Positions 1 through 64,000 of a stretch of DNA of 64,000 nucleotides are shown here, piece by piece (within the stretch, counting starts at the first letter, position 1; each line of letters starts with the position of its first letter). Source of the stretch: Oscillospiraceae bacterium (GTDB lineage: Bacteria; Bacillota; Clostridia; Oscillospirales; Oscillospiraceae). Location of the stretch: NCBI GenBank assembly GCA_021203045.1, contig JAJQBY010000136.1, positions 19,660-83,659 of the forward strand. Direction: 5' to 3'. The notes under the pieces are model-generated. The model saw only the letters and a list, made by a program, of their open reading frames with translations, was not told the DNA's origin and searched no databases. The position numbers and the translations under genes are program-made.

Positions 1-38
1 TTTATCTCTCTTTCTAAAAAAGTCTTGTTTTGTTGTTG

Positions 39-1463
39 TCAGACCAGTTCCCCATACAGCGCCCATGTGGTGCTGCCGGTTATCCTGACATTCACGAACC
101 GGCCCACCAGGGACGGGTCGCCCTGGAGATGCACCAGGCGGCCGCCGTCGGTGCGGGAGGACAGGTTATAGGGCGCGGCGCCGGTCTCCCCGTCCACCAG
201 GACGCGGAAGGTCCGGCCCACATAGGCCGCATGCTTCTCCTCGGAGATGCGGTTGGCGACGGCCAGGAGCTGATCAAACCAGACCTGCTTTTCCTCCCGG
301 GAAACAGGATCCTCCATCTCCGCCGCCGGGGTACCGGCCCGGGGGGAATATATGAAGGTGAACATGGCGTCATACCGCACCTTCTCTATGACATCCAGCG
401 TCTGCTGAAAATCCACCTCCGTCTCGCCGGGAAAGCCCACGATGATATCTGTGGTCAGCACCAGGTCGGGCATATACTCCCTGGCCATAGCCGCCTTTTC
501 CAGATAGGTCGCCCGGTCATAATGGCGGTTCATGGCCTTCAGGATGCGGTCCGAGCCGCATTGGATGGGCAGATGGAGCTGGCGGGCGCATTTTTCGCTC
601 TCCGCCATAGCACGAAACAGCTTTTCCGTGGCGTCCTTCGGGTGACTGGTCATAAAGCGGAGGCGGAAGTCCCCCTCTATATCACTGATGGCCCGCAACA
701 GATCGGGAAAATCCATCTTATCCTCTCCCAGGCCCTTGCCGTAGCTGTTCACATTCTGGCCCAGGAGGGTGATATCCTTATACCCTGCGGCGGCAAGCTC
801 TCTGGCCTCCGCCAGGATATCCGCCGGATGGCGGCTCCGCTCCCGGCCCCGGACATAGGGGACGATGCAGTAGGTACAGAAATTGTCGCAGCCGTTCATG
901 ATGGAAAGCCATGCCTTCACCCGGCTGTCCCGCCGCCGGGGCAGCCCCTCGGCCACCACTCCGTCAGAGGGAGCGGCGGCGATAACCCGGCTCTTGTTTC
1001 CCCGCCGGCCGTGGCGTTCTATGGCCTGCCACAAAAGCTGAGGAAACTGCCACACCTCATGGGGGCCGAACACCAGATCTACCATGCGGAAGGAATCCCG
1101 CAGGCGGTTTTTCATCCGCTCCTGCTGGGCCATGCATCCGCCCACGCATACGATGAGCTCCGGGTTCTTCTCCCGGGCGTGGGCCAGGGAGCCTACGTTC
1201 CCCAGCACCCGCAGCTCTGCATGCTCTCGGACGGCGCAGGTGTTCACGGCGATCACGTCCGCCCGGGCGAGGTCCTCCGTGGGCAGATATCCGCACTGGG
1301 CGAGCCATCCCCGCAGAATCTCGCTGTCCGACTCGTTTTGCTGGCAGCCATAGGTGTCCACCATGGCGTAATGGGGACGGGAGGCTATGGCCTGCTTTAC
1401 CTTTTCGCAGTAAATGTCCTGCGCCTCCAGCTCCTGGGGTGTGATCTCCCGGCGTGTATACAT
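39..1463 (-). CDS. miaB: tRNA-2-methylthio-N6-dimethylallyladenosine synthase MiaB (radical SAM methylthiotransferase)
   Basis: 474-aa ORF; MVDTYGCQQNESDSE N-terminal Cys motif, CDNFCTYCIVPYVRGRERSR radical-SAM motif, C-terminal TRAM-like region; divergent from mutL. Confidence 0.95.
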   Translation of the reverse strand: MYTRREITPQELEAQDIYCEKVKQAIASRPHYAMVDTYGCQQNESDSEILRGWLAQCGYLPTEDLARADVIAVNTCAVREHAELRVLGNVGSLAHAREKNPELIVCVGGCMAQQERMKNRLRDSFRMVDLVFGPHEVWQFPQLLWQAIERHGRRGNKSRVIAAAPSDGVVAEGLPRRRDSRVKAWLSIMNGCDNFCTYCIVPYVRGRERSRHPADILAEARELAAAGYKDITLLGQNVNSYGKGLGEDKMDFPDLLRAISDIEGDFRLRFMTSHPKDATEKLFRAMAESEKCARQLHLPIQCGSDRILKAMNRHYDRATYLEKAAMAREYMPDLVLTTDIIVGFPGETEVDFQQTLDVIEKVRYDAMFTFIYSPRAGTPAAEMEDPVSREEKQVWFDQLLAVANRISEEKHAAYVGRTFRVLVDGETGAAPYNLSSRTDGGRLVHLQGDPSLVGRFVNVRITGSTTWALYGELV

Positions 1464-1597
1464 AAAACCCTCCCACGGTCCATCCGTTTTCTTAAATCAA
1501 GGCAGTACTTTAATATATCATTTTTTTGTGGTATAATCAAGGACAGGAAAAGTTTTGGCCGGCGTACGGCCGGTTTTGTTCGGAGGAGAAGGCACAT

Positions 1598-3556
1598 ATG
1601 GCAGTTATCAACGTCCTGGCCCCCCATGTGGCCAACATGATCGCCGCAGGCGAGGTGGTGGAACGGCCCGGCAGCGTGGTGAAGGAGCTGATGGAAAACG
1701 CCGCTGACGCCGGCGCGCGGAATATCACCGTGGAGCTGCGGGGCGGCGGCGCCACCTTCCTCCGGGTAACGGACGACGGCTGCGGTATGGCTCCCGAGGA
1801 TGCGGGCAACTGCTTTCTCCGCCACGCCACCTCCAAGCTCCGGGACGAGCACGGCCCGGAGGCCATCAGCACCATGGGCTTCCGGGGCGAGGCGCTGGCG
1901 GCCATCGCCGCCATCAGCCATGTGGAGCTGCTGACCCGCCGGGAGGAGGACGAGGCCGGAACGATGGTCACCCTCTCCGGCGGAGAGATTCAGGATATGG
2001 GCCCTGCCGGCTGCCCAAAGGGCAGCGTTTTCACCGTAAAGGACCTGTTTTACAACACCCCCGCCCGGCTGAAATTCATGAAGTCCGACCGGGCAGAGGG
2101 GGCCTGGTGCGTCCAGACCGCCCTGCGGGTGGCCCTGGGCCGGCCGGACATATCCGTCCGATGCATCCGGGACGGGCGGGAGGAATTTTTCACCCCGGGA
2201 GACGGAAAGCCGGATTCCGCCGTATATGCCCTGCTGGGCCGGGACGCGGCCCTTTCCATGCTGCCGGTGCAGGGCGAGAACGAGGGCGTATCCGTGACCG
2301 GGTTCGTGGGCTCCCCCTCTGCAGGCCGGGGCAACCGGGCCATGCAGTTTTTCTTCGTAAACGGCCGGGGCATCCGCTCCCAGAGCCTTCAGGCGGCGGT
2401 GGAGCAGGCGTATAAAAACACCCTGCTGGTGGGCCGTTTCCCAAGCTGTGTTCTTTATATCTCCATGAGTCCCGGAGCGGTGGATGTGAACGTCCATCCC
2501 ACGAAAACCGAGGTGAAATTCTCCTCGGAAAAGCGGGTGTTCGACGCGGTATACTACAGCGCTCTGAACGCCCTCCAGGGCCGGGAGGACAGGGTAGAGC
2601 TGCATCTTTCCCGGGGAACGGAGAAGCGCCTTCAGCCCGCCGTCCCCGCTTCCGGACAGGAGCCGGCGCATACGGCCGCTCCGAAGGCAGCCCCGGCGGA
2701 GCCTGCGAAAGGGTCCGCCGCCCCTTCCGCCGCTCCCCCAGAACAGATGACCATAGAGCTGCACAGCCCGTCCTATGCTTACGGCCGGGGCATGACCGCA
2801 GTCGTCCCGCCCCGGCGGCCCCTCCGGGAGGAGAGCGCCCCCCGACAGGAGCGGCAGGGACAGCCGACACAGCCGGACCCGCCCCGTCCCGCGCCCCGCG
2901 CTCCGGCGGCCTGGGAGCCGAAGGAGCCTGCGGCGGACAGGCGCGAGACCGTCCCCCCGCAGGAGCCGGTGCGGGTAGCGGGAGAGGTGCTGCGCACCTA
3001 TATCATTGCGGAGCAGGGGGACCGGGTGCTGCTCATCGACAAGCACGCCGCCCATGAGCGGCTGGTGTTCGACGCTCTGAAGGCCAGGGGCCGGGAGATA
3101 TTGTCCCAGGGGCTGATCGTGCCGCAGACCTGGCGGCCCGCCCGGGAGGACCGGGAGGCGCTGGAGGAAAACGCCGCCCTTCTCCGGGAGCTGGGCTTCG
3201 ATCTGGAGCCGTATGGGGAGGAGGACATGATCCTCCGCGCCGTGCCGGAGGCTCTGGACCCGGTCCAGGCCATCCCCGCCCTGGAGGAGATATGCGAAAA
3301 GCTGAAGACCGGCAGCCGGGATCTGGCCCGGGACGGGATATTGCAGACCATCTCCTGCAAGGCGGCCATCAAGGCCGGATGGGACACGGACCCCATGGAG
3401 CTGCAGGTCCTGGCGGATAAGGTGGCCTCCGGCCAGATAAAATACTGCCCCCACGGCCGTCCGGTGGCCATGACTCTGACAAAGCGGGAGCTGGACAAGC
3501 AATTCTCCCGCCCCGCATTGTATAACAGCAAAAAATCTGGAGGATTTATCACATGA
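1598..3556 (+). CDS. mutL: DNA mismatch repair protein MutL
   Basis: MAVINVLAPHVANMIAAGEVVERPGSVVKELMENAADAGA, GFRGEAL; start placed at ATG 1598 after GGAGGAG rather than the ORF-track start. Confidence 0.95.
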   Translation: MAVINVLAPHVANMIAAGEVVERPGSVVKELMENAADAGARNITVELRGGGATFLRVTDDGCGMAPEDAGNCFLRHATSKLRDEHGPEAISTMGFRGEALAAIAAISHVELLTRREEDEAGTMVTLSGGEIQDMGPAGCPKGSVFTVKDLFYNTPARLKFMKSDRAEGAWCVQTALRVALGRPDISVRCIRDGREEFFTPGDGKPDSAVYALLGRDAALSMLPVQGENEGVSVTGFVGSPSAGRGNRAMQFFFVNGRGIRSQSLQAAVEQAYKNTLLVGRFPSCVLYISMSPGAVDVNVHPTKTEVKFSSEKRVFDAVYYSALNALQGREDRVELHLSRGTEKRLQPAVPASGQEPAHTAAPKAAPAEPAKGSAAPSAAPPEQMTIELHSPSYAYGRGMTAVVPPRRPLREESAPRQERQGQPTQPDPPRPAPRAPAAWEPKEPAADRRETVPPQEPVRVAGEVLRTYIIAEQGDRVLLIDKHAAHERLVFDALKARGREILSQGLIVPQTWRPAREDREALEENAALLRELGFDLEPYGEEDMILRAVPEALDPVQAIPALEEICEKLKTGSRDLARDGILQTISCKAAIKAGWDTDPMELQVLADKVASGQIKYCPHGRPVAMTLTKRELDKQFSRPALYNSKKSGGFIT

Positions 3557-3789
3557 AAATAGAATTCAGCGACGAGCAGCTGACGCTTCTGAAGGAAGTG
3601 GTGGAGGAATATGCGGAGATCTGCTATCACGAGATGTTCGACTATAAGCGGGTAGCCGTGGATGCGGAGGAGGCCTTCGTGAAGGAGGAATATAACGCCC
3701 TGGCCGAGCAGGAGGAGGAGCGGTTCCGTCAGGTGAAGGCCCTGTCGGAATATATCGTGAAATACGAGGACCTGATGGGCCATGCCTGA
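3553..3789 (+). CDS. Small acidic protein of unknown function (78 aa) between mutL and miaA
   Basis: ATGA overlap with mutL stop and 8-nt overlap with miaA start indicate translational coupling. Confidence 0.7.
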   Translation: MKIEFSDEQLTLLKEVVEEYAEICYHEMFDYKRVAVDAEEAFVKEEYNALAEQEEERFRQVKALSEYIVKYEDLMGHA

Positions 3790-4717
3790 CCTTCTGGTGA
3801 TCACCGGCCCCACCGCCACGGGAAAGACCGCCCTGGGCGTAGCGCTGGCCCAGGCCATGGGCGGAGAGGTGGTATCCGCCGACTCCATGCAGATATATCG
3901 GGGCATGGACATCGGCACCGCCAAGCCCACCATGGAGGAGCGGCAGGGCGTGCCTCACTGGATGCTGGATGTGGCCGACCCCTGGGAGCGGTTTTCCGCC
4001 GCCCGGTACAGCGATATGGCCGCCGCCTGCGTGGAGGATATCCGGAGCCGGGGGCGGCTGCCCATCGTGGTGGGCGGCACCGGGCTTTATATCGACGGAC
4101 TGCTCCGGGGAACGGATTACGCCGCTGCGCCGGAGGACATGGCCCTTCGCCACGAGCTGGAGGGGGAATATGACCGGCTGGGCGGCGACGCCTTTCGGGA
4201 GAAGCTGGCCGCCGTGGACCCGGAGTGGGCGGCAAAGCTGTATCCCAGGGACAAAAAGCGCCTTGTCCGGGCCTATGAGATATACGCCCTGACGGGCCGG
4301 ACCATCACGGAGCATGACCGTCTGTCCCGGCAGGCCCCGCCCCGCTATACGGCGGCGGTGATAGCGCTGGATTACGCCGAACGGGACGACCTGTACCGCC
4401 GGATCGACAGCCGGGCGGCCCAGATGTTCCGGGACGGTCTGGCAGAGGAGGTGCGCGGCCTCCTCCGGGCGGGACTGGACGCGGGCGCCACCGCCATGCA
4501 GGCCATCGGCTATAAGGAGACGGCGGAATATATCGCCGGGCGGGTCACCCTGGAGCAGGCCGCCGCCACCGTGAGCCTCCGCTCCCGCCAATATGCCAAG
4601 CGGCAGCTCACCTGGCTCCGGAGCCGGGAGGGGATACACTGGCTCCGTTGGAAAAAAGAGCCGGATATTCAACAGGCCCGACAAATTTCGACGGAAATCT
4701 GGGCTGCGGAGCCGTAA
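3782..4717 (+). CDS. miaA: tRNA dimethylallyltransferase MiaA
   Basis: ITGPTATGKTALGVALA P-loop, ADSMQIYRGMDIGTAKP. Confidence 0.96.
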   Translation: MPDLLVITGPTATGKTALGVALAQAMGGEVVSADSMQIYRGMDIGTAKPTMEERQGVPHWMLDVADPWERFSAARYSDMAAACVEDIRSRGRLPIVVGGTGLYIDGLLRGTDYAAAPEDMALRHELEGEYDRLGGDAFREKLAAVDPEWAAKLYPRDKKRLVRAYEIYALTGRTITEHDRLSRQAPPRYTAAVIALDYAERDDLYRRIDSRAAQMFRDGLAEEVRGLLRAGLDAGATAMQAIGYKETAEYIAGRVTLEQAAATVSLRSRQYAKRQLTWLRSREGIHWLRWKKEPDIQQARQISTEIWAAEP

Positions 4718-4828
4718 AATAGACTCTGTACAATGAATTTGTGCAAAATAACTATTTTACGGGGTGACGGACTATGATACAATATTATTTAAATTTCTGT
4801 CCGCGCCGCCCCGGAAGGGAAGGCAAAG

Positions 4829-5059
4829 ATGCAGAAATCACAGAATCTTCAGGACAGTTTTTTGAACCAGGCCCGTCGGGAACGGGTGCTCGTTACCGTG
4901 TTTCTTATGAACGGTTTCCAGCTCCGGGGCGTCATACGGGGGTTTGACTCCTTCGTGGTGATGGTGGACTCCGACGGCAAGCAGCAGATGATCTACAAAC
5001 ACGCCATATCTACGGTGGCACCCGCCCGTACACTGGCGCTGACGGAGGAAACGAACTGA
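4829..5059 (+). CDS. hfq: RNA chaperone Hfq
   Basis: 76 aa; [57 protein letters not shown] (Sm1/Sm2 motifs); miaA-hfq synteny. Confidence 0.96.
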
Positions 5060-5060
5060 T

Positions 5061-6557
5061 TTGAAACGTTCCGATGCCCTGTTAAAGGTGATATCCTTTG
5101 TGATGTTTCTGGCCATGGCCGCCTATCTGGCCGTATACCTCGTCCAGCGGACGACGGATTCGGTGCAGACGGCCCTGGTGGTCACTGCCACCATGAGCGA
5201 TTCCACCTCCATGAGCGGCCTTGTCGTCCGGGAGGAGCTGGTGCTCACGAGCTCTGAGGACTACATAGACATCACCGTATCCGATGGAGAAAAGGTCGGC
5301 GCCGGCCAGACCGTCGCCGTGGCATACAGCTCGGAGGCGGCCCTGGAGCGGGCCACCCAGCTTCATGTCCTGAACCAGGAGATCGAGGAGGTATCCGCCG
5401 CGCTGGACAGCACAGAGGATGTCACCCTGACAGGGGATCAGACCATATATGACGCCATCATCGATCTGTCCTATACCATGCAGATCGGGGACCTGACCGA
5501 TATGGAGAGCCAGGAGAGCGCGCTGGCCAGCCTAATATTCCGCACGGAGAGCGAGGACGCCACGGAGGAATATCTGACCGAGCTGCAAAAGGAATACTAC
5601 GAGCTGGAGCAGACCAGCGCCGGAGACTCCAGGGAGATCACCGTGGGACAAGCCGGCGTCTTTTCCACCCTGGTAGACGGCTATGAGGGGGTCAGCCCGG
5701 AGTATATCCAGTCCCTGACGCCCAGCGATCTGCGTTCCCTGATCTCCGCCGAGCGGACGGTCAGCAGCGAGGCCTTCGGCAAGCTGGTCATATCCTATGA
5801 CTGGTACTACGCCGCCGTCCTTCCCGAGGAGGACGGCGCCGAGCTGGAGGAAGGGGACACCGTAAGCCTCTCCTTCGGCCGGTATTACAGCGGCAATCTG
5901 GAGGCAACGGTGGAATATCTCAGCGAGGCAGAGGACGGAGAGCGTGTCGTTTTGTTTTCCTCGAACCGGGGACTGACAGATCTGCTGGCAGTGCGGGCCG
6001 TCTCCGCAGAGCTGGTCTATCAGGAATACACCGGCCTGCGCGTCCCCACGAAGGCCCTTTACCGCTATTATGTAGGCTATCTCTCCGATGAGGACGGCCA
6101 GAAGCTAACAGAGGGCGAGACCGTTACCCTGACCCTTGGGGGCGTGGAATATGAGGCCTTCGTCTCGGAGATCGGCTCCGCCAACGCCTACGGCGAGCTG
6201 GCGGATGGGGTAGAATCCGGCAGCGAGGAGGACACCCGCCCCAAACGGCGGCAGGTGGTGTTCTGCTGGGCCTGGGCGGATGAGGACGCACCGGATTTCT
6301 CCTCCGGCGGCGGCACCGTCACGACGGCGGACGGGTCGGAGACCTTGGCGGTCACCAATTACTATGACTACGATGAGGAGACCGACCGGATGTGCGTATT
6401 CACCATGACCGGCCTCCAGGCGGAGCGGAAAAAGGTCTCCCTTATCTTCGCGGGAGAGGAATACTGCCTCGTCTCCTCGGACGGCACAGACGCCCTGCGG
6501 GAGGGCAACGAGGTGATCGTCCAGGCTACAGAGCTACACAATGGAAAGGTATTCTGA
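5061..6557 (+). CDS. HlyD-like membrane-anchored adaptor protein (Firmicutes type, upstream of ylmE)
   Basis: 498 aa, TTG start, N-terminal TM segment, biotinyl-lipoyl-like region; position upstream of ylmE/sepF. Confidence 0.7.
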   Translation: MKRSDALLKVISFVMFLAMAAYLAVYLVQRTTDSVQTALVVTATMSDSTSMSGLVVREELVLTSSEDYIDITVSDGEKVGAGQTVAVAYSSEAALERATQLHVLNQEIEEVSAALDSTEDVTLTGDQTIYDAIIDLSYTMQIGDLTDMESQESALASLIFRTESEDATEEYLTELQKEYYELEQTSAGDSREITVGQAGVFSTLVDGYEGVSPEYIQSLTPSDLRSLISAERTVSSEAFGKLVISYDWYYAAVLPEEDGAELEEGDTVSLSFGRYYSGNLEATVEYLSEAEDGERVVLFSSNRGLTDLLAVRAVSAELVYQEYTGLRVPTKALYRYYVGYLSDEDGQKLTEGETVTLTLGGVEYEAFVSEIGSANAYGELADGVESGSEEDTRPKRRQVVFCWAWADEDAPDFSSGGGTVTTADGSETLAVTNYYDYDEETDRMCVFTMTGLQAERKKVSLIFAGEEYCLVSSDGTDALREGNEVIVQATELHNGKVF

Positions 6558-6571
6558 GAAAGAGCGCATAT

Positions 6572-7258
6572 ATGACTGACATGGCCATCGAGCAGCGGAT
6601 CGCCGTTGTGAAGGAAAACATAGACCGGGCCGGCGGGACCGGACGGGTCACGCTGGTAGGCGTGGCCAAAACGAAGCCGGCAGAGCTGGTCCGCCGGGCC
6701 ATTGCCGGCGGGCTGGACACCATCGGGGAGAATTACGTCCAGGAGATACGGGACAAGGGCGCGGCCGGGGCCTATGAGGGCGCGGCGGTGCACATGATAG
6801 GCCATCTCCAGACCAACAAGGTCAAATATGTGGCCGGGAAGGTGGCGCTCATCCAGTCTGTGGACTCTCCCGCCCTGCTGGAGGCCATTTCCCGCCGGGC
6901 GGCGGGCCTGGGCACGGTCCAGGATGTGCTGATCGAGGTAAACATCGGCGGCGAGGCAGGCAAATCAGGCATCGCGCCGGAGGCGCTGGAAGCGCTTTTC
7001 CAATCTGCGGCGAATTTGAGCAGCGTGCGCATCCGGGGGCTGATGGCCATTCCCCCGGCAGAAAATACCAGGGCTTATTTTGCGCCCATGTATCACCTTT
7101 TTGTTGACAATAGCGCAAAAAAATACGATAATGTTACTATGGAGTTTTTATCCATGGGTATGTCGGACGACTATGAGGACGCGGTCAAAGAGGGCGCGAA
7201 TATGGTTCGCGTCGGCTCGTTCATATTTGGTGCCCGGGATTATGGAGCTGCCCGTTAA
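6572..7258 (+). CDS. YggS/YlmE family PLP-homeostasis protein
   Basis: VTLVGVAKTKPAELVRRAIAGGLDTIGENYVQE, HMIGHLQTNKVK; start ATG 6572. Confidence 0.93.
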   Translation: MTDMAIEQRIAVVKENIDRAGGTGRVTLVGVAKTKPAELVRRAIAGGLDTIGENYVQEIRDKGAAGAYEGAAVHMIGHLQTNKVKYVAGKVALIQSVDSPALLEAISRRAAGLGTVQDVLIEVNIGGEAGKSGIAPEALEALFQSAANLSSVRIRGLMAIPPAENTRAYFAPMYHLFVDNSAKKYDNVTMEFLSMGMSDDYEDAVKEGANMVRVGSFIFGARDYGAAR

Positions 7259-7295
7259 GCGGGACGCTGGTAAAATATAAAGCAGGAGGCAGAGC

Positions 7296-7793
7296 ATGGG
7301 GCTTTTAGATGATTTGAAAAAACTGACACGGCCTTACGACGAGGAGGAGGATTTCTTCGACGACGATGAGATGGAAGACGATCCGGAGCCTACCGTCGTT
7401 GCGCCCAGGGCGGAGCGCCAGGAGCGGCGCAACCCCTTCGCCGATACCGGTTCCTCCGTGGTTGAGGAGCGGGCCGTGCCGAAAAAGGACAACAAGGTGG
7501 TAAACATCCACACCACCACCGCCGTGCAGGTGGTGCTGGCAAAGCCGGAGCGGTTCGAGCAGGCTGCGGAGATAGCAGATCACCTGCGGGAAAAGCGCAC
7601 TGTGGTGATAAATCTGGAGACCACCAACAAGGACGTAGCCCGGCGGCTGGTGGATTTCCTGTCCGGCGTGGCCTACGCAAACGACGGCAAGATCAAGAAG
7701 GTCGCCATCAACACCTACATAATCACCCCCTACAATGTGGACATCATAGGGGATCTGATCGACGAGCTGGAAAATAACGGCGTATACATTTAA
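7296..7793 (+). CDS. sepF: Cell division protein SepF
   Basis: 165 aa; VQVVLAKPERFEQAAEIADHLREKRTVVINLETTNKDVARRLVDFLSG. Confidence 0.94.
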   Translation: MGLLDDLKKLTRPYDEEEDFFDDDEMEDDPEPTVVAPRAERQERRNPFADTGSSVVEERAVPKKDNKVVNIHTTTAVQVVLAKPERFEQAAEIADHLREKRTVVINLETTNKDVARRLVDFLSGVAYANDGKIKKVAINTYIITPYNVDIIGDLIDELENNGVYI

Positions 7794-7882
7794 CCCTTGT
7801 TGTAAGCGCCGAAATAGCATTATAAATACAGATATATGCGCCGCCTATGGCGGGCCGCAGAGAAAGGAAAGGGTCACAAGAT

Positions 7883-8593
7883 ATGGTCACAGCACAGGAT
7901 ATACAGGAAAAAACATTCGAAAAAGCCAAAAAAACCGATGGCTACAACATGGATCAGGTGGATGAATTCCTGGATGAGCTGGCGGCTGCCTTCACATCCC
8001 TTGCCAAGGAGAACGCATCCCTGAAGGGCAGGCTCCGGGTGATGGTGGAGAAGGTGGAGGAATACCGCCAGACCGAGGACTCCATGCGCCTGGCCCTTCT
8101 CTCCGCTCAGAAGCTCTCCGCCCAGATCGAATCGGAGGCCAAGGAGCGGGCGGACACCATGCTGGCAGAGGCCAAGGACACCGCCGACCGCATGACCCGT
8201 CAGGCTGCCGACAGCGTCGCCAACGAGCAGGCCAAGCTGGAGGAGGCCAAGAAGGCCACGGATAAATTCTTTGAGCATATGCGCGTCGTCTGCGAGAAGC
8301 AGCTCGCCTTTTATGAAAAGCTGTCCACCATGCAGCTGGTAGGCGGCGATCAGGAGCCGGAAGCCAAGGAGCAGCCGAAGACCGCCAAGGACAAGGCTGT
8401 GGACGACACTGTCCGCAGCATAGAGGCCTCCGCCGTGACGGCAGCGCTGGAGGAACCGGACACCCTCACCGTGGATACCGACCTTCCCGAGGAGGAGGAG
8501 GAGCCCACCCGCCTGTATCCTATGGACGCTCAGCAGAAGAAGAAAAAGCGCAGCTCCTTCGATGATTTCAGCTTTGACGACGAGGACATCTGA
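7883..8593 (+). CDS. divIVA: DivIVA domain protein
   Basis: MVTAQDIQEKTFEKAKKTDGYNMDQVDEFLDEL; coiled coil; start ATG 7883. Confidence 0.9.
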   Translation: MVTAQDIQEKTFEKAKKTDGYNMDQVDEFLDELAAAFTSLAKENASLKGRLRVMVEKVEEYRQTEDSMRLALLSAQKLSAQIESEAKERADTMLAEAKDTADRMTRQAADSVANEQAKLEEAKKATDKFFEHMRVVCEKQLAFYEKLSTMQLVGGDQEPEAKEQPKTAKDKAVDDTVRSIEASAVTAALEEPDTLTVDTDLPEEEEEPTRLYPMDAQQKKKKRSSFDDFSFDDEDI

Positions 8594-8619
8594 TATAAGG
8601 CTATCATGCTGACCCCCAT

Positions 8620-8641
8620 GGGCGGAGCGATCGCTCCGCCC
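8620..8641. repeat. 22-bp perfect palindrome GGGCGGAGCGATCGCTCCGCCC between divIVA and ileS
   Basis: Read directly; no downstream U-tract. Confidence 0.9.
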
Positions 8642-8742
8642 TTGCGGACTATTACCGGAGGAATTTTGCGAAACCTTTAACACCAAGCAGCATATCAAAT
8701 TTCTATTACTTATTAATTATACAACCGTTGGAGAGAAATACT

Positions 8743-11565
8743 ATGGCCATGGATTATAACGCGACGGTCAATCTGCCGAAAACAGCCTTCCCCATGCGGG
8801 CGGGCCTGCCCAAGCGCGAGCCGGAGATGCTGGCAGCCTGGGAGAAGCTGGATCTGTACCACGAAATGCTCAAGCGCAACGAGGGAAAGCCCCGCTTCAT
8901 CCTGCATGACGGCCCTCCGTTTTCAAACGGCAACCTTCACATGGGCACGGCCCTGAACAAATGCCTCAAGGACTTCATCAACCGCTATAAGAGCATGACC
9001 GGCTACCAGGTGCCCTATACCCCCGGCTGGGACAACCATGGTATGCCCATCGAATCTGCCATCATCAAGGAGCAGAAGCTCAACCATAAGGCCATGAGCG
9101 TGTCGGAGTTCCGCACCGCCTGCCATGAATACGCTGAGCATTACCTGGACGTACAGCGCCAGGGCTTCAAGCGTCTGGGCGTTCTGGGCGACTGGGATAA
9201 TCCCTATAAGACCATGAACCACAAGTTCGAGGCCCAGGAGGTCAAGGTCTTCGGCAAAATGTACGAAAAGGGCTACATCTACAAGGGCAAAAAGCCTGTG
9301 TATTGGTGCCCCAAGGATGAGACGGCCCTGGCCGAGGCGGAGATCGAATACTCCGAGGACGAGTGCCAGTCCATCTATGTGAAATTCCGGGTCAAGGACG
9401 ACCAGGGCAAGCTCGGCCAATACTGCGATCTGAACGAGCTCTACTTCGTCATCTGGACCACTACCACCTGGACCATCCCCGGCAACTTGGCTATCTGCCT
9501 GAATGCAGATCTTGACTATGTCCTGGCAAAGCAGTCCAACGGGGAGACCTATATCCTGGCCCGGGGCCGGATGGAAGCCTTCCAGAAGGCCGCCGGCCTG
9601 GAGCATCTGGAGATCCTGGCCGAGATGAAGGGCAGCGAATTCGAGCTGATGACCGCCACCCACCCCCTGTTTGATCGGGAGAGCGTGGTCATTCTGGGCG
9701 ATCATGTCACCCTGGACGCCGGTACCGGCTGCGTTCACACCGCTCCCGGCCACGGCCAGGAGGACTATGAGGTCTGCCGCAAATACGACGCCTCCGGCAG
9801 GACCAATATCGGCATGCTGGTGCCGGTGGACGATCAGGGCAAAATGAACGAGGCCGCCGGCCCCTACGCCGGTCTGACCACCGATCAGGCGAATCAGAAG
9901 ATCTATGCCGACCTGCTCTACTGCGGGGCGCTGATCGCCAGCGAGACCATCACCCACCAATACGCCCACTGCTGGCGCTGCCACAGCCCCATCCTCTATC
10001 GGGCCACCGACCAGTGGTTCTGCTCTGTGGACGCCTTCAAGGAGGACGCTGTCCGGGCCGCCCGGAAGGTCCACTGGAACCCCGAGTGGGGCGCGGACCG
10101 GATGGAGAGCATGATCCGGGAGCGGGCGGACTGGTGCATCAGCCGCCAGCGCCGCTGGGGCCTTCCCATCCCTGTGTTTTACTGCGGAGACTGCGGCAAG
10201 CCCGTCTGCACGGAGGAGACCATCAACTCCGTTTCCAGAATTTTCGGCGAGAAGGGCTCCAACGCCTGGTTCGATCTGCCGGCAGAGGAGCTGTTGCCGG
10301 AGGGCTTCACCTGCCCCCACTGCGGCGGTAAGGTGACGGAAAAGGAGACCGATACCCTGGACGGCTGGTTCGATTCCGGCTCCACCCATATCGCCTCCAT
10401 GGAGCTGGACGCACCCGGCACCTGGCCCGCCGACCTGTATCTGGAGGGCGGCGATCAGTTCCGGGGCTGGTTCCAGTCGAGCCTGCTCACCTCCGTAGCC
10501 GTAAAGGGCGAGGCCCCCTATAAGGGCGTTCTGTGCCACGGCTGGACCGTGGACGGGGAGGGCCGGGCCATGCACAAGAGCCTTGGCAACGGCGTCGCCC
10601 CGGACGAGCTGACGGAGAAATACGGCGCAGATCTGTGCCGCCTGTGGGCCGCCAGCGCCGACTTCCGGCTGGATATGCGCTGCTCCACCCCCATTTTCAA
10701 GCAGCTCTCCGATAAATATCTGAAAATCCGGAACACCGCCCGGTTCATCCTTGGAAACCTGGACGGCTTCGACCCCAACACAGACCTGGTGCCGCTGGAG
10801 GATATGCTGCCCCCCGATCGCTGGGCGCTCAGCCGCTGCGCGGCCCTGATCGAGAAGGCCCTTGCAAGCTATGAAAAATATGAGTTCTGGAGCGTGACCT
10901 ACGCCATCCACAACTTCTGTGTGGTGGATATGTCCAACATCTATCTGGACATCGTGAAGGACCGGCTGTACTGCGAGGCGCCGGGAAGCGTTCCCCGCCG
11001 TAGCGCCCAGACCGCCATCTGGTATGTGCTGGACGCCATGGTGCGCCTGCTGGCCCCCATCCTGTCCTTCACCGCCGATGAGATCTGGCTGACCATGCCC
11101 CACCGGGCGGAGGACGACGGCCGGAACGTCATGCTGAACGATATGCCTTCCGCTCATCAGGAGTGGAAGCTGTCCCCGGAGGACGAGCTTTTCTGGGAGG
11201 ACAGCCTGCATCTGCGGAACGATGTGAACAAGGCCCTGGAGCTGGCCCGCGCCGAAAAGACCATCGGCAAGCCCCTGGACGCCAAGGTCACCATCCATGT
11301 AGGCCCGGAGGCCCGGGAGACCATGGACCGGGTAGCGAAGCAGCATCTGGAGGCGTTCTTCATCGTCTCCGAGGCTGAGCTTTCCGACGAAGAAGGCCCC
11401 GGATGGGCCGGCACAGAGGTGCCCGGCGTCACCATCCAGGTGGAGCCCTCTCAGGCTCCCAAGTGCGTCCGCTGCTGGACCCACAGCAGCACCGTGGGCT
11501 CCGACGATGCCCATCCCCAGCTCTGCGCCCGCTGCGCCAGAGCCCTGAAGGAAATGGGCCTATAA
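8743..11565 (+). CDS. ileS: Isoleucyl-tRNA synthetase
   Basis: HDGPPFSNGNLHMGTALNK (HIGH-like), MHKSLGNGV (KMSKS-like), C-terminal zinc motif CVRCW...CARC. Confidence 0.97.
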   Translation: MAMDYNATVNLPKTAFPMRAGLPKREPEMLAAWEKLDLYHEMLKRNEGKPRFILHDGPPFSNGNLHMGTALNKCLKDFINRYKSMTGYQVPYTPGWDNHGMPIESAIIKEQKLNHKAMSVSEFRTACHEYAEHYLDVQRQGFKRLGVLGDWDNPYKTMNHKFEAQEVKVFGKMYEKGYIYKGKKPVYWCPKDETALAEAEIEYSEDECQSIYVKFRVKDDQGKLGQYCDLNELYFVIWTTTTWTIPGNLAICLNADLDYVLAKQSNGETYILARGRMEAFQKAAGLEHLEILAEMKGSEFELMTATHPLFDRESVVILGDHVTLDAGTGCVHTAPGHGQEDYEVCRKYDASGRTNIGMLVPVDDQGKMNEAAGPYAGLTTDQANQKIYADLLYCGALIASETITHQYAHCWRCHSPILYRATDQWFCSVDAFKEDAVRAARKVHWNPEWGADRMESMIRERADWCISRQRRWGLPIPVFYCGDCGKPVCTEETINSVSRIFGEKGSNAWFDLPAEELLPEGFTCPHCGGKVTEKETDTLDGWFDSGSTHIASMELDAPGTWPADLYLEGGDQFRGWFQSSLLTSVAVKGEAPYKGVLCHGWTVDGEGRAMHKSLGNGVAPDELTEKYGADLCRLWAASADFRLDMRCSTPIFKQLSDKYLKIRNTARFILGNLDGFDPNTDLVPLEDMLPPDRWALSRCAALIEKALASYEKYEFWSVTYAIHNFCVVDMSNIYLDIVKDRLYCEAPGSVPRRSAQTAIWYVLDAMVRLLAPILSFTADEIWLTMPHRAEDDGRNVMLNDMPSAHQEWKLSPEDELFWEDSLHLRNDVNKALELARAEKTIGKPLDAKVTIHVGPEARETMDRVAKQHLEAFFIVSEAELSDEEGPGWAGTEVPGVTIQVEPSQAPKCVRCWTHSSTVGSDDAHPQLCARCARALKEMGL

Positions 11566-11584
11566 AAACGAGGAGGGAACTACA

Positions 11585-12667
11585 GTGGTCTATGCGATCG
11601 CTACCGTGCTGGTGCTTATTCTGGACCAGGCGGTGAAGTTCTGGACAACAAAAAATATCCTGCTGGACGCCATCGGGGATGAGTGCGCGACGCTGATCCC
11701 CGGCGTCATCCACCTGACCAACGTCCACAACTACGGGGCGGCCTTCAGCATTCTGGAAAACGCCCGGTGGCTGCTGGTGCTGGTCTCGCTGATATTCGTC
11801 ATCGCCATCATCGTCCTTATCAGCATGGAGATCATACACACGCCCTTTGCCAAATGGACGGCGGTGCTCGTGATGGCCGGAGCCCTGGGCAACTGCATCG
11901 ACCGGGTGCTGTATGGCTACGTGGTGGATATGTTTGAGCTGGAGTTCATGAACTTCGCCGTGTTCAACGTGGCGGATATGTTCATCACCGTCTGTGGTAT
12001 CCTGTTCTGCATACACGTCATCGTATACAAGGAACCGGAGGCCGTGCGCAGCGCCAACGAATCCCCGGCGGCCCGCCGCCGCAGGGAGGAGCAGGAGGCC
12101 AAGGAGCAGCCCTATTCCCGCATCCCTCACAGGGGCGAGCACAGGAGCCTGGAGGACGATCTGCGTCTGGACGACCCGGACGACCCCTTTTCCGAGTGGG
12201 GCTTTGGGGACGTGGTAGACGACACACCCCGGACGCCGACAAAGGATGAAGAAAAAAAGCCCGCGCCGCCCCGCCATGCGAAGGCACCGGCGGAGGAGCA
12301 GCCCAGGCGAAGCACAAGACAGCCGGAGGAGCCGACACGCTCCGGACGCCGGACAGCCAAGGTCCCGGAGGAGCCGCCGGAACGCCCCCGCCGCCGGGCA
12401 AAGGCCGGGGAGGAGGCTCTGGAGGAGCCCCGCAGCCATGTCCGTGCCGTAAAGCCGGAGGAAACGGCAGACCGCGACGCTGCCGCTCCTGCCAAGCGGC
12501 CCTCCGCCACCAGGTCTCAGGAACCGGCGCAGCCGACCGGAAAGCGGGCAAGAGCCGTGGAAGCGCCCGACTATGGGGACATAGACGATATCCTCTCCTC
12601 CACTGATGAGGTCGAGGAGGAGACCTATTCTGTAGAGGATATCCTCTCTGAATTTGGAGACCTATGA
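11585..12667 (+). CDS. lspA: Lipoprotein signal peptidase LspA with ~200-aa charged C-terminal extension
   Basis: First ~155 aa: LILDQAVKFW, NYGAAFSILE, GNCIDRVLYGYVVDMFE, FNVADMFI; GTG start; then R/E/P-rich tail ending YSVEDILSEFGDL. Confidence 0.93.
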   Translation: MVYAIATVLVLILDQAVKFWTTKNILLDAIGDECATLIPGVIHLTNVHNYGAAFSILENARWLLVLVSLIFVIAIIVLISMEIIHTPFAKWTAVLVMAGALGNCIDRVLYGYVVDMFELEFMNFAVFNVADMFITVCGILFCIHVIVYKEPEAVRSANESPAARRRREEQEAKEQPYSRIPHRGEHRSLEDDLRLDDPDDPFSEWGFGDVVDDTPRTPTKDEEKKPAPPRHAKAPAEEQPRRSTRQPEEPTRSGRRTAKVPEEPPERPRRRAKAGEEALEEPRSHVRAVKPEETADRDAAAPAKRPSATRSQEPAQPTGKRARAVEAPDYGDIDDILSSTDEVEEETYSVEDILSEFGDL

Positions 12668-13584
12668 CCGAAAAGCATATAGAGATCACAGCACAGGAGA
12701 GCGGGGACAGGATCGACGCTCTCCTTGCCTTTCATCCGGATATCCGCAGCCGCAGCCAGGCCGCCCGCTTGCTGGAGCAGGGCCTGGTCACCATAAACGG
12801 CGCAGCCGTTGGAAAGAGCTGCCGGGTAACCGCCGGAGAGACCATCTCCGTTACCATCCCGGAGGCGGCCGCCGCCACCGTCCAGGCCCAGGATATCCCC
12901 CTGGATGTGGTATATGAGGACGGGGACGTGATCGTGGTGAACAAGCCCAGAGGCATGGTGGTCCATCCCGCCCCCGGCCATCCGGATGAGACGCTGGTGA
13001 ACGCCCTGCTGGCCCACTGCGGCTCCTCCCTATCCGGGGTAGGCGGAGAAATGCGCCCCGGCATCGTCCACCGCATCGACAAGGACACCAGCGGCCTTAT
13101 CATCGCCGCAAAAAACGACCGGGCCCATCAGGCCCTGTCCGCCCAGCTGAAGGACCGTTCGCTTTCAAGGATATACGACGCCGTCGTCCACGGCTCCATC
13201 CATGACGACGCCGGCACGGTGAACGCCCCCATCGGCCGGGACCCCCGCAATCGCCAGAAAATGGCGGTTACGGATAAAAACAGCCGCCCTGCCGTCACCC
13301 ACTGGGAGGTGCTGGCCAGATACAGCCGCTATACCTATGTCCGCTGTCGGCTGGAGACCGGCCGCACCCATCAGATACGGGTGCACATGGCCCACATCAG
13401 CCACCCACTCCTGGGGGACACCGTATACGGCGGCCGCCGGGACAAGGGGCTGGAGACCCAACACCTCCACGCCCGGGGCCTTAAATTCATCCACCCCGCC
13501 ACCGGGGAGCAGATCCAGCTCTGGACAGACCTGCCGGACTGGTTCCAGACGGCTTTGGACAAGCTGGGCCCGCCCCTGGAATAA
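12664..13584 (+). CDS. rluD: RluD-type 23S rRNA pseudouridine synthase
   Basis: S4-like domain, PGIVHRIDKDTSGLIIAAKN, LETGRTHQIRVHMAHI; ATGA overlap with lspA. Confidence 0.93.
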   Translation: MTEKHIEITAQESGDRIDALLAFHPDIRSRSQAARLLEQGLVTINGAAVGKSCRVTAGETISVTIPEAAAATVQAQDIPLDVVYEDGDVIVVNKPRGMVVHPAPGHPDETLVNALLAHCGSSLSGVGGEMRPGIVHRIDKDTSGLIIAAKNDRAHQALSAQLKDRSLSRIYDAVVHGSIHDDAGTVNAPIGRDPRNRQKMAVTDKNSRPAVTHWEVLARYSRYTYVRCRLETGRTHQIRVHMAHISHPLLGDTVYGGRRDKGLETQHLHARGLKFIHPATGEQIQLWTDLPDWFQTALDKLGPPLE

Positions 13585-13621
13585 AAAGCTCGCCGTTCCG
13601 CTTAATGGGAGGAGCCGTTTT

Positions 13622-15523
13622 ATGACCGCGTTAGCCGTATATCTGTTTTTTGGCCTGACCCTGGCCTGGCGTATTCTCCCGGAGCAGCGGGGGACGGTAA
13701 AGTGCTGGCTGGGCCTGGTGTTCGGCTGTGTGGCCCTGATGTGGCTGCCGTGCCTGTTCGCCTTTTTCCTTGGCTTCACCCTGCCAGCCCAATATGCCGC
13801 TCTGGCCGTGGCCGCCGGGGGCGGCCTGGCGCCGCTGTTTATCCGGCCAAGGGATAAGCTGCTGGACATGATAAAGCCCCCCAGGGCCTGGGCCGAGCCC
13901 TCTCACAGCGACCTGACAGGTCTGCTTCTGGCGGTGATGGCCACCTGCTTCTGCGCCTATCTGCTCCACACCCATGTGATACTGGAGCAGGAGGATGGGA
14001 GTCTTTGGGTGGGCCAGAGCACCTATGGGGATCTGGCCATGCACTTGGGCTTTATCGAGAGCCTTTACCAGCAGGGGACCTTTCCCCCGGAATACAGCAT
14101 CTACCCCGGCCAGCAGCTGGACTATCCCTTCCTGGTGGACGCGGCCTCCGCAAGCCTGCGGTTTTTTGGGCTGAGCCTGCGCATGTCCGTCATCGTGCCC
14201 AGCCTGGTGATGCTGTTCTGCGTATTTTTCGGCTTCTGGCTTCTGGCCTGGAAGATCATCCGGCGCACGGCTCCCACCATAGCGGCCTGGCTGTTATTCA
14301 CCTGCAACGGAGGCTTTGGCTTCTGCTATTTCTTCGGCGGAGCCTACTCCTTCTCCGATATCCTTACCGGCTATTACACCACCCCCACCAATCTGGTGGA
14401 TCAGGATATCCGCTGGGTGAACGTGATCTGCGACATGCTGATTCCCCAGCGCACCACCATGGCCGGCTGGTGCGTGGTGCTGGCGGCTATCTTCCTGCTC
14501 ATCACCGCTTTGGAAAAGACCGCCGCCGGTTCCGGCGGCCGCCGGGAATTTCTCATCTTGGCCGTGACGGCGGGGGCCATGCCCATGATACACACCCACA
14601 GCTTTCTGGCGCTGGGCGTGCTGTCCGCGGCCTGGTTTTTCTGCTGGCTTCCCAAATGCCGGCGGGACGGGCAGGCGAAGGCGCTTGTCATAAACTACGT
14701 GCTGTATGGGGCCGTATGCCTGGCCTTGGCCGTGCCCCAGCTCATCCTGTGGACCTTCGACTCTGTCAGCGGAGGCAATATGCTCCAATGGAACCTGGGC
14801 TGGGTGGCCGAAGGGAACTGGTTCTTCTTCTGGATCGTGAACTGCGGCGTGGTGTTCATCGCCATGTGGCCCATGCTGTTCTTCCTTCGGGGCGAGAAGG
14901 CCCGCCTGTTCATCGGCGCGGCAGCGGTGTTCCTGCTGGCGAACGTAGTGGCCTTCCAGCCGAACCTTTATGACAACAACAAGCTGCTGTATATCTGGTT
15001 CATGATAACGGACATTCTGGTCTGCGACTGGCTCTGGGAGGGCTTCCGGCAAATGAAAAGCCGCCCCCTCCGGGCGACGGTGGCGGGGGCGCTTGTATTT
15101 CTCGGCACCTTTTCCGGCATACTTTCCATGCTGCGGGAGGCCGTCAGCGAATATCAGCTCCTGTCCGGAGAGCAGGCGGCGGCGGCGGAATTCATTCAGG
15201 AGAACACTCCGGCGGACAGTCTGTTTCTCACCGCCACCGTCCACACCAATCCCGTATCTGTCCTGACCGGGCGGAGCATCCTGTGCGGGCCTGGCCTGTA
15301 TCTTTATTACCACGGCGTCAGCTATCAGGAGCGAGAGGCCCAGGTGGCCCTGATGTATTCGGACAGCGCCGCCTTTGAGGAATACGCCGCCCTTTACGGT
15401 GTAGACTATGTCTATATCGGCAGCAGCGAATACGCAAATTATGGTGTGGATTACACATATTTCGCAGAGACCTATGAGCTGATCTATCAGTCTGAGACCA
15501 TCAGCATTTTCCGGATTTCCTAG
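13622..15523 (+). CDS. Polytopic membrane protein, GT-C-like
   Basis: 633 aa, many TM helices; start ATG 13622 after GGGAGGAG. Confidence 0.65.
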   Translation: MTALAVYLFFGLTLAWRILPEQRGTVKCWLGLVFGCVALMWLPCLFAFFLGFTLPAQYAALAVAAGGGLAPLFIRPRDKLLDMIKPPRAWAEPSHSDLTGLLLAVMATCFCAYLLHTHVILEQEDGSLWVGQSTYGDLAMHLGFIESLYQQGTFPPEYSIYPGQQLDYPFLVDAASASLRFFGLSLRMSVIVPSLVMLFCVFFGFWLLAWKIIRRTAPTIAAWLLFTCNGGFGFCYFFGGAYSFSDILTGYYTTPTNLVDQDIRWVNVICDMLIPQRTTMAGWCVVLAAIFLLITALEKTAAGSGGRREFLILAVTAGAMPMIHTHSFLALGVLSAAWFFCWLPKCRRDGQAKALVINYVLYGAVCLALAVPQLILWTFDSVSGGNMLQWNLGWVAEGNWFFFWIVNCGVVFIAMWPMLFFLRGEKARLFIGAAAVFLLANVVAFQPNLYDNNKLLYIWFMITDILVCDWLWEGFRQMKSRPLRATVAGALVFLGTFSGILSMLREAVSEYQLLSGEQAAAAEFIQENTPADSLFLTATVHTNPVSVLTGRSILCGPGLYLYYHGVSYQEREAQVALMYSDSAAFEEYAALYGVDYVYIGSSEYANYGVDYTYFAETYELIYQSETISIFRIS

Positions 15524-15565
15524 AGGTTGCTGCAGCAAGTATCTGTATTTATGGAGGTAGACCCA

Positions 15566-16048
15566 ATGAAAAAAATATTATCCGTCCTGCTGGCCCTGGG
15601 AATGACCCTGTCCCTGACCGCCTGCGGCTCCGCCGGCGAGGAGAGCGCAGAGACGCTCCCGAAGACCACCGCCACCCCCACGGCCGAGGAGCTGCAGGCA
15701 GCCTCGGAATCGGACGCGGCAGCGCTGGCAGATGAATTCCAGTCGTCCCAGGCCTCCGATACGGACGCCGCGGCGGCAGAGGATGAGGAAGCCGCACCGG
15801 TCGAGGAGACCGGGGACGCGGAAGCAGAGTCCCTGGACGAGAGCGCCTATGAGACCGCTCTGGAATATATCGGCCTGACCGTGGAGGAGCTTTACGCCGC
15901 CATCGGCGAGCCGTCGGACGCGCAATACGCCGCCTCCTGTCTCCAGGAGAACGCAGAGGACGGGATGCTGTTTTATGACGGGTTCTATATCTGGTCCCTG
16001 CGCACGGAGGATTCGGAGATCATCTATCAGGTATACCTGAACGACTGA
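15566..16048 (+). CDS. Small lipoprotein
   Basis: MKKILSVLLALGMTLSLTACGSAG lipobox, A/E/D-rich linker, conserved-looking C-terminal domain. Confidence 0.8.
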   Translation: MKKILSVLLALGMTLSLTACGSAGEESAETLPKTTATPTAEELQAASESDAAALADEFQSSQASDTDAAAAEDEEAAPVEETGDAEAESLDESAYETALEYIGLTVEELYAAIGEPSDAQYAASCLQENAEDGMLFYDGFYIWSLRTEDSEIIYQVYLND

Positions 16049-16059
16049 CCGGAGAGCAT

Positions 16060-16512
16060 ATGCAGAAGCTGAAAGCACTGATCGTAAAATACCGGGAGGC
16101 CATCAGCTATCTCATATTCGGCGGCCTGACCACGCTGGTGAGTCTGGGGACGTACGCCCTGTTCGTGGGCGGCCTGGGCCTGCCGGTAACAGGAGGAAAC
16201 GTCCTCAGCTGGATATGTGCCGTGGCCTTCGCTTTCGTCACCAACAAGCTGTGGGTGTTCCGCTCTGAGAGGCGGGGTCTTGCCGCCTGGCTGCTGGAGG
16301 CGGTAAAATTCGTGGCCGGGCGTCTGGCCACCGGAGCTGTGGAGCTGTTCGGCCTGCCGCTGCTGATGCACCTGGGCCTTGACCAGACCATCCTCGGCAT
16401 AGAGGGGGCCGCCGCCAAGGTGGTGGTGACCGTCGTGGTAATTATCCTGAACTATTTCATCTCCAAATTTATTGTATTCCGAAAGCAGAAGGAGGATAAG
16501 CCGGATGCGTGA
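16060..16512 (+). CDS. GtrA family membrane protein
   Basis: YLIFGGLTTLVSLGTYALF, VAFAFVTNKLWVF, ISKFIVFR. Confidence 0.9.
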   Translation: MQKLKALIVKYREAISYLIFGGLTTLVSLGTYALFVGGLGLPVTGGNVLSWICAVAFAFVTNKLWVFRSERRGLAAWLLEAVKFVAGRLATGAVELFGLPLLMHLGLDQTILGIEGAAAKVVVTVVVIILNYFISKFIVFRKQKEDKPDA

Positions 16513-16693
16513 CCGTATTGTGGGTCTCGTCATGATCGCGCTTGGCGTGGTTATTTTGGTGTTTGCCCTGTGGCTGTCCCGGCTGCTGCCCGTCCGGTTC
16601 AGCGGCTGGTGGCGCGGCACCGTCGCTATTCTGGGCGTTTTCTCCGTCCTTGCCGGCATCGGCATTCTCGTTGATAAAAAAGATAAGGACTGA
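16505..16693 (+). CDS. Small two-TM membrane protein
   Basis: 62 aa from ATG 16505; overlaps the end of the gtrA-like gene. Confidence 0.65.
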   Translation: MRDRIVGLVMIALGVVILVFALWLSRLLPVRFSGWWRGTVAILGVFSVLAGIGILVDKKDKD

Positions 16694-16710
16694 TCCCGGC
16701 TGAAAAAATT

Positions 16711-16755
16711 GCGCCTCCGGACAGAGAGCTCTCTGTCCGGGGGCACTGTTTTTGT
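16711..16755. terminator. Rho-independent terminator, probably bidirectional
   Basis: Perfect 24-bp palindrome CCGGACAGAGAGCTCTCTGTCCGG (16717-16740) followed by TGTTTTTG; convergent genes. Confidence 0.8.
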
Positions 16756-16758
16756 CGC

Positions 16759-17829
16759 TCAGTCCTCCGGGATATATCGCCCCTCCAGGGCCTTGTTTTC
16801 CAGCAGCCGGATGCTCCCGTCCGGCGCGAGCTGATAGAGCCGGTATATAACGACCTGCAAAATATCTCCCCGGGCCACCGGGCGGCGCTGGAGGCTGCGG
16901 CGGACGGTCACGGAGGCGTTCCCCGTCTGAAGCGTCACCTCCCAATGGCTGCCCCGGAAGGACACATCCTCCACCACGCCGGGCTGGGCCCCATCCAGAA
17001 GGGCTTTATACTTTTCATTGTCCGGGCGGAAGGCCTCCACAAACTCCGGGCGTATCAGCGCCCTGGCCCCGGCAGGCGGCTCCGGGAAGCCCACGAAGCG
17101 CCAGTCTCCCTCAATGGCCGGAACGCCGGTAACGAACCGGGCCACGAAGGAGGACGCCGGTTTTAAATATATCTCCGCCGGGGCGCCGATCTGCTCCACC
17201 CGGCCCTGATTGGTGACGATGATCTGGTCGGCCACCTCCAGCGCCTCCTCCTGGTCGTGGGTGACGAAGATGCTGGTGATGCCCACGCGGGCGATCATCC
17301 CCTTCAGCCACTGGCGCAGCTCCTGACGCACCTTGGCGTCCACGGCGGCAAAGGGCTCGTCCAGGAGCAGGAGCCGGGGACTGGGGGCCAGGGCACGGGC
17401 AAAGGCCACCCGCTGCTTCTGTCCGCCGGACAGCTCGCTGGGATAGCGCTTTTCAAGCCCCGTCAGACCCACCAGTCCGACAAGCTCGCTCACCCGCTCC
17501 CTGATCTCCTTTTTGCTCTTTTTCTGCACCTCCAAGCCGAAGGCGATATTATCCCACACGGTCATATAGCGAAACAGCGCGTAATTCTGAAATACAAAGC
17601 CTATCCCCCGCTGACTGCCGGGGACCTCGTTCACAAGCTGACCGTTTATCCATATCTCCCCGGAATCCGGGGCCTCCAGGCCGGCGATCATGCGCAGGAT
17701 GGTGGTCTTGCCGCTGCCGGAGGGCCCCAGCAGGGCGGCCAGCCGTCCCTTTTCGATGGAAAAGGAGATATCCTCCGAGGCCCGGAAGCTGCCGAAGCTC
17801 TTATTTATATGCTTTAGCTCTACATACAT
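16759..17829 (-). CDS. cysA: Sulfate/thiosulfate ABC transporter ATP-binding protein CysA
   Basis: GPSGSGKTTILRMIAGLE, LSGGQKQRVAFARAL; co-transcribed with CysW/CysT/SBP genes. Confidence 0.92.
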   Translation of the reverse strand: MYVELKHINKSFGSFRASEDISFSIEKGRLAALLGPSGSGKTTILRMIAGLEAPDSGEIWINGQLVNEVPGSQRGIGFVFQNYALFRYMTVWDNIAFGLEVQKKSKKEIRERVSELVGLVGLTGLEKRYPSELSGGQKQRVAFARALAPSPRLLLLDEPFAAVDAKVRQELRQWLKGMIARVGITSIFVTHDQEEALEVADQIIVTNQGRVEQIGAPAEIYLKPASSFVARFVTGVPAIEGDWRFVGFPEPPAGARALIRPEFVEAFRPDNEKYKALLDGAQPGVVEDVSFRGSHWEVTLQTGNASVTVRRSLQRRPVARGDILQVVIYRLYQLAPDGSIRLLENKALEGRYIPED

Positions 17830-17830
17830 G

Positions 17831-18700
17831 TCATTGCCCCTCCTTTTTCCCGTTCTTCCCGGCGATATGCTCCACCACGGACCGCAGCACCAGCAGGACG
17901 ATCGCCATGATGACCAGCAGGGAGGACACCGCGAAGGCCGCGGTAATGGAGTCCGCCGTGCCGGACATATAGAGCGCGTCTATCTCCAGGGGCAGCGTGA
18001 AGGTCCTGCCTCTGGTCTTGGATACGGCATAGACCGCGCCGAATTCCCCCAGGGCCCGGGCCGTGCATAAAATGATCCCATACAGCAGGGCCCATTTGAT
18101 CTGGGGCAGGGTGATTTTTCGGAATATCCGCCAGCCTCCGGCCCCCATCAGGGCGGCAGCCTCCTCCTCGTCCCGGCCGTTGGCATTCATCACGGGGATA
18201 AGCTCCCGGGAGACGAAGGGGAAGGTGACGAAAATGGTGGCCAGCACCACGCCGGGGACGGAGAACACCAGGGATATATCCGTCCCGAGCAGGTCGTTCA
18301 GCCACTCCACCGCCGGGGTGGCCCAGCCGGAGCGGCCGAAGGTCATGATATAGGCAAGACCCGCGATGACCGGAGAGATGGAAAAGGGAATATCAATGGC
18401 CGCAGCCAGCACCCCCTGGCCCCGGAAGCGGAATTTTGTCAGCAGCCAGGCCGCCATCAGACCGAAGAAGGTATTTACCAGCACGGCGATGACCGCGGCG
18501 ACCAGCGTCACCCGCAGGGCAGAGGCCACATATTTCGTGCTGATGGCGGAGAAGTAATAGGCCAGGCCGTTTTTCAGGCTGTTGCCGATCACCGCCCCCA
18601 GGGGGAATATCAGCATGACCAGGACAAACAGGACGCTGACGGCGATCAGGATATATTTCCCTGCTCCGCCCCGTCGGGCCGTCGCTTTGTTTTTATACAT
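17831..18700 (-). CDS. cysW: Sulfate ABC transporter permease CysW
   Basis: ARALGEFGAVYAVS permease motif; operon context. Confidence 0.9.
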   Translation of the reverse strand: MYKNKATARRGGAGKYILIAVSVLFVLVMLIFPLGAVIGNSLKNGLAYYFSAISTKYVASALRVTLVAAVIAVLVNTFFGLMAAWLLTKFRFRGQGVLAAAIDIPFSISPVIAGLAYIMTFGRSGWATPAVEWLNDLLGTDISLVFSVPGVVLATIFVTFPFVSRELIPVMNANGRDEEEAAALMGAGGWRIFRKITLPQIKWALLYGIILCTARALGEFGAVYAVSKTRGRTFTLPLEIDALYMSGTADSITAAFAVSSLLVIMAIVLLVLRSVVEHIAGKNGKKEGQ

Positions 18701-18711
18701 GCTCGCCCTCC

Positions 18712-19566
18712 TTAGCCCAGCCGCCGGGCGGCGCGGTTCTGGATGAGATTGATGATAAACAGCAGGGCGAAGGAGATCACCAGCAGCACCAACGCGATGG
18801 CCGCCGCCCCCTCATAGTCCACATTCCCGGCGTTCAGCTTCTGCATGATGACATAGGACACCACCTGAGTGCCGTTTTTCTCGCTGTTGCCGGAGATATA
18901 AATGACGCTGCCGTATTCTCCGATGCCCCGGGCCAGAGCCAGCCCGAACCCGGCCAGCAGAGAGGGGGCCAGCTCCGGGAGAATGACCCTGAAAAACGTC
19001 CGGACACGGGAGGCTCCCAGCATTTCCGCCGCCTCCTCATACTGTCCGTCCAGCCCCTCCAGCACCGGCTGCACCGCCCGCACCACGAAGGGGATGCCCA
19101 CGAATACCAGGGCGATAGTCAGCCCTACCCGGGTATAGGACCCCTGGATGCCGAAATTCAGAAGAAATTTTCCCATAATCCCCTGGTCGGAGTACATCCG
19201 GGAGAGGGTGATGCCCGCTACCGCCGTGGGCATGGCAAAGGGCAGCTCGATGAGCCCATCCAGTATCCGCTTGCCGGGGAAGGAATAGCACACCAGCACC
19301 CAGGCCAGTATCAGCCCGAACACCACATTCACCGCCGCCGCGATGAAGGAGCATAAAAGGCTGGTCCCGAAGGCCTTCAGAACGTTAGCCTTTGTGATGA
19401 CTGCGAAAAACTCCGCCGGCGTCAGGGCGAAGGCCTTACCCAGGATAGAACAGAGAGGGATCAGTATCAAAATGGACAGCATGGACACAGTAACGCCCAT
19501 GGTCAGGCCGAACCCGGGAATCACCCGGGGCCGGCGGCGCTTTTTTCCCATAGCGGCCTCGTTCAT
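18712..19566 (-). CDS. cysT: Sulfate ABC transporter permease CysT
   Basis: ALARGIGEYGSVIYISGN motif; operon context. Confidence 0.92.
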   Translation of the reverse strand: MNEAAMGKKRRRPRVIPGFGLTMGVTVSMLSILILIPLCSILGKAFALTPAEFFAVITKANVLKAFGTSLLCSFIAAAVNVVFGLILAWVLVCYSFPGKRILDGLIELPFAMPTAVAGITLSRMYSDQGIMGKFLLNFGIQGSYTRVGLTIALVFVGIPFVVRAVQPVLEGLDGQYEEAAEMLGASRVRTFFRVILPELAPSLLAGFGLALARGIGEYGSVIYISGNSEKNGTQVVSYVIMQKLNAGNVDYEGAAAIALVLLVISFALLFIINLIQNRAARRLG

Positions 19567-20588
19567 CCGATCGCCTCGTAGATCTCGTCGAAAATGGCCC
19601 CGTCGTTGAAGAAATTCTCATAGGCCTGGTCCCATCCGCCGAAATCGTCAATGGTGCAAAGAGTCACGTCCAGATCGAAGGTGTCCCCATACTCCGCCAG
19701 GATGTCCTGATCGGAGGGGCGATAGCCATATTCCGCCGCGAGGCGTTGGGCCTCCTCGGAATAGAGATATTCCAGGTAATCATACGCCACCTGGGCGGTG
19801 CCGTTATCCGCCGCGTTCTCATCCACCACGGCCACGGAGGGCTCCGCCAGGATGCTGACGCTGGGGGTGATGATCTCGTACTCCCCGGGATACTCCGCCA
19901 TGGTCTGGATGGCCTCGTTCTCCCAGGCGATCAGCACGTCTCCCTGTCCGTTTTCCACAAAGGTGGTGGTAGCGCCCCTGGCCCCGGAATCCATGACCAG
20001 CACATTGCTGTACAGCGCGGTCATAAATTCCTTTTGCTGCTCCTCATCCCCGTCATAGAGTTCACCGGCGTAGTACCAGGCGGCCAGGAAATTCCAGCAG
20101 GCGCCGCCGGAGGACTTGGGGTCAGGGGTGATGATCTCCACGCCGTCCGCAAGCAGGTCGTCCCAGTCTTGGATGTCCTTCTCATTTCCGGCCCGCACCA
20201 GAAATACGATGGTGGAGGTATAGGGAGAGGAGCTTTCCGGCAGCTCGTCAATCCAGCCGGATTCTATCAGGCCGGCCTGCTCGATCAGGGTGATGTCATG
20301 AGCCAGGGCCAGGGTGACCACATCCGCATCCGCCCCCTCGATGACAGACCGGGCCTGGGAGCCGGAGCCGCCGTGGGACTGGATGATCTCCACCTCCTGG
20401 CCGGTCTCCTCCAGATACCAGGCCGCGAACAGCTCATTATATGCCTCATACAGCTCCCGGGTGGGGTCGTATGATACGTTGGTGATGGTGATAACGTCGC
20501 TGTCCCCGGAGCCGCCGCAGGCGGTCAGGGCCGCCAGCAGCAGCGCCGCGACCAGAACGGGAACGATTTTTCTGATGATACGAAGCAT
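19563..20588 (-). CDS. Sulfate-binding lipoprotein
   Basis: ITNVSYDPTRELYEAYNELFAAW, SHGGSGSQARSVIEGADADVVTLALAHDI; lipobox LTACGGS. Confidence 0.93.
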   Translation of the reverse strand: MLRIIRKIVPVLVAALLLAALTACGGSGDSDVITITNVSYDPTRELYEAYNELFAAWYLEETGQEVEIIQSHGGSGSQARSVIEGADADVVTLALAHDITLIEQAGLIESGWIDELPESSSPYTSTIVFLVRAGNEKDIQDWDDLLADGVEIITPDPKSSGGACWNFLAAWYYAGELYDGDEEQQKEFMTALYSNVLVMDSGARGATTTFVENGQGDVLIAWENEAIQTMAEYPGEYEIITPSVSILAEPSVAVVDENAADNGTAQVAYDYLEYLYSEEAQRLAAEYGYRPSDQDILAEYGDTFDLDVTLCTIDDFGGWDQAYENFFNDGAIFDEIYEAIG

Positions 20589-20604
20589 AAAATTCCTCCT
20601 TTTT

Positions 20605-20620
20605 ACGCAAACGTTTGTGT
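20605..20620. promoter_or_regulatory. LacI-type operator candidate O1
   Basis: ACGCAAACGTTTGTGT: near-perfect 16-bp CG-centred palindrome (7/8 arm matches) just upstream of the sulfate-binding protein gene. Confidence 0.65.
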
Positions 20621-20738
20621 TCTGTTTTTTCCTCTTTTGTCTCTTAAAAAGCGGTTGAAAAATCGCGCAAATATGCTATACTCAAGAAACAGCATGGAAA
20701 AATCATGCCACGTTTTTTCCTGTCTGACAATCTAAATT

Positions 20739-20754
20739 ATACAATCGTTTGCAT
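20739..20754. promoter_or_regulatory. LacI-type operator candidate O2
   Basis: ATACAATCGTTTGCAT: CG-centred imperfect palindrome (6/8) upstream of the lacI-family gene. Confidence 0.5.
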
Positions 20755-20779
20755 TTATTTGCAAAAGGAGGCATCGCCT

Positions 20780-21772
20780 ATGTCCCTGAAGGAGATCGCC
20801 GCCATGACCGGCACATCCGTATCCACCGTGTCCAGGGTACTGAGCGGAAAAAGCCCCAAATGCGCCTCCCAGCCGGTGGCGGATAAAATACGGGCCGCCG
20901 CCCGGGAGCTGGGCTATGTGCCGAATCAGTACGCCAGGGCGCTGAAAACCGGAGCCGGAGAGCAGCCGGTCCCATGGAGGGTAGCGGTGGTGGTGTTCCG
21001 CCTGTCCTCCCTGGCGGAGGACCCGTTTTTCGAGGAGCTCTACCGCTGTGTGGAGACAGAACTGCTGGCCCGGGGCTGTCAGGTGCGGCTGCTGGCCCAG
21101 CCGGATGGGGCGGCGATGGAGGAGCTATCCGCCGCAGACGGCGTCGTTTTGCTGGGCCGGTGCGATCAGGCCCATATCGCCGCCGTCCGGGACCGGAACC
21201 GGAGCCTGGTAGGGCTCTGGCGCAACCCCATGGAGGGCGAGCTTGACCAGGTCTTTTGCAGCGGCGAAAAGGCCGCTCAGGCAGCGGTGGATTATCTTAT
21301 ACACCTGGGCCACCGGGATATTGCCTATATCGGGGACGGCTCCGCCGAGGGGCGGTTCGTGGGCTACACCCACGCCCTGCTGGCCCATCAGATCCCCATC
21401 CGTCTGCCCCTGGTATATGAGACCGGCCAGGCCAGAGAGGAGGGCCGGGCCGCCATGGAGCGGCTCCTGGAGGATAAGCGGGCCACGGCGGTCCTCTGCG
21501 CCAACGACTGGACGGCGCTCGGGGCGCTGGAGGCGCTGAATGCCCATAAAAGCCGGAAGGAACCCCCTATCTCCGTCATCTCCATCGACAACATCGAGCT
21601 CTCCGCCCGCGCCGTCCCCATGCTGACCACCATGAACATCCCCCGCCGGGACATGGCCCATCTGGCCGTGACCCTGCTGATCGACCGGCTGGAACGGGGA
21701 CACAGCGAATACCTGTCCCTGGAGCTCCCCGCACGGCTGATGGAGCGGGACAGCTGCTATGTGAAGGTATAA
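20780..21772 (+). CDS. LacI family transcriptional regulator
   Basis: MSLKEIAAMTGTSVSTVSRVLSGK HTH; periplasmic-binding-like domain; start ATG 20780. Confidence 0.95.
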   Translation: MSLKEIAAMTGTSVSTVSRVLSGKSPKCASQPVADKIRAAARELGYVPNQYARALKTGAGEQPVPWRVAVVVFRLSSLAEDPFFEELYRCVETELLARGCQVRLLAQPDGAAMEELSAADGVVLLGRCDQAHIAAVRDRNRSLVGLWRNPMEGELDQVFCSGEKAAQAAVDYLIHLGHRDIAYIGDGSAEGRFVGYTHALLAHQIPIRLPLVYETGQAREEGRAAMERLLEDKRATAVLCANDWTALGALEALNAHKSRKEPPISVISIDNIELSARAVPMLTTMNIPRRDMAHLAVTLLIDRLERGHSEYLSLELPARLMERDSCYVKV

Positions 21773-21875
21773 TTTTCCGCCGCGGCTTATCCCATAATAA
21801 GACACGACTGCGCCCGGGGGAGGGCGGCCCCTGCAAAACCCACCGAAAAACAGGAAAATTTTCTGCGGATGCGCT

Positions 21876-21911
21876 ATTTCCTATTGACTTTATAGGGAAT
21901 TGTGATATACT
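21876..21911 (+). promoter_or_regulatory. Isc operon promoter overlapped by an inverted repeat (candidate Rrf2 site)
   Basis: TTGACT (21884-21889), 16 nt, TATACT (21906-21911); ATTTCCTAT-N7-ATAGGGAAT at 21876-21900. Confidence 0.65.
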
Positions 21912-21966
21912 AGCCTCAGGGATAAGATAAATCCTATGGAAATAATCAAGAACGCGAGGCGATTTT

Positions 21967-23154
21967 ATGTATGTATATGCGGACAATGCCGCAACCACCC
22001 AGGTAAGCCAGCGTGCGCTGGATGCCATGCTCCCCTGCTTCCGGGAGTTTTACGGCAACGCTTCCTCTCTCCACACCCCGGGACAGAAGGCGGCGGAGCT
22101 GCTCCAGCAGGCCCGGGAGGACGTGGCCGCCGCCATCAACGCAGACCACAAGGAGATCTATTTCACCTCCGGCGGCAGCGAGGCGGACAATCAGGCCATT
22201 CTTACCGCCGCCCAGATCGGTGCGCGCAAGGGAAAAAAGCACATCATCTCCACCGCCTTTGAGCATCACGCCGTTCTCCACACCCTGGAGAAGCTGAAAA
22301 AGCAGGGCTACGATATCACCCTGCTGGACGTACACGAAAACGGCGTGGTGACGGCGGAGGACGTGGCTGCCGCCATCCGGGAGGACACAGCTCTGGTGAC
22401 GGTCATGTTTGTGAATAACGAGATCGGCACCGTCCAGCCCATCCGGGAGATCGGCGCGGTATGCCGGGAGAAGGGCGTTTTGTTCCACACCGACGCGGTG
22501 CAGGCCGTGGGTCATATCCCCGTGGATGTGAAGGAAATGAACATCGATATGCTCTCCCTCTCCGGCCACAAATTCCACGCCCCCAAGGGCGTGGGGGCCA
22601 TGTATGTCCGGAAGGGCATCCCCGTCTCCATCCTTATCGAGGGAGGTCAGCAGGAGCGGGGCAAGCGGGGCGGCACGGAAAACATCCCCGGCATTGTGGG
22701 CATGGCCGCCGCGCTGAACGAAGCTTTGGAGACCCAGGAGCAGGACATAGCCCATCTGTCCGCCATGAGAGACCGGCTGATCGAGGGACTTTCCGAGATC
22801 CCCCATTCCCGCCTGAACGGCGACCGGGAACGCCGCTGCCCCGGCACGGTAAACTTCTGCTTTGAGGGCATCGAGGGGGAGAGCCTGCTGCTCCTTCTGG
22901 ACGACAGGGGCATCGCCGCCTCCTCCGGCAGCGCCTGCACCTCCGGCTCCCTGGACCCCAGCCACGTGCTGCTGGCCCTTGGCCTGCCCCATGAGGTGGC
23001 CCACGGCAGCCTCCGGCTCAGTCTTTCGGCGGATATCACCCCGGAGCAGATCGACTATATTATCGCCTCCGTGACGGAGGTGGTGGAATACCTGCGGAAC
23101 ATGTCCCCTGTGTGGGACGAGCTGGAGCGGGGCGTTCTGAAGCATCAGATATAA
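21967..23154 (+). CDS. iscS: Cysteine desulfurase IscS/NifS
   Basis: [55 protein letters not shown]. Confidence 0.95.
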
Positions 23155-23171
23155 GAAAGGAGAAGACCACA

Positions 23172-23627
23172 ATGGCTCTTTACAGCGATAAGGTAATGGA
23201 TCATTTCCAGCATCCCCGGAATGTGGGGAAGATGGAGGACGCAGACGGCATCGGCGAGGTGGGAAACGCCAAATGCGGTGACATCATGCGGATGTATATA
23301 AAGGTAGATGAGGAAAAGCGCATCTCCGATGTGAGCTTTATCACCTTCGGCTGCGGCAGCGCCATCGCCAGCTCCTCCATGGCCACGGAGATGATCAAGG
23401 GCAAGCCCATTGACGAGGTGCTCACCCTGACAAACCAGGCGGTGACGGAGGCCCTGGACGGCCTGCCCGCCCACAAGCTCCACTGCTCCGTCCTGGCGGA
23501 GGAGGCAGTGAAGGCCGCCGTGAAGGACTACTATGACAAAAACGGCATCCCCTATGACCCGGAGACCCTGAAGGAGGGCGAGTGTGCCGCCTGTCATTTA
23601 AATGATGTCCACCCCGACAACCCCTGA
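23172..23627 (+). CDS. iscU: Fe-S scaffold protein IscU/NifU-type
   Basis: LYSDKVMDHFQHPRNVGKMEDADGIGEVGNAKCGDIMRMYIKV, FGCGSAIASSS. Confidence 0.95.
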   Translation: MALYSDKVMDHFQHPRNVGKMEDADGIGEVGNAKCGDIMRMYIKVDEEKRISDVSFITFGCGSAIASSSMATEMIKGKPIDEVLTLTNQAVTEALDGLPAHKLHCSVLAEEAVKAAVKDYYDKNGIPYDPETLKEGECAACHLNDVHPDNP

Positions 23628-24708
23628 CAAGAACGGAAAAAAGGCTCTGGTGGCCATGTCCGGCGGCGTGGACAGCAGCGTGGCCGTCCTGCTGATGCAG
23701 CAGGCAGGCTTTGACTGCATCGGCGTCACCATGAAGCTGTTTTCCGACGAGACGAAGGCCGAAAAGACCTGCTGCTCCCTGGATGACGTGTCCGGCGCCC
23801 GCTCCGCCGCCCATCGCCTGGGTATCCCTTATTACGTCTTCGACTACACGGCCCGGTTCGATGAGAGCGTCATCCGCCGGTTCGTGCAGGTCTATGAGGA
23901 GGGAGGCACGCCCAACCCCTGCATCGACTGCAACCGCTATCTGAAATTCGGCAGTCTGTACGAGCGTGCAAGGCTCCTGGGCTGCGAATATATCGCCACC
24001 GGCCATTACGCCCGCATCCGGCAGGGGCCGGGGGGACGGTGGCTTCTGAAAAAGGGCCTGGACAGCGCCAAGGACCAGAGCTATGTGCTGTATATGCTGA
24101 CCCAGGAGCAGCTGGCCCACACCCGCTTCCCCCTGGGGGATATGACCAAGGAGGAGGCCCGGGCCATGGCGGCGGAAAACGGCCTTTTGAACGCCCACAA
24201 GCGGGACAGCCAGGATATCTGCTTCGTCCCGGACGGGGACTACGCCGCCTTCATCCGCCGGTATACCGGCCGCGATTACCCCCCCGGGGATTTTATAGAC
24301 GAGTCCGGTCGGGTGCTGGGCCGCCACAGGGGCGCCATCGGCTATACCATCGGCCAGCGGCGTGGCCTGGGCGTGGCGGCGGAAAAGCCCCTGTATGTCT
24401 GCCGCAAGCGGCGGGAGGACAACGCCATCGTCCTGGGAGGCAATGAGAAGCTGTTTTCCGCCACCCTGCTGGCAAACGATCTGAACCTGATCGCCGTTCC
24501 CCGGCTGGAGGGACCGCTCCGCTGCCGGGCCAGAGTCCGCTATCGCCAGGCGGAGCAGTGGGCCACGGCGGAGCAGACGGGGGAGGACACCCTCCGCGTC
24601 ACCTTCGACCAGCCCCAGCGGGCCATCACCCCCGGCCAGGCCGTGGTGCTGTATGACGGGGACACGGTGATCGGCGGCGGAACAATATTTCAAACGGAGG
24701 AGCTATAA
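23602..24708 (+). CDS. mnmA: tRNA-specific 2-thiouridylase MnmA
   Basis: VAMSGGVDSSVAVLLMQ PP-loop, GGTPNPCIDCNRYLKFG, DSQDICFVPDGDY; 26-nt overlap with iscU (a later start is possible). Confidence 0.94.
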   Translation: MMSTPTTPDKNGKKALVAMSGGVDSSVAVLLMQQAGFDCIGVTMKLFSDETKAEKTCCSLDDVSGARSAAHRLGIPYYVFDYTARFDESVIRRFVQVYEEGGTPNPCIDCNRYLKFGSLYERARLLGCEYIATGHYARIRQGPGGRWLLKKGLDSAKDQSYVLYMLTQEQLAHTRFPLGDMTKEEARAMAAENGLLNAHKRDSQDICFVPDGDYAAFIRRYTGRDYPPGDFIDESGRVLGRHRGAIGYTIGQRRGLGVAAEKPLYVCRKRREDNAIVLGGNEKLFSATLLANDLNLIAVPRLEGPLRCRARVRYRQAEQWATAEQTGEDTLRVTFDQPQRAITPGQAVVLYDGDTVIGGGTIFQTEEL

Positions 24709-24712
24709 GCCA

Positions 24713-25288
24713 ATGAACAGAGAAAATGCTTGGGCCCTTCTGGCCCAGTATAATCAGGACCCCTTCCATCTCCGCCACGCCCTGACGGTAGAGGGCGTCA
24801 TGCGCTGGTTCGCAAGCGACCTGGGCTACGGGGACGAGGCGGATAAGTGGGCCATCGTGGGCCTTTTGCACGATCTGGATTTCGAGCAGTACCCCGAGCA
24901 GCACTGCATCAAGCAGCAGGAGCTGATGCGCGCCGCCGGCGTGGAGGAGGATATCATCCACGCCACATGCAGCCATGGATATCTTCTCACGGTGGACATA
25001 GTGCCGGAGCACGAGATGGAGAAGGTCCTCTACGGCACAGACGAGCTCACCGGCCTGATCGGGGCCGCCGCCCTGATGCGCCCGTCCAAAAGCGTCATGG
25101 ACATGGAGGTCAAGAGCCTGAAAAAGAAGTACAAGCAGTCCGGCTTTGCCGCCGGATGCTCCCGGGAGGTCATCCAGCGGGGAGCGGATATGCTGGGCTG
25201 GCCCCTGGAGACTCTGATGGAAAAGACCATCCTGGCTATGCGCTCCTGCGAGAGCGACATCCAGACTCAAATGGAAAATATTTCCTGA
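24713..25288 (+). CDS. HD-domain hydrolase
   Basis: FHLRHALTVEGVMRWFA...VGLLHDLDFEQYP; HD motif. Confidence 0.85.
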   Translation: MNRENAWALLAQYNQDPFHLRHALTVEGVMRWFASDLGYGDEADKWAIVGLLHDLDFEQYPEQHCIKQQELMRAAGVEEDIIHATCSHGYLLTVDIVPEHEMEKVLYGTDELTGLIGAAALMRPSKSVMDMEVKSLKKKYKQSGFAAGCSREVIQRGADMLGWPLETLMEKTILAMRSCESDIQTQMENIS

Positions 25289-25308
25289 ATCAATAAGGAG
25301 CTGAGAAA

Positions 25309-25746
25309 ATGAGAATCTCAACCAAGGGCCGGTATGCCCTGCGGACGATGGTAGACCTGGCCCAGCACAGCGACAGCGGATTGGTCACCCTGAAGGACGT
25401 GGCAGCCAGGCAGGAGCTGAGCCAGAAGTATCTGGAGCAGATCGTCACCGTCATGAGCCGGGCCGGCTTCGTCAAGGGCATACGGGGCCCCCAGGGGGGC
25501 TATAAGCTGGCCAGAGAGCCCCGGGAATACAACCTTGCGGAGATACTGCGGCTCGTGGAGGGCAGTCTGGCCCCGGTGGAATGTCTGGACGAGACGCCCA
25601 ATCAGTGCGAGCACTGCGCTGTCTGCTCCACCGTGGAGATGTGGGACGGCCTCTATAAGGTGATCACCGACTACCTGGAGGGCATCACGCTCCAGGACCT
25701 CCTGGACAAGGCCAACGCCAACGCCGGGAACGACTATGTGATCTGA
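25309..25746 (+). CDS. Rrf2 family regulator (IscR/CymR-like)
   Basis: MRISTKGRYALRTMVDLAQH, LSQKYLEQIVTVMSRAGFVKGIRGPQGGYKLA; Cys triad (CLDETPNQCEHCAVC). Confidence 0.93.
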   Translation: MRISTKGRYALRTMVDLAQHSDSGLVTLKDVAARQELSQKYLEQIVTVMSRAGFVKGIRGPQGGYKLAREPREYNLAEILRLVEGSLAPVECLDETPNQCEHCAVCSTVEMWDGLYKVITDYLEGITLQDLLDKANANAGNDYVI

Positions 25747-25754
25747 GATAAAGC

Positions 25755-25798
25755 AAGCGCCCGGACATCGGTCAGGATACCGATGTCCGGGCGCTTTT
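25755..25798. terminator. Bidirectional terminator between the rrf2 and MATE genes
   Basis: 18-bp perfect stem AAGCGCCCGGACATCGGT/ACCGATGTCCGGGCGCTT then TTTT. Confidence 0.9.
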
Positions 25799-25809
25799 CC
25801 GGATGATAT

Positions 25810-27144
25810 TTATTCCTTCAGCAGCGTATTTTTCTGCCGGATATACAGCAGCACGCACAGGATGAAGCCCACGGAGGAGCCGAAGTACCAGGCCCACATC
25901 AGGCCGGTGTAGCTGGCCAGAACGCTGGTCAGCACAAAGCACATGGTCACACGGACGGCGAACTCCGCCACGGTTTCCACAAAGAAGGTCATGCTCTTGC
26001 CCAAGCCCCGGAGCAGGCCGCCGGTGGTGATGATAAAGCAGATCACCGTATACACCGGGGAGATGATACGCAGGTAATTGACGCCCACCTCGATGACCTG
26101 GGCCTCTGCGTCCGCATCCACGAACAGGCCGATCAGCGCCTTGGGGAAGATCTGGAAAATGGCGATAACCACCATGGTCAGGGCGAAGCATATGCCGGTA
26201 GAGACCCAGAAGCCCTCCTTGATGCGCTTGCGCTTGCCCGCGCCCCAGCACTGGGCGGTAAAGCTGGAAAGGGCCGTGCCCATGGTGTTGAAGCTCATAT
26301 AAGCGAAGTTATGCAGCTTGGAGGCCGCCTCGTAGCCGGCGATGACCGCCACGTCAAAGGTGTTCACAAGGCTTTGCAGAATGGTGTGCGTCAGGGCTAC
26401 GCAGCCCTGCTGAAAAATGCTGGGCAGAGCCAGGCGGCACATCTGCTTCAGCAGGTCAAAATCGAACAGAGGGGCCTTCTCCGCCGTCTCCAGCTGTCCC
26501 ACCCGGCGCAAAGCCAGCGCTGTGGACAGAACGGCGGCAACAGCCTGGCTGACGGTGGTGGCCCAGGCCGCCCCGGCCACGCCCATATTCAGGGGGCCGA
26601 CGGCGATAATGTCCAGCACCACATTCAGTACGCTGGAAAACAGCAAAAAATACAACGGCCGCCTGGAATCCCCCATGCCGGTAAAAATGGAGGACGCCGT
26701 GTTATAGGCCATCATGAACAGCACACCTATGGAATAGATGGAAAGATAGCCCTTCGCATCGGCGTAAATGGTGTCGTTGGCGTTTAAAAGCGTCATCAGC
26801 GGCCCGGCCAGGCACACCCCCAGCACCGCCAGGAGAACCCCCAGAGCGGTCATGGAGATCAGGGCGGTGGAGGCGGCGCTTTTCAGCTTCTTCCAGTCCT
26901 TGGCTCCGTATATCTGGCCTATAATCACCGAGCAGCCCATGCTGGCCCCGGTGGCACAGGCGATAAAAAACAGGGTAATGGGATACGCGGCCCCGACGGC
27001 CGCCAGGCCCACGGAACCGGTAAACCGGCCCACGATAACGCTGTCCGCGATATTATACAGCTGCTGAAACGCGGTGGACAGCAGCAGCGGGATGGAAAAT
27101 GCCCACAGTACCTTTAAGGGCTTTCCTTCCGTCAGATCCTGCGT
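25810..27144 (-). CDS. MATE family efflux transporter; coding potential extends 37 codons upstream of the ORF-track start, to an ACG codon
   Basis: Homology-like N-terminus (T)QDLTEGKPLKVLWAFSIPLLLSTAFQQLYNIADSVIVGRF continues in frame to ACG 27144..27142, preceded by AAGGAGGG. Confidence 0.85.
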   Translation of the reverse strand, partial: TQDLTEGKPLKVLWAFSIPLLLSTAFQQLYNIADSVIVGRFTGSVGLAAVGAAYPITLFFIACATGASMGCSVIIGQIYGAKDWKKLKSAASTALISMTALGVLLAVLGVCLAGPLMTLLNANDTIYADAKGYLSIYSIGVLFMMAYNTASSIFTGMGDSRRPLYFLLFSSVLNVVLDIIAVGPLNMGVAGAAWATTVSQAVAAVLSTALALRRVGQLETAEKAPLFDFDLLKQMCRLALPSIFQQGCVALTHTILQSLVNTFDVAVIAGYEAASKLHNFAYMSFNTMGTALSSFTAQCWGAGKRKRIKEGFWVSTGICFALTMVVIAIFQIFPKALIGLFVDADAEAQVIEVGVNYLRIISPVYTVICFIITTGGLLRGLGKSMTFFVETVAEFAVRVTMCFVLTSVLASYTGLMWAWYFGSSVGFILCVLLYIRQKNTLLKE

Positions 27145-27332
27145 AAGAAATCCCTCCTTCTCCCGCCGGCGGACGGGTCATTTTGATAAATATTTTCTAT
27201 TTTATGATATAAAACGGTTATCTTCCGTGTCCACAATTATATCACAGCGCCGCCGCTTTGCAAGAGAGTCAAATAAAATTTTTCGTGAACAGGCATTTTC
27301 CGACTTTTTTCTGTGAAAATCCGGGAAAACTG

Positions 27333-27361
27333 TTGACTGTAGGTTTTCAAACTGTTAATAT
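27333..27361 (+). promoter_or_regulatory. Sigma-A type promoter of htrA-like gene
   Basis: TTGACT-N17-TAATAT. Confidence 0.75.
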
Positions 27362-27446
27362 TTCTGTAATAAGTATTCGTTACTATACATATATACCACA
27401 TTGTATCGTATCGGCGTATCGGAAATTCTCTTAGGAGGCATAAGAC

Positions 27447-28832
27447 TTGAGCAACGATAAATACGACTACTCCTCCTATTCAGAGGAGAGCCGCTCCGTC
27501 TACCGCGATGCCTACTACACCGCCTCAGGCGGGCAGTCCTCCTATGGCTATAACCCGGCTCACAGCTACGGCAGCCAGACCGGCCGGGGGCCAAAACGAA
27601 AAGGAAAAAATATCGGCCTGGGGGCCGTCATCATCCTATGCCTGGCATGTATCCTGGTCGCCGGAGCCGCCGGCATCGGCGCCATGTATTTCTTCCTGCA
27701 GGATCGCCTCACCGAAGCGTCGGACACCGCCGAGGCGGCAGGCGAGGAGGAACTGGACATTTATGCGGAGGTCCAGTCCGCCCAGGAGGCGGCTACGGAA
27801 TCCCTGCCCCTTTCCATCGAGGATGCAGACGAGGCGGCCGGGACCTTCTCTGCGGAGGAGATATATACGCTAGCCTGCGAGCAGGTGGTGGGCATCTCCA
27901 CATCCTTCGACCAATATAATATATTCGGCCAGGCCAGCTCCACCAGCGTGGCCGGCTCCGGCATCATTCTGAGCGAGGACGGCTACATCCTTACCAATTA
28001 TCACGTCATCGAGTCCGCCTATGCCGGGGGATACACCGTCACCGTCATCCTCCACGACGGAGAGACCTACGCGGCGGATGTGACCGGCGTGGAGTCGGAC
28101 AGCGATCTGGCTGTGCTGAAGATCGAGGCAGAGGGCCTGAACGCCGCCACCCTGGGGGACTCGGACGCGCTGGCCGTGGGTCAGACCATTTATGCCGTTG
28201 GAAATCCCCTGGGGGAGCTGACCTATACCATGACCATGGGCATCGTATCCGCCCTGGACAGGACGATCACGACGGACGAGAACATCACCGTCGATATGTT
28301 CCAGATCGACGCGGCGGTGAACAGCGGAAACTCCGGCGGACCGGTATATAACGTCTACGGCCAGGTGGTTGGCATCGTCACCGCCAAATACTCCGAGGAC
28401 GGGATGGAGGGCCTGGGCTTCGCCATCCCCATCACTGACGCGGCCTCCATCGCAAACGAGCTGATCACCAACGGCTATGTGTCCGGCAAGGCCTATCTGG
28501 GCCTGACCCTAACCACCGTATCCCCCAGTGTGGCCATGTATTACGACATGGTCCAGGGCGTCTATGTCTACGCCGTGGAGGAGGGCAGCTGCTCTCAGGA
28601 GGCGGGCATCCAGCCCGGAGACATCATCGTAGCCATCGACGGCACGGAGGTGCTGGACAAATCCGCCCTGCTTGACGCCGTAAAGCAATACCGGGCCGGG
28701 GACAGCGCCGAGCTGACCATCTATCGGAATCAGGATTATATCACCGTCACCGTTGTCTTCGACGAGGAGCTTCCCGCCCAGTCTCAGGATTCCCAGCTCC
28801 CCTTCCCCAGCAGCGACGCCTCCAACGCATAG
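27447..28832 (+). CDS. HtrA/DegP-like membrane-anchored serine protease with PDZ domain
   Basis: NYHVIESA, DSDLAVLKIE, AVNSGNSGGPV catalytic motifs; PDZ domain; one N-terminal TM; TTG start. Confidence 0.95.
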   Translation: MSNDKYDYSSYSEESRSVYRDAYYTASGGQSSYGYNPAHSYGSQTGRGPKRKGKNIGLGAVIILCLACILVAGAAGIGAMYFFLQDRLTEASDTAEAAGEEELDIYAEVQSAQEAATESLPLSIEDADEAAGTFSAEEIYTLACEQVVGISTSFDQYNIFGQASSTSVAGSGIILSEDGYILTNYHVIESAYAGGYTVTVILHDGETYAADVTGVESDSDLAVLKIEAEGLNAATLGDSDALAVGQTIYAVGNPLGELTYTMTMGIVSALDRTITTDENITVDMFQIDAAVNSGNSGGPVYNVYGQVVGIVTAKYSEDGMEGLGFAIPITDAASIANELITNGYVSGKAYLGLTLTTVSPSVAMYYDMVQGVYVYAVEEGSCSQEAGIQPGDIIVAIDGTEVLDKSALLDAVKQYRAGDSAELTIYRNQDYITVTVVFDEELPAQSQDSQLPFPSSDASNA

Positions 28833-28848
28833 CATAATGTATTTTATA

Positions 28849-28886
28849 AAGGGCCGCCCTGCGCTTCGCAAGGCGGCCCTTTTCCT
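28849..28886 (+). terminator. Terminator downstream of htrA-like gene
   Basis: AAGGGCCGCC...GGCGGCCCTTTTCC hairpin. Confidence 0.85.
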
Positions 28887-29226
28887 TTCGGCAGCCGCCG
28901 CCGAAGCGAAATAACGCCGGTAATGACCGGATCGCCCATCCGGGGCCTGTGGCAGAACGCCGCAGGTCCCGGCTTTTTTGCGTTCTGTTGTCGGCGGAGG
29001 CTGAAATAACAAAGGGCATCTCTTAATTTTTTATTAAGATTTTCTTTATTTTTAATAAAACTTCCAATTCAATGTCGCAATAACAAAATATCGGACGTAT
29101 AATGGAGTATATGGGTAAATTTCCAAGCCTCTCCCCGGGAGCCGATAAATCCACGGCCTTTCCTCTTGTTCAATATACCGGCGGCAAGGAATAAGCCTTC
29201 CAACGACATAGGAGGCGCAAACGGAA

Positions 29227-30492
29227 ATGACAGTATTTATTTTATTGCTTGTCGGGCTGCTGCTTGGAGCCGTGTGCATCGTCCTGGCCCTCCGGTGCGG
29301 CAGCTCGGCGCTGACGCGCCTTACCGCTCGCTCAAATTTATACGGAGAACCGTTTACCGCCGCCATGGGGCTGAAGGCCGTGGCCTGGGCCGTAGGAATG
29401 CTGTGCGTCATATACGGCGTGAGCCTTTTATACTGTGCCGCAGCCAAGGACTCCGCGAGCTGGGAGACATTTTACAGCGTCTGGGCCAGGGCGGATTCGG
29501 TGCACTACCGCAATCTGGCGGAGCTGGGGTATTTCGACTACACAGAGGACGGTCAGCATTTATTTCTTGTCTTTTTTCCGCTGTACCCCTGGCTTATGCG
29601 GCTGCTTTCCTTCCTGATACCCAACTATGACCTCTGCGGACATCTGCTGTCTGCCACCGCCTATATCGGGGGCTGCTATGTGCTGGCCCGGCTGGTGACC
29701 GAGGACCTCGGCTGGCGCACCGCCAAAAACAGTCTCCTGCTGTTTTCCGCCTATCCGTTCGCGTTTTTCTTCGCCGGCATTTTTACGGAGAGCCTGTTTT
29801 TCCTGCTGTCCAGCAGCACCTTTTATTGCATCCGAAAGCACCGCTATCTTGCCGCCGGACTGCTGGGGGCGCTCGGCGCCCTTACCCGAATGCAGGGCGT
29901 GCTTCTTATTTTGGCAGGTATCGCAGAGTATATCGTTTCCGAAAATGCTGCGGAAAAAATCAAGGCCCACGCCTGGAGACAGCTCTGGCGGGGCTTTTGG
30001 CGCAGGCTGCTGCCGCTGGCAATCATGCTGACAGGCGTGGGAATCTATCTCTGGCTGAATTATGCGGTGGAAGGGAACCCGTTCCAATTTTCGGTTTACC
30101 AGCGGGAGCACTGGTATCAGTATCCGGTACCCGTGACAAAATGCCTGTCGGTGATCATAGGACAGCTCACCACAAGCAGCGCAAAGCTGCTGTTTACCAC
30201 CTGGCTGCCGGAATTTCTCATATTTCTGCTATGCCTTGGAGGTCTGCTGTATGGGGCACGGCAGCTGCCGGTGACATACGGGGTGTATCTTCTTGGCTGC
30301 GTGCTGCTGAATTATTCTCTGAGCTGGCCCCTGAGCTGCGGGCGATATATGGCCTGCGCCTTTCCTCTGCCCATAACGATCGCCGCCGCCAGCAATCGCC
30401 GTCCGCTGCTGTGTCAGGGGATGGCCTGTGTATTCGCCGTCCTGCAGGGAGCCTATCTATACGCCTTTCTGTCCGGGACCTCCATATGGTGA
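29227..30492 (+). CDS. PIG-V-like mannosyltransferase family membrane protein (GT-C)
   Basis: WARADSVHYRNLAELGYFDY...LVFFPLYPWLMR, multi-TM. Confidence 0.75.
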   Translation: MTVFILLLVGLLLGAVCIVLALRCGSSALTRLTARSNLYGEPFTAAMGLKAVAWAVGMLCVIYGVSLLYCAAAKDSASWETFYSVWARADSVHYRNLAELGYFDYTEDGQHLFLVFFPLYPWLMRLLSFLIPNYDLCGHLLSATAYIGGCYVLARLVTEDLGWRTAKNSLLLFSAYPFAFFFAGIFTESLFFLLSSSTFYCIRKHRYLAAGLLGALGALTRMQGVLLILAGIAEYIVSENAAEKIKAHAWRQLWRGFWRRLLPLAIMLTGVGIYLWLNYAVEGNPFQFSVYQREHWYQYPVPVTKCLSVIIGQLTTSSAKLLFTTWLPEFLIFLLCLGGLLYGARQLPVTYGVYLLGCVLLNYSLSWPLSCGRYMACAFPLPITIAAASNRRPLLCQGMACVFAVLQGAYLYAFLSGTSIW

Positions 30493-30690
30493 CGGCAGGG
30501 GGGCTTATAATTGTCCAATAAAAAATAAACCCGCCTCCGTTATCTCCATTCCATCTTCCCAAAATGAGAATGAACGACTATTTACCGAGGACAGGCGCTT
30601 TATTTTTGGCTTTATTTTCCAATTTCTCCCTGTGTCCAGTCATTTCCTTTTGGTAAAAAGGTAATTTTTTGCCGGAATCATAATTTTTTG

Positions 30691-30719
30691 TTGATTTAAT
30701 GACAACATTCGCTTATAAT
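30691..30719 (+). promoter_or_regulatory. Sigma-A promoter of the DUF819-like gene
   Basis: TTGATT-N17-TATAAT. Confidence 0.8.
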
Positions 30720-30753
30720 GGGCTTACACAATCCATAAGGGAGGACAAAGCAA

Positions 30754-31995
30754 ATGTTGTTTGAAGCGATTTTGGGCCACCCTCTGATCCAGGCGGACAA
30801 CACCATCGGCCTTCTGGCCGTGATGTGCCTTTCCGTTGCCTTTTCCATCTGGCTGGAGCAGAAATATAACTGGGCCTCCAAGATCTCCGGCGCGATCATC
30901 GCGCTGATCCTGGCCATGGTCATGGCCAACATCGGCATTATCCCCACCAGCTGCACCCTGTATGACGACGTTGTCTGGGGCATCGTGGTCCCCGTGGGCA
31001 TTCCCCTGCTGCTTTTGCAGTGCAACCTGAAGCGTATCTGGAAGGAGACCGGCCGTATGCTGGTGATCTTCCTCATCGGCGCAGTGGGCACTGTGGTGGG
31101 CGCACTTATCGCCTATTTCCTGCTGCGCGGTCCCTTTGGCGATGCAGCCGGCCTTGCCGGCGTAGCCGCCATGATGACCGGCTCCTACATCGGCGGCGGC
31201 GTGAACTTCGCGGCTATGGCCTCTCAGTTCAATAACGCCTATACCGCCTCCGCCACCGTGGCGGACAACCTGCTGATGGCGCTGTATTTCTTTGTGCTGA
31301 TCGCCTTCGCGGGCATGCGCTTCTTCCGCAGCAAGTTCAATCACCCCCATATCGACGCGGTGGAGGCCGGCGTCAGCAAGGAGGCCGCCCAGACCCAGGC
31401 CGCCGCATTCTGGAACCGGAAGGATATCTCCCTGAAGGATATCGCCCTGAACCTGGCCTATGCCGTGGCCGTGGTGTGGGTCTCCCAGATCATCGCGGGT
31501 CTGTTCTCCGCTCTGGTGCCTGAGGATCCCGGGGCGTTCATGGACTTCGTGGGCAAGTTCTTCGGCAGCCAGTATGTGTGGATCACCACCATCTCTGTCA
31601 TCGTGGCCACCTTCTTCTCCAAGCCGGTGGAGAAGCTCCACGGCTCCCAGGAGATCGGCACCTATCTGATCTATCTGTTCCTGTTCGTCATCGGCGTTCC
31701 CGCCAGCATCTACACCGTCGTCACCGAGGCGCCTCTGCTGCTGGTGTTCACCCTCATCATGGTGGTGGTGAATATGCTGTTCTGCTTCATCTCCGCCAAG
31801 ATCTTCAAATTCAACCTGGAGGACGCCATCATCGCCTCCAACGCCAATATCGGCGGCCCCACCACGGCAGCCGGCATGGCCATCTCCCAGGGCTGGACCG
31901 CTCTTGTGGGCCCCGCCATGCTCTGCGGCGTGCTGGGCTATGTGGTCGGCAACTATCTGGGCACCATCGTAGGCATCCTCCTGGGCGCGGGATAA
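30754..31995 (+). CDS. DUF819 family membrane protein
   Basis: 413 aa, multi-TM; GSYIGGGVNFAAMA and NANIGGPTTAAGMA glycine-rich repeats typical of DUF819/YjcL. Confidence 0.8.
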   Translation: MLFEAILGHPLIQADNTIGLLAVMCLSVAFSIWLEQKYNWASKISGAIIALILAMVMANIGIIPTSCTLYDDVVWGIVVPVGIPLLLLQCNLKRIWKETGRMLVIFLIGAVGTVVGALIAYFLLRGPFGDAAGLAGVAAMMTGSYIGGGVNFAAMASQFNNAYTASATVADNLLMALYFFVLIAFAGMRFFRSKFNHPHIDAVEAGVSKEAAQTQAAAFWNRKDISLKDIALNLAYAVAVVWVSQIIAGLFSALVPEDPGAFMDFVGKFFGSQYVWITTISVIVATFFSKPVEKLHGSQEIGTYLIYLFLFVIGVPASIYTVVTEAPLLLVFTLIMVVVNMLFCFISAKIFKFNLEDAIIASNANIGGPTTAAGMAISQGWTALVGPAMLCGVLGYVVGNYLGTIVGILLGAG

Positions 31996-32014
31996 ATACG
32001 CAAACTATAGCTTT

Positions 32015-32046
32015 GGGGCTGTATCAAACGATGCAGCCCCTCTTTT
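32015..32046 (+). terminator. Terminator after the DUF819-like gene
   Basis: GGGGCTGTATC-AAAC-GATGCAGCCCC-TCTTTT. Confidence 0.85.
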
Positions 32047-32060
32047 AAGGAGACATAGCA

Positions 32061-32708
32061 TTGAATATCAGCACAGCCTGTATCCCCAAGGCGCGGGAGC
32101 TGCCGGAGGGATTTGTATATCTGGACGAATGGATCGAGGACTGCATCATCGACGCAAAATACGCCGGGACGGACAACTTCATGGGCCGGCCCGCCGCAGG
32201 ATATGACAGACCGCTTGTAGTGGCCTCCCGCCAGGTGGCGGAGGGCTGCGTAAAGGCCGCGAACCTCCTGCGCCCCCAGGGTTATATTTTGAAGGTCTAC
32301 GACGCCTTCCGCCCCCAGCGGGCGGTGGACGACTTTTGCCGCTGGGGCGAGGACGAAGCGGACCAGCGCCGCAAGCCCATCCACTATCCCAATATTGAGA
32401 AGCTGAAAATATTCGATGAGGGCTACATCGCCCGGAAATCCACCCACACCCGGGGGACGGCGGTGGACCTGACCCTGGTTGACGCATCAACTCATCTGGA
32501 GCTGGATATGGGTTCCATCTTTGATTTTATGGACGTGCGCAGCTGGCCGGATTACCCGGGTCTGACCCCAACGCAGCGGAAAAACCGGGACACTCTGCGG
32601 GACGCAATGCTCTCCAGTGGCTTTGAACCGCTGGAAAACGAGTTCTGGCACTACACTATCACGCCGGAGCCGTATCCCGATACATATTTCGACTTCCCCA
32701 TCCGATGA
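32061..32708 (+). CDS. D-Ala-D-Ala dipeptidase, VanX/DdpX-type (M15D)
   Basis: KVYDAFRP, STHTRGTAVDLTL (SxHxxGxAxD), EFWHY. Confidence 0.92.
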   Translation: MNISTACIPKARELPEGFVYLDEWIEDCIIDAKYAGTDNFMGRPAAGYDRPLVVASRQVAEGCVKAANLLRPQGYILKVYDAFRPQRAVDDFCRWGEDEADQRRKPIHYPNIEKLKIFDEGYIARKSTHTRGTAVDLTLVDASTHLELDMGSIFDFMDVRSWPDYPGLTPTQRKNRDTLRDAMLSSGFEPLENEFWHYTITPEPYPDTYFDFPIR

Positions 32709-32714
32709 CAACAT

Positions 32715-32754
32715 AAAAAACGCCCCGGTCATAGGACCGGGACGCTTGCTTTTT
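32715..32754. terminator. Terminator between vanX-like and rpsT (convergent)
   Basis: CGCCCCGGTC-ATAG-GACCGGGACG hairpin with flanking A/T tracts. Confidence 0.8.
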
Positions 32755-32763
32755 ATCACCAGA

Positions 32764-33030
32764 TCACTGGGCGATAGCGTTGAGCTTTTTGGCCATGGCG
32801 GATTTTTTGTGGGCCGCGTTGTTCTTGTGGATCAGGCCCTTGGAAGCCGCCTTGTCAACGGACTTCACGGCAGCTTTATAGGTCTCGGCAGCCAGCGCGC
32901 CATCACCGGCGACAACTGCTGCGTCAAACTTTTTCAGCTCCGTCTTCAGCGCGGATTTCGCTGCCTTATTGCGGGCGTTCGCCGCCTTCTGAAGCTGATC
33001 CCTCTTGGCCGATGACTTGATGTTGGGCAT
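32764..33030 (-). CDS. rpsT: Ribosomal protein S20
   Basis: MPNIKSSAKRDQLQKAANARNKAAKSALKTELKKF...HKNNAAHKKSAMAKKLNAI. Confidence 0.97.
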   Translation of the reverse strand: MPNIKSSAKRDQLQKAANARNKAAKSALKTELKKFDAAVVAGDGALAAETYKAAVKSVDKAASKGLIHKNNAAHKKSAMAKKLNAIAQ

Positions 33031-33079
33031 AGTTTTGCACCTCCTCTATAAAGTCTGAACATGATGTCCGCAGTAGTGT

Positions 33080-33108
33080 ATTATACCAATTTTTTAGTCG
33101 GATTGCAA
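33080..33108 (-). promoter_or_regulatory. rpsT promoter
   Basis: Minus strand TTGCAA-N17-TATAAT. Confidence 0.8.
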
Positions 33109-33287
33109 GTACTTTTTTATATTTTTCCACGCTCCCAGGTTTATGGCAAACAAGAGCCGCGCACCACAAGATATTGCGGAATTTTCCCGGAAATCCTGAT
33201 ATATCAGCATCCGCCGGGACATCTGGTATAAAAAATTTTTCCCTGCGGAAACTAATACAGGATGAAACGAGCAAGGGAGAGATCTAT

Positions 33288-34103
33288 ATGACGGGATGCC
33301 GCACCGACCTGGCGGCGGAGGAGCTGCCTCAGGGCGGCGGACAGCTGCCCGGCGTCAGAAGCCGGCAGTATGCGCAGGACGGCTTTCAGGTCACGGACGT
33401 GGAGGTGCTGGATGAGACAGGGGCAAAATCATTATGTAAACCAATCGGCCGATATATCACAGTGGGCATGACAGGCTTTTTCCGCCGTGAGGAGGATTCC
33501 TTTCCCCGGGCGGCGGGGCTGCTGGCGGAGTGTATCCGGACGCTGCTCCCTTTGCAGGCAGAGGACAGCGTCCTGGTGGCGGGGCTGGGAAATCCCTCCA
33601 TCACCCCTGACGCCGTCGGTCCCTTGACCGCAGCCTCCACCCTGGCCACCCGGCACCTTAAGGCCCGGATGCCGGAGGAATTCGCCGCGTTCCGTCCGGT
33701 CGCCGTATGCCGCACCGGCGTGCTGGGCACCACCGGCATGGAAAGCGCGGAGCTCATCCACGCCATCGCCGGAGCCGTGTCCCCCCAGGCCATCGTAGTC
33801 GTGGACGCGCTGGCTGCCCGGTCCTCGGAAAAGCTGTGCCGGACCGTCCAGCTGTCGGACAGCGGCATCGTCCCCGGCTCCGGCGTAGGCAATGACCGGG
33901 CCGAGCTGTCCCGCCGCCTGCTGGGCGTGCCCGTGCTGGCCGCCGGCGTCCCCACTGTCGTAGACGCCGGGGACGGCTTAATCGTCACCCCACGCAGCAT
34001 CGACCAATATGTGAAGGACGCCGGCAAGCTGATTGCCTACGCCCTGAATATGGCCTTCCACCCGGGCCTGACGGTAACGGATGTGGATATGTTCGTGGGA
34101 TAA
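33288..34103 (+). CDS. gpr: GPR germination protease (small acid-soluble spore protein endopeptidase)
   Basis: RTDLAAEELP, VEVLDETGAKSLCKPIGRYITVGM, VAGLGNPSITPDAVGPLT; adjacent to rpsT. Confidence 0.94.
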   Translation: MTGCRTDLAAEELPQGGGQLPGVRSRQYAQDGFQVTDVEVLDETGAKSLCKPIGRYITVGMTGFFRREEDSFPRAAGLLAECIRTLLPLQAEDSVLVAGLGNPSITPDAVGPLTAASTLATRHLKARMPEEFAAFRPVAVCRTGVLGTTGMESAELIHAIAGAVSPQAIVVVDALAARSSEKLCRTVQLSDSGIVPGSGVGNDRAELSRRLLGVPVLAAGVPTVVDAGDGLIVTPRSIDQYVKDAGKLIAYALNMAFHPGLTVTDVDMFVG

Positions 34104-34135
34104 GCGAAAACACATTAACCGATATGACATCGCTA

Positions 34136-34163
34136 TAGCCGGAATGCTCCGGCTATTTTTTTA
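34136..34163 (+). terminator. gpr terminator
   Basis: TAGCCGGA-ATGC-TCCGGCTATTTTTTT. Confidence 0.9.
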
Positions 34164-34178
34164 TTGCCGCAAGATGTA

Positions 34179-34230
34179 TTGACATTCACAATTGACTGAT
34201 ATACAATATATTCTTGACCGACCGCCGGTC
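34179..34230 (+). promoter_or_regulatory. Promoter plus TetR operator candidate
   Basis: TTGACA-N17-TACAAT (34179-34207) followed by GACCGaccgcCGGTC inverted repeat (34216-34230). Confidence 0.75.
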
Positions 34231-34245
34231 TATAAGGAGGAAAAC

Positions 34246-34875
34246 ATGCGAATCACAAAAGACGCAGAGGAGCGCAAGAGCGAAATACTGGACATCGCTC
34301 AGCGCCTGTTTCATGAAAAAGGATATGTCCAGACAACCATTGAGGACATTCTGAGGGAAAGCGGTATCGCCAGAGGCACGCTGTACTATCATTTCAAAAG
34401 CAAGGAGGATATCCTTTCCGCCATGATCGACCGGCAGATCGACCGGCTGGAGCAGGAATTTCGCTGTATTGCAGAGGACAGCGCCCTCTCCGCCGTTGAA
34501 AAGCTTGTCCGGGTCATCCAACTGCAATCCCATAGCGGGATGCTGGCAGAGGGCCTGCACGAAAAGGAAAATGCCGAGCTTCATCAAAAGAGCTTTCAGC
34601 GTAGTCTTTTGCGCTATACGCCTGTCCTGACAGAGATCGTAGAGCAGGGAATCGAAAGCGGCGAATTTTCCACGCCCTATCCCAAGGAAAGCGTAGAACT
34701 GCTGTTCTGCGCCTCCCAGCTTCACGACCCCGGCGTATTCTCCTGGCCGCAGGAGGAGCGCCAGCAAAAGAAGAAGGCCTTCTTCTGGATGCTGGAGGTC
34801 ACACTGGGAATTTCCCCGGAGGCAAAGGAACGGCTATACCGTCTCGCCGGTCTTTCTCCGGAACAGGTGGTATGA
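34246..34875 (+). CDS. TetR/AcrR family regulator
   Basis: RKSEILDIAQRLFHEKGYVQTTIEDILRESGIARGTLYYHFKSKEDIL HTH. Confidence 0.95.
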   Translation: MRITKDAEERKSEILDIAQRLFHEKGYVQTTIEDILRESGIARGTLYYHFKSKEDILSAMIDRQIDRLEQEFRCIAEDSALSAVEKLVRVIQLQSHSGMLAEGLHEKENAELHQKSFQRSLLRYTPVLTEIVEQGIESGEFSTPYPKESVELLFCASQLHDPGVFSWPQEERQQKKKAFFWMLEVTLGISPEAKERLYRLAGLSPEQVV

Positions 34876-34879
34876 ACGG

Positions 34880-36277
34880 ATGCACGAAGCGGAACGAAAT
34901 CCCTTTTTATCCGGTCCCGTTTTCAAGCCCCTGCTGAAATTTATGCTCCCGGTATTGCTGGCTAACCTTTTACAGGCCATGTACAGCGCCGTTGACCTGA
35001 TGGTGATCGGGCGCTTTGCAGCTGCCGATACCCTTCAGCTGGCGAATGCCGCCGTAGGGACCGGCAGCATGATCATGGTCATGGTGACCTTTGTGATCAC
35101 CGGCCTGGCCATGGGCGCCACAGTGGTTCTGGGACAATACATCGGCGCACAGGACCGGGAAAACGCCAGCCGGGTGATCGGCTCGACTATCTGCATTTTT
35201 GTGGTGCTGGCGGCATTACTTACCCTGATTATGGAACTGCTTGCCCCCGCCTTTGCGGCGCGGATGAATGCGCCCTCTGTGGAAATGACCACGCTGTATA
35301 TCCGCATATGCGGCGGTGGTCTGTTTTTTATCACGGCTTATAATGTCATCAGCGGCATTTTCCGGGGCATCGGCAATTCCAGGCTGCCGCTCCTTTTCGT
35401 AGGCATCGCCTGCGTCGTGAATATAGCGCTCGGTCTGATAACTGTTTACGTCCTGCATTGGGACGTGGCCGGCGTCGCCGTTTCCACCATCACCGCCCAG
35501 GCGGTTTCGGTCCTGCACTCCCTTTTGGTCATTAAAAGAACGGCCCTGCCCTTTGACGTGTCTCCAAGACTCATCCGGTTCCACAGGGGCTTGACCGGAA
35601 AAATCCTGAAGGCCGGCGTTCCCCTGGCGTTTCTGGATCTGCTGACGAACCTTTCCTTCGTCGTCATCAACTCTGTGGCAAATCAGCTCGGCCCCGATGC
35701 CGCCGCCTGGGCGGGTATCGCCTCCGGCTATTCTGTGGATAATAAGCTGACCACCTTTACTATGATCATTCCCACCGCATTCCTTCAGTCCATGGCCGTT
35801 TTCACGGCTCAGAATGTTGGGGCCGGAAACCGCGACCGCATCCAAAAGGGGCTGCGCTATATACTGATAACCGCCGTTGGCGTGGGCATTTTACTGGCGC
35901 TTCTTTGTGAATTCGGCGGGGCTGCCATGGCCTCCGTCTTCACGGACGACGCCGAAACCATCTATTATGCGGCACAGTACCTGAAGGGATATGCGGCCGA
36001 CTGCCTTATCTGCGCCACCATGCTCACCCTTCTCGGCTACTTCAACGGCTGCGGCCACTCCACCTTCGTTCTGGTGCAGGGTCTGATCGGCTCCTTTGTC
36101 GTCAGAATCCCCATCGTCCTGCTGCTACAAAATTATGAGCAGGTCAATCTGGCCCATCTGGGGCTGGGCTGCTCCTCTGCAACGATCGCCTCTCTGCTTA
36201 TCTGCATTGGATATTACATCGTCAAAACGAAACGGGGTACAATGCTTCCCCCTTCCCTTCATACGGATACGGCCTGA
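34880..36277 (+). CDS. MATE family efflux transporter
   Basis: 465 aa, FMLPVLLANLLQAMYSAVDLMVIGRF; adjacent to tetR. Confidence 0.93.
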   Translation: MHEAERNPFLSGPVFKPLLKFMLPVLLANLLQAMYSAVDLMVIGRFAAADTLQLANAAVGTGSMIMVMVTFVITGLAMGATVVLGQYIGAQDRENASRVIGSTICIFVVLAALLTLIMELLAPAFAARMNAPSVEMTTLYIRICGGGLFFITAYNVISGIFRGIGNSRLPLLFVGIACVVNIALGLITVYVLHWDVAGVAVSTITAQAVSVLHSLLVIKRTALPFDVSPRLIRFHRGLTGKILKAGVPLAFLDLLTNLSFVVINSVANQLGPDAAAWAGIASGYSVDNKLTTFTMIIPTAFLQSMAVFTAQNVGAGNRDRIQKGLRYILITAVGVGILLALLCEFGGAAMASVFTDDAETIYYAAQYLKGYAADCLICATMLTLLGYFNGCGHSTFVLVQGLIGSFVVRIPIVLLLQNYEQVNLAHLGLGCSSATIASLLICIGYYIVKTKRGTMLPPSLHTDTA

Positions 36278-36293
36278 CCGCCGCAAGCGCCAG

Positions 36294-36326
36294 GAACGGA
36301 GACGCCAGTCTCCGTTCTTTTTTGTC
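36294..36326 (+). terminator. Terminator after tetR-MATE
   Basis: GGAACGGAGAC-GCCA-GTCTCCGTTCTTTTTT. Confidence 0.9.
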
Positions 36327-36338
36327 CTTCATTCCCAA

Positions 36339-36354
36339 TGTTTCACGTGAAACA
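36339..36354. promoter_or_regulatory. parS site 1
   Basis: TGTTTCACGTGAAACA perfect 16-bp palindrome matching the established ParB parS consensus. Confidence 0.95.
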
Positions 36355-36385
36355 TTTTAAAATTCCTATAGGCCCTTCGACAGAA

Positions 36386-36401
36386 TGTTTCACGTGAAAC
36401 A
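36386..36401. promoter_or_regulatory. parS site 2
   Basis: Second perfect TGTTTCACGTGAAACA, abutting the -35 of the parAB promoter (TTGAAA 36402-36407, TATAAT 36424-36429). Confidence 0.95.
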
Positions 36402-36465
36402 TTGAAATTCACAAATAGTCTGCTATAATAGGAGAGCATCAAAAAAACAAGGAGGCGCATACTGT

Positions 36466-37233
36466 ATGGCCCGCATCGTATGTATCGCAAACCAAAAAGG
36501 CGGTGTAGGAAAAACCACCACCGCCGTAAATTTGTGCGCCGCCATCCGGGAGAAACGGCGGAACGTCCTGCTGATCGACTCGGACCCCCAGGGCAACGCC
36601 ACCACCGGCCTGGGCGTAGACAAGCAGGAGGGGGCCACGCTTTACGATGTGCTCATCCGGGGCGTTCCTGTTCAGGAGGCCATACGCCAGACGCCATACG
36701 GAGACGTGCTGCCCGCCAACCTGAATCTATCCGGCGCATCGGTAGAGCTGGTGGACGCGCCGGACCGGGAGAAAATTCTGAAAAAGGCCCTGGCCCCGGT
36801 AGGCGACAAATACGAATACATATTGATCGACTGTCCCCCTTCCCTGGGGCTTCTGACGCTGAACGCCCTGGTAGCGGCGGACGGGGTGCTTATCCCGGTC
36901 CAGTGCGAATTTTACGCCATGGAGGGTCTGACCGATCTGATCACCTCCATGCGGCTGACAAAGCGGAGCTTCAATCCGGAGCTGAAGATCGAGGGCATCG
37001 TGCTGACCATGTACGACAAGCGCCTTTCCTTCTCCAGCCAGGTGGCAAAGGAAGTGAAAAACTATTTCGGCAAGGCCGTTTTCAAGACCGTAATCCCCCG
37101 GAACGTCCGCATCGCAGAGGCGCCGAGCCACGGGAAGCCTGTGGTCGCCTATAACCGGATGTCCAAGGGCGCCACGGCCTATGACTGCCTGGCCATCGAA
37201 TTTTTCAAGCATATCCATGTAACAGATCTATAA
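36466..37233 (+). CDS. parA: Chromosome partitioning ATPase ParA/Soj
   Basis: IANQKGGVGKTTTAVNLCAAI deviant Walker A, IDCPPSLGLLTLNAL. Confidence 0.97.
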   Translation: MARIVCIANQKGGVGKTTTAVNLCAAIREKRRNVLLIDSDPQGNATTGLGVDKQEGATLYDVLIRGVPVQEAIRQTPYGDVLPANLNLSGASVELVDAPDREKILKKALAPVGDKYEYILIDCPPSLGLLTLNALVAADGVLIPVQCEFYAMEGLTDLITSMRLTKRSFNPELKIEGIVLTMYDKRLSFSSQVAKEVKNYFGKAVFKTVIPRNVRIAEAPSHGKPVVAYNRMSKGATAYDCLAIEFFKHIHVTDL

Positions 37234-37245
37234 GGGAGGAAAAGC

Positions 37246-38124
37246 ATGGCAACCAAGAAGGGACTGGGAACTGGCCTGGGGGCATTATTCGGAGACGATC
37301 CGGCCCTGTCTCCGGCGGACACGCTGCCCATCAGCCGGGTAGAGCCCCGCAGCGGACAGCCCCGGACCAATTTTGACGAACCGGCGCTCCAGGAGCTGGC
37401 AGATTCCATCGGACAGCACGGCCTGCTCCAGCCCATCACTGTGAGACGGCTGGACGGAGGCTATTATCAGATCATCGCCGGAGAACGGCGGTGGCGGGCC
37501 GCCCGGATGGCAGGCCTTACGGAAATACCTGTGCGCATCATCGAGGCCGACGACCGGAAGGCGCAGGAGCTGGCGCTTGTGGAAAACCTGCAGCGGGAAG
37601 ACCTGAACCCCATGGAGGAGGCCCGGGGCTATCGGGCGCTGATGGATGATTTCGGCCTGACCCAGGAGCTGGTCAGCCAGCAGGTGGGAAAAAGCCGCCC
37701 CACGGTGGCAAACGCCCTCCGGCTGCTGTCGCTTCCCAAGGAGCTGATCGAGCTGGTGGAAAAGGGACAGCTCACCACCGGACACGCCCGGGCGCTGCTG
37801 CCCATAGGAGACAAGGCCGTTCAGCTGGAGGCCGCCAGGCAGGTGGTGGAAAAGGAGCTTTCCGTCCGGCAGACGGAGGCGCTGGCCGCCGCCCTGATGA
37901 AAAAATCGAAGGAACCGGAGGCGAAAAAGGCCCCAGAGGTAGACTATGCCGCCCATGTCAGCGCCCAGCTGGGGCAGGCTCTGGGCCGGAAGGTGCATAT
38001 CGTAGACGGCCGGAAAAAGGGCCGCATAGAACTGGAATATTACGGGGCCGACGACCGGGAGGCCCTGCTGGCAGCGCTTTTCACACTGCAAGAAATGAAC
38101 AGAGGAGAAAAAGACAATGCTTGA
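37246..38124 (+). CDS. parB: Chromosome partitioning protein ParB/Spo0J
   Basis: KKGLGTGLGALFG, ELADSIGQHGLLQPITVR, GERRWRAARMAGL. Confidence 0.97.
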   Translation: MATKKGLGTGLGALFGDDPALSPADTLPISRVEPRSGQPRTNFDEPALQELADSIGQHGLLQPITVRRLDGGYYQIIAGERRWRAARMAGLTEIPVRIIEADDRKAQELALVENLQREDLNPMEEARGYRALMDDFGLTQELVSQQVGKSRPTVANALRLLSLPKELIELVEKGQLTTGHARALLPIGDKAVQLEAARQVVEKELSVRQTEALAAALMKKSKEPEAKKAPEVDYAAHVSAQLGQALGRKVHIVDGRKKGRIELEYYGADDREALLAALFTLQEMNRGEKDNA

Positions 38125-39421
38125 TATCAAATTTGTGCGGGAAAATCCCGAGGCAGTCAAGGAAAACATACGGAAAAAATTCCAGGAGCAGAAGCTGCCC
38201 CTGGTGGATGAGGTCATCGACCTGGACGCCCGCCTGCGGGCCGCCAAGACAGAGGCCAACGAGCTGCGGGCCAATCGGAACGCTCTTTCCAAGCAGATCG
38301 GCATGCTGATGGGCCAGGCGAAGAAGGACCCCTCCAAAAAGGAGGAGGCGGAAGCGGTAAAGGCGCAGGTGGCTGCCCAGGCCGCCCGTCTGGCGGAGCT
38401 GGAAAAGCTGGAGCCGGAGCTGGAGGAGCAGCTTCGGGAGCGTATGCTGGTTATCCCCAACATGATCGACCCTTCAGTCCCCATCGGCCCGGACGACACC
38501 CATAACGTGGAGCTGGCCCGGTTTGGGGAGCCCACCGTCCCGGACTTTGAAATACCCTATCACGCTCAGATCATGGAAAGCTTCAACGGTCTGGACCTGG
38601 ACGCCGCCCGCCGGGTGGCCGGCAACGGCTTTTATTATCTCAAGGGAGATATTGCCCGGCTCCATTCCGCCGTATTGGCCTACGCCCGGGATTTCATGAT
38701 CGACAGAGGCTTTGTCTATCACATCCCGCCCTATATGATCCGCTCCAGCGTAGTCACCGGCGTCATGTCCTTTGCGGAGATGGACGCCATGATGTATAAG
38801 ATCGAGGGCGAGGACCTGTACCTGATCGGCACCTCCGAGCACTCTATGATCGGCTCCTTTATCGACCAGATTTTGGATGAATCCACCCTTCCCATCACCT
38901 ATACCAGCTATTCCCCCTGCTTCCGCAAGGAAAAGGGCGCCCACGGCATCGAGGAACGGGGCGTTTACCGCATCCACCAGTTTGAAAAGCAGGAGATGAT
39001 CGTGGTCTGCAAGCCGGAGGACAGCATGGCCTGGTATGAGAAAATGTGGCGCTACTCTGTGGAGCTGTTCCGCACCCTGGACATCCCCGTCCGTCAGCTG
39101 GAATGCTGCTCCGGCGATCTGGCCGACCTGAAGGTGAAAAGCTGCGATATCGAGGCCTGGAGCCCCCGGCAGCAGAAGTATTTTGAGGTCTGCTCCTGCT
39201 CCAATCTGGGCGACGCCCAGGCCCGCCGCCTGAAGATCCGCGTCCGCGGCGCAGACGGCAAGCTCTATCTGGCCCACACCCTGAACAACACCGTGGTGGC
39301 TCCACCCCGTATGCTCATCGCCTTCCTGGAAAACAATCTCCAAGCCGATGGCACCGTGGTCATCCCCGCCGCCCTTCAGCCTTATATGGGAGGCAAGACG
39401 GTCCTTGTTCCGGAAAAATAA
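38117..39421 (+). CDS. serS: Seryl-tRNA synthetase
   Basis: MLDIKFVRENPEAVKENIRKKF; class II motifs SPCFRKEKGAHG, LNNTVVAPPRMLIAFLENN. Confidence 0.96.
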   Translation: MLDIKFVRENPEAVKENIRKKFQEQKLPLVDEVIDLDARLRAAKTEANELRANRNALSKQIGMLMGQAKKDPSKKEEAEAVKAQVAAQAARLAELEKLEPELEEQLRERMLVIPNMIDPSVPIGPDDTHNVELARFGEPTVPDFEIPYHAQIMESFNGLDLDAARRVAGNGFYYLKGDIARLHSAVLAYARDFMIDRGFVYHIPPYMIRSSVVTGVMSFAEMDAMMYKIEGEDLYLIGTSEHSMIGSFIDQILDESTLPITYTSYSPCFRKEKGAHGIEERGVYRIHQFEKQEMIVVCKPEDSMAWYEKMWRYSVELFRTLDIPVRQLECCSGDLADLKVKSCDIEAWSPRQQKYFEVCSCSNLGDAQARRLKIRVRGADGKLYLAHTLNNTVVAPPRMLIAFLENNLQADGTVVIPAALQPYMGGKTVLVPEK

Positions 39422-39436
39422 GCTTAAATATGCTCA

Positions 39437-39472
39437 ACAGCGCCGGTGTTTTTCCACCGGCGCTGCTTTTTT
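39437..39472 (+). terminator. serS terminator
   Basis: CAGCGCCGGTG-TTTTT-CCACCGGCGCTG-CTTTTTTG. Confidence 0.9.
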
Positions 39473-39536
39473 GTTGAAAAGCTTTTGGGCCTTTTAATAA
39501 AGGCGAATGCTTTATTTCTAAAAAAACTCGCAGAGC

Positions 39537-39698
39537 TTGCGCCCGCAGGCGCAAATAAAGTTTAATCATTTTTCCCGGCGGCGTGTACGTCGGGAAAGAT
39601 TCCTCTCGGCCAGAGAGTGTGCGTGGTGGCCGCCATTGGCGGACGCCGCGTGCGCAGGTCAGGCCGTTGCCTTTTCATCTGCGATTTCATCGCAGATG
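39537..39698. repeat. Array of five short inverted repeats in intergenic DNA
   Basis: TTGCGCC/GGCGCAA (39537-39554), TTTCCCG/CGGGAAA (39571-39597), CTCTC/GAGAG (39603-39617), CCGCC/GGCGG (39630-39642), CATCTGCGAT/ATCGCAGATG (39676-39698). Confidence 0.75.
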
Positions 39699-39702
39699 AG
39701 TA

Positions 39703-40695
39703 TTACCGCCCGATGCAGCCCACGAGGGCCGCCTTGATGGTATGCAGCCGGTTCTCGGCCTGGTCGAAGACCTTGCTGGCACGGCTGCGGAACACCTCGT
39801 CCGTGACCTCCCGGATATCATAGCCCAGAGCCATCTGCTCCTTGGCCATAGTGGTCTCAAAGTCATGGAAGGAGGGCAGGCAGTGGAGGAAGATGCAGTC
39901 CGGATTTTCCGTGGCCGTCATGACCTGCTCCGTCACCCGGTAGGGGGTCAGCAGGGCCACCCGCTGAGGGATAAGCGCTTCCTCGCCCATAGAGGCCCAT
40001 ATGTCCGTATAGACCGCGTCCGCGCCCCTGATGTCCTTCAGATCGCTGGTGAACAGGATGTTCGCCCCGGTCTGACCGCCCAGCTCCCGGCAGTAGTCCA
40101 TAACCTCCTGAGCCGGCGCAAGCTCCTCAGGCCCCCAGCCCACATAGTCCACGCCAAGCTTCGCGCAGACATACATCAGCGCATAGGCCATATTGTTCCG
40201 GGTATCCCCGCAGAACACCAGCTTGCACCGGTGCAGGGGCTTGGCCGCATTCTCCTCCAGGGTCATCATGTCCGCCAGCGCCTGGGTGGGATGGTCGATG
40301 TCCATCAGGCCATTGAATACCGGCACGCCGGAATAGCGGGCAAGGCTCTCCACCAGAGACTGTTCATAGCCCCGGTACTCGATGCCGTCAAAAAACCGGC
40401 CCAGCACCCTGGCCGTATCCTCGATAGACTCCTTTTTTCCCATCTGCGAGCTTTTCATATCCAGATAGGTCACGCCGGCCCCCTCATCCCGGGCCGCCAC
40501 CTCAAAGGAGCAGCGGGTGCGGGTAGAGGTCTTTTCAAACAGCAGCACAATATTCTTGCCCCGCAGGGTATCCCCCAGAATACCGCTGCGCTTTTTTTGC
40601 TTCAGATCATGCGCCAGGTCCAAAAAATACCGTATCTCCTCCGGAGAGAAGTCCTTCAGCGTCAAAAACGAACGTCCCTTTACGTTCACAGCCAT
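39703..40695 (-). CDS. argF: Ornithine carbamoyltransferase
   Basis: EKTSTRTRCSFEVAA, HPTQALADMMTLEE, HCLPSFHD; start placed at MAVNVKGRSFL. Confidence 0.93.
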   Translation of the reverse strand: MAVNVKGRSFLTLKDFSPEEIRYFLDLAHDLKQKKRSGILGDTLRGKNIVLLFEKTSTRTRCSFEVAARDEGAGVTYLDMKSSQMGKKESIEDTARVLGRFFDGIEYRGYEQSLVESLARYSGVPVFNGLMDIDHPTQALADMMTLEENAAKPLHRCKLVFCGDTRNNMAYALMYVCAKLGVDYVGWGPEELAPAQEVMDYCRELGGQTGANILFTSDLKDIRGADAVYTDIWASMGEEALIPQRVALLTPYRVTEQVMTATENPDCIFLHCLPSFHDFETTMAKEQMALGYDIREVTDEVFRSRASKVFDQAENRLHTIKAALVGCIGR

Positions 40696-40750
40696 CTTAT
40701 CTGTCCTCCTGAATTTCCAATTTATCCCATTTTTTACAATCGTCCTGCTA

Positions 40751-41944
40751 TCAAAGAGAAAGCACGACATCCATACATTTTTTTGCCGTCCATACCATAG
40801 GGCAGGCGCACTGGGGATTGGCCTCCGCCGCCGCCAGGTCCGCTATCTCCTCCGCCATGATGCCGGACATGTTTTCCAGTCCATCCGGCAGGCCAAGACG
40901 GAAGGCCATGCCCCGGATGCGGTCGATCAGCGCCGCCGCCCGCTCTGCACGGGTACCCTCGGTCTTCAGGCCGGACTGCTCAGCCAGCGCCGCCAGGCGC
41001 TCCTGGGCAGAAATTCCATATTTTTCCAAAACCGCGGGTAGCACCAGTCCGCTGGCCAGGCCCATCTGCATGCCGGTAACCACCTGGATCGCCCGGCTGA
41101 TGGCTCTTGCATAGCCGTAGCCCGCGCGGGAGGCGGCCTGTCCCGCCAGGCGGGAGGCCTTCAGCAGGTTTTCCCTGTCCTGGGCGGCGGCGCCGCTGTT
41201 CCAATAGGGCTCCAGGCTCTGGAAAAACAGCTCCACCGCCTGGGCCGCCGCTCGTCTGGATTTATCGTCTCCCGCATTGGAGATAAACGCCTCCACCGCA
41301 AGGCACAGCCCGTTCATGCCCCGGCTGGCCGCAAGCTCCCGCGGCACATCCTCTATCAGCGCCGGGTCCAGCACCGCCACTGCCGGAATCAGACACGGGT
41401 CCTGTACCAGAAAGCGGTTGCCCCGTCCATCCGCCACCATGGCGGCGGCCAGTGCCTCCGCCCCGCTGCCGGCGGCGGTGGGAATAGCGATCACCGGGGG
41501 CGTACGCCGCCGGCCGATCCTGTTCCGGCCCACCATGCCCATGATCGTCCGCCCCCGGCGGACGCAGCGGGCGGCGGCCAGCTTGGCTATGTCTATCACC
41601 GGCCCGTCTCCCAGGACGATGAAGCTGTCGCACTCCTCTCCCAGCCAGGACAGGCGGATGTTCTCCCCATCGTCCGCCGTGGGCGGGTCGGACAGCGCAT
41701 CCCACTGGGTGAAGACGATATCGCTCTCCGAAAGGCTTTGCAGCAGGCGATCCGCCGCCTGCTCCTGGCCCGCGCCTAAGATGACCATGGGCTTTTTCAG
41801 CCGCCGGTCACGCAAAAGCTGCCCTACGCGGTAAATGGCCCCCGGTCCCGCTTCCGTCTCCTGCTTTCTCAGCGGACGCATACGGCTGCCCAGTTTATAT
41901 ATCCCCTGGCATATCCTGCATCGGGCTGTTGTCAGCAAACTCAT
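40751..41944 (-). CDS. Iron-containing alcohol dehydrogenase-family protein lacking canonical metal ligands
   Basis: Fold-level motifs GDGPVIDIAKLAAA, IPTAAGSGAEALA, LDPALIEDVP; metal positions substituted (see findings). Confidence 0.85.
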   Translation of the reverse strand: MSLLTTARCRICQGIYKLGSRMRPLRKQETEAGPGAIYRVGQLLRDRRLKKPMVILGAGQEQAADRLLQSLSESDIVFTQWDALSDPPTADDGENIRLSWLGEECDSFIVLGDGPVIDIAKLAAARCVRRGRTIMGMVGRNRIGRRRTPPVIAIPTAAGSGAEALAAAMVADGRGNRFLVQDPCLIPAVAVLDPALIEDVPRELAASRGMNGLCLAVEAFISNAGDDKSRRAAAQAVELFFQSLEPYWNSGAAAQDRENLLKASRLAGQAASRAGYGYARAISRAIQVVTGMQMGLASGLVLPAVLEKYGISAQERLAALAEQSGLKTEGTRAERAAALIDRIRGMAFRLGLPDGLENMSGIMAEEIADLAAAEANPQCACPMVWTAKKCMDVVLSL

Positions 41945-42180
41945 GTTTCATTCCCCGTCTCTGCTCAAATCGGCATATTATATATCTATTATATATTATC
42001 ACAAAACGCGAATAAAAAAAGACTTTCTTCCGCTCTTTCCGCAATCTGCCTATTTTTATACGCTATACGCTCGTTCATCCCACTTAATAACAGAAACCCT
42101 CCTGAAGCCCATAGGCTCCAGGGGGGTTATAAGGTCAGGGCGCACCGGATGCAGAAGCGTCCCCCCGATAAAATCTCGGT

Positions 42181-43146
42181 TTATTCCTCATATATGGTTC
42201 CGCTGAACATGGCGGCAGTATTTGCGTTTGTCATATCAAAGCTGCTTATATCCAAATCCGTAAGATTGCCGCACCCATAAAACATAGAAATCATAGATGT
42301 CACGCTCGATGTATCAAAGCTGCTTAAATCCAGTGCAGAAATGCCGCACTCGCTGAACATAGAGCTCATATCGGTCACATTGGACGTATCAAAGCTGCTT
42401 ACATTCAACTCCGTCAGGCTGCTGCACTGAACGAACATACTGGACATATCTGTTACCTTTGTGGTGTTAAAGCTACTCAAATCCAGCGTAGTCAGGCTGG
42501 AGCACTTATAGAACAGACTGCTCATATCCGTCACATTCGCCGTGTTAAAGCTGCTTACATCCAACTCCGCAAGGCTCCTGCATCCCATAAACATGCCACT
42601 GATATCAGTCGCTTCTCCTGTATAGAAGCAGTCGTTAAACTCGATGGTCTCCACATTCTCATAGTTAGAGAAAAGAAAGGAGCTGTCCACGTTGGCGCAT
42701 ACGCCCCCGTCTCCCGCAATATAAAGCGCATAGGAGTCATCCGCGATCGCCTCGACCCATGCCATCACGCTTCCGTTCTCGCTTGCGGACACATCCCAGG
42801 CAGTATCCTTCATATCTGAAAGACTATCCAGGAAAATGATGGAAACAATCTGGTCCAGCTCCAGAGATTCATTGTTGAAAACATATTCGCTCACTTTTCC
42901 ATTGTCGAGGCGATCGCTCATTAATATGTTTTCATTTGCGAGCGTATCTGCATTCTCCTGCAAATCCGCATCTTCCATAGCTTCTGTTTCCGTTTCCACG
43001 GCGTCCGATACTGCGGATGAATTATTCTCCGCCACCTCGTCAGATATCGTCTCCTGCGCCGAAGTCGTCGATTCTGATGAACTGCTGCATCCGATGAGTC
43101 CAAAAACGAGAACCCCTATGCAGAGCAAAATAACCAGTTTTTTCAT
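42181..43146 (-). CDS. Lipoprotein with DUF285/BspA-like leucine-rich repeats
   Basis: MKKLVILLCIGVLVFGLIGCSSS lipobox; tandem repeats (SSFNTANVTDMSSLFYKCSSLTTLDL...). Confidence 0.92.
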   Translation of the reverse strand: MKKLVILLCIGVLVFGLIGCSSSSESTTSAQETISDEVAENNSSAVSDAVETETEAMEDADLQENADTLANENILMSDRLDNGKVSEYVFNNESLELDQIVSIIFLDSLSDMKDTAWDVSASENGSVMAWVEAIADDSYALYIAGDGGVCANVDSSFLFSNYENVETIEFNDCFYTGEATDISGMFMGCRSLAELDVSSFNTANVTDMSSLFYKCSSLTTLDLSSFNTTKVTDMSSMFVQCSSLTELNVSSFDTSNVTDMSSMFSECGISALDLSSFDTSSVTSMISMFYGCGNLTDLDISSFDMTNANTAAMFSGTIYEE

Positions 43147-43348
43147 TTTTTTGATCTCCTCTCCGTTTTTCTCAGTAGTCTATAGCGCTCAGTGACATCG
43201 CGTTCATTGCCATACCTTGTCTATTGGCATAACCTCCTTTTCTTCGTTCAAATTATACAGTATTCCCCCTTGCTTTTACAAGTCAGGATAAGAAAAAAAT
43301 ATATTATTTGTGGAAATTTTATTGTATACTATCCCTGAGGTGATATTT

Positions 43349-43969
43349 ATGATTATCAAATGGCATGGCCACAGCTGCTTTGAGATCGTTGCGGAGGGCT
43401 GCACGGTCCTGTTCGACCCCTATGCCGACGGCAGCGTTCCCGGTCTTGCGCCCCTGCACCTGACGGGAGACGCCGTCTTTTGCTCTCACGGACACCGTGA
43501 CCACAATGGGGAGGAGACCGTCGCCCTGTCCGGCGATGCGATGCCGCTGGAGGTGGAGACTATAGAGACCTTCCACGATGATAAAAACGGCTCCCTGCGG
43601 GGCAATAATACCATTCACATCCTCCACGGGGAGGGCATGCGCGTGGCCCATATGGGGGATATCGGCTGTCCTCTCACCCCAGTTCAGGCAGAAAAACTGA
43701 AAAATGTGGATGCGCTGCTCATCCCCGTGGGCGGATACTATACCATCGACGCGGCCCAGGCCGCAGAAATAACCGCGCAGATCGCGCCCCGGGTCGTCCT
43801 CCCCATGCACTATCGCCTGGGAGCCATGGGCTACGATGTGATCGGCACGCTAGACGCCTTTACCTCCATCACGCCGGTGACGCCGGTCATGCGCTATGCT
43901 GAAAACCTCCTGGAGCTGACGCCGGAAACGCCCGCCCAGACCGCCATACTGACCTATGCCGGCAGGTGA
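43349..43969 (+). CDS. Metallo-beta-lactamase fold hydrolase (UlaG-like)
   Basis: MIIKWHGHSCFEI, SHGHRDHNG, HMGDIGC, LPMHYRLG; start ATG 43349. Confidence 0.9.
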   Translation: MIIKWHGHSCFEIVAEGCTVLFDPYADGSVPGLAPLHLTGDAVFCSHGHRDHNGEETVALSGDAMPLEVETIETFHDDKNGSLRGNNTIHILHGEGMRVAHMGDIGCPLTPVQAEKLKNVDALLIPVGGYYTIDAAQAAEITAQIAPRVVLPMHYRLGAMGYDVIGTLDAFTSITPVTPVMRYAENLLELTPETPAQTAILTYAGR

Positions 43970-44834
43970 GCGCTATTACGGTATCGACATAGGCGGGACC
44001 ACGGTAAAGCTGGGCCTTTTCACCGGCGGCAGGCTCACGGAGCAGTGGCAGATTCCCACCGATACCGCCCAAAAGGGGAAAAACATCCTCCCGGATATCC
44101 TTCGCTCCCTTCCGGGGCCGGCGGCGGGAGCGGGCCTTGCCGTGCCCGGCGCCGTGCTGGAGGACGGCACCGTGAACCGCTGCATAAACCTGGGCTGGGA
44201 CGTATGCCGTCCCGGGGATGAATTTGAGGCGCTGTCCGGCATCCCCTGCCGAGTCATGAACGACGCCAACGCCGCCGCCCTCGGCGAGCAGCGGGCCGGG
44301 GCCGCCAAGGGCTTCCGGGATGTGCTGTTTGTCACCCTGGGCACCGGCGTGGGGGCGGGCCTCATCCTGGATGGAAGGCTCCGCCCGGGCGCCTTCGGCA
44401 CAGCGGGGGAGCTAGGACATCTCTGCCTTGAGCCGGACGGTCCTCTTTGCTCCTGCGGGAACCGAGGCTGTCTGGAAACCTATTGCAGCGCCACCGGCAT
44501 ATGCCGCCTCGGCACGGAGGCAGGGCTTGGTAGTCTTTCCTGCCGGGAGATATTCGATATGGCGGCATCCGGGAACGACTGCGCCCTGGCGGTCGTCGAT
44601 CTGGCCTGCGACGCCCTGGGCCGGGGCATCGCCGCCGCCTGCGCCATCATCGACCCCCAGGCGGTGGTCATTGGGGGCGGCGTGGCCCAGGCGGGACAGC
44701 TTTTGCTGGACAAGGTATCCGCCGCCTTCCTGAAATACGCCTTTCACGCCTGCCGGGACGTGCGTTTTCTTCTGGCCGCGCTCGGTCCGCAGGCCGGTAT
44801 TATCGGTGCCGCCCTTTATGCAATGGATAGATAG
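43956..44834 (+). CDS. ROK family sugar kinase (glucokinase-like)
   Basis: GIDIGGTTVKLGLF, zinc motif CSCGNRGCLETYCSA. Confidence 0.92.
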   Translation: MPAGERYYGIDIGGTTVKLGLFTGGRLTEQWQIPTDTAQKGKNILPDILRSLPGPAAGAGLAVPGAVLEDGTVNRCINLGWDVCRPGDEFEALSGIPCRVMNDANAAALGEQRAGAAKGFRDVLFVTLGTGVGAGLILDGRLRPGAFGTAGELGHLCLEPDGPLCSCGNRGCLETYCSATGICRLGTEAGLGSLSCREIFDMAASGNDCALAVVDLACDALGRGIAAACAIIDPQAVVIGGGVAQAGQLLLDKVSAAFLKYAFHACRDVRFLLAALGPQAGIIGAALYAMDR

Positions 44835-44888
44835 TTTACACTACCGTCATTAATTATAAAATAAACAAAGATTTTTCATGATTTTTTA

Positions 44889-44917
44889 TTTACTTTTACC
44901 ATATCCTGTGGTATGCT
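44889..44917 (+). promoter_or_regulatory. Promoter of the SDR-NTF2 pair
   Basis: TTTACT-N17-TATGCT; spacer contains TACCA-N7-TGGTA inverted repeat. Confidence 0.6.
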
Positions 44918-44972
44918 GAAGTCACCGAACAGAAAAAATTGCCCAAAAATATGATTTGAAAGGATGAACTTT

Positions 44973-45770
44973 ATGGGTGTTTATGTTGTAACCGGCGGCT
45001 CCGGCGGTATCGGAGGATGTACGGTACGGGCCCTGCAGGCCCAGGGCCATGAGGTAATAAATGTGGATCTCAAGGGTGGAGACATCAGCGAGAATCTGGC
45101 CAGTCCCGAGGGGCGCGGCGCTATTATCCGCCAGCTCCACGAGCGCTGCCCGGACGGCATCGACGGTCTGTGCTGCGTGGCCGGTGTGTCCGGCGACGGC
45201 AGTAATCTGAAGCTGATCGTCAGTCTGAACTACTTCGGCGCGGTGCGTCTGGCGGAAGGGGTATATGACCTTCTGAAGAAAAAGCACGGCAGCTGCGTTA
45301 TGATTTCCTCCTATTCCATTTGCGGCGGCGCGGCACGGCAGGATGTCGTCCATATGCTCCTGAGCGCCAAGGACGACCGGGACGAGCAGGATATCCTGTC
45401 CCTGTGCGACCGCTTCGACGGCAGCAACCTGAGCGTCGGCAACAGCTACTATACCGCCACCAAATACGCTCTGGCCCTTTGGGTCCGGCGGGTATCCGCC
45501 TCCTGGGCGGCCAACGGCGTGCGCATCAACTCCGTAGCGCCCGGCAATGTGGCGACGCCCATGACCGCCACCATGAGCCCCCAGGCGAGAGGCGCGCTGG
45601 AGGCCCTGCCTATCCCCATCAACTATCAGACCGGCGGCCTGATGGCCCCGGAGGATATCGCCAACAGCGTCGCCTTCCTGGTATCCCCTCAGGCCCACGG
45701 CGTCAATGGCGTCATTCTGTTCACAGACGGCGGCACGGATGCGCTGCTCAATCCCGACAAGGTCTATTAA
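44973..45770 (+). CDS. Short-chain dehydrogenase/reductase, 3-alpha-hydroxysteroid dehydrogenase-like
   Basis: VTGGSGGIGG, LNYFGAVRL, SSYS, YYTATK (YxxxK), VRINSVAPGNVATPM, TDGGTDALLNPDKVY C-terminus. Confidence 0.88.
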   Translation: MGVYVVTGGSGGIGGCTVRALQAQGHEVINVDLKGGDISENLASPEGRGAIIRQLHERCPDGIDGLCCVAGVSGDGSNLKLIVSLNYFGAVRLAEGVYDLLKKKHGSCVMISSYSICGGAARQDVVHMLLSAKDDRDEQDILSLCDRFDGSNLSVGNSYYTATKYALALWVRRVSASWAANGVRINSVAPGNVATPMTATMSPQARGALEALPIPINYQTGGLMAPEDIANSVAFLVSPQAHGVNGVILFTDGGTDALLNPDKVY

Positions 45771-45783
45771 GGAGGACAGGAGC

Positions 45784-46116
45784 ATGGTAACTATCAATCA
45801 ATACATCGAGGCCATGGAAAAGAAGGATACCCGTCTGCTTGGCAGCCTCTTTGCCTCCGACGCCACCTACAAGGACACCTGCCCGGAGGTGGCCGGTCTG
45901 GACAAATACCAGTGCCATGGCCGGGAGGGCATCGATATGTTCTTCCGCAATCAATTTATTTTCCGCAAATTCTCCCTGGCCGAGCCTCAGATCATGAGCG
46001 ATAAGGAGGCCCTGTTCGTGGGCATCTATGGGGATTACTATCTGGTGGCCGTGGCTACCATCCTGGACTACGACCAGGACGGCAACATCCGGAACATGGT
46101 CGTCCGGCCGGCATAA
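45784..46116 (+). CDS. SnoaL/NTF2-like protein (110 aa)
   Basis: INQYIEAMEKKDTRLLGSLFASDATYKDTCPEVAG...GREGIDMFFRN; 13 nt downstream of the SDR. Confidence 0.75.
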   Translation: MVTINQYIEAMEKKDTRLLGSLFASDATYKDTCPEVAGLDKYQCHGREGIDMFFRNQFIFRKFSLAEPQIMSDKEALFVGIYGDYYLVAVATILDYDQDGNIRNMVVRPA

Positions 46117-46136
46117 CGCGCATTTTTGATAAAAGC

Positions 46137-46176
46137 AATACTGCGACAAAGCCATGTGGCTCTGCCGCAGTATTTT
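46137..46176. terminator. Bidirectional terminator between NTF2-like gene and rnhA
   Basis: AATACTGCG...CGCAGTATTTTT hairpin. Confidence 0.85.
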
Positions 46177-46608
46177 TCATGCAAATTTTTCTCTTTCCCT
46201 CACGGCCAGACGGTCGCATCGATTGTTGAGATCATTCTCCGCATGGCCCTTGACCCATTGAAGGGTGACTGTGTGGCGCTGAAGAAGACTGTCCAGCTCT
46301 CTCCACAGCTCGTCATTTTTCAGGCCGCCCTTTTTTGTGAAGCCGTTTTTCTTCCACTTCGCCAGCCAGCCCTCTCCTATTGCCCGGGAAATATACTGAC
46401 TGTCCGTGTATACGGTGACGGCGCACGGCTCCTTCAGGGCCTCCAGCCCTCGTATCACGGCGGTCAGCTCCATGCGGTTGTTGGTGGTGTTCCGCTCCCC
46501 GCCGGAAAGCTCCTTTTCCATGCCCTTATATTGCAGTATGGCCGCCCACCCGCCGGGGCCGGGATTTCCCGAACAGGCCCCGTCGGTATAGATGGTCACT
46601 TCCTTCAT
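46177..46608 (-). CDS. rnhA: Ribonuclease HI
   Basis: [58 protein letters not shown]. Confidence 0.96.
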
Positions 46609-49130
46609 GTTTCAGGCTCCTCCGCAGTGTCCGTCTCTGCGGTATCCTGGTCCTCCGCCTCGTTCTTTTCCGTGCAGGCGGTGGAGATGACCCGGCTGCC
46701 CTCTGCCAGACGCATCAGATGCACGCCCTTGGCCGCGCGGCCATAGATGGGAATGGCGTCCGCATCCGTGCGGATGATGGTGCCGTCGTCGGAGACGATC
46801 AGAAGGTCCTCCTGTCCGTGGAGTATCTTCACATCCACCACGGGACCGGTCTTTTCCGTCACGGTATAGCTTTTCAGTCCGAAGCCGCCCCGCTTTTGCA
46901 GGCTATCACCCCGGAAGTATTCCTCCGCAGCGGTGCGCTTGCCGAAGCCTCTGGCTGTGACGGAGAGAATGGTATCCCCCGCCCCGGCGCATCCTGCGCC
47001 CACTACCTGGTCGCCCTCCCGGAGCTTAATGCCCCGGACGCCGGCGGCGTTGCGGCCCATGACGCGCACGTCATTCTCATCAAAGCAGATGGCGGCGCCG
47101 TTCGCGGTGGCTATCAGGATATTTTGCTTTCCGTCCGTCAGGCTGACGGAAATCAGCTCGTCCCCCTCGTCCAGGGTAATGGCCCGGATGCCGCTGGTGC
47201 GGATGTTTTTCAGCTCCTCCAGCCGGACCCTCTTGACCGTGCCGTTCCGGGTGGTGAAGAACACGTTCCCTTCCCCGCCGATCTGACGCAGATGGAGCAT
47301 GGATTGTACCTTTTCATCCGGCTCCAGGGCCACAAAGTTCACGATAGGCAAGCCCCGCGAGCTGCGTCCCGCCGTGGGAATCTGATAGTCCTTTTTCTTA
47401 TATACCTTTCCTGTGGAGGTAAAGAACAGAATGTAGTCGTGGCTGGAGGCGGTGAATACGGTCTCCACATAGTCCTCATCCCGGGTGGACATGGCCCTCA
47501 CGCCCTTGCCGCCCCGGTTCTGGCTGCGGTATTCGCTGGCGGGCAGGCGTTTGATATATCCGTTGTGAGTCATGGTATAGACGCTCTCCTCCTCCGGGAT
47601 GAGATCCTCGTCGTCTATCTCCTCCGCCACGTCCTGTATCTCCGTCATGCGCTCGTCGCCGTATTTGTCCCGGATGGCGGTCAGCTCCTCCTTCAGAAGG
47701 ACCTTCAGCTTTTCGGGGTCCTCCAGCAGCTCTACGTACCAGGCGATTTTCTCCTGAAGTCCGTCATATTCCGCCTGGAGCTTTTCTCGGTTCAGTCCCT
47801 GGAGAGCGATCAGACGCATATCGCAGATGGCCTGAGCCTGGATATCGTCCAGACCAAAGCGCTCCATCAGATTTTCCTTGGCATTATCATAGCTGCTGCG
47901 GATGATGCGGATGACCTCGTCGATATTGTCCTGGGCGATCAGCAGTCCCTCCAACAGGTGGGCCCGCTCCCTGGCCTTTTTCAGGTCATACTTTGTCCGG
48001 CGGGTGATGACCTCCTCCTGGAAGGTGAGATACTCGTCCAGTATATGCCGCAGAGACAGAATCTTCGGCTGGGACTGGTTGTCCACCAGGGCCAGCATAT
48101 TGATGGAGAAGGAGGTCTGCAGCTGGGTCTGCTTCAGAAGGTTGTTGAGCACCACCTGGGCGTTGGCATCCCGCTTCAGCTCGATGACGATGCGCATGCC
48201 GTTCCGGTCGCTCTCGTCCCGCATATCGGATATGCCCTCCAGTCGCTTTTCCCGCACCTGGTCGGCAATGGCCGCCACCAGGGCCCGCTTGTTTACCTGA
48301 TAGGGCAGCTCTGTAACGATGATCCTTGTCCGGTGATCCCGGCCGTATTCCTCAAACTCCGTTCTGGCCCGGACGGTGATCCGGCCCCGGCCTGTGGCAT
48401 AGGCCTGGCGGATGCCGGCCCGGCCCATGATGATGCCGTGGGTGGGAAAATCCGGTCCCTTGACGCACTGCATAAGGTCTTCCAGGGTGGCGTTTTCGTT
48501 TTCCAGCACGCAAATGGCTGCGTTTATGACCTCCGTCAGGTTGTGGGGCGGGATATTGGTGGCCATGCCCACGGCGATGCCGGAGGAGCCGTTTACCAGC
48601 AGGTTGGGGAACCGGCTGGGCAGAACGCGGGGCTCCTTCCTGGTTTCATCGAAGTTGGGGTCCCAGTCCACCGTATCCTTGTCGATGTCCCGGAGCATCT
48701 CGTCCGCCATTTTGGCCATACGGGCCTCGGTATAACGATAAGCGGCCGGGGGGTCGCCGTCCACAGAGCCGAAGTTTCCGTGGCCGTCTATGAGCGGATA
48801 CCGCATGGAGAAATCCTGGGCCAGACGCACCAAAGCGTCGTATACAGAAGCGTCTCCGTGGGGATGATACCGGCCCAGCACATCGCCGACGGCGGTGGCA
48901 CACTTGCGGTAGGGCTTATCCCGGGTCAGGCCGTCCTCATACATCGCGTACAGGATACGGCGATGGACGGGCTTTAAGCCGTCCCGCACGTCAGGCAGGG
49001 CCCGGCCTACGATGACCGACATGGCGTAATCTATATAGCTGGACTGCATCTCCTTGACAAGCTCGCTCTCCACGATGACCTGGTCAGGAAAGGCGATGTC
49101 CTCCGGCTTGTAATCTCTGTTGTGTGCCAT
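46605..49130 (-). CDS. gyrA: DNA gyrase subunit A
   Basis: [45 protein letters not shown]. Confidence 0.97.
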
Positions 49131-49146
49131 TTCTTACCCCACCTCC

Positions 49147-51328
<2,182 letters not shown>

Positions 51329-51353
51329 TCCTTCCTCACTTCTTGTCCTCTCT

Positions 51354-52454
51354 TTATTTTATCCTTCCCCGCTCCACGGAAAACACCCTGCCCCCTGTTC
51401 GGCGGCTGATGTTTTCGTCCTCGCAGCAGGTGATAAGGGTCTGTCCTCCGCCGATGCGGTTCAGCACAAATTCCTGCCTTGCTCCGTCCAGCTCCGACAA
51501 TACATCGTCCAGCAGGAGCACGGGATACTGTCCCGTTTCGGCCTTGAATATTTCCCGCTCCGCCAGCTTGATGCTCAGTGCCGCCGTTCTGGTCTGACCC
51601 TGAGAGGCAAAGGAGCGGGCGGGCATACCGTCGATGGTGATTTCTATATCGTCCTTATGGGCGCCGGTCAGACACTGGCCCGCCTCCAGCTCCGCCTGTC
51701 TGTGGGCCTGCTGATGGGAGAGAATTTGTTTATATATCTCCTCTGCCGGGGCCCGTGGGTCTGTGACAGTGCTTACCGTTTTATAGGTCAGGGACAAAGC
51801 CTCTCCTCCGCCGGAAAAATCCCTGTGTATCGGCCCGGCGGCCTTGGCGAGTCTGTCCACAAAGGAGGCCCTATATCGTATCATCCGGGCCGAGCATCTT
51901 GCAAGACCGTCGGAAAATTCGTCCAGCGTGTCCAAAAGACTCGGCTTTTCCCGCCAATCCTTCAGAATGCGGGTCTTGTTTTCATACAACCGATTGAAAT
52001 CCGAAAGGATGCTCCCATAGCCCGGGCGGAGCTGGCTGATGGCAGTGTCCATCAGCTTTCGCCGGGCGGCGGATCCGTCCTTGATGATATAAAGATCATC
52101 GGGAGAGAACAGCACTGCCGTCATAAGACCAGCCAGGGCGCTGGAGGTGCGCCGTGAGCCGTTTACCGTTACCTGCCGCCGCTGACCGGGACGAAACAGC
52201 AGCCGAATCGTCTGGCTCCGTCCGTCAGAATCCACGTCCGCCAGCACGCTGGCCCAGTCGCAGCCCTTTCCTATCAGCTCCCGGTCAAACCGGGTTCGGA
52301 AGCTGTGCGTGCCGGTGAGAAGATATACGGCTTCCAGAAGATTCGTTTTTCCCTGGGCGTTTTTTCCGCAGATAACGTTCACGTCCGGGCCGAATTCCAC
52401 CGCTTCCTCGTCATAATTCCGGAAGCCGGACAGGGCGATTTTTTCTACCCTCAT
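51354..52454 (-). CDS. recF: DNA replication/repair protein RecF
   Basis: MRVEKIALSGFRNYDE, ICGKNAQGKTNLLEAVYLL, YPVLLLDDVLSELD. Confidence 0.96.
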   Translation of the reverse strand: MRVEKIALSGFRNYDEEAVEFGPDVNVICGKNAQGKTNLLEAVYLLTGTHSFRTRFDRELIGKGCDWASVLADVDSDGRSQTIRLLFRPGQRRQVTVNGSRRTSSALAGLMTAVLFSPDDLYIIKDGSAARRKLMDTAISQLRPGYGSILSDFNRLYENKTRILKDWREKPSLLDTLDEFSDGLARCSARMIRYRASFVDRLAKAAGPIHRDFSGGGEALSLTYKTVSTVTDPRAPAEEIYKQILSHQQAHRQAELEAGQCLTGAHKDDIEITIDGMPARSFASQGQTRTAALSIKLAEREIFKAETGQYPVLLLDDVLSELDGARQEFVLNRIGGGQTLITCCEDENISRRTGGRVFSVERGRIK

Positions 52455-53563
52455 ACCCCGGCTTTCAGCCGCACGGGCAGAATCATATAGGAGAAGCTCT
52501 CCGTCCCGTCTGCCGGCACGATGACGCAGGGAGAGGCGGCGTTATTGAAGCAAAGCCGTATTTTATCCGCCGGCGCTGCCCGCAGCGCGTCCATCAGGTA
52601 GGTGTTATTGAAGCCGATCTCCAGATCGCCGCCCCGACCGTCCACCGGGCATTGATCCTCGCCCCGGCCTACGCCGGTGGTGCAGAATATTTTTATCAGA
52701 TCGTCCCCCAGAATGAGACGGAGAGGCGTTTTTGTCTTTTCGTCGATAATAAGGGAAACGCGGCTGACCGCCTTCAGAAGCTCGTTTCTCTCCGCTTCCA
52801 TCGTGATGGAGAAGTCGGAAGGAATGCTCTTTCTATAATTCAGAAACTCTCCCTCCAGCCGACGGGTCACCAGCACCGTTTCTCCGAGAGAAAAGGATAT
52901 ATGCTTGGCGCCGACGGTGATTTCCACGGGCTCCTCCTCATCGCCGCACAGCTTTTCCACATCGGAAAGGGCTGCGCCGGGAACGATGAAGGAGCACTCC
53001 TCCGCGTCCTGGGAGGACAGCGTCTCTTTCCGGAGCGCGAGACGGAAGCCGTCTACCGCCACCATGGTCAGATCGCCGTTTTTGATTTCCAGCAGTGCAC
53101 CGGTATAGACCGGTCTGCTCTCGTTGCTGCTGACGGCGAATATGGTCTGACGGATCATTTTGCTCATGATACCCTGACCGACGGAAACGGCGTTTTCCTT
53201 ATTGACAGACGGCAGCTCAGGATATTCCTCGCTGTCTGTACCCATGATGGAAAAATCCGCCGCCCCGCAGGTAATGCGGGTGTTCAGCCCGCCCTCCGCC
53301 GTGATAGTTACTATATCATCCGGCAGGCTTCTTACAATCTCTCCGAATATTTTTGCTCCCAGGATGATGGAGCCGGGCTCCGCCACATCCGCAGGAACGG
53401 AGGTATAGATGCCCTTTTTCAGATCATAGCCGGTCAGCTTTACGTCCTGCCCTGCCTGGATAAGAATACCTTCCAGAGCGGGAATGGGACTTTTTGAGGC
53501 GGTGCATCGCGACACGGTGGCCACGGCTGCCTGCAATAGATATTTTTCACAGGAAAATTTCAT
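52451..53563 (-). CDS. dnaN: DNA polymerase III beta sliding clamp
   Basis: MKFSCEKYLLQAAVATVSRCTASKSPIPALEGILIQA; LPVRLKAGV C-terminus; ATGA overlap with recF. Confidence 0.96.
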   Translation of the reverse strand: MKFSCEKYLLQAAVATVSRCTASKSPIPALEGILIQAGQDVKLTGYDLKKGIYTSVPADVAEPGSIILGAKIFGEIVRSLPDDIVTITAEGGLNTRITCGAADFSIMGTDSEEYPELPSVNKENAVSVGQGIMSKMIRQTIFAVSSNESRPVYTGALLEIKNGDLTMVAVDGFRLALRKETLSSQDAEECSFIVPGAALSDVEKLCGDEEEPVEITVGAKHISFSLGETVLVTRRLEGEFLNYRKSIPSDFSITMEAERNELLKAVSRVSLIIDEKTKTPLRLILGDDLIKIFCTTGVGRGEDQCPVDGRGGDLEIGFNNTYLMDALRAAPADKIRLCFNNAASPCVIVPADGTESFSYMILPVRLKAGV

Positions 53564-53786
53564 GGTTCCTCCTTCTAAGAGAGCTAGGTAGCTTATATTT
53601 TAGTAGTCGTAGTAGAGGCGGTTGATTCTGTTGAAAACCGGCCGCGGGCGTTGAAGTGAGGGAATTTTTGATGTTCAAAAGCATGTTTAAAATTTTGAAG
53701 TTTTTCAACAGCTTTCAAAATGGAGGATGATTTCCACATTTTTCAACAGAAGACATTTCCACGATCCACAGCGAAATGTGGAAAAA
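53564..53786. other. oriC: oriC (dnaA-dnaN intergenic) with DnaA boxes and DnaA-trio/unwinding element
   Basis: Minus strand: TTTTCAACA-GAATCAACC-GCCT-CTACTACGACTACTA-AAATATAA-SD-dnaN; further box-like sites at 53702, 53730, 53740, 53777. Confidence 0.88.
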
Positions 53787-55097
53787 TCATTGGCCCCGGG
53801 AATTCAGATTTGCGGTTATCTCCCGCACGGCGGCGGCGGTGTTCGCATCGGATTTTATCAGCTCCTCTACCTTGCGGATGGAGGAAAGCACAGTGGAATG
53901 GTTCCGGTGGTCGAACAGCTCGCCTATGTCCACCAGGGAGAGGTTTGTCAGACTGCGGATAAGATACATAGCCACCTGACGGGCCATGGCAGTGTTTTTA
54001 GACCGGCGCTGGCCCCGGATATCGGATTCGTCGATGCCGAAAAACCGGGCAGTCTCTGCTATGATGGCGTCCGGCGTGGGAATGTAAAGGCCGGTATGTA
54101 TCACGTCCTTGATCGCCCGCTTTACGCTGGTTATGCTGATGGAATCGTCCATGATGTCCCGATAGGCGGTCAGCCGGTGAACAACTCCTTCGATCTGACG
54201 GATGTTGTTGGTAAGATTTTCTGCGATATAATCCACTACCTCATCCGACAGCACGAGTCCCAGGCCCTGGCCCTTATTGCGGATGATGGCCATGCGGGTC
54301 TCCAGATCCGGCGGCTGGATATCCGCCATCAGACCGCCCTCGAAGCGGGTGCGGAGACGGTCTTCCAGTTTGACCATTTCCATCGGCGGACGGTCGGAGG
54401 TAATCACAATCTGGTGGCCGGCCTCATAGATATTGTTGAAGGTGTGGAAAAATTCCTCCTGCACGGCGATCTTGCCGGCGATAAACTGGATATCGTCCAC
54501 CAGAAACAGGTCCACATTGCGGTAGCGCTGGCGGAATTGCTCCTGTGTCGCCTCCCGGAGGGATGTTATCATCTGATTTGTGAATTCGTCACCCTTGACG
54601 TAGCCAATCTTCACGGAGGGGTTCCGTTCCCGTATGGCCTGGCCGATGGCCAGCAGCAGATGGGTCTTTCCCAGACCGGAATTTCCGTAGATAAAAAGGG
54701 GATTGTATACCGTTCCCGGATTTTCCGAAACGGCGATGGCCGCGGCATGGGCGAATTTGTTCGACTGGCCCACGATGAAGCGGTCGAAGGTATAGGCGGC
54801 GGCCTCCGGGAGATTATCCTCCGGCCCTTCCCGGCGGTATTCGTCCAGTTCGTCTCCTACCAGGACTAGGATATCGAACTCGCAGGCGAAAAGATCTGCC
54901 AGAGCATCCCGGATGGTCTGGCCAAATCTCTGAAGAATGATATTTCTCTTAAAATCGGAGGAGGTCTGTAAAACGAGCCTCTTTTCTCCCAGCTCGACAG
55001 GCTGGCAGTCGGAAAACCAGGTATTGATAGCAGTGGGAGTAAGCTGACTGGATAGCTTATCCATAATGCTCTGCCAAATATCTTCTAAGGAATTCAT
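53787..55097 (-). CDS. dnaA: Chromosomal replication initiator DnaA
   Basis: NPLFIYGNSGLGKTHLLLAIG Walker A, VDLFLVDDIQFIAGK, DHRNHSTVLSSIRKVE DNA-binding signature. Confidence 0.97.
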   Translation of the reverse strand: MNSLEDIWQSIMDKLSSQLTPTAINTWFSDCQPVELGEKRLVLQTSSDFKRNIILQRFGQTIRDALADLFACEFDILVLVGDELDEYRREGPEDNLPEAAAYTFDRFIVGQSNKFAHAAAIAVSENPGTVYNPLFIYGNSGLGKTHLLLAIGQAIRERNPSVKIGYVKGDEFTNQMITSLREATQEQFRQRYRNVDLFLVDDIQFIAGKIAVQEEFFHTFNNIYEAGHQIVITSDRPPMEMVKLEDRLRTRFEGGLMADIQPPDLETRMAIIRNKGQGLGLVLSDEVVDYIAENLTNNIRQIEGVVHRLTAYRDIMDDSISITSVKRAIKDVIHTGLYIPTPDAIIAETARFFGIDESDIRGQRRSKNTAMARQVAMYLIRSLTNLSLVDIGELFDHRNHSTVLSSIRKVEELIKSDANTAAAVREITANLNSRGQ

Positions 55098-55138
55098 ACG
55101 TCCTCCCGCTTTTGCTCTTTTGATCCATTTAACAATCT

Positions 55139-55167
55139 ATTATACCATTTTCCGGACCCAAATACAA
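55139..55167 (-). promoter_or_regulatory. dnaA promoter
   Basis: Minus strand TTGTAT-N17-TATAAT. Confidence 0.7.
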
Positions 55168-55326
55168 TATTTAAATAACAGAACAAAGAATGATTTGCTT
55201 TATAATGGTGAAAAAGACAAAGAAAATGGCGACAAAGGATGAAGGCTGCCGCTGCCGGGAAAAAAGGCTTGCACACCGGAGGGACGATGGATTACAATAA
55301 AAGGGAATCCAACTGAGGTAATATAT

Positions 55327-58300
55327 GTGAAAATCCTATCAGAATCAATACTGGAAAACAAAAATCTCGCCCCCCTCCCGGACGCCATCGAGGGGGGACG
55401 TCTGCCTGCCCTGATATCCGGGCTTGGACCGGTGCATCGGGCCAATCTGGGAGCGGCGCTGGCGGAAAAAACAAAACGGCCCCTTTGGGTGATCTCTCCG
55501 GACGATACGGCGGCGGAGGCTATGGCCGGAGATCTGGCCGGATTTCTGGGGACGACAGCGTCCGTCCTGGTGGGCAGGGATTTTTCTTTTTACGACATGG
55601 AAAGCGTGTCCCGTCAGGGAGAGCAGCGCCGGCTGAAGGTGCTGGACGCCCTGGCGGAGGGGGACGAAGCTCCCGTGGTATGCACTGTAGCGGCGCTGCT
55701 GCAAAGAACTATGACGCCTGCCGCTCTGCGCCGGGCATGTTTGTCTGTAAAGACAGGGGACAGTCTCCCCATGGAGGATGGGATAGATCATCTTCTCCGT
55801 CTGGGCTACCGTCCGGCGGAGCAGGTGGAGGGCCCCGGACAGTTTGCCCGCCGGGGCGGGATACTGGACGTATGGCCGGGCGGCGCCGCATCACCTGCCC
55901 GAATAGAATTCTGGGGTGATGATATCGACAGCATTCACTCCTTTGACCCGGACAGCCAGCGGCGCACGGAGGAAATAAAAAGCCTCCGGCTCATTCCCGC
56001 AGCGGAGACCCTGCCTTCCCTGGCGGAGGGCGGGCCGTCGGCGCTGGCGGAAAAGCTGGGAGACATAGAAAAGCGGCTGAACCGCAACGCCGTGAGGTTC
56101 GATGTGGAAAAGCTCCGCCGGAGCCTGCGGGCAGACGGGGAGGCCCTGGAAAATAACAGGAGCCTTGCCGCAGCGGATAAATATATGGAGCTTATTTATC
56201 CCGCCTTTGCCATCGCAGTGGATTATATCCCGGCGGATGCGCTCGTCCTTATAGATCAGCCCGGAAAATGCGCCCAGCAGGCCAGAAGCTATCTGAAACA
56301 GGGGGAGGAGAATCTGCGCCTGCTGATAGAGGGCGGTGTTCTTCCCGGAAGACTGGGGCGGTTTTATATGTCCTGGGAGGAGGCGCTGTCCCGGCTTGAG
56401 GATTATCCTGTAGTGATGGCGGATGCCTTCACCGTAGGAAGCTATCCCCTGCCGCCCAAAACGATCATGGCCGTTTCCGCAAAGCAGCTCCCCTCCTATG
56501 CAGGAAGCGGCCAGACGGCCGCCGCAGACGTGCGCCACTGGCTGGGAGAGGGGTACCGCTGCGTCGTGCTGGCAGGCGACAGCCGCCGGGCCCAGGCTAT
56601 GGAGGAGCTTCTCCGCCAGGAGGAGGCGGGCCGGATATACCGGGACAGCGAGCTATCCGCTCTCCCGGAGCCGGGCTGCTGTGCCGTGGCCGTGGGGAGC
56701 CTGTCCTCCGGGATTGAATACCCACAGATAAAGCTGGCGATCCTGGCGGATACCCAGATCATGAAGACCGGCCTGCGCAAAAGCACAACCAAGAGAAAAC
56801 GTGCTCTTCCCGCCGGGGCCAGACTGGGCTCCTATGAGGACCTGACGGTGGGAGACCTGGTGGTGCATGAAAATTACGGCATCGGCCGGTTTGCCGGTAT
56901 CGTGAAGATGCGCACGGACGGGGTGGAAAAGGACTATGTGAAGATCTGCTATGCCGGAACGGACAGCATTTATGTTCCCGCCACCCAGCTGGATATGGTG
57001 ACGAAATATATCGGCGGAGGAGAGGACGCGCCGGTCAAGCTGTCCCGTCTGGGAGGGGGAGACTGGAACCGGGCCAGAAGAAAGGCCAAGGCCGCCGCCA
57101 AGGAGATGGCGGGCGAGCTTATCGCGCTGTATGCCGCCCGGCAACGGACGCCCGGCCACGCCTTCGGCCCGGATACGCCCTGGCAGAGGGAGTTTGAGGA
57201 CGCCTTTGAATACACGGAGACAGGCGATCAGCTCCGCTGCGCGGAGGAGGTCAAGGGGGATATGGAAAAGCCCGTCCCCATGGACCGGCTCCTGTGCGGG
57301 GACGTGGGCTACGGAAAAACGGAGGTGGCTCTCCGGGCTGTGATGAAATGCGTTCTGGACGGCTATCAGGCGGCCATATTGGTGCCTACCACCGTATTGG
57401 CCCAGCAGCATTATCAGACGGCGGTCAGCCGGTTTTTCGGCTTTTCCGTGAAGATTGGCGTATTGTCCCGCTTCACCACGGCCGCCCAGCTCAAGCAGAC
57501 CCTGCGGGAGATGGAGAGCGGTGCCTGCGATATCGTGATTGGCACCCACAGACTTTTGCAGAAGGATGTGAAATTCAAGAAGCTGGGGCTTCTGGTGGTG
57601 GATGAGGAGCAGCGCTTTGGCGTCAGCCATAAAGAGCACATCAAGGAGATGGCAAAGCAGGTGGATGTGCTGACGCTGTCCGCTACGCCTATACCCCGGA
57701 CGCTGAACATGGCGCTGTCCGGTCTGCGGGATATGTCCACCCTGGAGGAGCCGCCCCACGACCGGCTGCCCGTCCAGACCTATGTGATGGAGCACGACTG
57801 GGGCGTTTTGTGCGACGCCATCCGCCGGGAGCTGGCCAGGGGCGGACAGGTATATTATCTGCATAACCGGGTGGACAGCATCACCCGCACCGCCGCGAAA
57901 ATATTGGAGCTGCTGCCGGATATAACCATAGACGTGGCCCACGGCCGCATGGATGAGGCGGAGCTATCCGCCGCCATGGACAAGGTCATCCAGGGACAGA
58001 CCCAAGTGCTGGTGTGCACCACCATCATCGAGACGGGCATCGATATTCCAAATGTGAATACCCTCATTATCGAGGATGCGGATAAAATGGGCCTTGCCCA
58101 GCTCCACCAGATACGAGGGCGGGTGGGCCGTTCCGCCAGGAGAGCCAGCGCCTATCTGACCTATCGGAAGGACAAGGTACTGACAGAGGTGGCGGAAAAA
58201 CGGCTGGAGGCCATCCGGGAATTTGCGGAATTCAACTCCGGCTTCCGCATCGCCATGCGGGATCTGGAGATTCGGGGAGCGGGAAACGTCCTGGGCGCGG

Positions 58301-58845
58301 AGCAGTCCGGTCATATGATCGACGTGGGCTATGATATGTATCTGAAGCTGCTGGAGGAGGCGGTGCTGGAGGAAAAGGGAGAGCCCGTCCCCACCCGGAC
58401 GGACTGCGCCGCAGATCTGGCCGTGAATGCCAATATCCCGGATACCTACATAAAAAGCGCTGCTCAGCGGGTGGATATATACCGGCGTATCGCCCTGATA
58501 CGCTCGGAAGCGGAGGCGGACGACATCACAGACGAGCTGTGCGACCGCTTCGGCGACCCGCCTCCGGCGGTGAATACCCTGATACAGGTGGCTCTCCTTC
58601 GGGGAGAGGCATCGTCCGCCGGTATATCGGATATCTCCCAGAAGGGAGGCGTGGTGCGCTTCGATTTTGCCCTGTTCGATTTTGAGCGTATCAGCGCCCT
58701 TTACAGCCGGCCGGAGTGGAAGGGCCGTATCAAGGTGGAGGCGGGGTCGAAGCCTGCCGTCAGCCTGAAATTGAAGTCCGGCCGCCGCATCCTGGAGGAG
58801 GCCAGAGCCTTTGTGGGAGAATATAAAAGCGCAAAGGAAGAATAA
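55327..58845 (+). CDS. mfd: Transcription-repair coupling factor Mfd
   Basis: 1172 aa, GTG start; LLCGDVGYGKTEVALRAVMK, DEEQRFGVSHKEHIK, LSATPIPRTLNMALSG, TRG motif region. Confidence 0.97.
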   Translation: MKILSESILENKNLAPLPDAIEGGRLPALISGLGPVHRANLGAALAEKTKRPLWVISPDDTAAEAMAGDLAGFLGTTASVLVGRDFSFYDMESVSRQGEQRRLKVLDALAEGDEAPVVCTVAALLQRTMTPAALRRACLSVKTGDSLPMEDGIDHLLRLGYRPAEQVEGPGQFARRGGILDVWPGGAASPARIEFWGDDIDSIHSFDPDSQRRTEEIKSLRLIPAAETLPSLAEGGPSALAEKLGDIEKRLNRNAVRFDVEKLRRSLRADGEALENNRSLAAADKYMELIYPAFAIAVDYIPADALVLIDQPGKCAQQARSYLKQGEENLRLLIEGGVLPGRLGRFYMSWEEALSRLEDYPVVMADAFTVGSYPLPPKTIMAVSAKQLPSYAGSGQTAAADVRHWLGEGYRCVVLAGDSRRAQAMEELLRQEEAGRIYRDSELSALPEPGCCAVAVGSLSSGIEYPQIKLAILADTQIMKTGLRKSTTKRKRALPAGARLGSYEDLTVGDLVVHENYGIGRFAGIVKMRTDGVEKDYVKICYAGTDSIYVPATQLDMVTKYIGGGEDAPVKLSRLGGGDWNRARRKAKAAAKEMAGELIALYAARQRTPGHAFGPDTPWQREFEDAFEYTETGDQLRCAEEVKGDMEKPVPMDRLLCGDVGYGKTEVALRAVMKCVLDGYQAAILVPTTVLAQQHYQTAVSRFFGFSVKIGVLSRFTTAAQLKQTLREMESGACDIVIGTHRLLQKDVKFKKLGLLVVDEEQRFGVSHKEHIKEMAKQVDVLTLSATPIPRTLNMALSGLRDMSTLEEPPHDRLPVQTYVMEHDWGVLCDAIRRELARGGQVYYLHNRVDSITRTAAKILELLPDITIDVAHGRMDEAELSAAMDKVIQGQTQVLVCTTIIETGIDIPNVNTLIIEDADKMGLAQLHQIRGRVGRSARRASAYLTYRKDKVLTEVAEKRLEAIREFAEFNSGFRIAMRDLEIRGAGNVLGAEQSGHMIDVGYDMYLKLLEEAVLEEKGEPVPTRTDCAADLAVNANIPDTYIKSAAQRVDIYRRIALIRSEAEADDITDELCDRFGDPPPAVNTLIQVALLRGEASSAGISDISQKGGVVRFDFALFDFERISALYSRPEWKGRIKVEAGSKPAVSLKLKSGRRILEEARAFVGEYKSAKEE

Positions 58846-58962
58846 TTCACAATTTATCAATATACGGGGAAAATAAAAGTATTATAATATAGCCAATTTG
58901 CGGAGGAAGCGGAGCCGGGTCATACCTGCCCGCAGAGACCCACGATAAGGAGAAGAAACAAA

Positions 58963-60276
58963 ATGAGACGCAACAAGAAACTGATCGCCGTCCTGGCGGC
59001 GGCCCTGGCGTTGGTAATGGCCCTGTCCGGATGCAGCTCCACCACGGTGGAGGCCTATACCGTCACGGGGGATACCACGGAGACAGCCGCAGAGAGCCTG
59101 GATTTTGAGGCGGCATACAACTACTACGATCCCGACACCGTCATTTTCTATGTGGACGGCACCGGCGTCACCTGGCAGGAGCTGTTCTATGAGATCATGT
59201 ATTACACTGCCTATATAGAATATCAGGAGGGCACGGAGATCACCAGCTGGTCCGACGTCTGCTCCCTGTTCACGGATTCTGACGGCAACTACTATACCTA
59301 TGGGGCGGTGGTGCTGCAAAACGCCATCACGGTCCTGGAGCAGTATCACATCGTCTATGACCATCTGGCGGACGCAGGGGTCACCCTGGGCAAGGACGCC
59401 CTGGACAGCATCGAGGCCCTCCGGGAGCAGGTCATCGAGGAGAACTTCGATGGAGACGAGGACGCCTTCTATGAATATCTGGACAGCATGTACTGCACCG
59501 AGGAGCTGTGGAACTGGTTCAATGAGGTAGACGCCATGTATGCCTATGACGGCTTCGATACTCTGTACGGCGAGTTTGGCAGCGACCTGTCCGACGAGGA
59601 CGTGATGGCCTATGCCGCCGGGGATGAGGACGGCACCTGGACCCAGTATGTTCAGATAAAGCAGATATACATCTATACCGAAACCGAGGAGGAGGCCGAA
59701 GAAACGGAGGACGCCGAGGATACGGAGGAAACTGCTGAGGACGCAGCGGAGACCGAGGCCACGGAGGAAGCCTCCGATGCTACAGAGGAAGCGGCCTCCG
59801 AGGAAAGCGGAGCAGTGGATGCCATCCTGGCTGCCCTGGACGCGGCGGAGGATGTGGATGCAACCTTTGACGAACTTTACAGCCAGTATAACGAGAACGC
59901 CGATCTGGACCCCTATGAGGGCGGCTGGTGCGTCTATGAGGGTGACACGGACGATGAAATCTATCAGGCGGCCCTGGAGCTGGGCGAATATGAATATACT
60001 GTGGTGTCCATCGACGGCGCCGATGTGATCGTCATGAGCGTTCCCATCGATCCGGACGCAGGCGTCTATTATGATTCCAGCACCGGCACCATGTATACCC
60101 TGCGGTATTACGCCGCCTGGCAGAACTACTCCGATCTGATCAACGGAGACGACGGATGGATTGCCAGCGCAGAGGCCGAGTGGGCCGACGGCTTTGACAG
60201 CTTCAGCCTGACCACTGTCTTTGCCGAGGCCGCCGCTGCGGAAACCGATGACACAGCGGAGGATGCCGCGGATTAA
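58963..60276 (+). CDS. SurA/PrsA-like lipoprotein with acidic low-complexity insertion
   Basis: LAAALALVMALSGCSSTT lipobox; chaperone-like N-domain and degenerate parvulin-like region; mfd neighbour. Confidence 0.75.
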   Translation: MRRNKKLIAVLAAALALVMALSGCSSTTVEAYTVTGDTTETAAESLDFEAAYNYYDPDTVIFYVDGTGVTWQELFYEIMYYTAYIEYQEGTEITSWSDVCSLFTDSDGNYYTYGAVVLQNAITVLEQYHIVYDHLADAGVTLGKDALDSIEALREQVIEENFDGDEDAFYEYLDSMYCTEELWNWFNEVDAMYAYDGFDTLYGEFGSDLSDEDVMAYAAGDEDGTWTQYVQIKQIYIYTETEEEAEETEDAEDTEETAEDAAETEATEEASDATEEAASEESGAVDAILAALDAAEDVDATFDELYSQYNENADLDPYEGGWCVYEGDTDDEIYQAALELGEYEYTVVSIDGADVIVMSVPIDPDAGVYYDSSTGTMYTLRYYAAWQNYSDLINGDDGWIASAEAEWADGFDSFSLTTVFAEAAAAETDDTAEDAAD

Positions 60277-60307
60277 GGCAGAACGACCAAAAAATACAAG
60301 TAAACCG

Positions 60308-60343
60308 AGCCGCACTGGGATAGTCCCGGTGCGGCTTTAGTGT
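60308..60343 (+). terminator. Terminator after the prsA-like gene
   Basis: AGCCGCACTGGG-ATAGT-CCCGGTGCGGCTTTAGTGTTT. Confidence 0.75.
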
Positions 60344-61476
60344 TTGGAGATATCCCTGTGCCCTCGCCGTTTAGGGATGGTGACGAGCCACAGAAAGGGC
60401 AGGCCGCCATAGATCAGGCAGTTGCTGATGACAGGGACGAGCCGGTCCGACCAGAGAAGAAGATCATAGGCGGAGGGAGCCGCCAGATGGCTGCACAGCA
60501 GAGCCGCCGCCCCCTCTGCCAGAAAAAGCCACCGTCCCCGGCGCATGCTGAATATAGGCCGCCCCTCCGCCGGAGCGAGGTGAAACACAGGAGTCAATGC
60601 CTCATAAGCGCAGCGAAGCAGCAGAAGGCATAAAATAAAATCCGTGAACACCCACAGGGCGATGACCACCGCCTCAATACGCTGGGCCAGACCCAGGATG
60701 GATATGTCCCGTATCATGACGAAAAAGGGATAGCTGAGCTGCCCTGTCAGCCAGGAGCCGAAGGTGGCCGTAACTACCGCGCACAATAGGCCGGCTATGG
60801 CAAGATACAACGCAAGGCGGGGCAGGGCCCATTTTATGGGCCTGTCCGTTTTTTCCACATAGCCGGAAAGAAAGGTGAAGCAGGCGGCCACGCCGCCCAC
60901 CGTGACCATGGGCCAGGCTCCCATAAGAACGGAAATGCCGTTCGTCCCCGTCAGAGGGAGAAGGTTATCAAGGGAGGCGTTCGGCAGAGAGAACAGAAGG
61001 ACCGTGGCCAGCACCCCCAAAAGGACGGCCTGCAAAATAACAGCGGTGCGTCCGGCCGCCCGCAGGGTCCCCAGGGAGGTCAGAACGCAAACGATCAGCA
61101 GGACGATCACGAACGGCCATACCCCGCTGCTGGGATAGACTGTGGCCACCAGTCGTTCGGCCCCGCTGCGGAGGATGAACCCGGCGTAAAACAAAAACCA
61201 GGCGGCAAAGATCAGCAACACTGCCCGTCCCCATACCGGACCCAGCCATCGCATAAGCAGACCTGCCATGCCCTCGCCCGGCCGCATATGGCGGCTGTAG
61301 GCTCCCATCAGCGCTGCCAGAGCCCATAATACGAGAAAGGCGGGAATGACGCTCAGAAACGCACCCCGTCCTGCCGCCTGGGCGGACAGCCGGGGCTCCA
61401 GCCGCATAAGGGGAGACAGCAGCGCCGTGGATATTACCGCGGCGAACTGTCTTCTTGTCATGGTACTGCCGTTCAT
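60337..61476 (-). CDS. Spore germination permease, GerAB family
   Basis: MNGSTMTRRQFAAVISTALL..., ~10 TM; start placed after GGGAGG; next to gerAC/gerAA. Confidence 0.85.
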   Translation of the reverse strand: MNGSTMTRRQFAAVISTALLSPLMRLEPRLSAQAAGRGAFLSVIPAFLVLWALAALMGAYSRHMRPGEGMAGLLMRWLGPVWGRAVLLIFAAWFLFYAGFILRSGAERLVATVYPSSGVWPFVIVLLIVCVLTSLGTLRAAGRTAVILQAVLLGVLATVLLFSLPNASLDNLLPLTGTNGISVLMGAWPMVTVGGVAACFTFLSGYVEKTDRPIKWALPRLALYLAIAGLLCAVVTATFGSWLTGQLSYPFFVMIRDISILGLAQRIEAVVIALWVFTDFILCLLLLRCAYEALTPVFHLAPAEGRPIFSMRRGRWLFLAEGAAALLCSHLAAPSAYDLLLWSDRLVPVISNCLIYGGLPFLWLVTIPKRRGHRDISKH

Positions 61477-61507
61477 AGAGAACCTCCCGATCAAACTCTG
61501 TTTTTGT

Positions 61508-62617
61508 TTACTGGGCCAGGTCATAGCTTCTGTCCACCTCGCCGTCTATCTCGATGGTAACGGAGAGAGCCGGAAAAATATCCTCCCAGCTATCCGGCGT
61601 AATCCCCCCGGGGGACTCTCTGCCTGCGGCGCTTCTCAGCCCGAGAAAATCACAGCCCAGAGACTGAGCCCTGGCTATGACAGCGGAGAGCCATTGCCCG
61701 GCGGCTTCTCCCAGAGCCTGATCCAGCCTGTCCGGGTCAGTCTCGCCGCCGTCCTCCTGTTCTAGTATCCCGGCCTGCAGGGAGCCCTGAATTGTAAGCC
61801 CCTCCAGGTCTCCGGCCTCTCCCCATTGCCCGTGAACGTCGACGCTGCCGCCGACCAGCTCCAGGGTGTTTCTCTCCACCGTCACCCGGGTTCCGGCGAT
61901 GCTGCCGGCGAGAAGATCGGCCCCCAGCGATTCCTCCTGAGAGAGATAGCCAACCAGAGCCTCGCCCCGGAAGACTGCGTAGCCCGCAGGGAGCAGCGCG
62001 GTGCCCGGCGTATCATCGGTATATACCGTACCCTGAGAGGAGGCGGCCTCGATGGCAAGGCAGAGCGCGCAGCCCTCCTCCGCCAAGGAGGCGGCGATCT
62101 CCCGTATGGAATAGATATGCCGGCGGTCGAGACGGATCTCCCGTTCCAGGGAGGCAAGCTGCTCCGTGACGTCCGATACGCCGCCGGAGGCAGATATGAG
62201 GGCCTGGGCCGCGCTGCCCTTGACTACAAACATGGCGGTGCCCATCCGCATATCGGGACTGCGCGCCACCCAGCGGAGGATCGTCTCCAGATCTGTTTCC
62301 GCCGCCTCCTGCCCCAGCAGGATATACTGCACATGGGCGTAATACAGCTCGTCCCTGGGGGAATATTTCTGGAGACGCTGAATGGCCGTCTCTATACTGG
62401 AGGCGGTGGTGCGCAGCACCAGCGGCGGGTCCTCGTCCGGATCGATACCGGAGGAAACGCTCAGCTCCACGCCGCCTCCGGCGGTGTCGATGCCCAGGGT
62501 CTGGATGGGGAGCAGACGCTCCAGATCCTGGCGCCCGGCAAACAGGCTCTCCCCGCTGCATCCGGTCAGGCACAGCAGGATATACATATATATTATTACT
62601 GTGAGAAATCTTTTCAT
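61508..62617 (-). CDS. Spore germination lipoprotein, Ger(x)C family (GerAC)
   Basis: CLTGC lipobox, LPIQTLGIDTAGGGVELSVSSG, Ger(x)C C-terminal layout. Confidence 0.87.
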   Translation of the reverse strand: MKRFLTVIIYMYILLCLTGCSGESLFAGRQDLERLLPIQTLGIDTAGGGVELSVSSGIDPDEDPPLVLRTTASSIETAIQRLQKYSPRDELYYAHVQYILLGQEAAETDLETILRWVARSPDMRMGTAMFVVKGSAAQALISASGGVSDVTEQLASLEREIRLDRRHIYSIREIAASLAEEGCALCLAIEAASSQGTVYTDDTPGTALLPAGYAVFRGEALVGYLSQEESLGADLLAGSIAGTRVTVERNTLELVGGSVDVHGQWGEAGDLEGLTIQGSLQAGILEQEDGGETDPDRLDQALGEAAGQWLSAVIARAQSLGCDFLGLRSAAGRESPGGITPDSWEDIFPALSVTIEIDGEVDRSYDLAQ

Positions 62618-64000
62618 TTTTTTCTTCTGATGTCACCGCCGTTTATCAGCTTGTCCCGGTAAAGGTCCTTCCATGGTGCCCGGCGAATGAATATGCCTCC
62701 GGAATCCCCACCGCCGGAGCCGGCCAGAGGCGTCATATAGGGCAGGCCGAAGGTCTCCAGAGAGCACAGATGCCACAGCAGCAGCGCCGTGCCCACCACG
62801 ATGCCGAACATCCCTGCCAACGCCGCCGCAATGGCAAGACCAAACCGGCATAGCCGGATGGCGGTGCTCAGATCCTGGCTGGGCATGGTGTATCCGGCGA
62901 TGCCCGCCAGGGCCACCACGATCACGGCGATGGGGCTGATGACCTTGGCGTCCACGGCAGACTGGCCCACGATCAGCGCGCCGATGATGCTGACCGTCTG
63001 GCCCACCGGGTCCGGCAGACGCAGGCCCGCCTCCTGAAGCAGCTCAAAGGCCAGCAACATCCCCAGCACCTCCGCCGCCGTGGAAAAGGGGGACGGATTG
63101 CTTGGATTCAATGACGGAGAGCAGCAGCTTCGTGGGTATCATTTCCGCGTGGAACGTGGCCACGGCAACATAAAAGGCCGGCAGCAGCAGGCTCAGTATC
63201 AGGGCCGCCCAGCGCAGCAGCCGGATGGCGGAGGCCGCCAGATAGTGCAGGGAGCGGTCCTCTGAGGTCCACATAAATTCCGGCAGAAAGGCCGGCGCGG
63301 CGAAGGCCAGGGGCATTCCGTCTACGATCACGGCCACCCGCCCCTGAAGCAGAAGCATGGAAAGGGTGTCCGGCCGCTCTGTGTGAAGAAGCTGGGGGAA
63401 GGGAGAGCGGGGCGCATCCGCAAGGCCGCTGTCCAGCACATCCGGCATGATGGCCCCGTCCACATCCATGGCCTCCAGGCGGCGGAGCATCTCCTCCGGC
63501 AGAGCCGGGTCCGCCACGCCCTCTATCCACAGGACGGCGGCGGAGGATCGGCTTTTCCGGCCGATGGTGGCCTCCTTCAGCTTCAGCCTTGGCGTGTGCA
63601 GGCGGGAGCGGACCAGACCTGTATTAATCCGCAGGGGCTCGACGAAGGCGTCCTTGCCGCCCTTCAGGGATTTTTCCACGGATGGCTCCTGCACGCTCCG
63701 GTGCTGACCGGTCTTGACCTGAAAGAGAAAGGCTGTCCCCTGAAAGACCAGAGCGCAGCTGCCGAAGGAAAGAGCCTCCGCAAGCGCATCCATGCTGTCC
63801 GTCTGCTTCATGGAGCTGCTGTAAACGGCTCCGCCTGCCAGTCCATCCAGAACATCCTTCTCTGAGACCGCCCCGGCGAAGCGGGCGGGGTCGGTCAGGG
63901 GCCGCAGCACCTGCTCCGCTACCTCCGCGCCGGACACAGTCCCATCCAGCCAGCAGACAAAAATATGGACAGATGTTCCTGTGATGTGGACGTTGTGGGA
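62614..64000 (-). pseudogene. GerAA-family spore germination protein, frameshifted; 5' end lies beyond the window
   Basis: Two overlapping ORFs (63044..63937 and 62614..63111) join into one GerAA; +1 nt in a C5 tract (plus-strand G5, 63088-63092); reading continues in frame to the window edge (HIFVCWLDGTVSGAEVAEQVLRPL). Confidence 0.8.

Follow-up and report, generated by a model that had tools for sequence, protein, structure and literature searches.

In the alcohol dehydrogenase FucO (reference sequence identical to 1rrm/2bi4) the metal is held by Asp196, His200, His263 and His277. A further active-site histidine, His267, does not bind the metal in the crystal and is likely a catalytic residue (PMC5125639). 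In FnYqdH the exchange of any one of the four conserved ligand residues for alanine abolishes activity, and a neighboring glutamate, Glu206, touches the Co2+ (PMC9917632). The coenzyme NADPH is contacted in T. maritima BDH by Lys161, Ser100 and Asp103 (PMC9917632).

Maleylacetate reductases have the fold of the iron-containing alcohol dehydrogenases (Fe-ADHs) and work without a metal. In these enzymes the aspartate ligand is Asn or Arg and the counterpart of FucO His267 is kept, which in GraC (His243) was proposed to be catalytic (PMC5125639). The subfamily is cd08177 (GraC, MacA, Ncgl1112 from C. glutamicum). A third type of relative is ErcA, an Fe-ADH-like protein which the title of Hempel et al. 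(2013), as cited in PMC12997753, connects with the regulation of ethanol utilization in Pseudomonas.

The Protein and Its Predicted Fold

The window is a stretch of 64,000 nucleotides from an Oscillospiraceae bacterium (contig JAJQBY010000136.1). On its minus strand, at 40751..41944 (stop codon included), it contains an intact reading frame of 397 amino acids, which open reading frame, Pfam matches and predicted fold characterize as an Fe-ADH-fold protein without metal ligands, here called pseudo-ADH for short. A promoter-like TTGTGA-16-TATAAT, a candidate by its match to the consensus, precedes the ATG by about 33 nt (41977..42004, minus strand).

The protein matches the Pfam models PF00465 (Fe-ADH; 1.3e-25, 90.3 bits, cut-off 31.3) and PF25137 (ADH_Fe_C, the C-terminal domain; 5e-19, 69.2 bits, cut-off 27), and its relatives in the PDB by sequence are group III dehydrogenases. 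AlphaFold2, run with a 50-row alignment, predicted a model with a mean pLDDT of 93.5 and a pTM of 0.93, which Foldseek superimposed on FucO (2bi4) with a TM score of 0.88 across 381 columns; the PDB matches listed for the model all belong to the Fe-ADH family. Profile scores above the curated cut-offs and the fold together place the protein in the Fe-ADH superfamily, and the predicted model bears out the earlier claim, made from the sequence alone, that the fold is retained.

The same sequence-only reading had warned that automated annotation would wrongly call the protein an alcohol dehydrogenase. The risk is real: the Pfam Fe-ADH model scores above its cut-off, and every match to an NCBIfam equivalog of the family lies far under its own. 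Since the Pfam cut-off is passed, annotation and metabolic models would credit the genus with an alcohol dehydrogenase, which at this locus it very likely does not have.

Loss of the Metal Ligands

In the alignment with FucO the ligands Asp196, His200, His263 and His277 correspond to Asn211 (codon AAC, 41312..41314), Leu215 (41300..41302), Arg280 (AGA, 41105..41107) and Met294 (41063..41065), and the catalytic His267 to Arg284 (CGG, 41093..41095), all on the minus strand. This confirms that the four ligands are lost, as had been claimed. The substitution of His267 by arginine had been listed with these changes and stands, although in the FucO crystal this residue binds no metal. The list of four ligands is thus correct, and a further active-site histidine is lost as well.

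At E < 1e-70, 32 of the genus's 35 genomes yielded an ortholog, among them all 13 with a completeness of at least 90% and a contamination of at most 5%; the three genomes without one (G301, G309, G323) are 64-82% complete. None of the 32 has a histidine at the positions of His200, His263 or His277. At that of Asp196 there are Asp (13), Asn (10), Ser (6), Glu (2) and Ala (1), at that of His200 Arg (12), Leu (11), Trp (7) and Met (2), and at that of His277 Phe (19), Met (6) and, in the other seven, Leu, Pro, Val, Ala or Arg. These three positions (211, 215 and 294) vary as much as average sites in the clade. The position of His263 is Arg in 31 orthologs and Thr in one, and that of His267 is Arg in 28, Leu in two, Gly in one and Glu in one, never His. 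The 31 arginines at position 280 are encoded by five different codons, so that synonymous change has accumulated and the residue has remained unchanged. As a control, 50 other Fe-ADH domain proteins were sampled from the order, 30 from the best family-model matches and 20 from weaker ones; all 50 keep the four ligands, and their residue at position 267 is His or Tyr.

Histidine is absent from the window protein, where 6.8 residues would be expected at the histidine frequency of neighboring proteins. A conserved histidine column was sought in the clade alignment and not found, the maximum being 14 of 32 rows. The set D196/H200/H263/H277 of a functional iron-ADH is replaced here by N/L/R/M. As the amino acids that hold the iron are lost, it is almost certain that the protein has a job other than that of an iron-dependent alcohol dehydrogenase. 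Judged from the sequences, we are highly confident that it does not hold a metal in the canonical manner and that it does not act as an ordinary alcohol dehydrogenase.

The Coenzyme Site

The nucleotide-binding region had been described as retained, which is true only in part. Asp118, Lys121, Gly112, Gly159 and Gly161 are invariant across the clade, and the GxG turns persist. The dinucleotide-binding turn GGGS is eroded: its counterpart by alignment is GDGP (residues 112-115; 41600..41611, minus strand), and in the clade it reads GDGx, with Asp for Gly97 in 25 of 32 and Pro, Ala, Leu, Arg, Glu and others for Ser99. Thr141 is replaced mostly by Ala or Val. The coenzyme-contacting Lys162 is Arg177 in the window protein (41414..41416, minus strand); the position is not conserved in the clade (Arg, Val, Ile, Tyr and others). 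Of the coenzyme contacts of a functional iron-ADH (GGGS, Thr141, Lys162 and the aspartate of GGGSxxD) only the last, Asp118, remains.

With GGGS, Thr141 and Lys162 eroded, the binding of a dinucleotide appears doubtful, and with moderate confidence we infer that NAD(P) binding is weak or absent. Some nucleotide could still be bound because Asp118, Lys121 and the GxG turns are invariant. Elsewhere in the order, Ser or Cys occupies the Lys162 position in two otherwise canonical Fe-ADH proteins (L182 and L193) whose metal ligands are retained.

Descent and Gene Neighborhood

The maximum-likelihood tree groups the 32 proteins in a single clade with a support of 100/100; its stem is 1.39 changes per column long. 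When 401 genomes of the family were searched with a profile of the clade, the E-values dropped from 1e-145 to 1e-95, where the canonical proteins start, and no member was found outside the genus; nor was there one beyond the genus in 394 order-level genomes at 1e-95. The ortholog of genome G303 (L069:1021-2229, minus strand) has diverged much further (39% identity, branch length 1.67). Its ligand positions read E/M/T/E/R and the fixed arginines are gone too; it is perhaps a second stage of divergence.

The gene order in the genus is gyrA-rnhA..ROK-mbl<->pseudo-ADH..serS-parB-parA. Wherever the contig is long enough, the pseudo-ADH gene is arranged head-to-head with the gene of an MBL-fold protein and/or a ROK kinase. 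On its other side serS-parB-parA is found in 27 of the 32 loci, and four of the remaining five stop at a contig edge. Other genera of the family keep parA-parB-serS; a search of about 1.5 kb around serS did not find mbl-ROK there. The idea that the gene occupies an ancestral position was rejected because no homolog was found on the flanks (about 1.5 kb) of serS in 22 other genera of the family or of mbl homologs in 18. As far as sampled, the arrangement is genus-specific.

In the window the listed start of argF (39703-40770, minus strand) overlaps the pseudo-ADH stop codon; the likely start is the ATG at 40695, which is preceded by AGGAGG. Since argF separates pseudo-ADH from serS in no more than 10 of the 32 loci, it was rejected as an operon partner, and the function of pseudo-ADH is not tied to it. 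Between pseudo-ADH and mbl there is in the window a gene whose product resembles a lipoprotein and has BspA-type 'MSSMF' repeats (42181-43146, minus strand); it appears to have been inserted in this species, since related loci that contain both pseudo-ADH and mbl have them directly head-to-head. Some species have, between pseudo-ADH and serS, an open frame with the radical-SAM-like cysteine motif CTHGCIYC (L059:6216-7088, plus strand).

A Probably Rebuilt Pocket and Its Possible Function

Six residues that are absent or rare in canonical relatives are invariant in all 32 members of the clade (R132, R202, W248, N249, R265 and F348), and five more nearly so (C214, R280 and W385 in 31, K308 and D226 in 30). 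At the position of FucO F254, which according to PDB entry titles was mutated in substrate-scope variants of FucO, Phe is invariant among the canonical relatives and Ala (A271) is present in 31 of the 32. The fixed arginines and A271 indicate that the pocket was remodeled and conserved rather than decayed.

Single origin, fast stem, released metal site, residues newly fixed in that region and a long persistence under purifying selection (see below) together look like a neofunctionalized pseudo-dehydrogenase. We consider it probable that the protein is metal free, has a rebuilt, arginine-bearing pocket and functions in non-redox binding or regulation. The metal-free pseudo-dehydrogenase had been proposed before from the sequence; ligand loss, monophyly, selection, synteny and predicted fold speak for it. 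The retained nucleotide-binding region is borne out only in part, and a sensor or scaffold, also suggested there, would be a conjecture. The ancestor would be an iron-containing alcohol dehydrogenase of the kind with an N-terminal helix that is common locally; early in the genus or on its stem it would have diverged fast and lost the metal site and most coenzyme-contacting residues, with its two-domain fold kept. The gene would then have been retained beside serS, head-to-head with the MBL-fold/ROK-kinase pair. In the old active site a fixed arginine, usually accompanied by a second, stands in place of two histidines, an alanine in place of the pocket phenylalanine and, usually, a bulky hydrophobic residue in place of His277. 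The protein would most likely bind a small anionic molecule or else a protein partner, the role being one of non-redox binding or regulation. Such a ligand-binding or regulatory role is weakly indicated, by elimination. That the arginine pair points to an anionic ligand, and the proximity of mbl-ROK to sugar or sugar-phosphate metabolism, are guesses.

The fixed arginines (R280, R284, R202 and R265 are fixed or nearly so) and the alanine for the pocket phenylalanine would also be seen if a new catalytic site had evolved. The arginine pair, with NAD(P)H or without it, could replace the metal as the electrophile that polarizes an anionic substrate, by a logic comparable to that of the maleylacetate reductases, and both Asp118 and the GxG turns are still present. 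Lys162, Thr141, Ser99 and the second glycine of GGGS are not conserved, however, the counterpart of the histidine proposed to be catalytic in GraC is lost, and the clade has no invariant histidine. A metal-independent enzyme is possible, though clearly the less probable reading; ligand binding without catalysis is favored over a metal-free reaction because the coenzyme contacts are eroded. We suggest only tentatively that the iron-ADH site, turned arginine-based and metal free, serves new non-alcohol chemistry or new metabolite sensing.

A working metallo-dehydrogenase, with ligands supplied by other residues, is very improbable. Glu218, the counterpart of FnYqdH Glu206, is invariant in the clade, and both it and Cys214 are located within or beside the old metal site, where in principle they could hold a metal in another manner, as FnYqdH employs a neighboring glutamate for Co2+. 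But a histidine that might substitute as a ligand is found neither in the protein nor in any conserved column of the clade, the counterpart of Asp196 is variable (D/N/S/E/A), Lys162 is lost, and in FnYqdH the loss of one conserved ligand suffices to abolish activity.

The selection on the gene was estimated by the Nei-Gojobori method from close pairs, distant pairs being saturated and unreliable. The dN/dS ratios are 0.07-0.24 among the closest relatives of the window sequence and 0.10-0.31 in other closest pairs. An ortholog alignment, suggested earlier as a check for purifying selection at the substituted positions, showed the fixation of Arg at the position of His263 and the variability of average sites at the positions of Asp196, His200 and His277, in a protein that is under such selection. 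The loss of catalytic residues throughout an orthologous group under purifying selection would make the protein a pseudoenzyme. A decaying pseudogene, or a relaxed paralog without selected function, is the least credible reading and largely refuted by the conservation pattern: the gene evolves faster than its neighbors (44-56% identity to most other subgroups vs 88-91% for serS) and has the very long L069 branch, but all 32 frames are open without an internal stop, dN/dS is well under 1, invariant residues have varied synonymous codons, and every near-complete genome has kept the gene.

The metal-free pseudo-dehydrogenase favored here offers a clean natural experiment, with one clade, one origin and 32 orthologs, in which the site was partly released (Asp196, His200, His277) and partly re-fixed (His263 to Arg). 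The path from a metalloenzyme to a pseudoenzyme or a new enzyme is directly testable in this clade.

Comparison with Known Systems

With the group III alcohol dehydrogenases (FucO, 1,3-propanediol dehydrogenase from O. oeni, 4fr2, and Mdh from B. methanolicus) pseudo-ADH shares the fold (TM 0.86-0.88, normalized to the query), PF00465 and PF25137, and the motifs GxG..D..K and PT..G.G.E. It differs from them in the absence of the metal ligands, His267 and Lys162, and is about 19-25% identical in the structural alignment.

The maleylacetate reductases, as described in PMC5125639, keep the active-site histidine, whereas in pseudo-ADH all active-site histidines are gone: at the position of FucO His267 (GraC His243) the clade has Arg in 28 of 32 and His in none. 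Their exchange of the ligand Asp for Asn or Arg is seen in the window protein as Asn211, yet 13 of the 32 members have Asp there.

ErcA is a precedent for a regulatory Fe-ADH-like protein. Its model NF041833 is the best NCBIfam model for the window protein (4.9e-41) and is matched by all 32 members; with 141.1 bits against a cut-off of 550, identity with ErcA was rejected. By the tests run, the clade is neither maleylacetate reductase nor ErcA.

The closest relatives outside the clade are the canonical Oscillospiraceae Fe-ADHs (L009-L022), which are about 35% identical and share the N-terminal helix region. They all keep D-H-H-H-H, GGGS and Lys162, which the pseudo-ADH clade does not have. Among the open-access papers searched we found none on bacterial Fe-ADH pseudoenzymes without metal or on a clade with all histidine ligands replaced. 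Metal-free relatives of the Fe-ADHs are already known; what sets the pseudo-ADH clade apart is the full replacement of the histidine ligands.
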